A stretch of DNA of 53,433 nt from Candidatus Zymogenaceae bacterium. Its GTDB lineage: Bacteria; Desulfobacterota; Zymogenia; Zymogenales; Zymogenaceae. The stretch covers positions 1 through 53,433 of the forward strand of contig JAFGFE010000004.1 in the NCBI GenBank assembly GCA_016931225.1, read 5' to 3'. Under the pieces are notes generated by a model that had not been told where the DNA came from, searched no databases, and was given only the letters and a program-made list of their open reading frames with translations. The position numbers and the translations under genes were made by a program. Of this stretch, positions 1-53,433 are shown one piece after another (within the stretch, counting starts at the first letter, position 1; every line of letters starts with the position of its first letter).

Positions 1-445
1 ACTATACCGACTACTATTGCCCGATATCTCATGTGTTTTCTCCATGAAATTTGCTCTGATCAAATATTTCTTATCATATTTTCATCAACAGGTCAATTCA
101 TGCCCGTAACGGGTAGGTCTGCGTGTCGGCCGCAACGTCTTTTTCACCCTTCATATTCGGACCGTGCCCCCGTCTGAAAGGACGGTCATATTCCCGAAAA
201 TACCATGATACCGGCCCATTTCCTGACTCGATTTATCAAGCATGTTAATAATTCATTGAAAAATTATTAATTTTAGGGGTTGAATTATCCCCGTCACGAT
301 ATACAATAGTCTGAAGACGGGTAAACGGGATTGTCAATCATACCGAGACGGTTTCCTTGGAAACACGTTTCCATCCACCGTACCCGTCGTGATATGCGTG
401 ATAGGATACACCACAGTGTCATCCGATACATTCATGGAGGCGACA
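1..445. other. intergenic, AT-rich leader of the TspO gene
   Basis: No coding frame with a ribosome site is visible here. The only recognisable signal is the promoter-like pair at 280-307 described separately, followed by an untranslated stretch of about 130 bases. The window does not begin inside a gene that I can recognise. Confidence 0.5.
280..307 (+). promoter_or_regulatory. probable sigma-70 promoter of the TspO gene
   Basis: TTGAAT at 280-285 and TACAAT at 302-307 are separated by 16 bases. Each hexamer is one or two changes from consensus. It would give an mRNA with a 5' untranslated region of about 130 bases before the start at 446. Confidence 0.4.
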
Positions 446-922
446 ATGACGAAAAAAGATACATTGCTTCTCATCGGCTGCATCGTGCTCTGCGAGCTCG
501 TGGGGGTATTTGGATCGTTTTTCACCGCACCCAACATACCCGGCTGGTACGCCGCCCTGGCGAAACCGGGGTTCACCCCTCCCGATTGGGTGTTCGCCCC
601 TGTCTGGACGACCCTCTACCTCCTGATGGGGGTCTCCCTGTTTCTGGTCATCAGAGGGGGGCTGACGGGAAAGGAAGTAAAAGACGCCGCGGGCGCATTT
701 ATTGCCCAGCTTGCCCTCAATTTTCTCTGGACACCGGTGTTTTTCGGCCTGCACGCACTGTGGCCCGGTTTCGCGGTCATCGCAACCTTGTTGCTATTCA
801 TCGCAGTGACGATGGTGCTGTTTCGGCGGGTGTCCCCCCCTGCGGCATACCTCCTCGTCCCCTATTTCCTCTGGGTGGGGTACGCGTCGGCCCTGAACCT
901 GGCCATCGCCCTCCTCAACTGA
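446..922 (+). CDS. tspO: TspO/MBR family membrane protein
   Basis: The 158-residue product has the length and five-helix hydrophobic pattern of TspO (tryptophan-rich sensory protein, peripheral benzodiazepine receptor family). Family signatures are visible: APVWTTLYLLMG near residues 50-61 and a tryptophan-rich segment NFLWTPVFFGLHALW. Family members sit in the outer or cytoplasmic membrane and bind tetrapyrroles and related hydrophobic ligands, often tied to light or oxidative-stress responses. I chose ATG 446 because GGAGG lies five bases upstream; an upstream GTG at 389 and ATG at 434 have no comparable site. It converges on a photolyase gene, a pairing that suits a light-stress role, but that is inference. 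Confidence 0.88.
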   Translation: MTKKDTLLLIGCIVLCELVGVFGSFFTAPNIPGWYAALAKPGFTPPDWVFAPVWTTLYLLMGVSLFLVIRGGLTGKEVKDAAGAFIAQLALNFLWTPVFFGLHALWPGFAVIATLLLFIAVTMVLFRRVSPPAAYLLVPYFLWVGYASALNLAIALLN

Positions 923-970
923 CTGTTTATAATATATCATCATTGTTGACGGAGAGACGATACGGCCGGA

Positions 971-2329
971 CTAACCCGAGAGTTCCTCCACACTTTTTAT
1001 ATAGGCATCCACGTTGAACTTCCGGCGACAGCCGGCATGGCTCATATAGCGAACCTTTCCGAATATCTCCCGCTCCCCCCAGGCGCGATCGTGCACCCCG
1101 CCGATGGACCAGGCGACGCCCGCATAGCCGTTGGGGTCCCTGCCGTCGAGCTGATACGTGTCGTTGAGATTAACGGCATATTCCATCGCCGCCTCGGGGC
1201 TCTCGGTCCACTCCAGTATCTTCTTCGCCCAGTACATCCTCAGATATCCGGGCATCGTCCCCCGCACGACCAGCTCCTTCTGTGCGGCGTTCCAGAGGGG
1301 ATCGTGGGTCTCGGCGTCTCGAAACCGCTCGTACGTATAGACGTGCTCTCTGTGGTCGTCTCCGTGCTCCTTCAGGGTTTTCTTCGCCCAATCGGGGAAG
1401 CACGCCGATGAATCATAGTCGTGATGCCACAGGCAGAAATTATCCGACAGCTCCCGGCGCACGATCAATTCCTCCAGAAAAGCGTCCTTCGCCCCCCGGG
1501 GCGCGGACGAAGCCCCGACCTCCCGGGCGAGCCGCTGGGCGGAGAGCTGTCCGAAATGGAGATAGGGGGACAACTCCGATTGGGCGTGTTTCGTGGGGTC
1601 GTTTCTCTCGGCATCGTAGCGGGAAAGGCCCCCGTCGATAAAACGGTGCATCCGGGTTAAGGCCGCCTGGGGTCCGGGCGGTATCCAATCGACGGTGCCT
1701 CCCGCGTCCGAAACAGTGAGCGATCCCAGGACCTCGTCCCATTGCACCTCGGGCGCCGGGGGCGCCGAATGGGGATGCGGGACGACGGCCGGTATGTCGA
1801 CGAGAAATCCACCGAGCCTTCGGGTGAGCCTGGGGCGATATGTCCCCGCCGAGTACTCCCCCTTGACGGACGCCGCCCGACAGGGGACGATGTTGTGGGC
1901 GTCCACTTCCAGGAACGAGACAGTGAGCTCTTCGGCCGTCTCTTCTTTCCACCGCCTCTTGATTCTCAGCGGATCGAAATCGGTGATGACACAAGAAGCC
2001 CCCAGCTTTTCGACGAACGCCGGCACGACAACGCCCGGCTCCCCCCGTACCAGATAGAAGGGGATATTGCGGGATGCGAGATCCCGGGCTGTCTCGGAAA
2101 GGCCCGACAGCATGAAGCGATACTGCCGCAGGGCCGCTCCCAGAAATGCGTCCGCGAGGACGAAGAGCACACACACCCCTTCCCTTCGCTCCAGGGCGAT
2201 ATTCTGGGCGAACAGCAGGGCCCAGTTGTCGTCTGCGCGCTGATCCCTGCTCATCCAGTAGACGACCGGGCCTTTTGCCCGGAACGCCGCATCATTGAGG
2301 GCATGAATCCTGTCGGGATGAACCGTCAT
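971..2329 (-). CDS. phr: class II deoxyribodipyrimidine photolyase
   Basis: The 452-residue product is a DNA photolyase that would use FAD and light to split cyclobutane pyrimidine dimers. The C-terminal block with LDGRDPNGYAGVAWSIGG, then HDRAWGEREIFGKVRYM and GCRRKF, is the class II photolyase hallmark. The N-terminal part shows the Rossmann-like chromophore domain (VVYWMSRDQRADDNWAL). ATG 2329 was chosen because homology begins there and AAGG precedes it; the frame stays open about 110 codons further upstream, but that part does not look like protein and overlaps the neighbour. It is divergent from a DUF523-DUF1722 gene 114 bases away, a partnership known from E. coli ybgA-phr, although E. 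coli Phr is of another photolyase class. Confidence 0.93.
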   Translation of the reverse strand: MTVHPDRIHALNDAAFRAKGPVVYWMSRDQRADDNWALLFAQNIALERREGVCVLFVLADAFLGAALRQYRFMLSGLSETARDLASRNIPFYLVRGEPGVVVPAFVEKLGASCVITDFDPLRIKRRWKEETAEELTVSFLEVDAHNIVPCRAASVKGEYSAGTYRPRLTRRLGGFLVDIPAVVPHPHSAPPAPEVQWDEVLGSLTVSDAGGTVDWIPPGPQAALTRMHRFIDGGLSRYDAERNDPTKHAQSELSPYLHFGQLSAQRLAREVGASSAPRGAKDAFLEELIVRRELSDNFCLWHHDYDSSACFPDWAKKTLKEHGDDHREHVYTYERFRDAETHDPLWNAAQKELVVRGTMPGYLRMYWAKKILEWTESPEAAMEYAVNLNDTYQLDGRDPNGYAGVAWSIGGVHDRAWGEREIFGKVRYMSHAGCRRKFNVDAYIKSVEELSG

Positions 2330-2443
2330 GACCGCCTTAAACCGAATGATGTGCTCACAAACAGTATACCGTGAAAGACGGGACGGTGAAACATGAAAAA
2401 TTCTTTGTTTGCCTGGGGGAAAAAGTCGTGATACGGTGTCTTC

Positions 2444-3415
2444 ATGGATACGGATCACAAACCGATCGTGGTCGTCAGTCGGTGCATCGAGTTCGATCAC
2501 TGCCGCTACAACGGCCAGATGATTCCCGACCCATTCGTGGCGCGTCTTTCGGACTTCGTGGACTTCATCCCGGTGTGTCCCGAGGTGGAGATCGGTCTGG
2601 GTGTCCCCAGGGATCCCATCCGCATCGTCGAGGCGGACGGCGGTTTGATGCTCTACCAACCGGCGACCGGCCGGGACCTGACCGAATCGATGAGGTCATT
2701 CACATCACTGTTTCTGGACTCGCTTACGGCCGTCGACGGCTTCATCCTCAAGTTCCGCTCCCCCTCCTGCGGCCCCGGCCAGGTGAAGATCTACAAGGGA
2801 ATGGACCCGAAGGGAGGGGCGGGTATCGGGAGCGGATTCTTCGCCGCCGCCGTCTTGAAGCGTTTCGGCGGCCTCCCGGTGGAAGACGAGGGACGACTCA
2901 AGAATTTTTCCATCCGTGAGTACTTCCTGACGCACCTCTTCTGTCGTGCGGCGTTTCGCCGGATCGAAAAGGAAGGCTCCATGCGGGCCCTCGTCGATTT
3001 CCACACCAGGTACAAATACCAGTTCATGGCGCTGAACCAGTCCCGTCTGAAAATCCTCGGGAAGATCGTCGCCAATCACGAAAAGCTCCCGCCCGGTGAG
3101 GTCTTCATATCCTACGGGCGTGAACTGGGGAGGATGTTCGCCGCCCTCCCGAGGCCGGGGCGCACCGTCAACATGCTCCTTCACGCTTTCGGCGGCGTCT
3201 CACGTCATCTGACAGAAAACGAGCGGGAGCTCTTCCTCCAGACCATCGAGGAATACCGGGACGAGCGTATCCCCCTGAGCGTCCCAATTCGCCTTATCAA
3301 CTCCTGGGCCGTCCGCTTCGAGGACGAATTTCTCCTGAACCAGGCTTTTCTCTCCCCCTACCCCCAGGCACTGGTATCCGTTTCCGACTCCGGCAAGGGC
3401 CGGGAGTTGAGCTGA
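2444..3415 (+). CDS. DUF523 and DUF1722 (YbgA-like) fusion protein
   Basis: The 323-residue product joins two conserved domains. Residues about 1-150 resemble DUF523, with VVVSRCIEFDHCRYNG, PVCPEVEIGLGVPR and the Cys-containing stretch SPSCGPGQVKIY. Residues about 165-305 resemble DUF1722/YbgA, with VDFHTRYKYQFMALNQ. Conserved cysteines in DUF523 suggest a metal or Fe-S role, but the biochemical function is unknown. In many bacteria this domain pair sits beside photolyase genes, as here, so a link to DNA repair or light damage is likely but unproven. The ribosome site is weak. It is followed nine bases later by the HIT gene and probably forms an operon with it. Confidence 0.85.
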   Translation: MDTDHKPIVVVSRCIEFDHCRYNGQMIPDPFVARLSDFVDFIPVCPEVEIGLGVPRDPIRIVEADGGLMLYQPATGRDLTESMRSFTSLFLDSLTAVDGFILKFRSPSCGPGQVKIYKGMDPKGGAGIGSGFFAAAVLKRFGGLPVEDEGRLKNFSIREYFLTHLFCRAAFRRIEKEGSMRALVDFHTRYKYQFMALNQSRLKILGKIVANHEKLPPGEVFISYGRELGRMFAALPRPGRTVNMLLHAFGGVSRHLTENERELFLQTIEEYRDERIPLSVPIRLINSWAVRFEDEFLLNQAFLSPYPQALVSVSDSGKGRELS

Positions 3416-3424
3416 GGAGAACCC

Positions 3425-3835
3425 ATGACACACGTTAATGGGAAACCGGGCTGCATCTTCTGCGAAAAGCCGATGGACGAGCGGCTCTTCACAACAAAAC
3501 ACGCCTTCAGCTGCCTCGACCGACACCCGGTCGCACAGGGACACATCCTCGTCATCCCCGTCCGGCATGTGGCAAGCTGGTTTGGATTGAATCGGAAAGA
3601 ACGGGCGGCGATGCTTGAAACGCTCGACCGGGCGAAAGGCTATCTGGACGACCGTTTCTCCCCGGACGGGTATACCATCGGCGTAAACGAGGGGGCCGCC
3701 GCCGGCCAGACGATATTTCACGTCCACCTTCACCTGATACCGCGGTACGTTCACGACGTTGAGAATCCCCTGGGCGGCATACGGGGCGTCATTCCGGGAA
3801 AACAGCTCTATCCGGACCGGCTCTCCGACGATTGA
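3425..3835 (+). CDS. HIT family nucleotide-binding protein
   Basis: The 136-residue product carries the histidine-triad motif HVHLHLIPR near residues 100-108, in which the middle histidine is the nucleophile attacking the alpha-phosphate of a nucleotide substrate. The N-terminal CIFCEKP is the zinc-type cysteine pair common in HIT hydrolases, and GHILVIPVRHV is a second family signature. Members hydrolyse dinucleoside polyphosphates or AMP-lysine-type adducts. GAGGAGA just before ATG 3425 is a good ribosome site, and the gene follows the DUF523 gene with nine bases between. Confidence 0.9.
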   Translation: MTHVNGKPGCIFCEKPMDERLFTTKHAFSCLDRHPVAQGHILVIPVRHVASWFGLNRKERAAMLETLDRAKGYLDDRFSPDGYTIGVNEGAAAGQTIFHVHLHLIPRYVHDVENPLGGIRGVIPGKQLYPDRLSDD

Positions 3836-3935
3836 TGCCCGCCCCCGGCCTTTCCCGACACGACGCCTGAAACAGACCGCGTACGATAATCACTCCCCGA
3901 TATGACAGAGAGTATACACATATCGCGATTTTATT

Positions 3936-3995
3936 ATTGACTGACCGGTCAATCTATAGTATAGAGTGTATTACTGACCGATTGGTCAATCGACT
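3936..3995 (+). promoter_or_regulatory. acyl-CoA synthetase promoter with two TetR-type operators
   Basis: TTGACT at 3938-3943 and TATAGA at 3960-3965 are 16 bases apart. The palindrome TGACCGGTCA at 3942-3951 overlaps the -35 box. A second site, TGACC-GATT-GGTCA at 3975-3988, lies just past the expected start site. Sites of this kind are typical of TetR-family repressors of fatty-acid and CoA-ester metabolism. No regulator gene is adjacent, and the TetR gene in this window at 24986 has a different operator sequence next to it. Confidence 0.6.
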
Positions 3996-4051
3996 CTGAC
4001 GTATCACCCCGGTCATTCCATCCCATCGTTATCTATAAAGGAGTCGTACAG

Positions 4052-5923
4052 ATGGAAGAAATCCTGGTGAGAAATATGGCAGATATCGAACAGATCGAAA
4101 AAACCCCCCTGGAGGATCGATTTTCGGTGCGCAATACCTATGACGCCCTCGTGGCGGGGAGCGCCATCGATCCGGACGCCGTCGCCATCAGCTTCATCAT
4201 GACCGGCGACCAGTACGAACACCCAATCCAGGTCACCTATCGTCGTTTCATGGAGAGTGTCAACCAGGCGGCGAACTGTTTCCATGATCTGGGCGTGGGG
4301 CCTGACGATGTGGTTACCTATCTTTTGCCCAACGCACCTCAGACCCACTCCGTCCTGTGGGGCGCGGAGGCCGCCGGCATCGCCAACCCCATCAATCCCC
4401 TCCTCGACGCCCCGACAATCCGGGATATCTGCATATCGGCGGGAACGAAGGTGCTCGTGGCCCTGGGAGAGGTGCCCGGCTCGGAAATATGGGGTAAGGT
4501 GGAAAAAATCAGAGACGACATCCCCACCCTCAAATACATCCTCCGCCTCATGGGTCCCACCGAGGAGGATAAAAACATTTTCAGCCTGGATGAAAAGCTC
4601 CAGGAATATCCGGGGGACGCACTGACCTTCACACGCTCCATCGGGCCCGAAGACATCGCATCCATGTATCATACCGGCGGCACCACCGGCACCCCGAAGC
4701 TCGCCATGAGAAGTCATTTCAACGAACTGGCAAACGCCCACGTCATGTCGATTCTGGCGGGACTGGATCCCTCCAATACCGTCATGTGCGGTTTGCCGCT
4801 GTTCCATGTCAACGGTACGATCGTCACGGGCCTTGCCCCCTTCTGGGGCGGCGCCCAGGTGCTGCTTTTAACGCCCCAGGGATACCGGGATCCGGGAGTG
4901 CTCCCGAACTTCTTCAAGATTATCAATACATACCGGGGCACGTTCTTCTCCAGCGTTCCCACGATCCTCTCGATCCTGTTGGACACACCCAAGGAAGATG
5001 CGGACCTTTCGTGCCTGAAATACGCCATCTGCGGGGCGGCCCCCCTGTCGGTGGAGCTGTTTCGCAGGTTCGAGGAATACACCGGTCTGAAAATACTGGA
5101 GGGATACGGCCTGACCGAATCCACCGCAGGCGCCTCCATCAACCCGAAGGACGGCGAGCGGCGGGTCGGCTCCATCGGCCTGAGAATGCCCTATACCGAG
5201 ATGAAGGTCGTCATCACCGATGACGACGGCGGCTACGTGAGAGACGCCGACATCGGGGAGATCGGCGTGATCGCCATCCGGGGGCCGAACGTCTTTCTCG
5301 GATATCGGGAGGAGTTGCACAACCGGGGCGTCTGGCTGGGAGACGGCTGGTTCAACACCGGTGACCTGGGCCGGATGGATGGGGACGGCTACTTTTGGCT
5401 GACGGGACGAAAAAAGGAGATGATCATCCGGGGCGGTCACAACATCGATCCTTTGAGCATAGAGGAGCCGCTCTACGGTCTTGATGACATAAAGACCGTC
5501 GCCGCCGTGGGTCGGCCCGACGCCCACGCCGGTGAGGTGCCGGTGGTGTATGTGGAGTTGGTCCCGGGATCGAACATGACTCCCGAAGATATCATGGCCT
5601 ATGCCGGGGAGCATATCGGAGAGCGCGCCGCCGTACCCAAGGAGGTCATCATCATGGACGAGATCCCCCTGACTCCCATTGGAAAAATCTTCAAGCCCGC
5701 CCTCACATGGGACGCCGCACGGAGGGCCTACGAGCGGGAGCTTTCGGCCCTGGGCGACATGGCGGCGTCGGTTTCGGTGAAAGTGGGAGAAGATGTGGTG
5801 CACGGGAAGAGCGCGGTGATAACCGTAACGCCGAATCCGGGCGTCTCCACAGACAAGATCCTCACGAAGATCAACGAACTACTGACCAGGTACACGGTAC
5901 AGTACCGGGTGGAATTTCAGTAA
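4052..5923 (+). CDS. AMP-forming acyl-CoA synthetase
   Basis: The 623-residue enzyme belongs to the ANL superfamily and would activate a fatty or other carboxylic acid with ATP and CoA. The core motifs are present: phosphate-binding YHTGGTTGTPK at 206-216, EGYGLTEST, the GDGWFNTGDLG hinge-region aspartate, TGRKKEMIIRGGHNI, and the C-terminal catalytic lysine in TPIGK near 545. After this lysine about 70 more residues follow, forming a small extra domain with alternating strands (VSVKVGEDVVHGK onward) that ordinary FadD proteins lack. AAAGGAG precedes ATG 4052. The gene stands alone behind a promoter with two TetR-type palindromes, so induction by an acyl-CoA or its acid is likely. The chain-length preference cannot be read from the sequence. 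Confidence 0.92.
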   Translation: MEEILVRNMADIEQIEKTPLEDRFSVRNTYDALVAGSAIDPDAVAISFIMTGDQYEHPIQVTYRRFMESVNQAANCFHDLGVGPDDVVTYLLPNAPQTHSVLWGAEAAGIANPINPLLDAPTIRDICISAGTKVLVALGEVPGSEIWGKVEKIRDDIPTLKYILRLMGPTEEDKNIFSLDEKLQEYPGDALTFTRSIGPEDIASMYHTGGTTGTPKLAMRSHFNELANAHVMSILAGLDPSNTVMCGLPLFHVNGTIVTGLAPFWGGAQVLLLTPQGYRDPGVLPNFFKIINTYRGTFFSSVPTILSILLDTPKEDADLSCLKYAICGAAPLSVELFRRFEEYTGLKILEGYGLTESTAGASINPKDGERRVGSIGLRMPYTEMKVVITDDDGGYVRDADIGEIGVIAIRGPNVFLGYREELHNRGVWLGDGWFNTGDLGRMDGDGYFWLTGRKKEMIIRGGHNIDPLSIEEPLYGLDDIKTVAAVGRPDAHAGEVPVVYVELVPGSNMTPEDIMAYAGEHIGERAAVPKEVIIMDEIPLTPIGKIFKPALTWDAARRAYERELSALGDMAASVSVKVGEDVVHGKSAVITVTPNPGVSTDKILTKINELLTRYTVQYRVEFQ

Positions 5924-5969
5924 TCTCCTTACATGAAACATCATCCACTCCGGTGAAAGAAGCACGAAA

Positions 5970-6000
5970 TACGGGCCTTTGGATACCATCCAAAGGCCCG
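5970..6000. terminator. bidirectional hairpin terminator
   Basis: A perfect 13-bp stem (5970-5982 with 5988-6000) closes a five-base loop between the convergent acyl-CoA synthetase and methylglyoxal synthase genes. The flanking T runs are short, so termination strength is uncertain. Confidence 0.75.
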
Positions 6001-6056
6001 TGTATTCCCGTCGATCTTCAAACGGGAGAGGCTCCATCCCTATTGTCACATCCCGA

Positions 6057-6530
6057 TTACAGACCGGGAATATCCCGGTGCAGTCTCGTTTCAAAATCGA
6101 TAAGCCGTCGCTTATACTTCTCGTCCATCAGGTGTGACGAGATGATAAAATCCGCCGACGCGCGATTGCACGCCACCGGGATGTTGCTCAGCACCGAGAT
6201 CCGAAGAAGCGCCTTTACGTCCGGGTCGTGGGGATGGGTGGACATCGGATCCCAGAAGAACATGAGGAAATCTATCTCCCCGTCGACGATCTTCGCCCCG
6301 ATCTGTTGATCCCCGCCCAGGGGACCGCTTTTGAACACCGTCACGTCCAGGCCCAGTTTATCCCTGATCAATGTGCCGGTGGTGCCGGTGCCGAACAGAA
6401 TATGTTTTGAGAGAGTGAGCTTGTTGAACTCCGCCCATTCGAGCAGATCCCGTTTCCGGGCGTCGTGGGCCACAAGGGCGATCTTTTTCTGTTTTCCCGT
6501 GACAATGACCGGGACATCCACATCCTTCAT
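6057..6530 (-). CDS. mgsA: methylglyoxal synthase
   Basis: The 157-residue product matches methylglyoxal synthase, which converts dihydroxyacetone phosphate to methylglyoxal and phosphate as an overflow bypass of glycolysis. Diagnostic blocks are IALVAHDARKRDLL, the phosphate loop FGTGTTG, GPLGGDQQIGAKI with the catalytic aspartate, and FFWDPMSTHPHDPDVKALLR with the catalytic histidine, followed by NIPVACNRASADF. GAGGAA precedes ATG 6530. The N-terminus is slightly longer than in E. coli MgsA. Expression is probably monocistronic, with the shared hairpin at 5970-6000 downstream. Confidence 0.96.
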   Translation of the reverse strand: MKDVDVPVIVTGKQKKIALVAHDARKRDLLEWAEFNKLTLSKHILFGTGTTGTLIRDKLGLDVTVFKSGPLGGDQQIGAKIVDGEIDFLMFFWDPMSTHPHDPDVKALLRISVLSNIPVACNRASADFIISSHLMDEKYKRRLIDFETRLHRDIPGL

Positions 6531-6600
6531 CTGTGTTCCTCACGTTGGATTTATAAAGGGTCTCTTTCACATCACTATGCACGATTTCGTCTGACAATAA

Positions 6601-6675
6601 AAGCCCAGCCAAGCTGGACAAGCCCAGCAGAACTGGACAAGCCCCAGCGGAGCCGGACAGGCCGTACTGGAACTG
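6601..6675. repeat. short tandem repeat, three and a half units
   Basis: Three near-identical 19-20-base units (6601-6619, 6620-6638, 6639-6658) and part of a fourth follow one another. Each runs from AAGCCC through CCAG to CTGGAC or CCGGAC and can form a small hairpin; the first has CCAGC-CAA-GCTGG. The array lies between the start of mgsA and the end of the lipoprotein gene, in the region that should hold the mgsA promoter. Confidence 0.7.
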
Positions 6676-6735
6676 TAAGTGTCCCGAAACGACAGGACGG
6701 AAATAAACAATTTGATCGATACCTGTTACGCGCCG

Positions 6736-7335
6736 TTACTGAATAATCTGAAACGATTCAAGTACATGGTTAAAATACGTCTCCCATCGCTTCAGGTCCG
6801 AGGCGGTACCGGAAATATCAACAAGGTAGGACGTATCATCTATATAAATATAGTAGAAACGATGATTTTCCGCGTATTTATTTGATTTATCGACGGCATC
6901 TACCATGAGTGCGTATCCCTTCGGATACTCCACAACCTGAAGATTTTTCAGATTCGAATCCGGCTCATTCATCCCCTCCGTGATCAGTGCTGTCTTGGTA
7001 TCGAACAACGATCGAGAGGAATATCCTTTCGGGATGTCGGTGACGACTACGCTGATGCGGGGTGCTATCGGGCCGGTTGTCTCAGTCTCCTCTTCCACCG
7101 GCGGGATATAGCTCCAGGAGGTGAGCTTTCCCTCCATTCCCTCCATTTCGAATCCCCGGGGGATGTCGATTTGGTATTCGTATTTTGGACTGATGAAGGG
7201 GACAAACGGCGGCTCTTCGGAAGCGACCGGCACATTCAGAAGCCCCCCTCCACCGTCGATCCCGGCACAGGCGGCGCATAAAAGAATCAACGGTATCGAC
7301 ACGATACCGCGTGCGATTCTCCAATTCCTTCTCAT
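6736..7335 (-). CDS. predicted lipoprotein of unknown function
   Basis: I do not recognise the family. The 199-residue product begins with a basic N-terminus and hydrophobic stretch ending in the lipobox LCAAC (cysteine 23), so it should be lipid-anchored in the envelope. The mature part is mostly beta-strand-like and contains ISPKYEYQIDIPRGFEM and a C-terminal WETYFNHVLESFQI. That layout resembles small periplasmic proteins that measure or bind ligands during stress, but no function follows from it. GGAGAG precedes ATG 7335. It is followed on the same strand by mgsA, with the repeat array between. Confidence 0.8.
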   Translation of the reverse strand: MRRNWRIARGIVSIPLILLCAACAGIDGGGGLLNVPVASEEPPFVPFISPKYEYQIDIPRGFEMEGMEGKLTSWSYIPPVEEETETTGPIAPRISVVVTDIPKGYSSRSLFDTKTALITEGMNEPDSNLKNLQVVEYPKGYALMVDAVDKSNKYAENHRFYYIYIDDTSYLVDISGTASDLKRWETYFNHVLESFQIIQ

Positions 7336-7589
7336 ATATACATCTCTCCGATACGGGTAAACAACGGTATCACGTATCGAGCGGGATAATCATTTTTTTT
7401 CGATACCGGTCCCGCCGCTTCGTCCGGTCCGGATTTCTTCTCTGAAGCTCTTATTATAACAAAGAGTCTCACATGTGGGGCAAAAAATATATGCGTTCTC
7501 GATCACACACGGATCTCGTTCCAACCCCCTTCCCCCACACACCCCACCCGCAGGCGAAACCCCGTGTGTATGCCGAAAGCTCTCTTCAT

Positions 7590-7970
7590 TCAGTACCCAA
7601 GCCGTACCGTCGAGAGCGGGATACCGCCCCGCCCCGCCCAGTTGCCGCGGTCCGCCTCGATAAGATAGATGATGATATCGGATTCATCCACGCCGGTACG
7701 GCGATGGACCGCACCGCTTATCTTCCGAAACAACTCCGCCTTCATCTCATCCGTTCTTCCCGAAAACAGCGCGACCTCCACGAACACGAACCGCCCGTCC
7801 CTACACTCGTGGCAGGCTCTATTTGACAGCCCTGTGGAATAGAGAATCGCGTGGCCGTGTTTCGGGTCGATGGCAAGGGTGTCCCTAAGTATCGAGAGAA
7901 CATCTGATAAGAGTCTCTCTCCCGACTCCCGGGAGAGGTCGTCGGAGACGTGGAGCTTCACCAGCGGCAT
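7590..7970 (-). CDS. tautomerase (4-oxalocrotonate tautomerase-like) family protein
   Basis: The 126-residue protein begins Met-Pro, and the processed N-terminal proline would be the general base of this superfamily. MPLVKLHVSDDLSRE and the C-terminal strand segment resemble the longer tautomerase/MIF-like members, which act as oligomers on keto-enol substrates. AAGGAG precedes ATG 7970. The gene is divergent from the TPR gene starting at 8077. The natural substrate cannot be inferred. Confidence 0.75.
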   Translation of the reverse strand: MPLVKLHVSDDLSRESGERLLSDVLSILRDTLAIDPKHGHAILYSTGLSNRACHECRDGRFVFVEVALFSGRTDEMKAELFRKISGAVHRRTGVDESDIIIYLIEADRGNWAGRGGIPLSTVRLGY

Positions 7971-8076
7971 GATATTCTCCTTTTTCTTTTTTTCTTATGC
8001 GATATCGGCTATACTGACGATAGGACACCCTTTCATCTTCATTGTTTCATCGGAAACAAAAAAGGGCTCACCACCT

Positions 8077-8793
8077 ATGAGACGAATCTTGATCCTTCTT
8101 CTCTTCTGTGCCGGTCTTTGTGTGTACGCGGCATACGCGCAGTCCGCCCGGGATCTGAACACCACGGGATTCCGCCTCTACACGGAGGGACGCTATGTGG
8201 AGGCGCTGGACTATTTCGGGAAAGCCATCGAGGCTGATCCCTCATACGTCCTGGCCCAGTACAACTACGCCTGCACCCTGGGTGTTCTCAGAGATATAGG
8301 TCCGGAATTTGTCTGCCGGTATGACACCTATAAATGGCGTATCCTCGATTACCTGGAGGAGTCGATACGATTGGATCCCGGCCGTCTGGATCGGATGAAG
8401 GATGATCCCGACCTTGCGTGTGTGCACGATACCTTTCGCTACCAGCGGCTTCTGGGCCTAAACCCGGATGATCCCGAGGACGCCCTGTTGATCCTCAAAG
8501 AAGTATCGTGGTACGCGTTCAACGCCGGGGCCTACGGCCCGGTCGGCGGGATTGATTTTCACGAAGACGGCACATTGACCCTCTGGGAGCTGGATGTGAC
8601 GACCGCAAAGGTCAAGCGCATCGAGCATACGGGATTATACAGCGTATCCGATACCGGGATGGAAATAGTCCTTGACGATCCTCTCTCGGGACGCAGGAGA
8701 TTCTCCCTGGAGCTCTCCATTGACGGAGTTTTGTCTGTTCCCGGCCTTCCCTTTCAGCCCTTCATCGACGATCCCCGGGACTGCGAGGCGTAA
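8077..8793 (+). CDS. secreted TPR-containing protein
   Basis: The 238-residue product has a signal peptide (RRILILLLFCAGLCVYAAYA, likely cleaved before Gln) and then one or two TPR helices (GFRLYTEGRYVEALDYFGKAIEADPSYVLAQYNYA). The second half is beta-rich, with a repeated pattern of short strands, and resembles no family I know. TPRs suggest a periplasmic protein-protein interaction role. I took ATG 8077 as the start because the signal peptide begins there; the frame remains open upstream over the divergent tautomerase. The ribosome site is weak. Confidence 0.75.
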   Translation: MRRILILLLFCAGLCVYAAYAQSARDLNTTGFRLYTEGRYVEALDYFGKAIEADPSYVLAQYNYACTLGVLRDIGPEFVCRYDTYKWRILDYLEESIRLDPGRLDRMKDDPDLACVHDTFRYQRLLGLNPDDPEDALLILKEVSWYAFNAGAYGPVGGIDFHEDGTLTLWELDVTTAKVKRIEHTGLYSVSDTGMEIVLDDPLSGRRRFSLELSIDGVLSVPGLPFQPFIDDPRDCEA

Positions 8794-8924
8794 AACGGCG
8801 CTTTTCCCTCTATATGGAAAAGTCCTTGACTCGACCGGTATATCGGTGCATTATATATCTGATCGTCTCGTCGCCCGAACAGCGAACGACGTATCTCCCT
8901 TATCATATTGTTTTTGTGTCTTAC

Positions 8925-9992
8925 ATGGTCGATTGCATCAGCTTCGCCCCGGCCACCACGGCTAATGTCGGCCCCGGATACGATATCATGGGATACGCGT
9001 TGATGTGGCTGGGTGATTTCTGCCTGGTCGAGAAGGTAGAACAGCAGGGCGATCCCATCCTGTGGCGCGGCGTTGCCGGCCCTATGTCCCCGTTTCTTCA
9101 AAACCTCAAACCCGAAAGAAACGCCGCGTTCGCGGCGGCTCGCTACGCCTTCATGCGTCTGAGAGAACATTACGATCTGGACTTCAATCTCTCACTGACG
9201 CTCCACAAATACATGCCCATCGGCTCCGGCTTGGGATCATCATCGGCCAGCACCGTTGCGGCGGTAAAGGGGGTGCTGGCGGCGGCCGAAAGGGAACTCC
9301 CCCAAAACGACATTATCGACGCCCTCCTTTTGGGGGAGGAAACCGCATGCGGCACCGGCCACCCGGACAACGTCATCCCGTCGTACTTCGGTGGATTTTT
9401 CCTGATGATGAGCGAAAACTACGACGACCTCCCCGCCGGTGAAAAGCGATTTCACCGTATCAAGGGGGGAGAGAACCTCGTCTCCATCATCGTCAAGCCG
9501 GATGTTTCGCTGAACACCAGCGAATCCCGGGCCGCCCTGAATAATCACATACGCCGCTCGTTTTTGGAGATGCGGGGATTCGAGCCGGTGGATATCCTCT
9601 CACTGGTCAGGCAGCAGTCCATCAAGGCCGCCGAGGCAGTGCTCTCCTACCAGTCAGACGACATCCGACGATTAGGGGCCATTATGCGAAACAACGATCT
9701 TCTTGAGATACCCAGGGGGTCTTTGATCCCCCGATTCAGGGAGGTCAAAGGGGCGGCCCTGTCCGCCGGGGCGTACGGCTGTTCCATCGCCGGTTCCGGC
9801 CCGTCGATGGTCGCCATTACCGACGACGAGACAAAAGCCGTCGCCATCAGGGACGCCATGCAGGATGCCTTCGGCGAGGTCCCCTCCCGATGGCTCATCT
9901 CACCGGTTAACAACGAAGGGGCGGTCATTGTCGATGATATCGAGACATTCCTCGCCGACTGCCGACCCCATACCGATATGCTGCCGACATGA
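8925..9992 (+). CDS. thrB: homoserine kinase
   Basis: The 355-residue protein is a GHMP-family kinase and is best called homoserine kinase, which makes O-phosphohomoserine for threonine synthesis. Visible motifs are the N-terminal APATTANVGPGYDIMGYAL, the ATP-binding loop PIGSGLGSSSASTVAAVKG and the C-terminal GCSIAGSGPSMVAI. It is somewhat longer than the usual 300-320 residues. ATG 8925 begins the homologous part, but the site before it is poor; an in-frame GTG at 8916 is an alternative. No threonine synthase or homoserine dehydrogenase gene is adjacent. A possible -35 TTGACT lies at 8826. Confidence 0.9.
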   Translation: MVDCISFAPATTANVGPGYDIMGYALMWLGDFCLVEKVEQQGDPILWRGVAGPMSPFLQNLKPERNAAFAAARYAFMRLREHYDLDFNLSLTLHKYMPIGSGLGSSSASTVAAVKGVLAAAERELPQNDIIDALLLGEETACGTGHPDNVIPSYFGGFFLMMSENYDDLPAGEKRFHRIKGGENLVSIIVKPDVSLNTSESRAALNNHIRRSFLEMRGFEPVDILSLVRQQSIKAAEAVLSYQSDDIRRLGAIMRNNDLLEIPRGSLIPRFREVKGAALSAGAYGCSIAGSGPSMVAITDDETKAVAIRDAMQDAFGEVPSRWLISPVNNEGAVIVDDIETFLADCRPHTDMLPT

Positions 9993-10058
9993 AAATGTTG
10001 AGACTGAAATGCGCTACAATACAATATTTTCTTCAAGTGAATGCGAAGGACACAGACT

Positions 10059-11561
10059 ATGGCAGACTATGACGTAATTGTTATTGGAGCGGGGCTGGGC
10101 GGTTTGAGCCTCGGGGCTGTAATGGCAAAACGAGGCAGGAAGACGCTGGTTGTCGAACAGAGTCCCCGGGTGGGCGGATACTGCTCCACCTTTGAGCGGG
10201 ACGGGTTTCGTTTCGACATCGGCGCATCCATCATCGAGATCATCGACGTTATCGACGTATGCTTCAAGGAGCTGGGAACGTCGGTATTCAACGAGGTGGA
10301 AATGGTGCCCCTTGAACCGATCTACACCATCAAGTTCAAGGACGGCACACAGATGAGGTATCCGACTTCCAAGGAGGAGACCGCCGAGGAATTCAGTAAG
10401 ATATCCCCAAAAGACGCCGAGGGATGGCTGAAGTTCGCCGACTACATGCAGGGTTTTTTGGACACGGCCCTGACGGGATTTTTCCTGGAGCCGGCGAATA
10501 CCCTGACCGACATGCTCAAGATGTTCCTGAAGACGCCGAAGCTATTCTCGTACATGCCGCTGTTCAACATGAACTATCAGGACGTTCTCAGGAAATATTT
10601 CACACACCCGAAGGTACAGGAGGCCCTGGCCTTCCAATCGAACTTCATGGGCCTCCCCCCGGAGCTTTGCCCCGGTCACATGACCATGCTCCCCTGGGCG
10701 GAACACAACGGCTTCTTCTACAGCAAGGGAGGCATGATCGCCATTCCCGAGGCCCTCAGAAGGGTCGGTGAACGACACGGGATGGAGGTCATGCTCGATA
10801 CCGAGGTGAAGAGCCTCATGATACGGAACGGCAGGGCCGAGGGTGTATCCCTCGCGTCCGGGGAGCAGATATCCGCCGAGGTGGTGGTCTCGAACATCAA
10901 CGCAAAAAGCCTCTACTTCGACCTGGTGGGAGAGGAACACCTGGGCTCAATGGTCCGAAAGGGTCTGCAGAGCCTCCAGCCCTCCACGGCGGCCCTGATG
11001 CTCTACCTCGGCCTGGATTCAAAGCCGGAGCTGTCCGCTCATCATACCCTGTGTACCCTCCCCGTGGAGGCCCTGAACGACTACTACTGGGACGTGTACA
11101 AGCAGGGGAAACTCCCGGACGAGCAGTTCGGCCTCATCAGCTGGACGTCGCTCTCGGACTCGAACAACGCCCCGAAGGGGAACCATACGGTGGTGATGAC
11201 CCTGGCCTGTCCCAACGATCTGGCCACAGACAGCTGGGACGCCGTACGGGAGCGGGTAATCGATGAAACAATAGATTTCATGTCGAAAACCTACGTCCCC
11301 GGGCTGAAAAACCAGGTGAAGACCGCCATCCTGGGCACCCCTCTGGACTACGAGAGAAACCTCCTCGCACCCAAGGGGGCCATATACATGTTCCACCAGG
11401 ACGTCGCCACGTCCACGGTGTTTCGCCCGGCGTCCCGATCGAAGAGCATCAAGGGGCTGTACCTGACCGGTGCGTCCACCCACCCCGGCGGCGGCATCCC
11501 GTCGGTCATGGCATCGGGTATGATCGCCGCGGGACTGATCGAAAAATACGAAAAGATATAA
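10059..11561 (+). CDS. CrtI-like FAD-dependent oxidoreductase (phytoene desaturase family)
   Basis: The 500-residue protein starts with the dinucleotide-binding motif VIVIGAGLGGLSLGAVMAKRG and continues VVEQSPRVGGYCSTFERDGFRFDIGAS, the pattern of carotenoid desaturases and related isomerases. The C-terminus carries the second FAD contact, GLYLTGASTHPGGGIPSVMASGMIAA. Family members act on phytoene, retinoids or other polyenes at the membrane. No crtB, crtE or other carotenoid gene is in the window, so the substrate is open. AAGGA lies eight bases before ATG 10059. A 49-aa membrane peptide gene follows 13 bases after the stop. Confidence 0.85.
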   Translation: MADYDVIVIGAGLGGLSLGAVMAKRGRKTLVVEQSPRVGGYCSTFERDGFRFDIGASIIEIIDVIDVCFKELGTSVFNEVEMVPLEPIYTIKFKDGTQMRYPTSKEETAEEFSKISPKDAEGWLKFADYMQGFLDTALTGFFLEPANTLTDMLKMFLKTPKLFSYMPLFNMNYQDVLRKYFTHPKVQEALAFQSNFMGLPPELCPGHMTMLPWAEHNGFFYSKGGMIAIPEALRRVGERHGMEVMLDTEVKSLMIRNGRAEGVSLASGEQISAEVVVSNINAKSLYFDLVGEEHLGSMVRKGLQSLQPSTAALMLYLGLDSKPELSAHHTLCTLPVEALNDYYWDVYKQGKLPDEQFGLISWTSLSDSNNAPKGNHTVVMTLACPNDLATDSWDAVRERVIDETIDFMSKTYVPGLKNQVKTAILGTPLDYERNLLAPKGAIYMFHQDVATSTVFRPASRSKSIKGLYLTGASTHPGGGIPSVMASGMIAAGLIEKYEKI

Positions 11562-11574
11562 AGAGACACACGAT

Positions 11575-11724
11575 ATGAAAGCACTCGTTATCATCGCATG
11601 TATTGTGGGGGGGATCATCCTCCTGGGCGCGATCTATTATCTCACCCTCAACAAAGGGAGAAGACGCTTTCTGAGGGAACAGATCAGCCAGTCGCGCTAT
11701 ATGCTGCCCCGCTACTTTGTATAG
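11575..11724 (+). CDS. 49-residue single-span membrane peptide
   Basis: This short frame is placed 13 bases behind the CrtI-like gene. It has one hydrophobic helix near residues 3-24 (ALVIIACIVGGIILLGAIYY) followed by a positively charged cytoplasmic tail, LNKGRRRFLREQISQSRYML. The AAAGAGAC upstream gives only a modest ribosome site. The clean membrane-plus-basic-tail design and tight spacing suggest a real gene, perhaps an anchor or accessory for the oxidoreductase. I do not recognise it. Confidence 0.55.
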   Translation: MKALVIIACIVGGIILLGAIYYLTLNKGRRRFLREQISQSRYMLPRYFV

Positions 11725-12269
11725 AGAGACGCCCTGCCGGCATTTCGTGTCGACGGGGCGTGAAAACTCCCCGATGACTATCTGTACGGCGGTGTGTTAT
11801 CGCCAATAGTCGCCCGCCGGGTTATCGGTTACATCCGGTGATGGCCGGTTGGATCGAGCGTCATTATCGGCGATTGCAGTGAGGGGCGCGGATTGTTTTC
11901 GGTAACCAAATAGCACGTCACTCTCACCACCCTCGGTGATTGCAGATCGTATTGTGGCCTATTGCCGATGTTTATCGGCTGGGTCATATAGTATTGCCTG
12001 CGATTCCGAGCCGATGGCGCATTCTGTTATTCTCGACCACCCTGATGGCGCTCGTACAACGTCACCACCCAACCGAGACGGCTTCAATCGACTCGATGAT
12101 GTTTGTCCGGTGGCCTCGCCCGGCTTCAGCAGAAGTGGTGTTGTTCAGGCGCAGCGTACATAGATACTCAAAACATCGTATCGAAAAAACGCCCCGACAC
12201 AACCGGTGCCGGGGCGAAATTCGTTTTATGGAAACGGCGAATCGATTCCTTGCGGTCTATTCCGTCCGA
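11725..12269. other. intergenic region without convincing genes
   Basis: Two overlapping open frames cross 11936-12163 and 11940-12608 on the plus strand, but neither has a ribosome site or a familiar composition. A weak hairpin (arms ACGCCC at 11729-11734 and GGGCGT at 11756-11761) may end the oxidoreductase transcript. The terminator of the MFS gene lies at the right edge. Confidence 0.4.
12184..12216 (-). terminator. rho-independent terminator of the MFS gene
   Basis: Read on the minus strand, an 11-bp stem with one mismatch (12190-12200 with 12206-12216) is followed by six T residues (complement of 12184-12189). It lies 54 bases after the stop of the MFS permease. Confidence 0.85.
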
Positions 12270-13577
12270 TTATTCCGCTTCTTTCAGGGTAACCTTGGCG
12301 ACCTTGTCCAGGTCTCGCTTGTAATAGAACGAGCCGATAAAGAAGACGATCGCACCCAAGAGGGCGAATATCGGAAGCATCTGGAACGCCGGGAGCAGAT
12401 CGCCGCCGTGTTTATCCGAGACAGCACCGATGAACAGCGGGCTCAGAGAATAGCCCAGGGCCATCATAAAGAACTGGGCAAGGCCGTAAGAGAACGACCT
12501 GAGCCCCGGATGCACCACGTCCTGGGTGACGGCGGAGCCGCCGGCGGCGAACATGGGCGCGAAGAACCCGAACGCCAGCAGAAAAAAATACTGGGGCTTC
12601 CCATCTAGGAATGAAAACGCGATGAACACGCACAGGCCCGCAAGGAGCGACGTGAGGGCGGGAATGCTCATCCGGGCGTGGATCATCCGCTTTCTGATCT
12701 TGTCGATGACGATCCCTCCCACCGGCGCGCCGATGATGGCCAGAAGAAAGACGATGGACGTCTTGAGGCCCGCCTCGTCCATGGGAAGATCCTCGGTGCG
12801 GTTATAGTAGGACGGGAGCCAGTTCATCAGCCCGGTTGTGACGAACGTATTGCCCACGTATCCGACGTAGGTCAAGAGAACCGTCGGATTTCCCAGGAAT
12901 TCCTTGGCGATGTCACCGAATCCCATCGATTTGACGACTCTCCCCTGTGCTTCGTGGGATTCCTTGACCATCCTGACGGTCTTGTAATCCTTGACGAAAA
13001 AGAAGAGAAGCGCGATAAAGAGCCCCGGTACGGCCATGAAGCCGAAGGCGTAGCGCCAGCCCAGGCTCTCGGCGATCACCCCCCCCACCACCACACCCAC
13101 CGCGGTGCCCAGGGGGATGGCGGCGGTAAAAAAGCCGTTCATCGACGCCCGCTTTTCCTCGGGGAAGTATGCGGCGATCATCGCGTGTCCGCCGGAGGTA
13201 TAGGCGGCCTCTCCCATGCCCACGAGAGAGCGCATGACGAAAAGCTGCTTGAAATTCTTCGTGAAGGCGCACGCCGCCGTGGCGAAGCTCCAGAGCACCC
13301 CCATCAGGCCGATGGTCTTCTTTCTGCTCCAGCGATCCACCATGATCGACACTGGAAAGACGAATACGGTCATCATCAACGTCACGATGGACGCAAACCA
13401 CCCGCACTGGGTATCGGTCAGCCCCCATTCCGCCTTGAGAAACGGAAAGAGAGACGCCACGACCATGCGATCCACATAGTTGAATACATACAGTACAAAC
13501 AGCAACACGAAGACGTAGTAGGCGTATTTTTTCGTTACCTGAAAATCTTTGCCGTCTGCATTGAGGTGTTCGGACAT
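12270..13577 (-). CDS. MFS transporter, 12-helix permease
   Basis: The 435-residue protein has the MFS pattern of twelve hydrophobic helices. Signatures include NYVDRMVVASLFPFLKAEW at the first loop, the motif-A-like DRWSRKKTIGLMGVLWS after helix 2, and RSLVGMGEAAYTSGGHAM in helices 4-5, which resembles the anion:cation or Spns/hexuronate type sub-families. The substrate is unknown. ATG 13577 is preceded by GGAGGAG; ATG or alternative codons upstream add only a short MLFLYWRSH. It stands alone with its own terminator. Confidence 0.88.
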   Translation of the reverse strand: MSEHLNADGKDFQVTKKYAYYVFVLLFVLYVFNYVDRMVVASLFPFLKAEWGLTDTQCGWFASIVTLMMTVFVFPVSIMVDRWSRKKTIGLMGVLWSFATAACAFTKNFKQLFVMRSLVGMGEAAYTSGGHAMIAAYFPEEKRASMNGFFTAAIPLGTAVGVVVGGVIAESLGWRYAFGFMAVPGLFIALLFFFVKDYKTVRMVKESHEAQGRVVKSMGFGDIAKEFLGNPTVLLTYVGYVGNTFVTTGLMNWLPSYYNRTEDLPMDEAGLKTSIVFLLAIIGAPVGGIVIDKIRKRMIHARMSIPALTSLLAGLCVFIAFSFLDGKPQYFFLLAFGFFAPMFAAGGSAVTQDVVHPGLRSFSYGLAQFFMMALGYSLSPLFIGAVSDKHGGDLLPAFQMLPIFALLGAIVFFIGSFYYKRDLDKVAKVTLKEAE

Positions 13578-13913
13578 ATGACTCCTCCAATAAAGAAATA
13601 ACATGTATTATCGACATCGATTCAGGCCGGTGTGCCGTGCCCGTATTTCGATGCGGTGTATCGTGATGTGAGGGATTACAATGTGAGGGATTCGAGTGGA
13701 AGCCGTTTACGAAACCGAAGCGACAGTCGCATAATGAGAGAAAGTATCCCCAGGAGTGAAGAAATAATACAGTATCCGATATCCTCAATCAAGATAAATA
13801 TTCGTTTTCGCACCGATATGCCGTCTTTTCACCGTCATCTCATACGCTGCCGACGTCCATACCTTGCAGATGTCCTCTCCGTATGATACAAAGGAGAAGA
13901 CGACGATACGGAT
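13578..13913. other. divergent intergenic region
   Basis: This stretch separates the leftward MFS gene from the rightward secreted-protein gene and should hold both promoters. I see no strong promoter hexamers, palindromes or small genes. Confidence 0.4.
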
Positions 13914-14495
13914 ATGACGATGAAGAGACGAATCAACACCAGATGGCTCATCCCGGCGCTCATCGCGGCGGCCGGCCTTTGGGGGACGGCCGCTCGTGCG
14001 GAACGAGCGCCGACGGATTTCATTACTATTTCCAATGAGCGAATAGAAATAACCGGGTCTGACCGGCTTGTTGTATCATGGGAATTTACGGCCGAGACGG
14101 AATCCCTCAGACTGACCCGGGAGGCCATGGAAGACGCAATCGTCACGGTACTGTACGAGGTTCGGCTTTTTGAACGGGACGGCACCCCGGCGGCGGTCAT
14201 ACCGGCCGCGGTCATCGACCCCCGGGACGGGGACAACGAAACCACCACCCATGAGACGATATTCTTCAACGATGAAGATTTCTTCATCATGCGGGAGAAC
14301 GCCCTGATGTTCTCCATGGATGCGTCCGATTTCGATATCGTCTCCGCCTACGGCACTGGAGAGGTCTCCGGCAGGTTCACGAAGGAGATATCGGGTACGG
14401 CCCGCATCGATACACCGCGAAGCTTTTCTATCCGCAAGACGGTAATCACCGTGACCGAGGTGTTCCTGTCTCTCCCCACGGACCAGGATCAGTGA
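13914..14495 (+). CDS. secreted protein of unknown function
   Basis: The 193-residue product starts with a clear signal peptide (RRINTRWLIPALIAAAGLWG, cleavage likely after ARA). The mature region is acidic and beta-rich, with no cysteines and no motif I recognise. A good AAGGAGA lies at 13891-13897, about 16 bases before ATG 13914, which is farther than usual, so the start is not certain; ATG 13920 is another in-frame choice. Confidence 0.65.
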   Translation: MTMKRRINTRWLIPALIAAAGLWGTAARAERAPTDFITISNERIEITGSDRLVVSWEFTAETESLRLTREAMEDAIVTVLYEVRLFERDGTPAAVIPAAVIDPRDGDNETTTHETIFFNDEDFFIMRENALMFSMDASDFDIVSAYGTGEVSGRFTKEISGTARIDTPRSFSIRKTVITVTEVFLSLPTDQDQ

Positions 14496-14632
14496 CCGGA
14501 CCTTCTGTGCACGTCTTTATGTGATTTTTTTCCATGACTATTCCGGACTTAAAACACGGGGCCGGTTCCCCGGCTGCACCGCAGCACGACGGATCGCCGG
14601 CCATCCAGGAGGATGTGCGATGCCGTAACGAG

Positions 14633-15118
14633 CTATGGGACCGCGTCAGCCTTTTGTGATGTCGAGAGGGAATCCGGAGACGTCTCCCGCCCATCAGGAA
14701 GACGATCTCGATCGTACTGAAGCATGGCGTAAAAAAAGACCGTCTTTCCCAGAAACAGCACAATCCCCAGGGCGATCGACCACCAGATATCGTTCTTCCA
14801 CAAACACCAGACGAAGATCCCAGCCATGAGCACCCGAATCAACTGGAACACGCCGCGGCCGAGACATCCGGCGGCGGCCAGCCAGTAATACCTCCCCCGG
14901 GCCGCCCGGATGAAGACGCTGTTCTCGTTTCGGGGTGGGGGAATGATCCAGGGAACCAGCGCCGTCGCCGCCGACAGCAGAAACAGCCACCATATTTTGT
15001 GATGCCAGAGTGCGTAGAAGGTCCCCGCAGCAATGATATGATAGGTCACGACGCTGGCCGCGTTGAGCTTGCTCTCATTCAATCGCTGTCGAATTGTCTT
15101 TCCATCCGTTCGTGTCAT
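14633..15118 (-). CDS. small integral membrane protein of unknown function
   Basis: The 161-residue product has about four hydrophobic helices rich in tryptophan, for example IIAAGTFYALWHHKIWWLFL, GRGVFQLIRVLMAGIFVWCL and IWWSIALGIVLFLGKTVFFY. The C-terminal 25 residues are polar and cytoplasmic-like. No family is recognised. ATG 15118 is favoured over ATG 15157 because AGGGG precedes it. Its gene ends 137 bases from the convergent secreted-protein gene. Confidence 0.65.
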   Translation of the reverse strand: MTRTDGKTIRQRLNESKLNAASVVTYHIIAAGTFYALWHHKIWWLFLLSAATALVPWIIPPPRNENSVFIRAARGRYYWLAAAGCLGRGVFQLIRVLMAGIFVWCLWKNDIWWSIALGIVLFLGKTVFFYAMLQYDRDRLPDGRETSPDSLSTSQKADAVP

Positions 15119-15442
15119 CGCCCCTAAAATCTCCCCCAAATTGGATCCGAATATCATACCATACTTTACCGCCGCGACACTTTTTCGATTGTCTTTCTTC
15201 CAAAAGTCTGATACATAATGCTCTCGTCAGGGGGGGAAGCGAGGGGCCGAAATGTGTTGTGATGCGCAGTTATGTATATCGTCCACGCCCCCCACCCCGC
15301 CACCAGGTGGCTCTGCACTGCCGACCGCATTGTGAAAGAGACATATCACCGCTCCGGATGCATCCGGGCGCATGATATCGTGAAACGGTCGAACGATCCC
15401 GCTTTGTGCGAACATCTTTTGAGAGGTCAGACGAACATTCCG
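15119..15442. other. divergent promoter region
   Basis: This separates the small membrane protein from the sugar-symporter gene. TTGTCT at 15189-15194 and TACATA at 15212-15217, with a 17-base spacer, are a possible rightward promoter. The open frame upstream of 15443 has no ribosome site and does not look like protein. Confidence 0.35.
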
Positions 15443-16813
15443 ATGAGTGATTACACAACCCCGTCCGATACAGAAATCGTCCCCACGGGAATGAAGATCG
15501 GATACGGCGTGGGAGATTTCGCCCACAGCCTGGCCTTCAATCTGCCCGCCTTTTACCTGATTTATTTTTATACCGACGTGTTTCACCTGCCGGCGGCGGC
15601 TGCGGGACTGGTTGTCTTCATCGCAAAGCTCTGGGACGCGGGCGTTTCCCCGACGATGGGCTACCTGGTCGATCATACCAAGAGCCGCTGGGGCAACAAG
15701 CGCCCGTATCTCCTCTTTGGCCCCCTGCCGGTGGCGATATCCATCGTGCTTCTCTTTTACTGCCCGGATATCGGCGGGTCTTTTGCCCGGACCGCCTATG
15801 CGCTGATCACATTCATGCTGTTTTGCACCCTCATGACCATGATCACCGTCCCCTACGGCGCCCTGACACCGGCCCTGACCACAGACTCACACCAGAGGGC
15901 GGTCCTGAGCGCATACCGAATGGTCTTCGCCGTCGTGGGAACGCTGGTGGGGGCCGGGGCCACCATGCCCCTGGTGGGACTTCTGGGGGCGGGTTCTGTC
16001 AATCTTGGATTTCGAAGAGTCGGATTCCTGTTCGGTGCGATAGTTCTAACGATCGTCCTCATCACCTTCGCCACGGTAAAAGAACGCATACAGACAGAAA
16101 TCCAACGCTCGTCCTTCAGGGAGACCCTCTCTCTCATCCGGAAGAACAAACCCTTTCTCATCCTCGCAGCCGGGGTGATGATGTACCAGATAGCCATCAA
16201 CACCATGAGCGGCGTCGTCGTCTACTATTTCAAGTACAACCTGCACGCGGAGCACCTGGTCCCGGTGGCGTTCATCACCATGCTGGGAACATCCGCATGT
16301 TCCATCCCGCTGTTTTTGTACATATCAAAAAAGCGGGGGAAAAGATTCGCCTATAACTTCGGCATGGGGATCATGGCGGCCATGTCCGTGCCCCTCTTTT
16401 TCTTCGGCGAAAATAACATCGCAGTGTCCCTGGTGATATTCGTAATCGTGGGCATAGGCGTTGCCACGGTATACCTCTCTCCCTGGTCCATGATTCCGGA
16501 CACGGTGGAATATCTGGAATGGAAGACCGGACACCGCCGAGAGGGGATGCATTACGGATTCTTTCAGTTCGCATTCAAACTCTCTGTGGCGATTCCCGGC
16601 GCAATGGCGGGCCTCGTGCTTCGAATTGTGGGATACGTCCCGAATGAAGAGCAGACGGATTTGGCGCTCCTGGGAATCAAGCTGCTCCTCACCTTCATTC
16701 CGCTGATGTTCGTATTCATCGGCATGTACCTGATCTCCCGCTATCCCATCGATGATCAATTCCACAAGCGTATGGTTTCCGACATCGCCTTAAGAAAGGC
16801 CTCCGAATCCTGA
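15443..16813 (+). CDS. GPH-family (MelB-like) sugar:cation symporter
   Basis: The 456-residue membrane protein matches the glycoside-pentoside-hexuronide:cation symporters. Typical features are IGYGVGDFAHSLAFNLPAFYLIYFYTDVF at the start, the WDAGVSPTMGYLVDHTKSRWGNKRPYLL loop with the family's aspartates and RWG-RPY motif, and VPYGALTPALTTDSHQRAVLSAYRM in the middle. Another family hallmark, DTVEYLEWKTGHRREGMHYG, is in the C-terminal half. It would import a glycoside or related compound with Na+ or H+. No glycosidase gene is nearby, so the substrate is open. GAGAGG lies about 15 bases before ATG 15443, which is a little far. Confidence 0.9.
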   Translation: MSDYTTPSDTEIVPTGMKIGYGVGDFAHSLAFNLPAFYLIYFYTDVFHLPAAAAGLVVFIAKLWDAGVSPTMGYLVDHTKSRWGNKRPYLLFGPLPVAISIVLLFYCPDIGGSFARTAYALITFMLFCTLMTMITVPYGALTPALTTDSHQRAVLSAYRMVFAVVGTLVGAGATMPLVGLLGAGSVNLGFRRVGFLFGAIVLTIVLITFATVKERIQTEIQRSSFRETLSLIRKNKPFLILAAGVMMYQIAINTMSGVVVYYFKYNLHAEHLVPVAFITMLGTSACSIPLFLYISKKRGKRFAYNFGMGIMAAMSVPLFFFGENNIAVSLVIFVIVGIGVATVYLSPWSMIPDTVEYLEWKTGHRREGMHYGFFQFAFKLSVAIPGAMAGLVLRIVGYVPNEEQTDLALLGIKLLLTFIPLMFVFIGMYLISRYPIDDQFHKRMVSDIALRKASES

Positions 16814-16874
16814 TACTCTCACGCTGACCCGTTCATGTGTCCGGTCCTTACGTCGAAACGACACACCGGTACCC

Positions 16875-16903
16875 TTGACATATCGGAAAATAATGGCTAT
16901 AAT
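16875..16903 (+). promoter_or_regulatory. perfect consensus sigma-70 promoter
   Basis: TTGACA at 16875-16880 and TATAAT at 16898-16903 are separated by exactly 17 bases. This is the textbook optimum and predicts very strong, largely constitutive initiation near 16910. The transcript ends at the terminator at 17118-17151, giving an RNA of about 240 bases. Confidence 0.88.
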
Positions 16904-17031
16904 TATTGTAGTAATTTGGTGAGGGCGATCGGCATAAGACGGTACACGTGACGAGGTCTCGCACACAGTGCCGCGGCCGTTCGTCACCGAAATGATCGGA
17001 CGCTCGTTACACCTTTTCCAAGGAGGTTTGC

Positions 17032-17094
17032 ATGAAGCGTTTTATGGTCCCCAGGGTTGCCCATTGTTCTGAGGGCTGCCCACCGATGTCCTGA
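17032..17094 (+). CDS. 20-residue microprotein or leader peptide
   Basis: The frame encodes a basic 20-residue peptide, MKRFMVPRVAHCSEGCPPMS, with two cysteines. AAGGAGG at 17020-17026 sits five bases before ATG 17032, an ideal site. The frame lies inside a transcript with a consensus promoter and a terminator, and no other gene follows on that strand, so it is not a simple attenuator leader for an adjacent operon. Part of the ribosome site can pair with CCTT upstream, which could make translation conditional. Whether the peptide is made is unproven. Confidence 0.45.
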   Translation: MKRFMVPRVAHCSEGCPPMS

Positions 17095-17117
17095 GCAGGA
17101 CGTAAAAAGGCTCAGAG

Positions 17118-17151
17118 AAAAAACCCCGTCCGCTGGGACGGGGTTTTTTTT
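17118..17151 (+). terminator. strong rho-independent terminator
   Basis: An 8-bp GC stem CCCCGTCC/GGACGGGG (17124-17131 with 17136-17143) with loop GCTG is flanked by six A residues before and eight T residues after. It can work in both directions, though the strong promoter points into it from the left. Confidence 0.95.
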
Positions 17152-17374
17152 GGTGGACACATCCTCAAAGGCGACGGTGTGAATGGATATCAATCGCCGT
17201 TTTTGGACTCAGGCGCCGCTTCAGCCCGGGGTGGAAGACCGCGCTCCCCCTCCTCGTACGGGGAATGATGTCTGTACACCACAGAAATCGTGTATATCAG
17301 GTGAAGGATTGGGGTATCTAAAAAGACCGGTTAAGCGGCTTATATACACTCTCCGAAATCAAGACGAAAACATA

Positions 17375-17773
17375 TCACTGTGCGTCCAGCCACTCTTCCG
17401 CTTCATCCATACTTTCAAAGTACATGGTTGTCAATGTATCCTTCGTCATTTCATCCTTGTACTTGTCGAGATACAACTTGATAATTGAAGTGTTTACGAT
17501 GATGGCCGACTTCTTCATGCCGCTTTCCCGCAGCATCGCGGTTCCTTTCAGGATAAGATCGGCGATCTCCTGGGTCGGCGCACCAAAGTGCTTTGCATCG
17601 GACAAGGAAGTGAAGCCGGGACGCAGTTTTCTTGCACATACCTTAAAATCATTGATGTAATCGGGAACCTCCGATACCTTGTTCCAGGTTCCCTTCGGAT
17701 AGAAATAGATACGGTTTTTGGCAAGATCCACTTGCATATCATATTTGTCTCTCAGGGCAACGTCCTGTATCAT
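17375..17773 (-). CDS. conserved-looking small protein, possible SpoIIAA/STAS-like fold
   Basis: The 132-residue cytoplasmic protein has no signal peptide or membrane helix. Its layout (MQVDLAKNRIYFYPKGTW strands, amphipathic helix, KSAIIVNTSIIKLYLDKY, then ESMDEAEEWLDAQ at the end) resembles small SpoIIAA/STAS-like proteins that end in an EEWL-type motif. That assignment is tentative. AGGAGGG precedes ATG 17773, an excellent site. It reads toward the small structured transcript on the other strand. Confidence 0.65.
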   Translation of the reverse strand: MIQDVALRDKYDMQVDLAKNRIYFYPKGTWNKVSEVPDYINDFKVCARKLRPGFTSLSDAKHFGAPTQEIADLILKGTAMLRESGMKKSAIIVNTSIIKLYLDKYKDEMTKDTLTTMYFESMDEAEEWLDAQ

Positions 17774-18728
17774 CTTAATTCCCTCCTATAAAGCGTTATC
17801 GCCTACAATTCAGATTCGCTTTATTTTCATTATTCGTCGTTCAATTGCGTGGCGTAAATGAAGCGTGTGCACAGCTTGTGTGCGTCTTCCGGTGGATTGT
17901 GTGAGGAGCGGATTACCCCAGGGAGTGAAGGTCTTTCAATAGGTACACGAGAAAATCATTTCCATCAACATATTCCAATTACGCTTTCACCCCGACACCT
18001 TATACGTATGTCCCATTCCCGAAGCGGTATTAGATGGTATCCTTCGCCACTACAATTTCTCTTATGTACTTACTATCCCGTATCATGTTATAGAAAATCT
18101 CTTTTTCCTTTTTTTTGTCGTCACCTCCCCCCTTCAAGATTTCAATGGGCCGAATGGATCTCCTGGAATCGTTACTGTTTTCGTCTATATATGTAAACAG
18201 TATAACTTAACTCATGATTATTGTCAATTGTCAATATAGATATACATATCGAACCGGACATCTCCCGGGATACGACTTCAATACGGAGCGGTATCCAATG
18301 ATAATCGGTATGCCGTCTCCCTTTCTCCGTTTCACCGCGATAAAACCATTTTACGCGCCCCCTCCCAAGATGACGAAGGCCACGAAATAATAAGGCGTCA
18401 GATCACGTGAACGCATCCATACTACACGACACCTCCCCCCGGCCAATATAATGATCACTTCGAGGCCCTGTGTGCGCCGATATAAAAAGGCAAGGATACA
18501 TACCCTATCAACCGTCCCATCTCGTCACACACTTCGGGATAAAAGGTCGGACCTCATGTGCCTCTTTCCGATGTTCAATCCGGTGATTCAATGACACACA
18601 TACGAACGCCGCACATACGAATAATACACATGATTATGATGTAAAAAGATATCATGAAATATCTTGACATACTCTATATGTTATTGTATATTTTACCGTT
18701 TTGTTCACCCAACCAGGGGATCTCGTAT
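17774..18728. other. long gene-poor region
   Basis: About 950 bases contain no gene I can support. One open frame of 112 codons at 17858-18196 has neither a ribosome site nor normal composition. Several AT-rich patches (18190-18245, 18640-18700) may hold promoters. The composition is lower in GC than the flanking genes. Confidence 0.4.
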
Positions 18729-18929
18729 ATGTCAGACATCCGGTACGACACCAGTTTTTATCGCGACTTTAAAAAACGGACATCTACCATCTGTCCTGAT
18801 TGCGGACACAGCCTCTCCATGAAGGTGGAGTTCCCGAAAAACGGCACCGGACAGGAATCACATTCCGCAAAGGGAAATGTTGTGGAAATCCTCTGGTGCC
18901 AGAACTGTCGGAGACGGCCCGACGTGTGA
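18729..18929 (+). CDS. 66-residue zinc-ribbon microprotein
   Basis: The product is a small soluble protein with two cysteine pairs, CPDC near residue 22 and CQNC near residue 59, in the spacing of a zinc ribbon. Between them it is basic and polar. Proteins of this size with such pairs usually bind zinc and nucleic acid or partner proteins, but I do not recognise the family. AGGGGA lies eight bases before ATG 18729; the open frame reaches further upstream, but this start fits best. A terminator follows directly. Confidence 0.65.
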   Translation: MSDIRYDTSFYRDFKKRTSTICPDCGHSLSMKVEFPKNGTGQESHSAKGNVVEILWCQNCRRRPDV

Positions 18930-18950
18930 TACCGACATTTCTCCCGGATG

Positions 18951-18987
18951 AAAAAAAAGCCCGAAGCAAGCACTTTGGGCTTTTTTT
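18951..18987 (+). terminator. rho-independent terminator
   Basis: The stem AAGCCCGAAG/CTTTGGGCTT extended by A and T runs on both sides closes a six-base loop, 21 bases after the zinc-ribbon gene. The T run is seven long. Confidence 0.9.
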
Positions 18988-19243
18988 ATTCATCGAGATA
19001 TCCGTATTGACGTTATGCGGAATTACGAATAAATCATCAAGGATCAAGGGACTCAAAATTTCTGTGTAGCCGAATATGCATCACTTCAAGCGTTAATAAC
19101 GCCGTACTATGGACCTGTGAAAATTTTATTTCATACGACCCTCTATTGATGGTTTTTGAGTCGCCGTCTCAGAAAAAAAATTAGTGTGATGTTATTAAAG
19201 GGGTGTATAAAAGGGGGTTAATTAAGGGGGGTTGACAAACAGG
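18988..19243. other. intergenic with growing G runs
   Basis: Three G tracts of 4, 5 and 6 residues occur at about 19200, 19213 and 19226, each in a similar AA-G(n)-T context. They lie just past the stop of the leftward PAS gene. No terminator hairpin for that gene is clear. Confidence 0.4.
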
Positions 19244-20671
19244 TTAAATTTTTTTAGCGCCTCCAAGGAGGATGAATGCCTCTTCAATCAAAAACTCGAT
19301 GGTTTGGATGCTCTTTCTGGTATTTTCAAGGTTCCTTTCCTGTATCTCCAGTTCTCTGTCCAGATACTCGTTTTTACCGTTTTTACTGATCTCTTCACGA
19401 ATCTCACTAATCATAAGGGTGAGCTTATCTACCTGATCATATTTTTTTGAGCGAAAACTTCGGACCTCGCCGGAGATATCAATCCGCTCCGGGGCAATTG
19501 CCAGCCTGATCGCTTTGTTGCCCACACCGCTGCTCCTGATCATCATCCGGGCCGATAGATCATCAAGCCACGGTATCTGGCACCGCACAATGGCCTTTCT
19601 CAGTTCATACAGGTTATAGTCCATCCTGCCCGCTTTGATATCCCCCTTCTCCACCCAGCCGCTTCCATCGGTCTTCATTCGTGCGGCAAGGTACAAAAGC
19701 CTGACCGTGTTCATCTCCGAACGGGAAATCAGGGCAAGATCATGTTCTACATCGTTTTCGTCCCACCTGAGGATCAGGGCGATTTTATCCCGTTTCACTT
19801 CGAACCGCAGGGAAAACGGGTACATGTACTGGGGGTCGGCGGGAGCATTCAGAAACGGTTTTTCTTTTCCCTTTCCGGTTCCGGTTCGTGGCGTTTTTTT
19901 CCGTTTTCCGTTTTCCGTCTCCCACTCCCTGATCTTGGTCACGTCCATCGATTTGATAGTCAAGCCGACGAGTTTGTTTTCTTTTTTTATATTCGGATAC
20001 GTGCGAACTACCCATATGGTCTTGTCCGGGTATGAAATATCGGCTTCCGCGTAGCGCCCGGTCCTGAGGGTTTCGATGCCGGGGCACTCATCACACACCC
20101 TGCTTTTAGCCCTGAATATTTCGTAGCAGTAGTTTCCCACCAGGTCACTCTGTGAAAGGGAAACGGAATCCGCCGCCGCCTTATTCGCCCATGAGATGCA
20201 CATGTTCGTATCGGTATAGATCAACCGCTCGGACAGGCTGTCAAGTATATCCGAACGACGCTGCATTTCGGAAAGGAGTGTTTCCTCCAGGTGTTTCCGT
20301 TTGGCTACGTCCCGAAAAATGCACAGGCCGGCGATGTCTCCATCCCACTTGATGATCGAAGTATTGGCTTCGGTAAATATGAGAGAACCGTCTTTACAGA
20401 TCGCCCTGAAATCAACGGTATAGACCGGCCCCCTGTTCTCGCGCAATCGGATATAATAGTTCGCCACCCTCTCGATATCCTCCGGGTGAATAATTTCATG
20501 GATGAACATGCTTTCCAGCTCATCTTTGGTATATCCCAGACGTTCCTGAACATTGCGGTTGCTGAAAACAATCTTCTGATCCTGTATAACCGCGATACCA
20601 TCGCCCGATTCCTCTATAAGGGCGCGAACCACGTCTTGAGTAATCTGGGGAGTCTTTGTCTTGTCATCCAT
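19244..20671 (-). CDS. double PAS-domain sensor protein with an unassigned C-terminal module
   Basis: The 475-residue protein has no signal peptide or membrane helix. Residues about 15-135 form a PAS domain (ESGDGIAVIQDQKIVFSNRN, later HPEDIERV). Residues about 140-255 form a second PAS with a CDEC pair, followed by a basic linker rich in Lys and Thr. The last 190 residues lack any histidine kinase, GGDEF, EAL, or AAA signature. Instead they begin with a beta segment, a helical part that could be a winged helix (SEMNTVRLLYLAARMK, LYELRKAIVRCQIPWLDD), and finish with a coiled coil. It may be a one-component transcription factor or an adaptor. ATG 20671 was chosen over an in-frame TTG at 20686; neither has a good ribosome site. 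Confidence 0.75.
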   Translation of the reverse strand: MDDKTKTPQITQDVVRALIEESGDGIAVIQDQKIVFSNRNVQERLGYTKDELESMFIHEIIHPEDIERVANYYIRLRENRGPVYTVDFRAICKDGSLIFTEANTSIIKWDGDIAGLCIFRDVAKRKHLEETLLSEMQRRSDILDSLSERLIYTDTNMCISWANKAAADSVSLSQSDLVGNYCYEIFRAKSRVCDECPGIETLRTGRYAEADISYPDKTIWVVRTYPNIKKENKLVGLTIKSMDVTKIREWETENGKRKKTPRTGTGKGKEKPFLNAPADPQYMYPFSLRFEVKRDKIALILRWDENDVEHDLALISRSEMNTVRLLYLAARMKTDGSGWVEKGDIKAGRMDYNLYELRKAIVRCQIPWLDDLSARMMIRSSGVGNKAIRLAIAPERIDISGEVRSFRSKKYDQVDKLTLMISEIREEISKNGKNEYLDRELEIQERNLENTRKSIQTIEFLIEEAFILLGGAKKI

Positions 20672-21058
20672 GAGGTGTACATTCAAACGGTATCAATGGT
20701 GCGATGTCTTTCATTTCCATTGTCGCGACACATAGTATTTGTGTACAGGTGGTGACGAGATAAAAGTAAGAGGTAATAAAACTACAAAACGTTTCGATCT
20801 CTTTCCCGAAACGCAAAAAAACAGTATATTAATATCATTATAAAAATTATTTGTGATTATACGTCTTTCTCACATATCTTGTCCATATATATATTCATAA
20901 TTTGTTATGAATCAAAATTCTTTTAGTACTTTTCTATATTTTTCAGACTACTATTGGATAATTGACCTTACTCAAATAAACGAGTAAAATAAATCATATA
21001 TACATGTAAAAGGAGCTGTAGCCCGCATGTGTATTAATTCATACCGAAAGGAGCATTC
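20672..21058. other. AT-rich divergent promoter region
   Basis: This very AT-rich stretch separates the leftward PAS gene from the rightward DUF378 gene. An inverted repeat with 7-bp arms, CGTTTCG at 20790-20796 and CGAAACG at 20807-20813, could be an operator or a weak hairpin. No small gene is evident. Confidence 0.45.
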
Positions 21059-21301
21059 ATGAGACAGCTTAACCCGATAGACTGGTTGGCTCTGCTACTG
21101 TCCGTGATCGGCGGTCTGAACTGGGGCGTTTATGGTGTATCCGGTCTCAATCTCGTCGAAACGTTCAGCGGTGAAATGTGGTGGCTCCCCAGGGTTATCT
21201 TCTTTTTCTTCGGCCTTGCCGCCATATGGATGATCAGGCTTTCGATCAGCCTCAGGAAAAAACCGATCAAAAAACCGGCGCTCAACCCCGGGCAACCGTG
21301 A
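21059..21301 (+). CDS. DUF378 family small membrane protein
   Basis: The 80-residue protein has two membrane helices and the DUF378 signature IGGLNWGVYGVSGLNLVE, which includes the GGLNWG motif seen in YuzA-like proteins. It sits in the cytoplasmic membrane; the role is unknown. AAGGAG lies before ATG 21059. The tail after the second helix is basic (RKKPIKKP). The gene is monocistronic with its own terminator. Confidence 0.88.
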   Translation: MRQLNPIDWLALLLSVIGGLNWGVYGVSGLNLVETFSGEMWWLPRVIFFFFGLAAIWMIRLSISLRKKPIKKPALNPGQP

Positions 21302-21377
21302 GGCGATACGCGACTCATTCCCGACGATCCATCCCGACGGGGTTCCTTGGATACCGATGAATGGTACAGCTAAAAAC

Positions 21378-21415
21378 CGGGCTGGAAGAAATGTGTCTTC
21401 CGGCCCGATTCTTTT
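21378..21415 (+). terminator. rho-independent terminator after DUF378
   Basis: An 11-bp stem with one G-T pair (21378-21388 with 21397-21407) and an eight-base loop is followed by ATTCTTTTT. It may also serve the convergent aminotransferase gene. Confidence 0.8.
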
Positions 21416-21478
21416 TCGTACATATCCCGAACGCCCGTCCCCACCGATCCGTCCGCGGAACGCGGCGTGATCCGCCCC

Positions 21479-22759
21479 CTATTGATTGAGCATTCTCTTT
21501 TCGCACAGCTTCAGGGAATCCTCCAGAAGCCCCAGGGCCTCCCGGCAGTCGTCCTTCGTCACCAGGAGATTCGGCTTGAATTGGAGGACCGAGCGATTGA
21601 ATCCGGCGGGAAACGCCCACAGGCCGGTTTCATAGGTACAGGCGGCCATCATGACGCCGCCGTAGGGGTCGTCGAACCTGAGGCCGATGACCAGACCGTT
21701 CTGGCGCACCTCGACGAGGAAGGGATGGCGCTTTCGTATCGCCTCCAATTCGCCCGCGAGAAACGCGGAGACTTCCCGGACGTTTTCCAGGGTCCCCGGC
21801 CGTCCCACAATCTCCAGCACCTTCAGGGCCACCACGCACCCCAGCTCCGCGCCGCCGAAGGTGGAGGAATAGCCCCAGCCGTCCTCGAAAAGCCAGCCCG
21901 CCACGTCTTCACTCAATACCGCCGCGGCGATGGGATATACCCCGCCGGAAAGTCCCTTTCCGGTCACCAGCATGTCGGGTGACACGCCGTAACCCTCACA
22001 CGCCCACATGCGCCCTGTGCGTCCCAGGCCGGTCTGCACCTCGTCCGCGATGAAGAGCGTCCCGTTCTTTTCACACAACTCCTTCACCTGCGGGTAATAG
22101 CCGTCGGACGGCATCATGAACCCGCTGGTTGCGGGAATCATCTCCGCCAGCACCGCCGCCGCATCCCCGGCCGCCAGCGCCTCCTCCATCACGTCTATGT
22201 CGTCGAAGGGGACCAGCATGAATTCCCCCTTGGGCCCGTCGGAGAGAAAATAGCTCGCCAGGTCCGCGTATCCCCCGGCCTGAAGGCCCAGGCCGCCGTG
22301 GCCGTGATACGCCTCCTTGAAGGCGATGATCTTTCGGCGGCCGGTACGTTTGCGGGCGGTACGGATGGTGACGTCTATGGCCTCGGCACCGCAGGTGGTA
22401 AAGACGACGTACTGCATGTTTCCCGGCACGATGGAGGTGAGGACCTCGGCCAGCCGGGTGCGGGGGATGCTGGGGAAATGGTGGTTCCCGATGTCGTAGA
22501 GGCCGGCGCCCTCGGTGAGGGCGGCAAGAATCTCCGGGTTGCGGTGACCCAGGTTGTAGGTGCCGCCGTTGATGTGGACGTCGAAGAGCTTTCTGCCGTC
22601 CAGGTCCCAGAAATAATTCCCCTCCCGCCGGGCCATCACCGGCACAGACCCGAGCATCCTGAAGGTCTCCACCCGGTTGGGGCAGACGTACTTCGCGGCG
22701 TGCTCCACAAGCTCGTCCTTGACGAGATTTTCCGGTATCAGGGCGCTGTCCATATTCAT
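21479..22759 (-). CDS. class III PLP-dependent aminotransferase
   Basis: The 426-residue enzyme belongs to the ornithine/4-aminobutyrate-type (class III) aminotransferases. It shows the N-terminal WDLDGRKLFDVHINGGTYNLGHRNPEI, the PLP-contact aspartate in FIADEVQTGLGRTG (residue 239), and the Schiff-base lysine in TGKGLSGG (residue 268). The amino donor could be an omega-amino acid, diamine or glutamate semialdehyde; the sequence does not decide. AAAGGAG lies before ATG 22759. There is no obvious operon partner; the next gene on the strand starts 655 bases upstream of it. Confidence 0.9.
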   Translation of the reverse strand: MNMDSALIPENLVKDELVEHAAKYVCPNRVETFRMLGSVPVMARREGNYFWDLDGRKLFDVHINGGTYNLGHRNPEILAALTEGAGLYDIGNHHFPSIPRTRLAEVLTSIVPGNMQYVVFTTCGAEAIDVTIRTARKRTGRRKIIAFKEAYHGHGGLGLQAGGYADLASYFLSDGPKGEFMLVPFDDIDVMEEALAAGDAAAVLAEMIPATSGFMMPSDGYYPQVKELCEKNGTLFIADEVQTGLGRTGRMWACEGYGVSPDMLVTGKGLSGGVYPIAAAVLSEDVAGWLFEDGWGYSSTFGGAELGCVVALKVLEIVGRPGTLENVREVSAFLAGELEAIRKRHPFLVEVRQNGLVIGLRFDDPYGGVMMAACTYETGLWAFPAGFNRSVLQFKPNLLVTKDDCREALGLLEDSLKLCEKRMLNQ

Positions 22760-23414
22760 GGCTCCTTTAATGTATGTATCATGTGGATATATTTTTATAT
22801 ATACCGTCCGTCATCCATTCATCGAAGGCCGTTTCATCATGTGCCGTGTGCGGCGGATGTTTCTTGTGGTCGAAGCCCAACACGATAGTATTTATGCCTC
22901 CCTCTCCCGCCCGCTTTCTGATGAGATCTCCAGGCGCCTCCCCTCCCCCGCCACACACACCCGGTAGTATAGAGCATACGGCGGCGATTGTGAAAGACTT
23001 TTTTCTGGTGGAGAAAGCTGTACTCGGAAAGGTCTTAATTTACAATATTCAGTGGTATGTCATCATTCTTCGTCAGTCTTCATCCCCCTTCGGCCTGAGA
23101 GGTTTCGGCAATCCTTTTGGATTTGTCACGCCGGGACCCGGACGGATTCGGACGTCTCTGGGGACGATGTCCTCCCCGCACCCGTCGCATATCAGCCGGG
23201 GTGCAAGCTCATGCCCGTTATTTCCGTGATCAAACAAGATGGTCGCCCCGTTCTCCCCACCCTCGACGAAATAAGGAGATCAGCAACCGGCACGTGAGAA
23301 ACAGTCCATACGCGAGAACGGGACCCCAAAAGGCCCCGTTCTCTCTATCAAAATCCATAAAAACGTCCGCTCCCGCATCCGGAAGCCGCCGCTCCTCCAT
23401 ACAGCACACAGCCG
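22760..23414. other. long intergenic region
   Basis: Some 655 bases lie between the aminotransferase start and the end of the hydrolase gene on the same strand. It should hold the aminotransferase promoter. Several open frames cross it, but none has a ribosome site or protein-like pattern. The only clear element is the hairpin at 23314-23343. Confidence 0.45.
23314..23343. terminator. hairpin downstream of the hydrolase gene
   Basis: Arms GAGAACGGG (23314-23322) and CCCGTTCTC (23335-23343) are perfectly complementary, with a 12-base loop that can pair further through CC-AAAA-GG. It lies 71 bases past the hydrolase stop on the minus strand. There is no T run, so it may act as an RNA-stabilising or weak termination hairpin. 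Confidence 0.6.
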
Positions 23415-24761
23415 TCAGCCTCTCATCACCGTGTCGTCCAGCCAGTCGTAGATGCGCTGTGCGGAGATCGCCTCGGCGCCGCTCTGGCAGTGGGACGCCG
23501 CCATATCTTCAACGGTGAAGACCATGAACTCCTTTGGACACTCAAGGAGATCGTACAGCTTCTTCGCCTGTCCCTCAAAGAAATGCTCCTCCTCGCCGTC
23601 ACAGATGAGCATGTTGCATGTAATTTTATCCACCACTCCCTCAAGGGTGTAGTCTTCCAGCTTGACGAACAGCTCCGTGGGAGACGCGGCGCCGAATTTC
23701 CACATGCCGTCGTTCACGAACCACCTCGCCTCAGCATTGACCGCGGTCATCATCTTCACGGCGGTCTCAAACCCCTTGGGATTTTCGTGCTTCAGTTTCA
23801 TCACCCGTTCGGGTACCTCGCCGGCCACCGGCTCGTAGAAGCTGAAAAGCCCGCTGTTGGCCACGCAGGTGTGGATGCGGTGCTCGAACGCACACGCCCG
23901 GGGAGCCAGGAGACCCGCCATGCTGATGCCCATGAGCACAATCCGATTCCCGTCAACCCCGGGAATCCCCAGGGCATAGTCAACCACCGGGGACACAACC
24001 GTCTCCCAATCGGGACGAAACGGGATATTCTGATCTCGAATGACTTTTCCCTGCCCCGGACCCTCCATGACCAGGCAGTGATACCCCCGCACGGCTCCGG
24101 GAAATCCAGTGTCCATGGCCACCTCCTCGGCGGTGCCGTCGAAGCCGGTAAATATAATGACGAGGGGGGCCGTCTTTCCGTCACCCTCACCCCTGATAAA
24201 ATAACCGGGAAGCGTCGTCCCTTCGAATGGAACCTCCACCGCTTCCACGTCGGATGAGAGATATGGAATCGCCCTCATAAAACACTCCCGGCTCATCTTC
24301 CATGCCTCATACGCCCGGTTGTCGGAAAAATCTGCGTGGAGGAAAAACTCCGCCGTGCGGAAATAGTTCGACGCCCTCAGATACGCCTCCCGGGCGCTGA
24401 CCGGGTGTCCTCCTTTCTCCGACTTCTCGGCGATGGCCAGCACCCGCTCGGCAGTGTTGCTCCACTCCTCGTACCAGCTCTCATCGTCGCCCTCGGTTAT
24501 CCGGTGGGCCGTCGTCAGACATTCGTTGACATCCGCACCGCCGCTGTAAGTATGTCCCAGGGCTCGAAGCAGCTCGAAGTAGTACGCTTCGTCATCAAAT
24601 ATAACCCTGTTTGAAATGGTGTCCCCGCCGGTGGATATTTCATTCGGCTTGAGCAGCGCCTCATCACCCGCGGGGCGTCCCGAGCAGGCCGCCAGGGTCA
24701 CCGCGGTAACGGACACGGCGGCGTTTCTTAAAAAACCTCTTCTTCCGATTTTCTCGTACAT
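23415..24761 (-). CDS. Tat-exported alpha/beta hydrolase lipoprotein
   Basis: The 448-residue protein begins with a twin-arginine signal (RRGFLRNA at 7-14) that ends in a lipobox, TLAAC (cysteine 26), so it is probably folded before export and lipid-anchored. The catalytic part is an alpha/beta hydrolase of the FrsA/DUF1100-like or pseudooxynicotine-hydrolase-like group: nucleophile Ser280 in MGISMAGLL, acid Asp388 in LICDGEE, and His424 in AASHCQSG. About 150 helical residues precede the hydrolase core. AGGAGG lies nine bases before ATG 24761; GTG 24767 is a less likely start. It is divergent from a TetR gene, with operator palindromes between, and is probably induced by its substrate. Confidence 0.88.
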   Translation of the reverse strand: MYEKIGRRGFLRNAAVSVTAVTLAACSGRPAGDEALLKPNEISTGGDTISNRVIFDDEAYYFELLRALGHTYSGGADVNECLTTAHRITEGDDESWYEEWSNTAERVLAIAEKSEKGGHPVSAREAYLRASNYFRTAEFFLHADFSDNRAYEAWKMSRECFMRAIPYLSSDVEAVEVPFEGTTLPGYFIRGEGDGKTAPLVIIFTGFDGTAEEVAMDTGFPGAVRGYHCLVMEGPGQGKVIRDQNIPFRPDWETVVSPVVDYALGIPGVDGNRIVLMGISMAGLLAPRACAFEHRIHTCVANSGLFSFYEPVAGEVPERVMKLKHENPKGFETAVKMMTAVNAEARWFVNDGMWKFGAASPTELFVKLEDYTLEGVVDKITCNMLICDGEEEHFFEGQAKKLYDLLECPKEFMVFTVEDMAASHCQSGAEAISAQRIYDWLDDTVMRG

Positions 24762-24855
24762 GATCACTCACCTCCTACTGGACTATTCACGACAGGGCTC
24801 GTCTTTGCTTGTTCCGGACGTGTTTTTATTCGCCTCCCTGAGGCGACACACATTA

Positions 24856-24884
24856 AGAATATGAATTCATATTCGTATTGTCAA
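24856..24884 (-). promoter_or_regulatory. hydrolase promoter with an 18-bp palindromic operator
   Basis: On the minus strand TTGACA (24884-24879) and TATTCT (24861-24856) are 17 bases apart. The perfect 18-bp palindrome GAATATGAATTCATATTC at 24857-24874 fills most of the spacer and the -10 box. Binding of the divergent TetR regulator there would block the promoter. Confidence 0.78.
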
Positions 24885-24888
24885 GAGA

Positions 24889-24910
24889 AATGTGAATTTA
24901 ATTTCATATT
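24889..24910. promoter_or_regulatory. second, imperfect TetR operator
   Basis: The stretch 24889-24910 has half-sites TGTGAA and TTCATA in inverted orientation, resembling the arms of the perfect palindrome 15 bases to the left. It lies just upstream of a possible rightward promoter for the tetR gene (TTGACT 24914-24919, TACCAT 24937-24942, 17-base spacer), which suggests autoregulation. Confidence 0.5.
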
Positions 24911-24985
24911 ATCTTGACTCCCTATTTTTCTCTGGGTACCATAGGTAACAAGGAGAACCGCAGTCAGATTTGAGCAGGAACATCC

Positions 24986-25624
24986 ATGAAACGTTCACAC
25001 GATTCATCCGGCGCAATCAGAGAACCGGTACAGGCGAGAAGCCGAGAAAAAAAGACAAGGATCGTCCAAAGCGCCCGGGAGCTGATAAACAAAAAGGGAT
25101 ACGACGCGATTACGACCAGCAGTATCGCTCAACGAGCCGGCGTCTCCATCGGTACCCTCTATGCATATTTCAGCGATAAAAAGGATATTCTCATGGAAGT
25201 GGTGGCCGCATTCAACGATGATATATACAACCACTTTCAATCGGGCATCAGTGAAAATACGGCAGATAACCTCTCCCTCGAAGAAACCATCGATGCCGTC
25301 CTTCATGCCTTGTGGCATGCCCACATTCACGAAAAACGACTTCACAACGAGATTGTCATCCTCTCCATGAGAGATCCGGAGGTCGATGCGGCGTTTTCCG
25401 CCAACGAGAAGCGTCTGTATGAGACGATTCGGGAATTATTGATCCGGTTCAACGATCGGATAGAGGTGAACAATCCCGCAGCCGCGATGTTCGTACTAAA
25501 ATTCGCCGTTGACGGTGTCCTTAACCGGCTTCTGGATTGCGAAAACAAAATGGATGTCGAAGCGGTACTCCGGGAAATGAGCTCGATGATCCTCAAATAC
25601 CTAATAAAAACACCGAAACGGTGA
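24986..25624 (+). CDS. TetR family transcriptional regulator
   Basis: The 212-residue protein has a TetR-type N-terminal helix-turn-helix (KKTRIVQSARELINKKGYD, then AITTSSIAQRAGVSIGTLYAYFSDKKDIL, residues about 22-70) and a helical ligand-binding half. It is divergent from the Tat hydrolase gene and most likely represses that gene and itself through the palindromes at 24857-24910. The ligand is unknown; a substrate or product of the hydrolase is a reasonable guess. Confidence 0.92.
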   Translation: MKRSHDSSGAIREPVQARSREKKTRIVQSARELINKKGYDAITTSSIAQRAGVSIGTLYAYFSDKKDILMEVVAAFNDDIYNHFQSGISENTADNLSLEETIDAVLHALWHAHIHEKRLHNEIVILSMRDPEVDAAFSANEKRLYETIRELLIRFNDRIEVNNPAAAMFVLKFAVDGVLNRLLDCENKMDVEAVLREMSSMILKYLIKTPKR

Positions 25625-25874
25625 TTGGAACGTTTCAATCTGCATTGTACGCCTCCCACACCCTCCCCCGATACGTTGTGATCGCTTCTGTTCATTCTGA
25701 AACGCGTCGGTGACATTACGGAGCGGTGACGTATGCGCTGTCGACGTTTTTCGCCACCTCCGGACAAACCATGTACCTTTGCGACTATTTTCTTGTATTT
25801 TCCACGCATACTCGGTACTCTGGTACATCTTCTGTATAGTGTACCCTTCATATAAATGCAAAGGAGGTTTCCGA

Positions 25875-26324
25875 ATGAAACGTCTCTTGATTCCAATTTT
25901 TTTATTGCTGTGCGGCGTGTTTCTGATCTCAGGAAACACCGTTGCGCTGGATGCAGATTACATCCTCAACAACCTTCCACGCGACTGGGAGGGAACGTTT
26001 ACCTGGCACGATGAGTCCCGCCCGGTTCAGCCCACAACGATCACCGTCAACGAGGTCAGCATCGATCCAGACGGTAATATCTTCGCCATGGGCGACGGTG
26101 AGTACGACAAGGGGCACATCGTCGAGTTCACTTTCAAGTGGAGCATCAACCCCGAAACCCTGAATTTCGAAATGTGGGAAAGTGCTCCCATGTCGACGGA
26201 AGACCTGGAGACCGGCGGATCCCACGTGGGAGAGATCAATGAAGACCTCGATGTCATCGAGGCGCTCTGGACAACGACGAGCACCGGCGAACAGGGGGAC
26301 CTCTATCTGGAACCGGAAAAATAG
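25875..26324 (+). CDS. small secreted protein of unknown function
   Basis: The 149-residue product has a signal peptide (KRLLIPIFLLLCGVFLISGN) and a mature part of mainly beta-strands starting DADYILNNLPRDWEGTFTWHD. The acidic C-terminus ends LYLEPEK. I do not recognise the family; its shape resembles lipocalin-like or calycin small domains. AAGGAGG lies seven bases before ATG 25875. The frame is open further left, but the signal peptide fixes this start. Confidence 0.75.
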   Translation: MKRLLIPIFLLLCGVFLISGNTVALDADYILNNLPRDWEGTFTWHDESRPVQPTTITVNEVSIDPDGNIFAMGDGEYDKGHIVEFTFKWSINPETLNFEMWESAPMSTEDLETGGSHVGEINEDLDVIEALWTTTSTGEQGDLYLEPEK

Positions 26325-26376
26325 CCGCACCGACATCGACGCCGGCATACATTCGAATAGCCGTTATCGCTATATT

Positions 26377-26404
26377 CGGGGATTATGATAGCTCATAATC
26401 CCCG
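26377..26404. terminator. perfect hairpin downstream of the secreted protein
   Basis: A 12-bp stem with no mismatch (26377-26388 with 26393-26404) and a four-base loop TAGC lies 52 bases after the stop at 26324. The T run after it is weak (TAATAT), so it may be a terminator helped by other factors. Confidence 0.7.
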
Positions 26405-26499
26405 TAATATATTGAACCATTGAACCACGCCCACCACACCACCACGAACAGGAAGACGAATTCACCGATACGAGCGGGGTTAACCTGTTTCGACAGGGT

Positions 26500-26619
26500 A
26501 TGTACGATCTCAAAGATGAGCACCATATATATCGGGTCATGAAACAGCTCAAGGAATGTGACGCCGCGGTTTTCCTCCCGATCCCGAACCCTGCCGAGGG
26601 GGCTGCCAGAAAACTATAA
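26500..26619 (+). pseudogene. possible protein remnant or 39-codon gene
   Basis: One plus-strand frame between 26416 and 26619 reads like protein: EDEFTDTSGVNLF, then MYDLKDEHHIYRVMKQLKE and CDAAVFLPIPNPAEGAARKL. The only ATG that keeps most of it is at 26500, and there is no good ribosome site. It stops 27 bases before the SDR gene. It may be the 3' end of a decayed gene or an uncharacterised small gene. No homology is recognised. Confidence 0.3.
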
Positions 26620-26646
26620 TTTATACGATCAAAAAGGAGAACGACA

Positions 26647-27435
26647 ATGACAAACCAGAACAGAAAGACGGCCTTGGTTACGGGTGCCTCCTCGGGGATC
26701 GGAAAGGAAATGGCCCGCATCCATGCCGAACGAGGCGGCGACCTGGTGATCGTGGCGCTGGAAAAGGAGCTGCTCGATGAGCTGAAAACGGAGCTTGAAA
26801 AAAAGTATTCCACAAACGTCCTGGCTATTGCGAAAGACCTGACACACCCGGATGCGCCACAAGAGGTGTACAATGCGGTACGGGACTCAGGCATGCGGGT
26901 CGACTACCTCATCAATAACGCCGGTTTCGGCGGACGAGGGAAATTTTGCGAGAGAGACTGGGAGACCGATCTCAACATGATCAAGTTGAACGTCATCGCC
27001 CTTGTCGCCTTGACACGGTTTTTCCTGCCGGACTTCGTAAAACGAAACAGCGGCAGGATTCTCAATGTATCGTCAACGGCAAGCCTCGTGCCGGGTCCTC
27101 TCATGGCGGTATACTACGCGACAAAGGCGTTCGTGGCGTTTTTCAGCAACGCCGTCGCCGAGGAGCTCCACGACACACATGTGACCGTAACGACCCTCAT
27201 GCCCGGAGCCACCGATACGGAGTTCCCCCGGATCGCCGATGTGCAAAAAATGAAGATGTTCGACAAGCCGGCGAACCCACGGAGTGTGGCACAGGATGGG
27301 TACGACGGCATGATCGCCGGGAAACTCGATGTCATCTCAGGCGTAGCCATTACCGAGCGGGTGATGCTGGCCCTTGCCCTGTTTGTGCCCAAAAAGGTCA
27401 GGCTGAAGCGGGTCAGGAGAATGCATGAGGTGTAG
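26647..27435 (+). CDS. short-chain dehydrogenase/reductase
   Basis: The 262-residue enzyme is a classical SDR using NAD(P)H. It shows TGASSGIGKEMARIHAERG near 12-30, NNAGFGG near 91, the catalytic Ser in NVSSTASLVPG, and YYATK with the Tyr-Lys pair near 156-160. The C-terminus has a basic, hydrophobic segment (MLALALFVPKKVRLKRVRR) that may sit on the membrane, as in SDRs acting on lipids or ketosteroids. AAAAGGAG precedes ATG 26647. Confidence 0.92.
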   Translation: MTNQNRKTALVTGASSGIGKEMARIHAERGGDLVIVALEKELLDELKTELEKKYSTNVLAIAKDLTHPDAPQEVYNAVRDSGMRVDYLINNAGFGGRGKFCERDWETDLNMIKLNVIALVALTRFFLPDFVKRNSGRILNVSSTASLVPGPLMAVYYATKAFVAFFSNAVAEELHDTHVTVTTLMPGATDTEFPRIADVQKMKMFDKPANPRSVAQDGYDGMIAGKLDVISGVAITERVMLALALFVPKKVRLKRVRRMHEV

Positions 27436-27463
27436 GGGGAATCGTCGATATGTATCGTAATGA

Positions 27464-27620
27464 TATAATTATAATTCTGAGGGGAAAAACCGACGATTGA
27501 AAGGACGACGGCGAAAAGAGACCCGTACCAGGTCGACGCCCCGGAAACCGGGGGCTGTTTCGAATAGAAAGCGGGTCTGTACAGCCCGACGGCGGGGTGC
27601 GAGCTTTCGCACCCTTTTTT
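27464..27620 (+). ncRNA. structured non-coding stretch ending in a terminator
   Basis: Overlapping TATAAT hexamers at 27464-27475 suggest a -10 region, without a good -35. Downstream, AGACCCG (27519-27525) pairs with CGGGTCT (27572-27578) around an inner hairpin GCCCCGG-AAA-CCGGGG (27538-27553). The terminator at 27595-27620 follows. GACGACGGCG at 27504 and CCCGACGGCGG at 27585 are near-repeats. It could be a small RNA or an ordered 3' untranslated region of the SDR mRNA. No known RNA family was recognised. Confidence 0.4.
27595..27620 (+). terminator. rho-independent terminator
   Basis: An 8-bp stem GGGTGCGA/TCGCACCC with loop GCTT is followed by six T residues. It separates the SDR region from the penicillin-acylase promoter. 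Confidence 0.92.
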
Positions 27621-27681
27621 CATTGGAAACGGCATCGGGACGCCCGACGCAAAAATACCCCCTTTCCCATCTCAACACTTT

Positions 27682-27710
27682 TTGACTTTCTCCCGGTACT
27701 GGTATATGAT
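27682..27710 (+). promoter_or_regulatory. promoter of the acylase gene
   Basis: TTGACT at 27682-27687 and TATGAT at 27705-27710 have a 17-base spacer. The transcript would begin near 27717, about 30 bases before ATG 27746. Confidence 0.65.
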
Positions 27711-27745
27711 CGGTTAATTTCTCTATCATTTTATTGGAGTCTGGT

Positions 27746-30139
27746 ATGAAATTTTTGAAATGGTTCCTCGGGATACTCGTCGTGTTAATCCTCATTATCT
27801 GCGTCGTCACTTTCGGATTTTTCAAGTCAACACTGCCTGAATACGATGGAGAAATCGCCGCTCCGGTGCTGAGTGACGATGTGGAAATCATCAGGGATTC
27901 ATACGGAATGGCACACATTTATGCGTCGAACGATGCTGATCTCTCTTTTGCCTTCGGCTACGCTACCGCCCAGGATCGGCTCTTCCAGATGGACATGGCC
28001 CGCAGGGCCGGCGGGGGACGGCTCTCCGAGGTCCTGGGGGAATCCCTGGTGCCTGCGGACAAGCTCTTTCGCACCATCCGGGCCGAAACAACACTGGAGG
28101 AGGCTTTCGAGGCGTATGACACGGAAGTCCAGGCGACGATAGAATCATTCGTTGCGGGGGTCAATTTTTATATCGAACACCATGAGGGGCCGTATCCTCC
28201 GGAGTTCCTGATTCTGGGATATGAACCTGACCCCTTTACCCCGGAAGACATCATGGCTATTTACTTTTTCTTGGCCTGGGATCAAAACTACCCGATTGAA
28301 AGCGAACTGGTCCACGCTTCCGTGATTGAGGCGGTGGGGGAGGAGATGGCCGATGAGCTCTTCGTCGATTTCCCCCCCGGCTGCCCGACCATCATCCCCA
28401 AGGGGGCGCTCTACTTCTCAAGTGTAACCGAGGACATTTTAGACGCCATGACCGTCGTCAGGGAGACTGCAGGTATTACGGGGCTTCCCGCCAGTAATAA
28501 CTGGGCGATTTCCCCTGAAAAGTCGGAAACCGGCACCCCCATCTTCGCCAACGATCCACATGTGGGGGTGGGAGCCCCCTCAATGTTCTACGAGGCGCAC
28601 CTTGTCACACCGACAATGAACGTCTCCGGCTCAGTCATATCGGGCCTGCCCGCCATCGTCGCCGGGGCCAATGAACACGTGGCCTGGGGCGTCACCAACG
28701 TCAGCGCCGACGACGCCGATTTTTATCTCGAGCGCATCAACCCGGATGATCCGAACCAGTATGAATATCTGGGGAGGTGGGAGGACATGGTGGTCAAAAC
28801 CGAGACCATCTCCGTCAAGGATTCAGAGGACGTCACGTTCGACATCAGGATGACCCGCCACGGGCCTATCATAGACGATATGAACAAGTACGACGAGCCG
28901 GAGGGATACTCCATTTCCCTCAGATGGGTCGCCGTTGATTTTCCCAATTCCCCACAATTCTTCTACTATGCAAACAGGGCCGAAGACATTGAAGACATCG
29001 AGAAAGCGGTCGGATTTTACAAGTGCTTCGGTTTCAATTTTGTCTACGCCGACGATCAGGGCAACATCGGATACTGGATGGGCATGGGGATACCTGTGCG
29101 GGACGGCTTCACCGGCGGTCTCCCCCTGCCCGGCTGGGACGGCGAGCACGAGTGGAACGGCTATCTTCCCACGGAGCTGCAGCCCCACATGAAAAATCCC
29201 CCCTCAGGCTGGATCGCCACCGCCAACAACAAGACGGTGGGGGACGAATACCCCTACTACATCTCCGCCAACTTCGCCACACCCGATCGCTACATCCGAA
29301 TCAGCGAGATGATGGAAGAGAAGGAGAAACTGGGCGTTGACGACTTTAAAAGGATGCAGTCCGACACAAAGGTGCTGCTGGCCAGGGACTGGGTCCCGCT
29401 GCTGCTGGAAGCCCTCGACGGAATGGAGCTCACCGAGACGGAGAATCGGGCCGTGGAGCTTCTTGAGGAATGGGACTACACCTCACCCCCGGACTCCGCC
29501 GCCGCGGCGGTGTTTCACGCCTTCTTGAACAACCTGGTTGAGAATATCTTCATGGAGCGACTGGGTGAGGACCTCTACAAGGCGTACGTCGGCAACAATA
29601 AAAACATCCCCTTCAACTCCCTCAGGACGATGATCGATAGAGGCAAATCCCCCTGGTTCGACGATCCGACCACCGAAGAAATCGAGGACATGAACGCCGT
29701 ATTCGTAAAGAGCTTTCACGAGGGCGTAGCGTATCTGGAGGAGGAGCTGTCGCCCAACCCCAAGGACTGGAAATGGGGAGACCTGCACACAGTGACCCTG
29801 TATCACTCCTTCGGGAAGAAGTCGGCGCTGTTGGGTCGATTCATGAACATCGGTCCGTTTCCGATCGGGGGGAGTATCTTCACCGTCGCCCCCACGGTTT
29901 ATCGCGTGGAGCGATCCTGGGAGGTGACCAGCAGCTCGGGAATGAGGCACATCATCGACCTTTCCGAGAACGGCGACTCATACCGCATCATTCCGGGCGG
30001 CGTGAACGGAAATTTCATGAGCCCGCATTACGACGACCAGGCGAAAATGTGGGTGGACTATGAATACCGCCCCTTCGTCCTTGAGCGGGAAAAGGTGGAA
30101 GAAGACGCAGTGCATACCCTGGTCCTGAAGTCGGAATAA
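27746..30139 (+). CDS. penicillin acylase family amidohydrolase
   Basis: The 797-residue protein belongs to the Ntn-hydrolase penicillin-acylase (S45) family, made as one chain and self-cleaved. Residues 1-27 form a hydrophobic signal or anchor. The alpha part contains DSYGMAHIYASNDADLSFAFGYATAQDRLFQMD, a family signature. The cleavage site and nucleophile lie in PASNNWAI, with Ser250 as the new N-terminus of the beta subunit. DPHVGV and VTNVSADDADFYLERI follow as expected. Members hydrolyse beta-lactam side chains, acyl-homoserine lactones, acylated peptides or lipids in the periplasm. GGAG precedes ATG 27746. It is monocistronic with its own promoter and terminator. Confidence 0.92.
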   Translation: MKFLKWFLGILVVLILIICVVTFGFFKSTLPEYDGEIAAPVLSDDVEIIRDSYGMAHIYASNDADLSFAFGYATAQDRLFQMDMARRAGGGRLSEVLGESLVPADKLFRTIRAETTLEEAFEAYDTEVQATIESFVAGVNFYIEHHEGPYPPEFLILGYEPDPFTPEDIMAIYFFLAWDQNYPIESELVHASVIEAVGEEMADELFVDFPPGCPTIIPKGALYFSSVTEDILDAMTVVRETAGITGLPASNNWAISPEKSETGTPIFANDPHVGVGAPSMFYEAHLVTPTMNVSGSVISGLPAIVAGANEHVAWGVTNVSADDADFYLERINPDDPNQYEYLGRWEDMVVKTETISVKDSEDVTFDIRMTRHGPIIDDMNKYDEPEGYSISLRWVAVDFPNSPQFFYYANRAEDIEDIEKAVGFYKCFGFNFVYADDQGNIGYWMGMGIPVRDGFTGGLPLPGWDGEHEWNGYLPTELQPHMKNPPSGWIATANNKTVGDEYPYYISANFATPDRYIRISEMMEEKEKLGVDDFKRMQSDTKVLLARDWVPLLLEALDGMELTETENRAVELLEEWDYTSPPDSAAAAVFHAFLNNLVENIFMERLGEDLYKAYVGNNKNIPFNSLRTMIDRGKSPWFDDPTTEEIEDMNAVFVKSFHEGVAYLEEELSPNPKDWKWGDLHTVTLYHSFGKKSALLGRFMNIGPFPIGGSIFTVAPTVYRVERSWEVTSSSGMRHIIDLSENGDSYRIIPGGVNGNFMSPHYDDQAKMWVDYEYRPFVLEREKVEEDAVHTLVLKSE

Positions 30140-30156
30140 CAAAATAACATCAAGAC

Positions 30157-30196
30157 ACGCCGTCCCCGTGTTTATACGCGGGGTCGGCGTTTTTTT
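30157..30196 (+). terminator. rho-independent terminator after the acylase
   Basis: A stem ACGCCG-T-CCCCG/CGGGG-T-CGGCGT with one T-T mismatch (30157-30168 with 30179-30190) is followed by a run of seven T residues. Confidence 0.9.
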
Positions 30197-30631
30197 ATGA
30201 CCGCTGCACGGTGCGCATCGATACCACACGTGCAACAGGGATCGCGTTTCCCCCGGTGTTTTTCGTAACATTGGAAAGCAGGAAAACAGCAGAGTGTCAT
30301 ATGCGGTAATCCATATATGTGATTACAAATTGTCCGAAGCCTTAACACATAAGAAGATGTGTATGCCGGACGAAAAGGCAAATATAATTTTAACATTATT
30401 TTAATGACACACTAACAATTTCAATATATTGTTTTATGTGAGATGAAGAAGATGTCTTTCACATGGTTACGGTGCATACGAAGATATGTCATGATCCCAT
30501 ACGGAAAATATGTGCGGGAATGGTGCCGTGCTTTTTGGGATTCTCTCTGTGACCAAAACGTACGATCCCGCCGATGCGAACAAAGGCACCGTTCGTATCG
30601 ACCGTGATCAGCAACAAGGAAAGGAGGAAAT
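30197..30631. other. AT-rich intergenic region
   Basis: No gene is visible. The segment 30370-30440 is strongly AT-rich and probably holds the promoter of the coiled-coil lipoprotein gene. A partial palindrome, ACAATTTCAATATATTGT, lies near 30415-30432. Confidence 0.4.
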
Positions 30632-31168
30632 ATGCTTATCAAACGTATGATCTACGCCGCTTTGATGCTCATGGTTTTCGGTCTCATGATCGGCTGCGGG
30701 GGACCGGCAACACAACCGGAGGAAAACAACGGCATTCACGAAGAATCGATCTCCCAGGATGAAGAAGGGGCTTTGGAATCAGGTACGGATACGAAGCTGG
30801 ACCTGATGAAGGCGTACCTCGATTCTTCGGAGGAGATGCTCTCGAAGCTTGATGAAAGGATCAACGAGAAGAGGGAGGAGGCGGATCAGCTGGAAGAAGA
30901 CGCCCGCATCATGATGGAAGAGCACCTGCAATTGATCCAGGAGAAACGGGATAATGTGGATCTCCTTCTGGGTGAAATGCGGTCCGACCTCGACGAATTG
31001 ATCATCACCCTCAAGGACGAGGGGACGGAAACGATCGGCGAGGCGGAGGACACATTCTTCTCTGAGCTCGATAAAAAGAGGGAGGCTCTTGAGGAGGAGA
31101 TACAGGCGTTGGAAGATGTCTACAATGAAACATTTCCAAAAGGAGATGAGACATCGACATCCGAATAA
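30632..31168 (+). CDS. coiled-coil lipoprotein
   Basis: The 178-residue product has a signal peptide with lipobox LMIGC (cysteine 22). The mature part is a short disordered acidic linker followed by long amphipathic helices rich in Glu, Lys and Leu (DLMKAYLDSSEEMLSKLDER through ALEEEIQALEDVYN). It is probably an envelope scaffold or spacer; no family is recognised. AAGGAGG lies before ATG 30632. Confidence 0.82.
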   Translation: MLIKRMIYAALMLMVFGLMIGCGGPATQPEENNGIHEESISQDEEGALESGTDTKLDLMKAYLDSSEEMLSKLDERINEKREEADQLEEDARIMMEEHLQLIQEKRDNVDLLLGEMRSDLDELIITLKDEGTETIGEAEDTFFSELDKKREALEEEIQALEDVYNETFPKGDETSTSE

Positions 31169-31236
31169 CCGCCGATGATGCTTCCCCTTCGTTCACCGAC
31201 ACGCAGGTTGATTGACGGGGAAACCGCATGAAAGAG

Positions 31237-31276
31237 CGCCCGGGGGGTTGTATGTTCCCTCCGGGCGTGTTTTTTC
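31237..31276 (+). terminator. rho-independent terminator
   Basis: Arms CGCCCGG (31237-31243) and CCGGGCG (31261-31267) extend inward through GGGG/CCC, and are followed by TGTTTTTT. Confidence 0.85.
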
Positions 31277-31397
31277 CGTATTCCCGCCCATTACTGTCTA
31301 TGTGACGGAAGATCTACATGTGGGGCGTTCGGGGATTTTTTATATCATCCGTCCGCAAGACACGGGAGATTTTTTCCTCACAATCGGTCAACGGACA

Positions 31398-33011
31398 TCA
31401 CTCATCGATTAAATCTTCCCCGCCCAGCTTCCCTTCCTTCTTGAAATATCCGAAAATGCCCTTCTGGGGGTAGATGTCCTCGAAAAACAACACCATCAAC
31501 GCCCCGATACCGACCACAAATGCGGAAACCAGGAACACATCATTAAAGGCGTTGACGGCAGACCAGCTTCCCAGGTACTGAAAGAGGTATGCCCGGGCGA
31601 TCTCGGAGCTTCCGGCAAGCGAGCTGCCCAGTCCGTTGAGATTTTCACCGATTTTCGAAAGGAGAACGGCAAGCGGGGTGTTGTCGGGTGTCAAGTGGGT
31701 ATAATATTCGGCGCTGTGAAAGGCCTGTCGTCTTGTAAGCATCGAGCTGAATATGGCGACACCGAAGGCCCCCGATACCTGCATGATCACATTGAGGAGT
31801 CCCGATGCCAGGCTTACGTGTCGCTTGGGTACCGCGTTGATGGTGGCCACCATCAATGGCGCCATCAAAAATCCCAGCCCGATTCCACGAGTGATAAATC
31901 CATACAGTAAAAAACCATAACTGGAGTGGAGTGACAGCTTGCTGTAAAGATACAGCGAATATGCGGTGATAAGACCGCCGAGGACCACAGGTATTTTGGG
32001 GCCGATGCGATCGCTGATATTTCCCGCCAGCGGCATGCTCACGGCGACGGCCAGCGCGGAAGGCATCATGAGAAGCCCGGTACTGAAAGCGGTATATCCC
32101 ATAAGGTTCTGCAAAAAGAGGGGCATCAGAAAGACCGATGCGAAGAGACCAATGGAACGAACAACCCCCAGGACACATCCAAGAGAAAAGTTGCGACTGT
32201 TGAAGATGGAGAGCTCCACGATGGGATTTTTTATCAGCCGCTCGATGATCAGGAAAATGAAAAAGGAAAAATACGCGGCACCGAACAGCGTCAGGATATA
32301 CGAAGAGTGCCACCCCTCCCGTTCACCCTGAGTAAAACCCAACAGCAGGCCTGCGAGGGTGAGCGAAAGAAAAAGGAATCCGGGAAAATCGAAACGCACA
32401 CTTCCGCCGTGCCCGCGATCCTGCCTGAGGATAACCATCGCCAGGGCGATAACTGCGACGCCTATGGGAATATTGATATAAAAAATGGAGCGCCAGCTCA
32501 CGAAATCAACCAGATATCCTCCCAGCGTCGGCCCAACCGCCGGGGCGATGGTGGCCCCCGCCCCCCAGATACCCATAGCCATGCCCCTTTCCTCCGGAGG
32601 GAACACCTCGGCGACCATGGTGAGTCCCGTGGGCATGAGGGCGCCGCCGCCGATGGCCTGGATAATCCGGAAGAAAATCAGTGTCTCCCGGTTCCAGGAG
32701 ACACCGCAGAGTGCGGAACCGATGATGAAAAACATGAGGGCGAGGATGAAGGCGTTTTTCAGCCCGAGGGCGTCGCGCAGCCACACCGTTACCGGCATCA
32801 GTATTGCGAACGCCAGCATGTAGCCGGTGACGACCCATTCGATCTCTTCGAGGTTTGAGGAAAATGTCACCATGAGGTGCGGCAGGGCCACATTGACGAT
32901 CGAGTTGTCGAGAATCGCCATGAAGGAGCCCATAATCACAATGAACAGCACCAGCCATTTATAGCGATCATTAGCGTCCGCAGGGGATGCGGTGTGAGGT
33001 TTGTGATCCAC
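31398..33011 (-). CDS. DHA2-family (EmrB/QacA-like) drug efflux permease
   Basis: The 537-residue protein shows about 14 membrane helices and DHA2 signatures, including MGSFMAILDNSIVNVALPHL in helix 1, the motif-C-like GAGATIAPAVGPTLGGYLVD in helix 5, and NIPIG after helix 6. It would export drugs, detergents or other hydrophobic compounds by proton antiport together with the adjacent membrane-fusion protein. The start is GTG 33011, which overlaps by one base the TAG stop of the upstream gene (sequence TAGTG), a clear sign of translational coupling. The C-terminal 40 residues are charged and cytoplasmic. Confidence 0.92.
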   Translation of the reverse strand: MDHKPHTASPADANDRYKWLVLFIVIMGSFMAILDNSIVNVALPHLMVTFSSNLEEIEWVVTGYMLAFAILMPVTVWLRDALGLKNAFILALMFFIIGSALCGVSWNRETLIFFRIIQAIGGGALMPTGLTMVAEVFPPEERGMAMGIWGAGATIAPAVGPTLGGYLVDFVSWRSIFYINIPIGVAVIALAMVILRQDRGHGGSVRFDFPGFLFLSLTLAGLLLGFTQGEREGWHSSYILTLFGAAYFSFFIFLIIERLIKNPIVELSIFNSRNFSLGCVLGVVRSIGLFASVFLMPLFLQNLMGYTAFSTGLLMMPSALAVAVSMPLAGNISDRIGPKIPVVLGGLITAYSLYLYSKLSLHSSYGFLLYGFITRGIGLGFLMAPLMVATINAVPKRHVSLASGLLNVIMQVSGAFGVAIFSSMLTRRQAFHSAEYYTHLTPDNTPLAVLLSKIGENLNGLGSSLAGSSEIARAYLFQYLGSWSAVNAFNDVFLVSAFVVGIGALMVLFFEDIYPQKGIFGYFKKEGKLGGEDLIDE

Positions 33012-33910
33012 TATTTCTTCGTATTAATGATAACGACGACATTACTGCCGGGTCGGAGTATAAAGCCTCGGGCGTCGATGGATATTTTTATCGGGATGGT
33101 CTGGGTGATTTTAATGAAATTCCCCGAGGCGTTGTCCTGGGGGATGATGGAGAACACCGAAGACGCCGCGACACCGATGTCGGTAACCTCTCCAGAGAAG
33201 GTTTCCCCCGGGTACGAGTCGATCTTTATCTTAACGGGCTGACCCTGAGCAATTTCGGCGATATCGTCCTCATCAATGCGGGCGGTGACCCAGGTCTCGT
33301 CGAGATTGACGACCGCGCAAACCGGCTCCCCGGGGACGATCAATTCACCGTCGGAGACCAGCTTCTGTGCCAGATATCCGTCTATCGGAGATTTGAGGGG
33401 GATATAGGGTGTGTCCGCCTCCGTTATGTTCAGGATGTTCTGCGCCATGTCATAGAGGTTTTCATAAGTCAAAAGCTGAGATTCGAGAACGGAGAGCGTG
33501 GTCCACTTGTCATCGAGGGTCATCCTGGAAATACCCCCCGAATCAAAGAGGGCCTTATTTCGCAGGTACTCCTTCTCCGCCAGGGATACCCTGTCCTGTA
33601 GAGTATCCATCTGCTGCTTGATCTCCGAAAGGGTCGAAAACGCTTCGAGGTTTTCCTCGCTCTTTATTCGCTCAACGGTACCGATGAGCGGGTCTATTTC
33701 GACAATGGTTTCCCCCTCGGATACTTCGTGGTATTCCATAACCGGGATATCCACAACGATGCCGGCGGTATCGCTGGTAACATAAAGAATATCCCCGTCG
33801 ATCTTCGCGTTATCGGTCCGAACGGTTCCCGCCGTCACAAGCCACCAGATCACGGCGGCAACGACGCCCATACCGATAAAAACGAGCGGGATCGCTATCT
33901 CTCTTCTCAT
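33011..33910 (-). CDS. HlyD/EmrA-type membrane fusion protein
   Basis: The 299-residue protein has one N-terminal membrane helix (residues about 5-25), a lipoyl/barrel-sandwich half starting NAKIDGDILYVTSDTAGIV, a coiled-coil hairpin near residues 80-150, and the returning half-motif PIDGYLAQKLVSDGELIVPGEPVCAVVN followed by a beta barrel. It would link the permease to the periplasm or an outer-membrane channel. It is short for EmrA. It lies 40 bases after the cytochrome gene and overlaps the permease gene. Confidence 0.9.
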   Translation of the reverse strand: MRREIAIPLVFIGMGVVAAVIWWLVTAGTVRTDNAKIDGDILYVTSDTAGIVVDIPVMEYHEVSEGETIVEIDPLIGTVERIKSEENLEAFSTLSEIKQQMDTLQDRVSLAEKEYLRNKALFDSGGISRMTLDDKWTTLSVLESQLLTYENLYDMAQNILNITEADTPYIPLKSPIDGYLAQKLVSDGELIVPGEPVCAVVNLDETWVTARIDEDDIAEIAQGQPVKIKIDSYPGETFSGEVTDIGVAASSVFSIIPQDNASGNFIKITQTIPIKISIDARGFILRPGSNVVVIINTKK

Positions 33911-33950
33911 TATGGTTTACCTAATATCCAATCAACTCTTTGGAGTCTTC

Positions 33951-34490
33951 TTAGTCTGGACGGGGGTGTTCGATCCTTTCCATGAATGGCTCGAATTCGA
34001 ACGGGACATCGAAGGGGCACTCCCCGGAATGACATGACACGCAGGTGTTTTCGGGCGATGCAACAAGGCCCTTTTTTACGGCGAGCTCACGATCCATCAT
34101 GATGGAAAAATATGCATACCCGCCGCCGCTCCCATGGCATCCCTCGCAGCTCACTCCGTCGTCCCTTCGATATAGGGGCCCCATGAGTTCAAAGGAGGCG
34201 TCATACCCCGTGAGGTGACATGTGAGACATTGTTCATTTTTCGAAGGATCAGCCATCTCTCTTTCTTCGGCATATTCGAGGGACTCCTCGGAGAAAAGAG
34301 ATTCATAGGCGCCGCTGTGGGGAGAGGTCTTCCAGATACCATACTGATCGCCGATATCCGATGACGAATGACAGACGGCGCAGTGAGACGCGCCCTCAAA
34401 TTTATACTCTTTGTTGTAGGTAAAGGCGGCGGCGACCGCGATACACACAAAAAGCGTACAGAGGGTTACGATGTCGGCTTTACTTTTCAT
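33951..34490 (-). CDS. tetraheme c-type cytochrome, c554-like
   Basis: The 179-residue protein has an N-terminal hydrophobic export or anchor segment (residues about 7-23) and four CXXCH haem sites: CAVCH (37), CLTCH (88), CEGCH (115) and CVSCH (150). The GVSCEGCHGSG pattern and spacing resemble cytochrome c554/c-like tetrahemes. It should be a periplasmic electron carrier or small reductase. Unusually it is the first gene of an operon with an EmrAB-type efflux pair. The predicted mature protein ends in a proline- and acid-rich tail. Confidence 0.9.
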   Translation of the reverse strand: MKSKADIVTLCTLFVCIAVAAAFTYNKEYKFEGASHCAVCHSSSDIGDQYGIWKTSPHSGAYESLFSEESLEYAEEREMADPSKNEQCLTCHLTGYDASFELMGPLYRRDDGVSCEGCHGSGGGYAYFSIMMDRELAVKKGLVASPENTCVSCHSGECPFDVPFEFEPFMERIEHPRPD

Positions 34491-34926
34491 GAAACGGATT
34501 TATAACCCATCGGCTCTGTTTTGTCAATACAATGCAACTTCGTTTGAGTGAAATACAATAAATTTACACCACAGCCCCCTTGAGAGCCAAATCTCTGAAG
34601 AAGCCAATCGGCCACTCCGGGCCGCGGGATACTCTTACCGATAACACCTGAGAAGGGTCAGACTCGATACCGTACTGTGTCGACACATGTTGTTTCCCGA
34701 AGGGTGAGAATGTTGTATCTGCTCCCTTCCCGTTAGAGCGCAGTCTCTTTCATCCTCCAATCTATATAGATGATTGATTGAACGGCATGTTTGGTGTTAC
34801 AATGGTGCCTTGGTTTTCATCATGCTTTCCGTTTTATTCGGAATCATGCCGGCCTCATAACGTGACACCATCCCGGCGAGGGCCGGTATGGATTTTTTAC
34901 AGGTTCTTCATACAGATTGACGACAT
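34491..34926. other. divergent intergenic region
   Basis: This holds the promoters of the leftward cytochrome operon and the rightward kinase gene. TTGATT 34774-34779 and TACAAT 34798-34803, 18 bases apart, are a possible rightward promoter. No small gene is seen. Confidence 0.4.
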
Positions 34927-35994
34927 ATGAAGAGAGAGAAAATCAGAATCGTCCTGATGGGTATCTTACTGATATTGCTCGGAGGGATAACCTATTATTT
35001 TCATCAAGTTCGTCACTCCGGCACGGTCTTCACTCATCTGTTCTACATTCCTATAATACTCTCCGCGTATTGGTGGAAAAGACGCGGTATCGTGGTCGCC
35101 CTGCTACTCTCGCTGTTGATCATCCTGAGCGGATTGCTGTTGCAAAACTATTCTTCTAATATTGAAGATTATATCAGGGCGGGCATGTTTCTTATCGTCA
35201 GCCTTGTTGCAGTGATCGCTGCAGAAAGAATTGAAAAAATAAATGAAAGACTGAATCAAACCGAAATTGCATTGGCACAATCCGAAAAAATCGCCGGACT
35301 CGGACAACTGGCTGCGGGGGTTGCTCACGAACTCAACAATCCCCTCGGCATCATAGTGATGTATGCACATCTGCTGCGGGATGAAAATTCAGAAAGCGAT
35401 ACCATTCACGAACAACTCGATACGATAATCAACGAGGCGGATCGCTGCAAAACCATCGTGGCCGACCTGTTAAGATTCTCAAGGGCGTATACCCTTTCCT
35501 TTCGACCGGTCAACCTTAATACTCTTCTGCGTAACGTATTACGGAGGATGAAGATAGGCGCCGGGATCGATGTGACGTTCGAGCCCCGTCGGGAAAACAT
35601 CACCATACATGCAGATAAAGAACAACTCAGACAGGCGTTTAGAAATATCATACAAAACGCAATAGAGGCGATGGATGCCGGCGGAGCATTACGTCTGTCT
35701 ATTGATGACGACGAGGAAAACGCCTGGATTACCATACGCGATTCAGGCATCGGGATTCCACCCGATGCAATGGGCCGTATTTTTGAGCCGTTTTATACGA
35801 CAAAGCGTTCGGGAAAAGGGACCGGATTGGGGCTTGCGGTAAGCTATGGAATGGTCAAAATGCACGAAGGCGACATTTCCGTCGATTCAAACGCCGATCC
35901 CATGAACGGCCCCACGGGAACAAACGTAACAGTGCTGCTTCCGAAACATGTAGACAAACCGATACAGGAAGGTGTGAAAAAAACGATGGTCTGA
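34927..35994 (+). CDS. membrane sensor histidine kinase
   Basis: The 355-residue protein has three or four membrane helices in its first 100 residues, with almost no periplasmic domain. A HisKA domain follows, with His134 in GQLAAGVAHELNNPLG, and an HATPase domain with QNAIEAM (N box), DSGIGIPPD (G1) and GTGLGLAVSYGMVKMH (G2). The kinase core is strikingly similar to the one in the hydrogenase-like kinase at 38458-40476, including the segment after the histidine and the C-terminal GPTGTNVTVLLP. The input is probably membrane or redox state. It converges on the receiver gene at 36158, a likely partner. Confidence 0.92.
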   Translation: MKREKIRIVLMGILLILLGGITYYFHQVRHSGTVFTHLFYIPIILSAYWWKRRGIVVALLLSLLIILSGLLLQNYSSNIEDYIRAGMFLIVSLVAVIAAERIEKINERLNQTEIALAQSEKIAGLGQLAAGVAHELNNPLGIIVMYAHLLRDENSESDTIHEQLDTIINEADRCKTIVADLLRFSRAYTLSFRPVNLNTLLRNVLRRMKIGAGIDVTFEPRRENITIHADKEQLRQAFRNIIQNAIEAMDAGGALRLSIDDDEENAWITIRDSGIGIPPDAMGRIFEPFYTTKRSGKGTGLGLAVSYGMVKMHEGDISVDSNADPMNGPTGTNVTVLLPKHVDKPIQEGVKKTMV

Positions 35995-36049
35995 AACATG
36001 ATTATAACTACCGACCGGTCTCGAATGTGAAATCGATCGTCAAAAAAAC

Positions 36050-36088
36050 AGGGGATACCGCTTTTTTTATCACAAGCGGATATCCCCT
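36050..36088. terminator. hairpin between convergent signalling genes
   Basis: AGGGGATACCGCTT (36050-36063) pairs with AAGCGGATATCCCCT (36074-36088) with one bulge. Its loop is rich in T. It lies between the kinase and the convergent receiver gene and may stop both transcripts. Confidence 0.65.
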
Positions 36089-36157
36089 TTAGAATTGCTC
36101 ACCCCGGCGACAATCTTCACCTGCAGTCATGAAATGAAGATCGTCAACGAGTTTTTT

Positions 36158-36532
36158 TTATTTTAATTGATTATTGATAAGTTCCAGCACCAGCTCCTTC
36201 TTCAAAGGTTTTTGCAGAATGCCGGTAACGCCGAGCTTTGCCGTGCTTATCTGCTTGGAAAGCTCATCGCCGATGGAGCTGAGAAAAAATATTGGACCCT
36301 CAAATCCGGTGCTTCTGATTTCCTCCACAAACGCGATTCCGGCATCAATTTCTTCCATCATTATATCAACGATCAGGAGATCCGGTTTTTCCTTGTTGAA
36401 TACATCCTTCCCTTCATGGGCGCTGGGGGCTTCAATCATGATATAGCCACCCGACTCCAACACAGCACGAGCCGCATCCAGGATATCCTGATCGTCATCA
36501 ATTACAAGAATGACATGCTTGCCATCTTTCAT
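36158..36532 (-). CDS. single-domain response regulator
   Basis: The 124-residue protein is a receiver domain only. It has the acidic pair in LVIDDDQD, phospho-acceptor Asp56 in LLIVDIMM, a threonine/serine switch in FFLSSI and the conserved lysine in LQKPLKKEL. Without an output domain it may act as a phosphorelay shuttle or bind a partner. ATG 36532 was chosen because AAGGAGG sits six bases upstream; ATG 36538 would touch the ribosome site directly. It is last in a leftward series of signalling genes behind the hydrogenase operon. Confidence 0.9.
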   Translation of the reverse strand: MKDGKHVILVIDDDQDILDAARAVLESGGYIMIEAPSAHEGKDVFNKEKPDLLIVDIMMEEIDAGIAFVEEIRSTGFEGPIFFLSSIGDELSKQISTAKLGVTGILQKPLKKELVLELINNQLK

Positions 36533-36742
36533 ATGCATCCTCCTTCACCTTAAATGTTTCTATCCTAATGATATTGAAAATGTGTGTGAATTGCATATTG
36601 GTCACCCATCCATTCCGTTCATGACATATTCTGATGCCCTTTCGTTCCGGTCGGGTAACACGAAATATCCTTTATTTATACCACAAACCAATATAAAAAT
36701 ACTATCTTAAAAAAACCGTTTGTCAACAATTCTCTCCAATAC

Positions 36743-37909
36743 TTATGCGATATTCCCTTCAATCATTTTATCCTGGTCGATTTCCGTCTGTTCTTTCAGC
36801 GTAATGGTGAATGTGGTTCCGATATCCGGAGTACTTTCCACTCCAATATCTCCCCCATAGAGTGTGACCAGCTTTTTTACAATTGAAAGGCCGAGACCGC
36901 TGCCCTGTATGTTTTTAGTCGCGGAATTTTTGATGCGAACAAAATCATTGAAAATCCTGCCGGCGTCCTCGTCCGACATCCCAATGCCGGTGTCCTTTAC
37001 GGTAACGTAAATGGTATCGTCCGTCCGTTTGATGAGAATATCAACGCTGCCGCCGTCTTTGTTATACTTTACCGCATTCGAGATCAAATTGTTGAAAATA
37101 ATGACGAATTCATCACGGTCCCCCGTGATTTCAACATCGGCATCACATAAAAGATTGAGAGAAATGTCCCGTTCCGCGGCCTCGGCCATCATGTTTTCCA
37201 TGGACTCCACAGCGATCTCTCTCAGCGTAAGCCGCTCGAGAGTGCGTATTTTCTGTCCCGACTCGATCCGTGTCAGATCCAGAAGATCCCTGATGAGTTT
37301 CCTCATGCCCTCTATACGGATGACACATCTCTCAACCATTTTGGAATAGGATTCTACTTCATCTCCGAGCGTCTTATCATGGATAATCTGGAGATATCCA
37401 TCTATGGCGTTGAGGGGAGATTTGAGCTCATGGGCTAAAACCGAGATGAACTGGAACCGTATCTGCCGTTTTTCCTCCAGGTAACGCTGGGCCTGCTGCT
37501 GAAGTATTAATCTCGTCGCTGCCTTCTGAACAACGCTTTTGAGCTCGTCCGGTGTAAAAGGTTTCGCGAGAAAATCATAGGCGCCGCGTTTTATGGTAAC
37601 GACAGCGGTTTCTATGGTAGCAAACGCGGTAATCATGATAACAAGCACATCGGAATCCTTGTTCAACTGCATACGTTCAAGGATATCCGACCCGAGCATA
37701 TCCGGAAGCTTGTAATCAAGAAGTACGAGATGCGGTTTTTCGGCCTCTATCGCCGCAAGACCATCCGTGCCGGTATGCGCCAGTGAAATATCAAATGATA
37801 TTTCTTCATCGATCTCATTTACGATAAAACTGTATCGTCGAAGCGCCCGCTCAATGGCACGACACATCCCCTCTTCATCATCAATTACCAGAACTCGCAG
37901 TCGCTCCAT
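36743..37909 (-). CDS. receiver-histidine kinase fusion
   Basis: The 388-residue protein has an N-terminal receiver (Asp65 in LVLLDYKLPD, Lys116 in LAKPFTP) followed by a HisKA domain with His160 in SVLAHELKSPLNAIDG and an HATPase domain (NNLISNAVKYN, DTGIGMSDED, GSGLGLSIVKKLV). There is no membrane segment or PAS domain. The receiver-first order suggests that a phosphotransfer from another kinase controls this kinase, making it a middle step in a phosphorelay. GGAAGGTG lies before ATG 37909. It is 11 bases behind another receiver gene. Confidence 0.92.
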   Translation of the reverse strand: MERLRVLVIDDEEGMCRAIERALRRYSFIVNEIDEEISFDISLAHTGTDGLAAIEAEKPHLVLLDYKLPDMLGSDILERMQLNKDSDVLVIMITAFATIETAVVTIKRGAYDFLAKPFTPDELKSVVQKAATRLILQQQAQRYLEEKRQIRFQFISVLAHELKSPLNAIDGYLQIIHDKTLGDEVESYSKMVERCVIRIEGMRKLIRDLLDLTRIESGQKIRTLERLTLREIAVESMENMMAEAAERDISLNLLCDADVEITGDRDEFVIIFNNLISNAVKYNKDGGSVDILIKRTDDTIYVTVKDTGIGMSDEDAGRIFNDFVRIKNSATKNIQGSGLGLSIVKKLVTLYGGDIGVESTPDIGTTFTITLKEQTEIDQDKMIEGNIA

Positions 37910-37920
37910 TTCACCTTCCG

Positions 37921-38310
37921 CTATTTTTGCTCCAAGAGCCGCTCAATTTCATAGAGAAGCTGCTCGGTCCTCACCGGCTTGTTCAGAAACACGTCCGCTC
38001 GAACCCATGAGCGTTCTTCATCAGTTGCGGCATCGAAGGAAAAGCCGGTCTCGGTTACAACGGCTGAAATCATAATTATCGGCAATTCCGGCTTTTTCTT
38101 CTTAATATGGTAACAGAGAGAGAATCCGCTGTCAACGTGTTCCAGCATCAGATCCACAATCGCGATGTCCGGATTTTTTTCAGCGAGATATTCACTCGCC
38201 GTTGTGACACCATCTGCGGTATCGACTCGATAGCCGGCAGCCTCCAGATTAATGCGTAATTGCTCACGCAGATCCTGGTCATCATCCACCACGAGTATCG
38301 TTTTTTTCAT
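37921..38310 (-). CDS. single-domain response regulator
   Basis: The 129-residue receiver-only protein shows VVDDDQDLREQLRINLEAAG, phospho-acceptor Asp53 in IAIVDLMLEHVDSG, IIMISAVV, and the conserved lysine in FLNKPVRTEQL. The loop before the last strand is long (FDAATDEERSWVRADV). It lies 147 bases downstream of the hydrogenase-like kinase and immediately before the receiver-kinase fusion, so it is likely the first acceptor from one of them. Confidence 0.9.
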   Translation of the reverse strand: MKKTILVVDDDQDLREQLRINLEAAGYRVDTADGVTTASEYLAEKNPDIAIVDLMLEHVDSGFSLCYHIKKKKPELPIIMISAVVTETGFSFDAATDEERSWVRADVFLNKPVRTEQLLYEIERLLEQK

Positions 38311-38457
38311 TTATAAACCACCTGTAACGTCTGAGAAAGAATATTATCAACTAATCCGGGTCTTTGTAAAGCCTCTTAAGACATTTGGTGCTCCCTATCG
38401 ATCGAAGGTATATCCCCACTATAGTGAAATATATCATATACTGGGATTTCCGTGTTC

Positions 38458-40476
38458 TCATGGGTGTTCATCGTTTTCCAATTGGCTGTTTCGCGGCAAC
38501 CGTATGGTAAACGTCGTTCCGGTGGGCCCTGCATCCGGATCCGTGTTCGACTGTACATCAATACCGCCTCGGTGCATCTTGATGATTCCGTAACTCACGG
38601 CCAGACCCAGCCCGGTACCTTTTCCCATCTGTTTGGTCGTATAGAATGGTTCGAAAATTTTCTTCAAATATTCCTGTGCGATACCGATCCCACTGTCCGT
38701 TATAGCGATGAATACCTCATCATCGGTTCCATCTACCCGTATGTTCAATTTGCCATGTCCCGACATGGCATGAACCGCATTGTCAACGATATTTGTAATC
38801 ACCTGAATGATCTGAGTAGTGTCCACTTCGGCAACGGGATTATCACAGGTGCATTCCAGCTCGATGCCGATCCCGCTACTTATGTTCATCTGGTTGATTG
38901 TCCGTTCAACCAAAGAATAGAGATTCTGGCTCTGCAGCTCCACTCTGTTCTTCCGTGCAAACTGCAAAAGATCCGACACGATCCGTTTGCATCTATCCGC
39001 CTGTTGCGCGATCATTGTCAGATCCTCATTGAGAGCTTCATCCGACACTTCTTCGAGAAGTGTATGGGCATACATCAGCACGATACCCAACGGGTTGTTG
39101 ATTTCGTGGGCGATACCCGCCGCCAGCTTTCCCAGACTCGCCATTTTCTCCGCCTGTTCCAACGCCGCCCTGGTTTGTGCCAGCTGTTCATGTGAATAGT
39201 GCAGCGTCTCATATGCATTTTTAAGCATATCGATGGTATGCGGCAGACACATTTCATTTTCAGCAAGTCCCATGATGATGGCGATTGCATGATCTCGACA
39301 GGTCTCATAACCACACGCCCCGCAATTGAGTTCGTCCTGTGGGGTGTATTTTCCAAGATCCGCCAGAACCTTTTCAATCTTTGCCTCGCAGATCGGCTGA
39401 GTTTCCGTATCATCTTGCGGTTCAAAGGTTCTGGAAAGATCAAGATCTTGGCATTGACGCATCACCTCCTGCCACTCTTCTCTATTATGTTCCGCAAGTT
39501 TTTTTCTCGCGTATTGACTAATCAGCGATTGACGCTCATGTTTGTACGTCTTCACGCTCATCCCCGGCCCCATGATGCAGCCATCGCAGCAGAGGACTTC
39601 CAGTATTTTCGTCTGGATGATACCCTCTTCATACTCCTTGATGACTTCAACGAAATCACTCCCACCTGTGGCGACAAACCTATTTTCCAAGATGTCGTCA
39701 CGAATATCGGCAGCCTGGAACAACCCTCTGGTTATCGGAAACAGCATTCCCAGGCCCGATCGGGGGGGATCAAAGTCGGACGGCTCACAACTGTCGGGGG
39801 TAAGATTGTGCATGTCGAATATCTCCCGCATCTCATTGAAGGTGATAACGACATTCACCTCTCCATTCAGAACCCTCGAAACAGCCTCCTTCTTCTTCGC
39901 GACACAGGGACCGATAAAAGCGATTTGTATATCCTGACCATGAAACATCCGTAATGCCCTGGCTACGGCGATCATGGGAGACACTATGGGCGCAAGAGAC
40001 GCCGCGATACCCGGATGATACCTCTCAACAAAACCGATCAATGCCGGACAGGTAGTGGAAATGTATTCCTTCTCCTTTCCTTCTTCGATCAGTCTGCGAT
40101 ATCGATCCGAGACAAGGTCGGCGCCGAACGCCACTTCGCATACCTTGTCAAATCCCAGGGCCCGCACCATGCCGATGAAATGCTCTATGCCGATATCTGA
40201 AAACTCCGCGGGAGCGCTGGGTGCAATACATGCGATCTTTATTTCATTCGAGTCCAGAAGCTGATGAAAACTATCCAGTGAGCTGATGACTCGTTTCGCA
40301 CCCTGCGAACAGACGCTCACACAATGGCCGCAGCTGATGCATCGTTCCGGGAGAATTTCAGCCTGGCCCCCGGATATCCGTATGGCCTTTGCCGGGCATT
40401 CCCGCACGCATGTGTAGCAGACTCGGCATCGATCACCGATAGTCTCTACAAACGACTCTTGTGTGTAGGTTTCCAT
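38458..40476 (-). CDS. hydS: histidine kinase fused to a [FeFe]-hydrogenase-like domain (HydS type)
   Basis: The 672-residue soluble protein has, in order, two [4Fe-4S] ferredoxin motifs (Cys 17-27 and 46-56), a hydrogenase H-cluster-like domain, an extra Fe-S module (Cys 385, 388, 393, 410), a short coiled coil and a histidine kinase (His457 in GIAHEINNPLG, DSGIGIAQE, GTGLGLAVSYG). The three H-cluster loops are altered: TTCPAL (Cys143) for TSCCPGW, GPCVAKKKEA (Cys191) for MPCTAKK, and LCCDGC (296-300) for TCPGGC. Such proteins are proposed as H2 or redox sensors in sensory hydrogenase groups. It starts eight bases after the hydA stop, in the same operon, and so probably senses H2 or redox state to adjust hydrogenase expression. 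Confidence 0.9.
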   Translation of the reverse strand: METYTQESFVETIGDRCRVCYTCVRECPAKAIRISGGQAEILPERCISCGHCVSVCSQGAKRVISSLDSFHQLLDSNEIKIACIAPSAPAEFSDIGIEHFIGMVRALGFDKVCEVAFGADLVSDRYRRLIEEGKEKEYISTTCPALIGFVERYHPGIAASLAPIVSPMIAVARALRMFHGQDIQIAFIGPCVAKKKEAVSRVLNGEVNVVITFNEMREIFDMHNLTPDSCEPSDFDPPRSGLGMLFPITRGLFQAADIRDDILENRFVATGGSDFVEVIKEYEEGIIQTKILEVLCCDGCIMGPGMSVKTYKHERQSLISQYARKKLAEHNREEWQEVMRQCQDLDLSRTFEPQDDTETQPICEAKIEKVLADLGKYTPQDELNCGACGYETCRDHAIAIIMGLAENEMCLPHTIDMLKNAYETLHYSHEQLAQTRAALEQAEKMASLGKLAAGIAHEINNPLGIVLMYAHTLLEEVSDEALNEDLTMIAQQADRCKRIVSDLLQFARKNRVELQSQNLYSLVERTINQMNISSGIGIELECTCDNPVAEVDTTQIIQVITNIVDNAVHAMSGHGKLNIRVDGTDDEVFIAITDSGIGIAQEYLKKIFEPFYTTKQMGKGTGLGLAVSYGIIKMHRGGIDVQSNTDPDAGPTGTTFTIRLPRNSQLENDEHP

Positions 40477-40484
40477 AACCCACC

Positions 40485-42200
40485 CTACCCCGCTTTGCTT
40501 CGATCCTTGTACGTGGTGTGGAGCAGATGATGAGACATTTCACCCAGCGGTTTCCCCAGGAACTCGTCGTACAGCCGTTGGAGTTCTGTATTCTTGTGTG
40601 AAACCCTGACCTCTTCCGTTCGATCGATATGATACAGCGCCTTCATGCGCTCAGCGATGCGTTTCGGATCGCTATTCAACGGCTGACCGCCCCCGGCGAT
40701 ACATCCTCCGGGGCAGGTCATGACCTCGATGAAATGAATGTCTTTTCTGCCGTTTCTGACCTCATTGAGGATGTCCCGCGCCTGTGCAAGACCGCTGACC
40801 ACGGCGACGCCCACCTCTATACCATTGATATCAAGAAAGGCTTCCTTTCGATTCGAGAGTCCCCGTAGCTTTTTGACCTCAAGCTTTTCAAGCTCTTTTC
40901 CCGTAACCAGGTAATAGGCCGTGCGTACCGCCGCCTCCGCCACACCGCCGGTTGCACCGAAGATCTTCCCGGCGGTTGTTCTCTCACCGAATGGGGAATC
41001 GGGCAATTCCGGTTCAAGGGTGGCCAGGTTCAAACCTCTCATGCGAATCATCTTCGCTATCTCGCGGGTCGTGAGAACGGCATCCACATCCGGGATCCCG
41101 CTTTTTGACATTTCCGGTCGATTGCATTCAAATTTCTTGGCCGTGCACGGCATAATCGAAACGCTGAAAATTTTTCTCGGATTTATCCCCTGACTCCCGG
41201 CATAATAACTCTTAATAACCGCACCGAGCATCTGCTGCGGGCTCTTACAGGTCGAGATGTTGTCGATGAAATCCGGGAAAAACTGCTCAAGATACTTCAC
41301 CCATCCCGGCGAACAGCTTGTCAACAGCGGCAGCGGCCCCCCCGTCGTCAGACGATGAACCAACTCCGACGCCTCTTCCATGATGGTGAGATCCGCGCTG
41401 AACGACGTCTCGAAGACCCTGTCAAATCCCATCCGCCTCAAGGCCGCCGTCATGGTTCCGTCGGCATCCAGGCCCGGCCTCATTCCAAACTCTTCGGCGA
41501 TGGTCACGGAAATACTGGGGGCGTGCTGGATAACGACATGCAATTCAGGATTGTCCAGGGCGTCGAAAACCTGTTTGGTATAGTCCGTCTCCGTAAGCGC
41601 CCCTGTCGGACAAACCATAATACACTGCCCGCAATTAATACAGGTTGAAACATTCAACCCCTGGTTGAAAACCGTCCCAACGGATGTTTTTGACCCCCGC
41701 TTGATGAAATCGATGGCCGAAACACCCTGTATCTCCTCACATACTCGGACGCACTTGCCGCACAAAATGCATTTTGCCGGATCGCGTACGATCGCGGGGC
41801 TGGAAGCATCCGCCTTGAATGTCTTCTTGGTGCTTCGAAATGTTCGTGAAGTCACCCCCAACTCCCGGGCGAGAGACTGAAGATCACATTCGTTGTTCCT
41901 CGCACAATACAGGCAGTCATCCGGGTGCGCGGATAACAACATCTCAACGATCGTTTTTCTCGCCCGCATGACACGGGGCGTATGGGTTCCAATCTTCATT
42001 CCCTCTGAAACGGGGAAGGCACAACTGGGCACAAGTCTTCCGTCCGCTTCCACCACACACAGGCGGCACGCCCCGGTCGGAGAAAGATTCTCCAAATTAC
42101 AGAGCGTAGGTACGGAAATACCGTATTGTTTCAAGATGTTGAGAATAGTTTCGCCTTTTTTTGCCTTGGCTGGCTTTCCATTGATTTCTATGTTAAGCAT
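40485..42200 (-). CDS. hydA: [FeFe]-hydrogenase catalytic subunit, trimeric NAD-linked type
   Basis: The 571-residue enzyme evolves or consumes H2 in the HydABC/Hnd complex. Ligand sets are visible in order: [2Fe-2S] Cys 34, 45, 48, 60; His92 with Cys 96, 99, 105; two [4Fe-4S] sets at 144-154 and 187-197; then the H-cluster loops LTSCSPGW (294-300), MPCTAKKFE (350-358) and MTCPGGCIAGGGQP (494-507). The first loop reads TSCSP rather than TSCCP. ATG 42200 was chosen because homology begins there and GAGGGGG precedes it; it overlaps the end of hydB by eight bases. With HydB and HydC it likely couples ferredoxin and NADH oxidation to H2 formation. Maturation genes are not in the window. Confidence 0.96.
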   Translation of the reverse strand: MLNIEINGKPAKAKKGETILNILKQYGISVPTLCNLENLSPTGACRLCVVEADGRLVPSCAFPVSEGMKIGTHTPRVMRARKTIVEMLLSAHPDDCLYCARNNECDLQSLARELGVTSRTFRSTKKTFKADASSPAIVRDPAKCILCGKCVRVCEEIQGVSAIDFIKRGSKTSVGTVFNQGLNVSTCINCGQCIMVCPTGALTETDYTKQVFDALDNPELHVVIQHAPSISVTIAEEFGMRPGLDADGTMTAALRRMGFDRVFETSFSADLTIMEEASELVHRLTTGGPLPLLTSCSPGWVKYLEQFFPDFIDNISTCKSPQQMLGAVIKSYYAGSQGINPRKIFSVSIMPCTAKKFECNRPEMSKSGIPDVDAVLTTREIAKMIRMRGLNLATLEPELPDSPFGERTTAGKIFGATGGVAEAAVRTAYYLVTGKELEKLEVKKLRGLSNRKEAFLDINGIEVGVAVVSGLAQARDILNEVRNGRKDIHFIEVMTCPGGCIAGGGQPLNSDPKRIAERMKALYHIDRTEEVRVSHKNTELQRLYDEFLGKPLGEMSHHLLHTTYKDRSKAG

Positions 42201-44211
42201 TCGCAACCCCCTCTGTAGGGACATCTTGTCGAGATATCACGATCGCATCGAATTTACACGTTTCCACGCACGTCCCGCATCCGATACACTTATCCGGTAC
42301 GATATAATGCGGACTTTTCGGCGCGCCCATGATCGCATCTGATGGGCAGTTTTTAGCGCACAATCCACATCCCTTGCATTTTTCCGAATCGATGTAGTAA
42401 TTGAGAAGCTCGGTACAGGCACCGGCGGGACAGTATCGCTCATAGACATGGGCTTCGTATTCATCCTTAAACCACCGCATGGTACTGAGTACCGGGTTCG
42501 GAGCAGTCTGCCCCAGGGCGCAGAGGCTTGCATCCTGGATCACCTCGGCGAGGCGTTTGAGCTGAATGACTCCCTGAAATCGAGTGAAGGTCTCCTCCAT
42601 CGTTTCGTGGCTTCGTCTTTTGGTCAGAGAAGTCAATATTTCAAGCATCAGCCTCGTGCCTTCCCGGCAGGGAATACATTTACCGCAGCTCTCCTTCTGG
42701 ATAAAATCCATGAAGAACTTGGCGACATCAACCATGCAGGTGTTTTCATCCATCACCACAAGCCCGCCGGATCCAACGATGGCGCCGATCTCCTTGAGAG
42801 ATTCATAGTCGATTTCCGTATCGAGATGTTCGACCGGTATACATCCTCCCGACGGGCCGCCGATTTGCGCCGCCTTGAACGCCAGGCCTCCCTCGATGCC
42901 GCCGCCGATATCGAACACGATCTGCCGCAAGGTGATTCCCATCGGAACCTCGACGAGCCCTGTTCTCACGACGTTCCCGGAAAGGGCGAAAACCTTTGTT
43001 CCTTTTGAACGCTCGGTACCGACGGACGAAAACCAGTCCGCCCCATTTTTAATAATTCCAGGTACGTTCGCGAGCGTTTCCACATTGTTGATGATGGTCG
43101 GTTTCCCGTATAAACCGCTCACAGCGGGAAAGGGGGGACGTGGACGCGGCATGCCGCGTTTTCCCTCAATACTTGCGATAAGCGCCGTTTCCTCACCGCA
43201 GACAAACGCCCCCGCTCCCTTTTTCAGCTTTATATCAAGGCTGAATCCGCTGTCAAGGATGTTTCTTCCAAGCAGTCCCAGCTCATGAGCCTGATCAATG
43301 GCTTTCTCAAGTCTTCGGATAGCCAGCGGGTATTCCGCCCGAATATAGATATACGCGTGATCCGCATGAATGGCATACGCCGCGATGATGATTCCTTCGA
43401 CGAGCCTGTGCGGATCCCCTTCGATCACGGCCCTGTCCATGAACGCGCCCGGGTCTCCCTCGTCGGCGTTGCATATCATATACCGCTGATCTCCCTCAGC
43501 TTGCTGGGCGAATTTCCATTTTTTCCCGGCGGGAAATCCGGCTCCACCCCGTCCCCGCAAGCCGCTGTCTTCCACGACATCCGCCACTTCCAGGGGAGTC
43601 ATGTTTTTCAACACACGAGAGAGGGACGAGTATCCACCCCATACAATGTATTCGTCGATGTCTTCCGGGTTGATAATTCCGCAGTTTTCCAGCACCCAGC
43701 GTTTTTGATGCTTGAAAAACGGGTGATCACCTATGAGGGGTATATTTTTCCATGCTTCGGTATCCTCCTGGGGGTACTGGCCCAAAACATGTTCCACAGG
43801 CGGTTTGCCGTCAAATACGGCCGGGAGTATATCCCGGACTTTCTCTGCCGTCACGGAATAAAAACTGATCCGGGATTTCTTCGGGAGTTGCACATCCACG
43901 AGAGGCTCAAGGGCACAAATACCCAGGCATCCAACCCTGACGATATCCGCGCTCGTTTTCGATTCCGACAACCATTTTTCAATTTCCGTGATTGTTTTTT
44001 CCGCTCCCGCTCCGAGTCCGCAGGTTGCGGTCCCGACAAAAATAACGGGCGTTTCAATATTCTTTCTCTTGAGACGTTCCACCCGTTGATGAATGAAATC
44101 ATTACACCGCTCATCCGTGTGGCAGAGGGGGCCGTCCTGGATACAGGCGATCAGGTCTGGACACGGACTGTCGGGGGAATGTGAACATTTATCGCAGCAT
44201 TTTTCAAACAT
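42193..44211 (-). CDS. hydB: NuoF-like flavoprotein subunit of the trimeric hydrogenase
   Basis: The 672-residue protein is the NAD(H)/FMN subunit. After a cysteine-rich start it has a thioredoxin-like [2Fe-2S] part (VGTATCGLGAG with VGCLGICALEP), then the NuoF core with GLRGRGGAGFPAGKKWKF and CNADEGDPGAFMDR for FMN and NADH, SCGKCIPCREGT with a further cysteine for [4Fe-4S], and two C-terminal ferredoxin clusters (CKGCGLCAKNC and CIGCGTCVETC). The first 36 residues hold seven cysteines (5, 6, 9, 17, 23, 30, 36), which is more than I expect. GAGGAGG precedes ATG 44211, within the end of hydC, with an eight-base overlap. Confidence 0.95.
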   Translation of the reverse strand: MFEKCCDKCSHSPDSPCPDLIACIQDGPLCHTDERCNDFIHQRVERLKRKNIETPVIFVGTATCGLGAGAEKTITEIEKWLSESKTSADIVRVGCLGICALEPLVDVQLPKKSRISFYSVTAEKVRDILPAVFDGKPPVEHVLGQYPQEDTEAWKNIPLIGDHPFFKHQKRWVLENCGIINPEDIDEYIVWGGYSSLSRVLKNMTPLEVADVVEDSGLRGRGGAGFPAGKKWKFAQQAEGDQRYMICNADEGDPGAFMDRAVIEGDPHRLVEGIIIAAYAIHADHAYIYIRAEYPLAIRRLEKAIDQAHELGLLGRNILDSGFSLDIKLKKGAGAFVCGEETALIASIEGKRGMPRPRPPFPAVSGLYGKPTIINNVETLANVPGIIKNGADWFSSVGTERSKGTKVFALSGNVVRTGLVEVPMGITLRQIVFDIGGGIEGGLAFKAAQIGGPSGGCIPVEHLDTEIDYESLKEIGAIVGSGGLVVMDENTCMVDVAKFFMDFIQKESCGKCIPCREGTRLMLEILTSLTKRRSHETMEETFTRFQGVIQLKRLAEVIQDASLCALGQTAPNPVLSTMRWFKDEYEAHVYERYCPAGACTELLNYYIDSEKCKGCGLCAKNCPSDAIMGAPKSPHYIVPDKCIGCGTCVETCKFDAIVISRQDVPTEGVANA

Positions 44212-44698
44212 CTCTCTTTGCCTCCTCTTTCGCCTCGGATTTCAGTGTCTTGAGAATTTCACGAACACTGTCCGGCGTAACCCTGGCATAGAATTCGCCG
44301 GAAATATTTATAACCGGTGAAAGGCCGCATGCGCCGACGCAGGCCACGATTTCAAGGCTGAACAACCCGTCGCGCGTGGTCTGCCCTGGTTCAATCTTGA
44401 GGGTATTCTGGACGGTCTTGAGGATTTTTTCCGAACCCTTGACATGACACGCTGTACCCCGACAGACCATAATATGATACCTGCCGGGCGGTTCGGTTCG
44501 AAATTGGTTGTAAAAGGTGAGTACCCCGAATATTTTACTGGGGGGAAGGTTGAGTTTCGTGCCGATTTTACTTACGGCATCTTTGTGGACATACCCAATA
44601 GAATCTTGTATGTCCTGGAGGATCGGAATCAGATCACTCCGCTCGGCGGTTTTGTATCCGGCTAGAACGCGATCGATTGTCTCATTTATCGGATCCAT
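44204..44698 (-). CDS. hydC: NuoE-like [2Fe-2S] subunit of the trimeric hydrogenase
   Basis: The 164-residue protein is the small thioredoxin-fold subunit that passes electrons within the hydrogenase. The N-terminal helical half ends in LPPSKIFGVLTFYNQF, and the [2Fe-2S] ligands lie in MVCRGTACHVKGS and EIVACVGACGLSPVI. GAGG lies before ATG 44698. It overlaps rex by 17 bases and hydB by eight, so the three are translated together. Confidence 0.95.
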   Translation of the reverse strand: MDPINETIDRVLAGYKTAERSDLIPILQDIQDSIGYVHKDAVSKIGTKLNLPPSKIFGVLTFYNQFRTEPPGRYHIMVCRGTACHVKGSEKILKTVQNTLKIEPGQTTRDGLFSLEIVACVGACGLSPVINISGEFYARVTPDSVREILKTLKSEAKEEAKRDV

Positions 44699-45317
44699 AT
44701 GTTGCCTCGTTTCCTGTATTTTTTACAAAAAACGCCACTTTTTCCAACGAAACTGCGATATCCATATCTGACACATATATATGTTTGGGTACGTGCAGGC
44801 GCGTCGGAGTGAAGTTGACGATTCCCTTTATGCCCGACTGTATACAGAGATCGGCGACTGATTGAGCGGAAGAGGCGGGTACCGCGATAATAGCGATACT
44901 GATTTCCTCCTCACCCACAACACGTCCGAAATCCTCTACCAAATAGCACTTGCATCCATGAATGACCCTGCCGGTCCTATTCTGATTACTGTCGAATCCC
45001 GCGATGATCCTGAACATGGACCTGTATCCGGAAAAATATCCGATAATTGCCCTGCCCAGATTACCGATACCGATAATTGCCACATTCTGTACTTCATAGG
45101 TGGCGAGAAAGTGTTCGATTGATTCGGTCAACGGTTTCACAGCATAGCCCTGCTGATTTCCCGAATAACCTATGTTCATTATATCCTGCCTCACCTGTGC
45201 CGCACTCACACCGGCTATCTCGGCAAGCTCGTGGGAGCGAATTTTCTCTACCCTTCTTCTACTCACTTCTTTCAGGTATCGCTTGAATAGAATTAATCTT
45301 TCAACTGTTCTTTCCAT
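44682..45317 (-). CDS. rex: redox-sensing transcriptional repressor Rex
   Basis: The 211-residue protein is Rex, which binds DNA when NAD+ is high and releases it when NADH accumulates. The N-terminal winged helix spans about 1-80 (LFKRYLKEVSRRRVEKIRSH, AEIAGVSAAQVRQDI), followed by a Rossmann domain with VAIIGIGNLGRAI and ending in the swapped helix region EKVAFFVKN. It is the first gene of the hydrogenase operon, and a Rex box lies over its own promoter, so it should repress itself and hydCBA until NADH rises. The start ATG 45317 has no clear ribosome site. Confidence 0.96.
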   Translation of the reverse strand: MERTVERLILFKRYLKEVSRRRVEKIRSHELAEIAGVSAAQVRQDIMNIGYSGNQQGYAVKPLTESIEHFLATYEVQNVAIIGIGNLGRAIIGYFSGYRSMFRIIAGFDSNQNRTGRVIHGCKCYLVEDFGRVVGEEEISIAIIAVPASSAQSVADLCIQSGIKGIVNFTPTRLHVPKHIYVSDMDIAVSLEKVAFFVKNTGNEATYGSDK

Positions 45318-45373
45318 ATAAAACGTATAAGCCCGTTAAATACATAACACTACTGAAATAATTTTCACCCTCA

Positions 45374-45418
45374 CTGTTACAGCGCTAACAGTATATTTTT
45401 TTTTAAAACCCCTGTCAA
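45374..45418 (-). promoter_or_regulatory. rex-hyd operon promoter with Rex operator
   Basis: On the minus strand TTGACA (45418-45413) and TATACT (45395-45390) have a 17-base spacer, a near-perfect promoter. The 18-bp site CTGTTA-N6-TAACAG at 45374-45391 touches the -10 box and covers the expected start site near 45383. It matches the known Rex consensus TTGTTAA-N4-TTAACAA at 10 of the 14 defined positions, keeping the TGTTA/TAACA core. Rex bound there would block initiation. Confidence 0.85.
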
Positions 45419-45524
45419 GAAAATACAGACAAAATCTTCCATGACTGTTACTTTTTTTTCTGGATGTTTTTGGAGAGTTTTAAGATAATGTCACTAACAC
45501 CATCACATACGATAAAACGATAAC

Positions 45525-46073
45525 ATGATCCAACCGACGAACAGTGAAACGATAATATCAAGGAACAGGAAAGTCGCAATCACCGCCCTACTCCTCTCTC
45601 TCACAATCCTTGTTCAATTCCTTGGCAGATATACGACCGGCCTTTTCGGACCCGTGAATATTTTCGTTATAGGCACCCTCGTAAATGCCCTGCTTCTCAT
45701 ATCCGTTGAATATTCCGGCAGAGGGGGAGCGATAGCAATCGCGTGTGCGGCTCCAATAACGGCCGTGTTATCCGGCGCACCGATACCGATTCCATTTGTT
45801 CCGGTCATCGCCATCGGCAATGCCATGTATGTGATATTGTTTTACATTACGGGAAAACGTGTGTCGGGAATCATTCTCGGTGCGGTGTCCAAATTTCTCT
45901 TCCTCTATGCCTCCGTGTACATATTTTTGCACATCAGTACCGTCGAAACCAAGGCCGCCGGCATTCTCTATTTCTTGTTTTCCTGGCCACAGCTTGTCAC
46001 GGCATGTGCCGGCGGCATTGTATATATCGCCGCTATACGGATTCTCAAAAGACAAACTCCACACGACGACTGA
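45525..46073 (+). CDS. ECF transporter S-component-like membrane protein
   Basis: The 182-residue protein has five or six membrane helices and the look of ECF-transporter substrate-binding (S) components, with ALLLSLTILVQFLGRY at the start and FGPVNIFVIGTLVNALLL next. No ECF ATPase or T-component is nearby, so it would rely on a shared module elsewhere. The substrate, possibly a vitamin or a precursor, is not readable. It is divergent from rex and may share the Rex-controlled region. The ribosome site before ATG 45525 is poor. Confidence 0.65.
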   Translation: MIQPTNSETIISRNRKVAITALLLSLTILVQFLGRYTTGLFGPVNIFVIGTLVNALLLISVEYSGRGGAIAIACAAPITAVLSGAPIPIPFVPVIAIGNAMYVILFYITGKRVSGIILGAVSKFLFLYASVYIFLHISTVETKAAGILYFLFSWPQLVTACAGGIVYIAAIRILKRQTPHDD

Positions 46074-46271
46074 TCCCACGCGACGTCTCTTCTCCTGACC
46101 CCGCCCGTGTACCAAAGGGATCTCAATTCTCAACACCCTCTCCGGGAAGCGATGATGTCTATCATCCGTATGCAGTCCTTGATCGAATACCGGAACATAC
46201 CAACCTCACCGATTTTCGAAAACGAGACGGGTGAAATCGAACATACAGTATCCGGTAAAAACGTTTTCTTG

Positions 46272-46300
46272 TTGACAATCGACATATTATCCTATATACT
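46272..46300 (+). promoter_or_regulatory. near-consensus promoter of the Rrf2 gene
   Basis: TTGACA at 46272-46277 and TATACT at 46295-46300 have a 17-base spacer. The start site would be near 46307, only about 22 bases before ATG 46329. Confidence 0.82.
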
Positions 46301-46328
46301 CTACCTGAATAGTGGGCATTGCCGTATC

Positions 46329-46730
46329 ATGAAACTTTCCACAAAAAGCGAATACGCATGTTTGGCCCTCATCGTACTTTCCAGAAAGTATGGTTCCGGC
46401 TATATCAGCACCGAAAGGATCTCCGAGGAATTCAACATTCCGAAGAAGTACCTTGAACAGATTTTGCTTGTCTTGAAGGGAGCCGGTTACATCAGGAGCA
46501 AACGTGGATCGGAGGGAGGTTACAGGATCAGTAAATCACCAGCGGAGATCACCATCGCGGAGGTAATCAGGCTGATGGACGGACCGTTGGCGGCCATCAA
46601 ATCCGTGAGCGTCTATTTCCACGAAGAAACCCCCCTCAATCAGCACAAGCCGTTGCTTGATATATTCAAGGAGATCCGGGATTATGTTTCAAACAAACTC
46701 GAGACGACAACATTCGCGGATATAATATAG
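46329..46730 (+). CDS. Rrf2 family transcriptional regulator without Fe-S cysteines
   Basis: The 133-residue protein has the Rrf2 pattern MKLSTKSEYACLALIVLSRK at the start, RISEEFNIPKKYLEQILLVLKGAGYIRSKRG with the helix-turn-helix and wing, and GGYRISKSPAEITIAEVIRLMDGPL. Unlike IscR or NsrR it lacks the cysteine triad in the loop near residues 90-105; its only cysteine is at 11. CymR-like members without a cluster sense cysteine metabolism through a partner protein. It lies upstream of a TauE/SafE permease, so control of sulphur or sulphonate export is plausible. Confidence 0.88.
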   Translation: MKLSTKSEYACLALIVLSRKYGSGYISTERISEEFNIPKKYLEQILLVLKGAGYIRSKRGSEGGYRISKSPAEITIAEVIRLMDGPLAAIKSVSVYFHEETPLNQHKPLLDIFKEIRDYVSNKLETTTFADII

Positions 46731-46815
46731 ATTTTTTTATCCGTGATATCATACTATATCCATAGGCTATATATGCATTACGACTACTCACTCACAGAAT
46801 GAAAAGGATATCGAC

Positions 46816-47655
46816 ATGTTTCAACTAGGAATTGAAATGGGACTGTTGATCGTTGTGATTGCCTTCTTCGCGGAATATCTTGACTCCTCCCTCGGTATGG
46901 GATACGGCACCTCTCTGACCCCGATTCTTCTCCTGCTTGGCTTTGAACCTCTTCAGGTTGTGCCGGCTGTCCTTTTATCGGAACTTATCACAGGATTTCT
47001 CGCGGGCTTCACACACCATGCACTCGGCAATGTGGATTTCAGGCCGAAGACAATGAATGTCGTTGAAATTGCTCGTGCGTTTAAAAGTAATGGTATTGTC
47101 ACAAGTCTCAGGACGAACTTCCCCCGCAGCCTCAAGGTGGTTTTTCTCCTGAGCGTGTTGAGTATTATCGGGGCCGTATTCGCCGTATTCGTTGCGTTGA
47201 GCCTTCCCACATTTTACCTGAAGCTTTTCATCGGCACGATAATCTTTGTCGTCGGCATTGTCCTTCTCTGCACGATCAACAGGGAGTTCGGTTTTTCCTG
47301 GAAAAAAATCACACTCCTTGGATTGGTGGCATCTTTCAACAAGGGCATCTCCGGCGGAGGCTACGGACCGGTCGTCGTCGGCGGACAGCTCATCTCCGGC
47401 GTCGACGGAAAAAGCGCCATCGCCATCACATCGATAGCGGAAGGGTGTACGTGTCTTGTCGGTGTTACGGCATACCTCGTCACGAAGAGCATAATAGATT
47501 GGTCGCTTGCCCCCTATCTTGTCATCGGAGCCGTCATTTCGGTTCCGATTTCCGGTATAACGGTGAAATCCCTGAATATGAAGACAATGAAAACCGCCAT
47601 TAGCGTTTTCACGATCTTCCTCGGCGCTTTTACCATTCTGAAAATAATTATATGA
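46816..47655 (+). CDS. TauE/SafE family permease
   Basis: The 279-residue protein has about eight membrane helices and the two-fold repeat of TauE/SafE (DUF81) anion permeases. Repeat signatures are DSSLGMGYGTSLTPILLLLGFEPLQVVPAVLLSEL and KGISGGGYGPVVVGGQLISGVDGKSAIAITSIAEG. Members move sulphite, sulphoacetate or related organosulphur anions. The Rrf2 gene lies 85 bases upstream and is a likely regulator. AAAAGGA precedes ATG 46816. Confidence 0.92.
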   Translation: MFQLGIEMGLLIVVIAFFAEYLDSSLGMGYGTSLTPILLLLGFEPLQVVPAVLLSELITGFLAGFTHHALGNVDFRPKTMNVVEIARAFKSNGIVTSLRTNFPRSLKVVFLLSVLSIIGAVFAVFVALSLPTFYLKLFIGTIIFVVGIVLLCTINREFGFSWKKITLLGLVASFNKGISGGGYGPVVVGGQLISGVDGKSAIAITSIAEGCTCLVGVTAYLVTKSIIDWSLAPYLVIGAVISVPISGITVKSLNMKTMKTAISVFTIFLGAFTILKIII

Positions 47656-48148
47656 CGTCATGTGACGTCGTACAATCGGGGTCCGACGGCGTCTCTCTTT
47701 GGTTTTCACGGTGTCATATCCGTATTCGGCGTAATACGACATCGGATTTGACATTCAAGACGACTTTCACGGGGGATTGATGTGTGTTTTGAGACACATC
47801 GACATCTTCCAAGGCCGAGAATCATACCGAAGATCGAGAATCCGAAGATACCACATAGGGGCCGGTGACACGGCCCCGTTTCTCTCTCACGCTTTTATAC
47901 AGAAAGGAAAACCGGGGAATAGATACTTGTATGCCGTACCGTCAACTACCGGGGATATCCCCGTTTTTTGGATATGGCCGCGCCCTGCCCCCACTGAAAT
48001 TGTAAGCCGCAACCTCTTCCGACACGCACTGAAAAAAAATCCTGTTGCCATTGCGCCGACATTGACAATTCATACCACGGCTTTATATAATTCAATAGTA
48101 ATGTTGTAACCTTGATGTCATCTCGAATCTCTCTCGGAGTTGAGTCCG
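47656..48148. other. intergenic before the sigma-54 activator
   Basis: A 493-base region without supported genes. One hairpin (47858-47877) may terminate the TauE/SafE transcript. A short direct repeat CGAAGAT-CGAGAATC occurs at 47828-47850. The remainder should hold the promoter of the activator gene. Confidence 0.4.
47858..47886 (+). terminator. hairpin terminator candidate
   Basis: A 7-bp stem GGGGCCG/CGGCCCC with loop GTGACA is followed by GTTTCTCTC, a pyrimidine-rich but imperfect T run, about 200 bases after the permease gene. Confidence 0.6.
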
Positions 48149-49552
48149 ATGAATTATAATATTCTGGTTGTTTCTTCAGATCACATAACGTCCCAGGAAA
48201 TAGTCACCCTGCTCCAAAACAAGTTTTCCGTTGATATCGCCCCGGATATCCCGAAAAGCCTTGTCCAGTTTGAAAAGAAGAAATACGACCTGCTTTTCTT
48301 GGATGTCACACTCCTTGAAACGTTATCGACGGAAAGAACCATCAAGAGCGTAATCAACCAGTTTCGAGAGATTTCCAGATCCACAATAATCGCCATTATG
48401 ACGAGAATTGAGCATAACCGCCGTGGAATCATGGCAATAAAGGCCGGGGCGGATAACTACATCTCCATCCCGATACAGAAGGATGAGCTGAATACGGTAA
48501 TACAGTCCATATATGATACGGCAATGGAAAAATCCAAGCTCGACTACCTGTCTGATACCTTCTGGGATATCTCCTCTCAGCCGTTTCTCAACACGAAAAG
48601 CCCCCCCGTCATCGAGGTGATCAAGAAAATCAAGGCGGTGGCCCCAACCAAGAGCACCGTTCTCCTTATCGGTGAGACCGGAACCGGTAAGGGTGTTTTG
48701 TCCCAACTCATTCATAAGCACAGCCACCGCAGAGACGCGCCGTTCATTCAGGTACACCTGGGGGCGATTCCGGATACCCTTGTCGAAAGCGAGCTCTTTG
48801 GACATGAAAAGGGCTCATTTACCGGCGCCATTCGCAGGAAATTGGGAAAGTTCGAGCTTGCCTCAGACGGAACCATATTTCTTGATGAAATAGAAACCGT
48901 CTCGCCCCATGTCCAGATCCGGCTGTTACAGGTTCTCCAGGACGGCACGTACTATCGCGTCGGCGGCGAGGAGCCCTTGTCTTCATCCGCGCGGGTCATC
49001 GCCGCCACCAATATCGACCTCATTACGCTCTGTGAACAGGACCTGTTTCGCTATGACCTCTATTATCGCCTCAATGTATTTCCGATAGAGATTCCCTCCC
49101 TTAAATACAGAACCGAAGACATCCCCACCATGGTGCACACCATTCTCGAGCGTCTTAACCGATTTCATGAAAAAAGTATTACCGACGTACACCCGGATGT
49201 GCTTGAAGCGTTCACCCAGTATTCGTGGCCCGGTAACATAAGAGAGCTGGAAAACTTCATAGAGCGGGCGTATCTGATGGAAACGACTGATATGATTTCT
49301 CCCGAACACTTTCCCAGGGAGTTCTTCTCGGAAAAAACAACGCTGGAAGACGACATGATCATACACCCCGGAGAGAAACTGGCCTCCATCAGAGAACGGG
49401 TGGTACGAAACGCCGAAAGGCGTTATCTAATAGAGACACTGTCCTCACACAATGGATCAATTCAGAAAACCGCGGATACGGCGGGAATAACCACACGTCA
49501 ATTGTTCAATCTCATGCAAAAACACAATATTAGAAAAGAAGATTTCAAATAA
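48149..49552 (+). CDS. NtrC-family sigma-54 activator with a degenerate receiver
   Basis: The 467-residue protein has an N-terminal receiver-like domain (about 1-120), a AAA+ sigma-54 activation domain and a Fis-type helix-turn-helix at the C-terminus (GSIQKTADTAGITTRQLFNL). Walker A is GETGTGKG, the sigma-54 contact loop is GSFTGA (222-227), and Walker B is GTIFLDEI. The receiver keeps Asp52 (FLDVTLL), but its acidic pocket is reduced (VSSDH) and the usual lysine is isoleucine 107 (YISIPI), so ordinary phosphorylation is doubtful. GGAG lies nine bases before ATG 49149-equivalent start 48149; a TTG at 48140 is less likely. It lies beside two inverted repeats and a sigma-54 promoter, its probable targets. 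Confidence 0.93.
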   Translation: MNYNILVVSSDHITSQEIVTLLQNKFSVDIAPDIPKSLVQFEKKKYDLLFLDVTLLETLSTERTIKSVINQFREISRSTIIAIMTRIEHNRRGIMAIKAGADNYISIPIQKDELNTVIQSIYDTAMEKSKLDYLSDTFWDISSQPFLNTKSPPVIEVIKKIKAVAPTKSTVLLIGETGTGKGVLSQLIHKHSHRRDAPFIQVHLGAIPDTLVESELFGHEKGSFTGAIRRKLGKFELASDGTIFLDEIETVSPHVQIRLLQVLQDGTYYRVGGEEPLSSSARVIAATNIDLITLCEQDLFRYDLYYRLNVFPIEIPSLKYRTEDIPTMVHTILERLNRFHEKSITDVHPDVLEAFTQYSWPGNIRELENFIERAYLMETTDMISPEHFPREFFSEKTTLEDDMIIHPGEKLASIRERVVRNAERRYLIETLSSHNGSIQKTADTAGITTRQLFNLMQKHNIRKEDFK

Positions 49553-49603
49553 TCCCCCCACCACATCCCCCCGTGAAGAAATACCATTTCCGTTTTAAGA
49601 AAT

Positions 49604-49624
49604 ATCGGAAATTTACTTTCCGAT
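49604..49624. promoter_or_regulatory. upstream activator site 1
   Basis: ATCGGAAA and TTTCCGAT form a perfect inverted repeat with a five-base centre. The core TCGGAA-N7-TTCCGA is the same as at 49687-49705. Its centre is about 167 bases upstream of the predicted sigma-54 start site. It probably binds the activator encoded just to the left. Confidence 0.7.
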
Positions 49625-49686
49625 TATTTTTTTTCAATCATTTCAGGCCTTTGTCTTCATAATTGAGAGCGTCACAAAACATTGTG

Positions 49687-49705
49687 TCGGAAGTTCAATT
49701 TCCGA
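49687..49705. promoter_or_regulatory. upstream activator site 2
   Basis: TCGGAA and TTCCGA are separated by seven bases, the same geometry as site 1. The two sites are 82 bases apart, near eight helical turns, and thus lie on about the same DNA face. The centre is about 85 bases before the predicted start of transcription. Confidence 0.7.
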
Positions 49706-49753
49706 TATAATTCGTACGGTCGGTTAACATACTGAATTTACACAAACAAAATT

Positions 49754-49770
49754 TTGGCATGGATATTGCT
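49754..49770 (+). promoter_or_regulatory. sigma-54 promoter
   Basis: TTGGCATGGATATTGCT has the invariant GG at 49756-49757 and GC at 49768-49769 with exactly ten bases between, matching TTGGCAC-N5-TTGCT closely. Transcription would start near 49781. An ATG inside this element (49759) cannot be the translation start of the next gene. Confidence 0.85.
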
Positions 49771-49797
49771 ATTATTCTCGGGCAGGAAGGTGAAGAG

Positions 49798-50061
49798 ATG
49801 TCCGACACAAACCATCACAATGACCTGTTGACCATTCAGGGGATTATGATTGCATCGGACTGGAATAAGGAAGGCGATGTGATACGGATTGCTATTATGA
49901 CAGATGACGAGGAAGAATTCTTTATTCTCAAAAACAAGTATTGGGATCAACTCCTCGCCCATTTGCGAGAGCCGGTAAAGATACTTGGGGTGATTGATTT
50001 CGATGACGATGAAAGAGGAACTATAACGGTAATCTCGTTTGAACCAATAGAAGCGATTTAA
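49798..50061 (+). CDS. 87-residue protein of unknown function, first gene of a sigma-54 operon
   Basis: The product is a small acidic cytoplasmic protein with predicted strands and one amphipathic helix (LLTIQGIMIASDWNKEGDVI, FILKNKYWDQLLAHLREPVK, TVISFEPIEAI). I do not recognise it. I took ATG 49798 because GGAAGGTG lies in front and because the longer start at 49759 falls inside the sigma-54 promoter. It ends 22 bases before the first CoA-transferase gene and is surely co-transcribed with it. A regulatory or assembly role for the transferases is possible. Confidence 0.72.
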   Translation: MSDTNHHNDLLTIQGIMIASDWNKEGDVIRIAIMTDDEEEFFILKNKYWDQLLAHLREPVKILGVIDFDDDERGTITVISFEPIEAI

Positions 50062-50083
50062 TACTACCATGGAGGACTCAACT

Positions 50084-51412
50084 ATGAGCTGGGAAAAGGA
50101 GTATCAAAAGAAACTCGTCAGCGCGGATAAGGCCGTTGCCGGTATTACCTCCAACAACGTCATCATGATGTCTGGAGGATGCAGTGCACCGCCCGCCCTG
50201 GTCGATGCTCTGTGCAAACGTAAAGATGAACTCAAAAATGTCACCCTGATTTCAGGCATCTCCGTTTATCCATTCGAATTCTATAAGTCGGAATTCAAGG
50301 GTCATATCAATTTCCGCTGCCTGTTTATGGGTCCCGCCGAACGTATTGCCATGAAGATGAAGGCGAATATCGAGCCGGTCTCGTTTCACTTGTCACAGTC
50401 CGATGAGATTGTCGATGAAATGCTGGAGATGCACGACAGGAAGAAATACGACTACATGATGTGCGAGGTCTCGGAACCGGATGCCAGGGGATACATGAGC
50501 TACGGCCCTAATGGCGTGCATAACAACGATACCGTGGTACCGGTCGCTGATAAGATCGCCGTCCAGGTCAACAAGGAGACGCCCTTTGTCCACGGTATTA
50601 AAAATGTCATCCATGTCAGTGAGGTCGATTATATCGTCGAGGAGTCCCATCCACTGCCGGAAATTCCGCAGATTCCAATATCCGACGTGGAACAGAAAAT
50701 CGGCGAACTCATTGCCGAGCGCATTCCCAACGGCGCCACGATACAGATCGGCGTGGGGGGTGTTTCCGACACCGTGGGTGAGCTCCTTATAAGCAAAAAA
50801 GACCTGGGGATCCACTCCGAGATGCTGACCAATTCCATGATGCATCTGACCGAGAAGGGGGTTGTTACCGGAAAGAAAAAGACGTATCGCCCCGGAAAGA
50901 TCGTGTGCGGATTCGCCATCGGCTCGAAGGCCCTGTACGATTTTATTGACAATAATCCGGTGTGCGAGTTTTCTCCCATCGCCGAGATCAACAACGTGTT
51001 CAATATCGCACAGAACGACAATTTTGTTTCGGTCAATAATATCCTCAACGCCGACCTGACCGGGCAGTGCGCGTCCGAATCCATAGGGTTCCAGCAGATA
51101 AGCGGGACCGGCGGACAGCTCGACTTCGTTCGCGGCGCCAATATGTCTAAGGGTGGAATGGGCTTTCTGGCGATGCCGTCGGTGCGGGAGTCGAAGGATG
51201 GTCCGGTCTCCCGGATTGTATCCACCATGATGCCGGGCACCGTTATAACCACCCCCCGTTCGGATGTGCATTACATCGTTACCGAGTACGGCGTTGCAAA
51301 TCTCAGGATGCGATCCATACCGGAGCGGGTGAAGGCGATGATTGCCATCGCGCATCCTGATTTTCGTGATCAGTTGACAAAAGAGGCCGTTGAGAACGGG
51401 CTGTTGGACTAA
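50084..51412 (+). CDS. acetyl-CoA hydrolase/transferase family CoA-transferase, copy 1
   Basis: The 442-residue enzyme belongs to the family of 4-hydroxybutyrate and butyryl-CoA:acetate CoA-transferases. It shows the N-terminal helix-rich part with SEVDYIVE, the glycine-rich QIGVGGVSDTVG, the catalytic glutamate in GIHSEML (residue 246), SGTGGQLDFVRGA and the C-terminal PRSDVHYIVTEYGVANLRMRSIPER. It would move CoA between short acyl groups, with a glutamyl-CoA intermediate. GGAGG lies eight bases before ATG 50084. It follows the 87-aa gene and precedes a paralogue. The acyl substrate cannot be fixed by eye. Confidence 0.92.
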   Translation: MSWEKEYQKKLVSADKAVAGITSNNVIMMSGGCSAPPALVDALCKRKDELKNVTLISGISVYPFEFYKSEFKGHINFRCLFMGPAERIAMKMKANIEPVSFHLSQSDEIVDEMLEMHDRKKYDYMMCEVSEPDARGYMSYGPNGVHNNDTVVPVADKIAVQVNKETPFVHGIKNVIHVSEVDYIVEESHPLPEIPQIPISDVEQKIGELIAERIPNGATIQIGVGGVSDTVGELLISKKDLGIHSEMLTNSMMHLTEKGVVTGKKKTYRPGKIVCGFAIGSKALYDFIDNNPVCEFSPIAEINNVFNIAQNDNFVSVNNILNADLTGQCASESIGFQQISGTGGQLDFVRGANMSKGGMGFLAMPSVRESKDGPVSRIVSTMMPGTVITTPRSDVHYIVTEYGVANLRMRSIPERVKAMIAIAHPDFRDQLTKEAVENGLLD

Positions 51413-51568
51413 TAGTCCTGCCCGTGTATGCTATTCAGGGGGAGTACAAAATCAGCATGACCGCTTCATGAACTCAGCAACAGGTTGGAAGCGTGATTTC
51501 AAGGCACGAACGAGCACTCCTCTCAACAGAAGTTATACATCACCACAGACAGGAAGGAGAAATACACT

Positions 51569-52876
51569 ATGAAATGGGAGGATGAATACAAGAAGAAACT
51601 CGTTTCTGCGGAAGTTGCGGTCAAGTCCATCAAGTCCGGGGACACCGTGGGCATGCCCGGCGGCAGCAGTCAGCCTATTGACATTGTCGCCGAACTCGCA
51701 AAACGCAAGGACGAGCTGACCGGGGTAACCGTCTACTCAGGCATCTCGATGTGGCCCCATGAGATTTTCAAGGCCGAGTTCAAGGGACACATAGACTTCG
51801 TCTCTCTGTTCGTCGGGCCGATGGAGCGTCCCTTTTTAAAGGACGGCAATGTAGAGCCGATTTCCTATCACTTTTCGCTTGGAGATCAGATGAGCGTGGC
51901 CGCCGGGTGTAACGTCTATATGTGCGAGGTCTCGGCTCCTGATCCCCGGGGTTATATGAGCTTCGGCCCCGTGGGTGTGTATAACGGTGACATGATGTCC
52001 AAATTGGCGGATACCGTCATCGCACAGGTCAACGAGCATACGCCGTTTGTGAATGGGAGCCAGACGGTGATTCATGTCAGCGAGGTGGATTACATCGTTG
52101 AAAACCACCACCCGCTGTCTGAAATACCCGAAATTCCGATAGGCGAAGTGGAACAGAAGATCGGCGAGCTCGTCGTGGAACGCATTCCCGACGGGGCCAC
52201 TATCCAGATCGGCATCGGCGCCGTTTCCGATGCGGTCGGGAACCTTCTGAAAGATAAAAAGGACCTGGGCGTCCATACGGAAATGATGACCAACTCCATG
52301 ATGCATCTCGCCAACAAGGGAGTCATCAACTGCAGCAAGAAGACGTTCCACCCCGGAAAGATGGTGTGCGGTTTCGCCATCGGCAACACCGATCTGTACA
52401 AATTCGTTGATCATAACCCGGTTTGCGAATTCGCTCCCATCTACTACGTCAACAACGTCAACAACATCGCGAAAAACGACAACATGGTATCCATCAACAA
52501 CACGATGACGGTTGACCTGACGGGCCAGTGCGCCTCTGAGTCCCTCGGATTCTCCATGTACAGCGGCACCGGCGGACAGCTCGACTTCGTTCGGGGAGCC
52601 ACTCAGTCCAAGGGTGGAAAGGCGTTCATTACGCTTCCCTCAACAACCGAGACCAAGAGCGGCACCATTTCCCGTATCGTGTCTTCCTTCAAGCCGGGCA
52701 CTATCATCACCACGCCTCGATCCGACGTCCAATATATCGTGACCGAATTCGGTGTTGCGGACCTGTGGATCAAGAGTATACCCAAGCGGGTCAAGGCGAT
52801 GATCAGTATCGCGCATCCCGATTTCCGCGATCAGCTTGAAAAAGAAGCAAGGGAGGTTGGATTACTAAAAGACTAA
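51569..52876 (+). CDS. acetyl-CoA hydrolase/transferase family CoA-transferase, copy 2
   Basis: The 435-residue enzyme is clearly a paralogue of the preceding gene, alike from KLVSAEVAVKSIKSGDTVGM through to PRSDVQYIVTEFGVADLWIKSIPKRVKAMISIAHPDFRDQL. The catalytic glutamate lies in GVHTEMM (residue 238). Differences cluster between residues 88 and 118, where copy 1 has a longer segment; this may tune the acyl pocket. AGGAAGGAG precedes ATG 51569. The 156-base gap from copy 1 has no terminator, so they probably share the sigma-54 transcript. It ends just before the repeat array. Confidence 0.92.
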   Translation: MKWEDEYKKKLVSAEVAVKSIKSGDTVGMPGGSSQPIDIVAELAKRKDELTGVTVYSGISMWPHEIFKAEFKGHIDFVSLFVGPMERPFLKDGNVEPISYHFSLGDQMSVAAGCNVYMCEVSAPDPRGYMSFGPVGVYNGDMMSKLADTVIAQVNEHTPFVNGSQTVIHVSEVDYIVENHHPLSEIPEIPIGEVEQKIGELVVERIPDGATIQIGIGAVSDAVGNLLKDKKDLGVHTEMMTNSMMHLANKGVINCSKKTFHPGKMVCGFAIGNTDLYKFVDHNPVCEFAPIYYVNNVNNIAKNDNMVSINNTMTVDLTGQCASESLGFSMYSGTGGQLDFVRGATQSKGGKAFITLPSTTETKSGTISRIVSSFKPGTIITTPRSDVQYIVTEFGVADLWIKSIPKRVKAMISIAHPDFRDQLEKEAREVGLLKD

Positions 52877-52900
52877 GGAACTAAAATAAAAAGAAAATGG

Positions 52901-53433
52901 CCTGCCCTCCGGAAGACTCAGCAACTTAGCACTGCAACTCAACATTGACCGGATCTCCAACAGCCAGCAGACGGATGATACACATGGGTGAGGGCAGGTT
53001 ACATTTTCCCGGATTTAAAGAACATGACCTGCCCTCCGGATGACTCAGCACTGACCGGACCTCCAATAGCCAGCAGATGATACACATGAGTGAGGGAATG
53101 ATACACATGAGCGAGGGCAGGTTACATTTTCCCGGGTTTGAAAAACATGACCTGCCCTCCGGATGACTCAGCACTGACCGGATCTCCAATAGCCAGCAGA
53201 TGATACACACGAGTGAGGGAATGATACACATGAGCGAGGGCGGGTCAACATATTTTTTCGAGGATTGAAGAACATGACCTGCCCTCCGGATAACTCAGCA
53301 TTTACCGGATCTCCAACAGCCAGCAGACGGACACACATGGGCGAGGGCAGGTCAATTCACCGAGGATTGAAGAACATGACCTGCCCTCCGGATAACTCAG
53401 CACTGACCGGATCTCCAACAGCCAGCAGACGGA
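52901..53433. repeat. tandem array of about 100-127-bp units with complementary ends
   Basis: Five unit starts with CCTGCCCTCCGGA lie at 52901, 53028, 53151, 53278 and 53380 (spacings 127, 123, 127 and 102). The last is cut by the window edge. Each unit ends in GAGGGCAGG (52990, 53113, 53343; variant GAGGGCGGG at 53236), the reverse complement of its start, so each can form a long-arm hairpin. Inside, TCCGG-15 bases-CCGGA makes a smaller hairpin. A block ATGATACACATGAG(T/C)GAGGG occurs twice in units 2 and 3 and once in others. Linkers between units are more variable. No coding function is likely. Confidence 0.9.

Follow-up and report, generated by a model that had tools for sequence, protein, structure and literature searches.

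The window, by which we mean the whole 53,433-nucleotide stretch of Candidatus Zymogenaceae contig JAFGFE010000004.1 that was analyzed, contains on its plus strand a compact transcription unit in which a promoter, a folded leader, a 20-codon ORF, a small pseudoknot and an intrinsic terminator follow one another (Table 1). Perfect TTGACA-N16-18-TATAAT arrangements number two in the 53 kb window against a mean of 0.01 in dinucleotide shuffles; the other perfect promoter of the window, TTGACA-N18-TATAAT, lies on the plus strand at 48062-48091. Based on the flanking ORFs, a transporter-like one ending at 16813 and a minus-strand one at 17375-17773, we consider the unit to be isolated, and this copy has neither a metal or redox neighbor nor a downstream gene on its own strand. 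The first-pass annotation, made from the sequence alone, had described the perfect promoter, the AAGGAGG site, the 20-codon frame and the strong terminator, all of which we located in the sequence as stated, and its view that the unit stands alone on its strand agrees with these flanks. It had also matched the transcript to no known RNA family, and our search of the window against Rfam 15 likewise returned no family at gathering score; at E<=10 the matches lie far under the gathering scores, mostly over the terminator, and none is credible.

Table 1. Features of the transcription unit in the window
Feature	Position	Strand	Basis or remark
Sigma-70-type promoter, TTGACA-N17-TATAAT	16875..16903	+	consensus bases matched 12/12
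5' leader with strong hairpin (16948-16987)	16910..17019	+	folds well; lineage-specific
Local hairpin, ACCUUUU with AGGAGGU	17011..17027	+	minimum-energy and centroid fold, z -2.1
Shine-Dalgarno site, AAGGAGG	17020-17026	+	from sequence
20-codon ORF MKRFMVPRVAHCSEGCPPMS, member of the AHCxxGC peptide family	17032..17094	+	profile match E 4e-11
CSEGC motif codons, Cys12 to Cys16	17065..17079	+	Cys16 codon at 17077-17079
H-type pseudoknot with A-rich L3	17088..17114	+	covariation; recurrence across phylum genomes
Intrinsic terminator, stem-loop and U-run	~17118-17151	+	sequence and fold

The predicted transcript of the window folds to -98.9 kcal/mol as opposed to -79.1 kcal/mol in shuffles, bettering 200 of 200 of them (z -4.0), which favors the first reading given to the locus, that of a non-coding regulatory RNA acting through its folded 5' leader. 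However, when the DNA of 39 genomes (its own and 38 relatives) was searched, the matches outside its own genome were confined to the 3' half of the unit; the hairpin at 16948-16987 lies outside the stretch matched in the relatives and is not conserved, and a conserved 5' leader was thereby ruled out. Since relatives either lack this leader or have a different one, and the ORF is conserved as a protein, we regard a non-coding RNA as the least probable of the explanations considered here. The earlier suggestion of an unknown regulatory RNA holds insofar as there is indeed a new conserved RNA structure, but this is not the 5' stem: the conserved RNA element, which that annotation overlooked, is a pseudoknot lying at the 3' end of the ORF. 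The idea of a controlled leader survives locally, as the Shine-Dalgarno site is predicted to be sequestered by the local hairpin in the window fold, but not for the large 5' hairpin, which is absent from the conserved stretch. In one relative (G003) a small hairpin likewise lies at the Shine-Dalgarno site, and the leader folds no better than shuffles. Taken as a whole, the earlier interpretation is partly supported.

The ORF belongs to a widespread family of microproteins with the consensus K-R-[FYW]-M-x-[PR]-x-V-A-H-C-x-x-G-C, the first alignment of relatives having shown MKRFM-x-PRVAHC-x-EGC with the pseudoknot sequence directly after it. About 117 distinct peptide units are present among the matches listed, with a single good copy recovered from the genome of the window by profile search, and their hosts, named as on the public records, are Deltaproteobacteria (Desulfobacterota-like), Omnitrophota, Bacillota (including Thermincola ferriacetica and Desulfofundulus thermosubterraneus), Actinomycetota, Zixiibacteriota and others, with anaerobes making up many of the lineages. 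Across the listed units the first and second positions of the core codons are fixed and the third varies: entropy in the core cysteine codons is zero for positions 1-2 and about 1 bit for position 3, with TGC and TGT used 62 and 52 times for cysteine, and CAT and CAC 57 and 53 times for histidine. Because third positions are free and the first two fixed, we conclude that the frame is selected as a protein; this bears out the alternative proposal of an mRNA for a microprotein, and does so by the synonymous-substitution check that had been suggested alongside it. In a few family members the second cysteine is replaced by histidine. Eight family peptides searched against Pfam and NCBIfam (E<=10) matched no family at cut-off, one of them giving weak zinc-ribbon matches under it, and the family peptides lack both an export signal and the RAPP or any other C-terminal proline-rich stalling motif. 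Most matches share one layout: a ribosome site of the GGAGG type, then an ORF some 20 codons long, then the pseudoknot, with a recognizable terminator behind roughly a quarter of them; in these comparison loci, where simple rules were used to call ORFs, 29 of 115 units have a terminator-like structure behind them, versus 2 of 107 for the control stretch. One locus (L277, minus strand) has two pseudoknots, at 6587 and 6614, in direct tandem behind one peptide ORF.

The pseudoknot is 27 nt long, with the consensus GUCCYGRGCA-N-GAC-NNNAAA-NN-GCYC, and can adopt an H-type fold in which S1 joins nt 1-3 with 12-14 and S2 joins nt 5-10 with 22-27; L1 is a C and L3 includes an AAA, and these invariant features were built into the search patterns. 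The window copy has S1 between 17088-17090 and 17099-17101 and S2 between 17092-17097 and 17109-17114, with an A.G mismatch at 17097-17109 (nt 10-22), and S2 forms when the 28-nt stretch is folded alone. When 395 genomes from the phylum were scanned with the pattern, at up to 3 mismatches, 53 had the element, and the reversed pattern gave 0 matches in the same genomes; chance recurrence was ruled out by the 0 matches of the reversed and complement controls. It was not found in E. coli genomes. Covariation strongly supports the predicted fold. The nt 7-25 pair, whose two members (R and Y) could vary independently in the search pattern, is A-U in 130, G-C in 102, G-U in 3 and A.C in only 1 of the raw pattern matches, as against 57 A.C expected. 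Among 63 distinct sequences, pairing is retained in 92% of cells, both partners have changed in 6 of 9 pairs and double-changed cells number 48 against 14 in shuffles, although the counts of base-pair changes are inflated by the relatedness of the sequences; slid pairing registers all score far lower. The nt 7-25 test is the cleaner of the two, since part of the 63-sequence set was picked with the pairing known, and support is partial for the pairs 5-27 (outer) and 10-22 (inner). The covarying stems that had been named as a check on an RNA role thus exist, but in the 3' pseudoknot. Copies without the peptide were also encountered: L213 (~275) and L306 (~3074) have one just upstream of a gene with a heavy-metal-binding-like N-terminal domain, and L038 and L066 (both 4001-4027) have isolated ones, of which one lies ~37 nt past the end of a PII-like gene and the other directly before a run of eight T.

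Peptide and pseudoknot are held in register. Exactly 8 nt separate the end of the last cysteine codon from the start of the pseudoknot in 97 of the 117 listed units, as they do in the window, and most of the exceptions are from one clade with the longer peptide end HCSTCGSxRWS. The sequence of the 8-nt spacer is variable, as is the codon after the last cysteine, and the stop codons are scattered (-8, -5, -2, +4, +10 and +16 relative to the pseudoknot start), falling mostly inside the pseudoknot, as does the UGA of the window ORF (17092-17094); the ORF therefore usually enters the structure. Furthermore, a peptide profile search recovered a clade with peptides such as MWTxRFRIRPVSHCKEGC, and at ten of its loci the pseudoknot is replaced by a perfect, GC-rich hairpin of 8-10 bp, starting 8 nt after the last cysteine codon in nine of them and 7 nt after it in the tenth. 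As a plain hairpin can substitute at the same place, it is the position that is conserved and not the sequence. When the last cysteine codon is in the P site of a bacterial ribosome, an mRNA structure at this spacing meets the entry channel. Given that the spacing is held despite variable spacers and stops, and that the substituted hairpin keeps the offset of the pseudoknot, we infer that a programmed ribosome pause would be the simplest reading of this arrangement.

Pseudoknots at recoding sites typically have a spacing of 5-8 nt, and one stimulating frameshifting, stop-codon readthrough or selenocysteine insertion would suit both the distance seen here and the UGA at which the window ORF stops. 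Nonetheless, we find such a function very improbable: the units have no conserved slippery sequence and no constant open frame after the pseudoknot, the UGA becomes UGG, CGG or CGA in relatives, with stops at several positions, and the spacings of the phage copies described below do not run in multiples of three. A programmed frameshift site was specifically rejected on account of the freely varying spacer and codon after the last cysteine, and a SECIS-dependent selenoprotein gene on account of the same UGA replacements and differing stops.

Returning to the pause, we propose, at about even confidence, that the locus is a translation-pausing unit built around the nascent HCxxGC peptide, which probably serves as a thiol/metal or redox sensor or effector. 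The strong promoter would produce a short mRNA for the 20-residue cysteine peptide, and the pseudoknot would reach the mRNA entrance of the ribosome just as the second cysteine codon of HCxxGC occupies the P site. The structure would then pause the ribosome, with the thiol motif kept by the peptidyl-transferase center, and we speculate that the pause most likely permits a thiophilic metal ion or an oxidant to be sensed, or loaded, during translation. Equally speculatively, the pause might tune adjacent metal/redox genes in operonic copies, and govern the output of the peptide or of a short RNA in isolated copies such as that of the window.

The same pseudoknot is found in more than 100 viral contigs, often more than once per contig, where by our estimate about one chance match is expected and where reversed or complement control patterns yielded 0 phage loci. 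These copies mostly follow a same-strand gene, starting 5 nt or more past the end of its stop codon (mode 6), save for one overlapping ORF per phage list that is probably miscalled. We therefore take the pseudoknot to be a general element that keeps clear of the terminating ribosome, the peptide units being one use of it; a BLAST of phages with the whole unit gave no match. The mode of 6 nt after the stop corresponds to the same ribosome geometry, and we count it in favor of pausing. In phage D6E the pseudoknot lies between the portal and scaffold genes, in Lactobacillus phage phiEF-1.1 just upstream of the scaffold gene, and in Staphylococcus phage B166 (L376, ~1502) just upstream of the gene preceding the major capsid gene, S1 being GAC/GUC in the last two; the genes downstream of the viral copies are mixed overall. 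Three loci from phages of Gram-positive hosts (L376 and L377, both ~1502, and L200, ~3001) have it just upstream of a scaffold/capsid block, and L377 shares the GAC/GUC S1 of L376. As a separate observation, UGA is a rarer stop before phage pseudoknots (L077-L200), at 16 of 94, than among the remaining ORFs of those loci, at 523 of 1454.

Because many unrelated phage genes carry the same pseudoknot, it need not act through the peptide. The main rival to the pausing unit, somewhat unlikely in our estimation, is that the microprotein acts after its release, in metal binding or redox chemistry, and that the pseudoknot or hairpin is a barrier to 3' exonucleases, with no pause involved. A barrier could well be placed after ORFs, including the many phage genes, several of them head genes, and would be in keeping with the direct tandem in L277, the terminators after a quarter of the peptide units and the ability of a plain hairpin to replace the pseudoknot, and the neighboring genes point to a metal/redox role for the peptide itself. 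Yet a barrier requires no exact spacing of the kind observed, and translation would melt it, since most ORFs enter the structure.

Those neighboring genes supply the contextual information bearing on the function of the peptide. Downstream of the units, Rrf2 is found in 9 of 79 and hemerythrin in 7 of 79, counts inflated by relatedness within Omnitrophota and one Delta clade, along with cupins, HMA, Usp and Msr (MsrA/B), and Metal_resist, YHS, ArsR, ArsP and MarR occur upstream or nearby. NCBIfam names CopA/CopZ-type and other P-type ATPases, ArsR/SmtB metalloregulators and Rrf2 among the neighbors, and by our own reading of their sequences others appear to be rubrerythrin- and flavorubredoxin-like. 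It is based on Rrf2, hemerythrin, HMA, MsrA/B, ArsR, ArsP, YHS, rubrerythrin and CopA/CopZ in these positions that we favor a metal or redox role. Against the proposed pausing unit stand the window copy, with its lack of such neighbors and of a downstream gene on its strand, and the absence of an arrest motif such as RAPP.

In the Omnitrophota the peptide is the first cistron, 48-101 nt upstream of rrf2, and the peptide-rrf2 promoter carries a TGATACnnnnnTGGTATCA palindrome, which is likely to be an autoregulatory Rrf2 operator. The palindrome overlaps this promoter in L313, L317, L236, L262, L298, L299 and L268. In one Delta clade it is hemerythrin that comes after the peptide unit. Both arrangements, together with the palindromic promoter of the former, are what would be expected of a cis-acting leader peptide or attenuator controlling the downstream gene. 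The window copy speaks against it, since the gene that comes next there is encoded on the opposite strand. As the downstream gene is not constant and many units have their own terminator, we judge attenuation to be improbable, and a fixed downstream partner gene was ruled out. A more far-reaching form of the pausing proposal, which we put forward as decidedly doubtful, is that this is a genetic element of a new class, in which a widespread 27-nt ribosome-abutting pseudoknot, placed by phages at the ends of their genes, was adopted by anaerobes to hold a ribosome where the ultra-short peptide ends; the stalled ribosome-HCxxGC complex would itself be a metal/redox sensor even where there is no downstream gene.

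Our search of the open-access literature found no description of the peptide core, the pseudoknot sequence or their pairing, and in that on phage pseudoknots and on arrest peptides with pseudoknots the element is not described. What we report is the pairing, recurrent across many bacterial phyla, of a ~20-residue microprotein family with a covarying pseudoknot that Rfam lacks, and the exact spacing along with the structure swap gives a sharp ribosome-pausing hypothesis that is testable. Sensing by the nascent chain is suggested by the precedents of CruR and CutF, metal-sensing, copper-responsive nascent chains that have both a cysteine pair and stalling, though each is longer than the peptides described here. 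CruR (DUF2946) of Bordetella pertussis is a copper-responsive upstream ORF encoding an exported product of 145 residues, with a CXXC motif, a C-terminal RAPP and Rho-dependent output (PMC9426467). The peptide units resemble it in tying a nascent-chain cysteine-pair motif to translation and to metal-homeostasis operons, but differ in their length of ~20 residues, the HCxxGC at the very end, the lack of RAPP, the RNA structure at a fixed distance and the frequent lack of a downstream gene. Many copies head a metal-homeostasis operon, or nearly so, and the window copy does not. CutF of Rhodobacter capsulatus is exported and proline-rich, and a stem-loop masks the ribosome site of the next gene (PMC9973294). 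Here the likenesses are the CxxxC motif (HCxxGC being C-x3-C), the mRNA structure downstream of or at the end of the ORF, the metal genes nearby and, on our reading, stalling; the units are unlike CutF in having the structure at the ORF end with exact spacing, and in standing alone in the window. HCxxGC provides a cysteine pair that could bind copper, and the eight family peptides showed no DUF2946-like match in Pfam or NCBIfam (E<=10); the family does not fall within that of CruR or CutF, although a similar mode of working is plausible.

TnaC is another short arrest or leader peptide. With their ~20 codons the units are comparable to it, and nascent-peptide sensing at the ORF end is plausible, but they differ from it in sequence, are followed by no fixed operon and have a pseudoknot where TnaC has a Rho site. 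The preQ1-I riboswitch is a tiny H-type pseudoknot with an A-rich third loop, both of which features recur in our element; unlike it, our element matches no such Rfam family even at E 10, has diverse downstream genes and has its position set by the end of the upstream ORF. If it is true that the nascent peptide senses a metal or an oxidant, then the sensor would be far smaller than CruR or CutF.

Follow-up and report, generated by a model that had tools for sequence, protein, structure and literature searches.

A conserved sigma-54 activator, its predicted sites and a small acidic protein as the probable core of a regulon, probably stress-related, in Desulfobacterota

The question raised by this locus is what its sigma-54 switch is for. 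In the window (the whole stretch of 53,433 nucleotides analysed, contig 4 of the 3.73 Mb, 99% complete genome of a Candidatus Zymogenaceae bacterium), an activator gene (48149-49552, + strand) is followed by palindromes, a promoter-like sequence, a gene for an 87-aa protein, S87 (49798-50061, +), and two CoA-transferase genes (50084-51412 and 51569-52876, +). A preliminary description of this DNA had given the same order, with correct coordinates, and had read it as a local activator-UAS-promoter circuit for short-chain acyl-CoA exchange. The explanation that we favor, with a probability of about 0.72 for the whole, is a conserved sigma-54 regulon made of the activator, its sites and S87 and probably triggered by stress, to which the CoA-transferases have been added here.

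The activator (467 aa) combines a receiver (PF00072, 6.4e-8), a sigma-54-interacting AAA+ domain (PF00158, 6.2e-61, 205.4 bits against a cut-off of 20.2) and a Fis-type C-terminal helix-turn-helix (PF02954, 2e-5, 24.6 bits against a cut-off of 22). The phosphorylation pocket of a classical response regulator consists of an acidic pair, an aspartate and a lysine. The receiver found here aligns with PmrA-type receivers and keeps the aspartate (Asp52), as the phospho-aspartate is kept in 78 of 82 full-length orthologues; judged against the one canonical receiver that aligned usefully, it has lost the acidic pair at positions 9-11 and the lysine at 107 (Ile here, Tyr in 58/82), which leaves the pocket incomplete. 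A kinase-like reading frame lay within 600 bp in 3 of 105 activator loci (three kinase-region queries, E ≤ 1e-8, near the locus only), so that an adjacent kinase is not a feature of the group; the activator is likely an orphan in most cases, responding to a signal other than a dedicated neighboring kinase. Its loop reads GSFTGA, listed among the tolerated variants of GAFTGA in the parts consulted of an earlier study (PMC4641369), and the full-length orthologues carry GAFTGA (66/82) or GSFTGA (14/82).

Orthologues at E ≤ 2e-124 occur in nine of 59 related genomes (the own genome included), the next best match standing at 3e-87, and a limit of E ≤ 1e-88, chosen after this gap had been seen, returned the activator in 34 of 297 genomes of the phylum, all but one at ≤ 3e-120. 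In these searches the activator forms a distinct orthologous group. When named species genomes were scanned with a profile of the C-terminal region, 176 relatives were returned, 80 of which were kept, with matches in Desulfobacterales, Desulfovibrionales, SAR324, Chitinivibrionales, Omnitrophota and Aminicenantes; Desulfocarbo indianensis and Desulfosarcina widdelii are among the species. The 34 phylum genomes and the 80 named matches, merged where the last 150 residues were identical, make up the 105 distinct loci, which include related species and hence are not independent.

Among the genes around the activator, S87 is the one that recurs. With a profile built from ten members it was found in 42/297 phylum genomes, namely in 28 of the 34 with the activator, six leaving it undetected, against 14 of the 263 others (Fisher p 3e-23, kinship ignored). 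Across the 105 activator loci, S87 follows the activator in the same orientation and no more than 2.2 kb away in 42, stands divergently in 10 and elsewhere in the locus in 9, and was not seen within the examined stretch of 44; the SAR324 loci mostly have neither S87 nor sites. Because the ten profile sequences are themselves among the loci, a query-free BLAST clustering of the neighbors served as a less circular check, and it again returned S87 as the commonest neighbor (42 loci). In these comparisons the conserved product behind the promoter is S87, and not the CoA-transferases.

S87 matched no family in Pfam, NCBIfam or PHROGs and gave no convincing PDB sequence match. A search of the genome contigs with S87 alone returned no relative, and it was the C-terminal profile of the activator that succeeded instead. 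Eight of the 55 family members match DUF5818 (E ≤ 0.01), the protein of the window remaining outside it. The AlphaFold model (pLDDT 90.6) places strands at 10-22, 28-34, 40-43, 59-68 and 74-83 and a short helix before the fourth strand, and predicts an OB fold. The best Foldseek E was 1e-3, and the best structural match (Z 8.3, rmsd 2.8 over 76 residues) was to 4dam (single-stranded DNA-binding protein; VIA), with NlpE and NigD-like domains near behind. S87 thus shares five strands and one short helix with these OB-fold proteins but has no sequence relation to them, and a Z near 8 may mean fold likeness alone. Its acidity (pI 4.3; 19 acidic vs. 7 basic residues) argues against nucleic-acid binding, and S87 would rather bind protein. 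Its relatives comprise exported-looking forms, tandem copies and a fusion to a peptidoglycan-binding domain.

The 245 bp between the activator gene and S87 contain both exact palindromes, TCGGAA-N7-TTCCGA, reported earlier as 82 bases apart and indeed present as such at 49605-49623 (distal) and 49687-49705 (proximal); the window has no other exact match, and both are predicted activator sites (UAS). A degenerate third candidate with two mismatches (49576-49592) lies 30 bp upstream of the distal one, like the doublets 29-31 bp apart (three helical turns) that prevail in relatives. The 17-bp core of the proximal site lies 50 bp before the TGGC of a predicted, near-consensus sigma-54 promoter (49755-49769, +; TGGCATGGATATTGC); the GG-N10-GC motif noted previously is there (TTGGCATGGATATTGCTA, GG at 49756-49757, GC at 49768-49769), and the start near 49781 is a prediction from promoter geometry only.

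The preliminary description had counted on the repeats being conserved before orthologous genes, and they are: of 104 loci, 21 carry exact CGGAA-N7-TTCCG within 300 bp downstream of the activator, 27 copies in all where 0.04 are expected, and 45, less than half, carry it with at most one mismatch, in 70 copies against 1.5 expected. Upstream of the activator, 103 loci gave 8 exact sites and 28 with up to one mismatch (0.02 and 1.34 expected). The pooled consensus in relatives is ATCGGAACT-N3-AGTTCCGAT. In 58 distinct units of site and promoter the distance from site to TGG is 49-56 bp (mode 53) in a search that permitted 48-58 bp, and in an open search over 0-200 bp 36 counts fell at 50-59 and two at 40-49, the ranges 0-39 and 60-79 being empty; a second site lies further upstream in 46/58 units. 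Between activator site and promoter, relatives have an IHF-type sequence (WATCAA-N4-TTR): among units with a spacer score of 8 or 9 out of 9, most have it some 19 nt ahead of the promoter, and it is perfect in 13/58 units vs. 0.5 expected from shuffles of single bases, not of pairs. The window spacer offers no convincing IHF site, its best match being 7/9 on the minus strand, a score that chance yields most often. The unit pattern was matched in 20/34 activator-positive and 36/263 activator-negative phylum genomes, and about one genome in seven therefore has a match without the activator. Taken across genomes, the activator and the small gene are conserved, as are the sites, their spacing and the promoter, and with motif, order and spacing kept in relatives, the local activator-UAS-promoter circuit put forward at the outset is strongly supported.

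In the own genome the exact palindrome occurs three times in 3.73 Mb, two of them at the locus. The third (C36:59276) and 11 further places with one mismatch all fall inside open frames of at least 60 aa (the C36 coding frame was judged by eye), and only one of these 12 had a sigma-54-like site in the 1.4-1.6 kb examined, at a distance of 411 bp. Loose patterns of site and promoter recovered the known locus and one place on contig 42, where the palindrome is half degenerate. The scans for sites and units revealed no second target, and S87 with the CoA-transferases appears to be the single target of the circuit in this genome. An aminomutase homologue on contig C10, in a lysine-fermentation-like cluster (neighboring reading frames judged by eye), was considered as a second target and rejected because it has neither sites nor a fitting promoter.

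That palindromes and promoter-like sequence both arose by chance is suggested by the five window matches at up to two mismatches, as against 4.7 expected from window shuffles, and by the frequency of loose promoter patterns. The case therefore rests on exactness and conservation, and since different genera and phyla keep exact sites, order and spacing to a degree far beyond that in shuffled sequence, we regard coincidence as having a negligible probability. It is also very improbable, if a little less so, that the distal palindrome is simply the terminator of the activator gene, with the proximal one alone counting, or that both are hairpin elements. The distal palindrome is indeed terminator-like too, because a T-run comes after it (an eight-pair stem, then TATTTTTTTT; predicted -8.0 kcal/mol for a 37-nt stretch). 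However, the stem has only three G-C pairs in the scan, a T-tail accompanies 22 of the 70 sites downstream of activators and 13 of the 45 first sites, the spacing from site to promoter is fixed, and sites are also found before genes that the activator does not precede, groES and S-adenosylmethionine decarboxylase among them. An Rfam scan of the window gave no match.

More weight, though still as an unlikely alternative, is due to a dedicated metabolic circuit, in which the activator would sense short-chain acids or acyl-CoA imbalance in the manner of AtoC and induce the CoA-transferases, S87 being accessory. Both enzymes (442 and 435 aa, 64% identical) belong to the acetyl-CoA hydrolase/transferase family, with PF02550 and PF13336 above cut-off (PF13336 1.6e-60 and 3.6e-63). 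They share both Pfam halves and full-length similarity with 4-hydroxybutyrate and butyryl-CoA:acetate CoA-transferases, but at 339.6 and 353.7 bits fall under the 674.8 of the equivalog model for the latter (TIGR03948). Among solved structures, 4-hydroxybutyrate CoA-transferases come nearest to the second enzyme (nearest PDB chain 3eh7), a gap of 22 bp separates S87 from the first gene, which has the same orientation, and AtoC (NF008469) is the best NCBIfam model of the activator by score. That score, however, is 312.9 against a cut-off of 714, short of equivalog assignment, and no CoA-transferase homologue was found within the examined stretch of the 104 other activator loci (92 of the 105 with at least 2.5 kb downstream). 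In G002, of the same family, activator and S87 stand together on contig 46 and the CoA-transferase orthologue maps to a different contig, where its neighbors are genes for universal stress proteins and for a fusion of acetyl-CoA hydrolase and GNAT; G001 and G003, also of this family and 88-89% complete, have CoA-transferase orthologues without S87 and without an activator at E ≤ 1e-88. CoA-transferase orthologues in genomes of the family show 53-64% identity. Acyl-CoA exchange is thus not supported as the function of the circuit, so that the original interpretation holds in part only, and the placement of the CoA-transferases behind S87 looks lineage-specific. As a local addition they remain plausible, owing to their probable co-transcription with S87 in this species and to the 4-hydroxybutyrate CoA-transferase relatives.

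A regulon with S87 at its core is also suggested by what else the switch accompanies. After S87, the commonest clusters of neighbors were D-Ala-D-Ala-ligase-like ATP-grasp (18 loci), aminomutase-like (11) and kinase-like proteins (10), an unrelated-looking upstream protein (10), groEL (8) and DksA-like proteins (8). The unit of site and promoter precedes groES-groEL in L032 and L210 (G035 and a Desulfobacterales genome), where groES is read between promoter and groEL, and groEL in L221. Eight groEL genes lie in activator loci: proximal site and promoter are both present at two (L210, L221), two have a promoter whose sites are either misplaced or found only farther upstream (L184, L244), one has a site without promoter (L071), and three showed neither. 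The unit is likewise found before an S-adenosylmethionine decarboxylase-GNAT-ATP-grasp operon (L139), a lysine-aminomutase-like/ATP-grasp operon (L140, with two mismatches in the proximal site and an exact distal one), and genes for a CBS-domain protein (L150), an HGSNAT/DUF418 membrane protein (L151) and a glycosyltransferase (L147). Because the switch recurs with chaperone and polyamine genes in relatives, a response to stress is more probable than control of butyrate metabolism, and the regulon is probably stress-related. This gene company belongs to other genomes, the own one having S87 and the CoA-transferases.

The mechanism that we propose would begin with basal synthesis of the activator from its own promoter of the sigma-70 type (TTGACA-N18-TATAAT, 48062-48091, +; predicted, 12/12 consensus positions), from whose presence before the gene it would seem that the activator does not regulate itself here. 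The activator would bind the two strong palindromes and the weak one, in helical phase, and, once triggered, probably by a stress-type signal, would drive sigma-54 RNA polymerase at 49755-49769 into S87 and, in this species, the two CoA-transferases. Binding, start site, co-transcription of the CoA-transferases and the stress role are what we infer; the activator, its sites and S87 would be the regulon core conserved in Desulfobacterota and some other phyla, to which other lineages may add groES-groEL, S-adenosylmethionine decarboxylase or the lysine-aminomutase-like/ATP-grasp operon.

Such a regulon with S87 as its core product is apparently undescribed: in the titles and abstract openings found by literature search, motif, S87 and regulon are unnamed, and beyond these the comparison covered parts of PMC4641369 and word searches in PMC3333781, PMC3897727 and PMC12316311. 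A wider view, which we hold tentatively and at somewhat less than even odds, is that a phylum-crossing stress regulon of activator, CGGAA-N7-TTCCG sites and S87 took over groES-groEL, polyamine synthesis and an aminomutase/ATP-grasp pathway (for a protective peptide or osmolyte?) in several lineages, S87 being either the effector with which it began or a sensor that feeds back on the degenerate receiver, and that the lineage of the window put fermentative CoA-transferases under it. Many sigma-54 activators of anaerobic Desulfobacterota and their neighbors have no known role, and for one of them there is now a predicted binding motif, together with a list of targets, a promoter architecture that is fixed and a small protein that is conserved. 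The results also point to sigma-54 control of chaperonin genes in some of these bacteria, and they correct an inference from gene neighbors, the metabolic genes beside the switch being its least conserved part.

Among known systems, the sigma-54 regulons of Desulfovibrio vulgaris (PMC4641369) are similar in comprising a single or a few operons with the activator gene beside its target. They differ in that the main text, as far as consulted, contains no aminomutase, CoA-transferase or GGAA/TTCC site string; the search listing for that paper had no groEL occurrence and Table 1 no matching entry. From the NtrC-class enhancer-binding proteins of the two-component type the present group departs by its reduced receiver pocket and the rarity of a neighboring kinase. 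It shares with the class the order of receiver, AAA+ domain and Fis-type helix-turn-helix, the GAFTGA-type loop, the tandem palindromic sites above a GG-N10-GC promoter and, in relatives, the IHF-type sequence between them, and mechanistically the circuit is an ordinary one, of the textbook sigma-54 type.

In the window, the distal activator site has a T-run behind it (both within 49604-49634) and could also act as the terminator of the activator gene. At the contig end (52975-53347), a 123-bp unit that contains shorter repeats of 21 bp is repeated in tandem, three copies in all. Activator sites of the type found in the window circuit, together with a sigma-54 promoter, also lie upstream of groES-groEL operons in two further DNA stretches (L032, 289-2557; L210, 1683-3852; local coordinates here and below).

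Fusion forms of the OB-fold protein, which also comprise a membrane stretch and a domain for peptidoglycan binding, occur in L030 (7330-7929, according to Pfam) and, as judged by eye, in L245 (6560 onward). An operon encoding a lysine-2,3-aminomutase-like radical SAM protein and D-Ala-D-Ala-ligase-like ATP-grasp proteins, in some cases with acetyltransferases, recurs in L140, L142, L143, L183, L223 and L245, and may serve to produce a peptide or osmolyte.

In the same-family relative G002, the genes next to the CoA-transferase orthologue encode universal stress proteins and a fusion of an acetyl-CoA hydrolase with a GNAT domain (L262, 2221-7739). In the genome of the window's own organism, a lysine-2,3-aminomutase homologue is part of an apparent lysine-fermentation cluster (stretch L259, positions 89000-104000 of contig 10), which suggests amino-acid fermentation in this bacterium.
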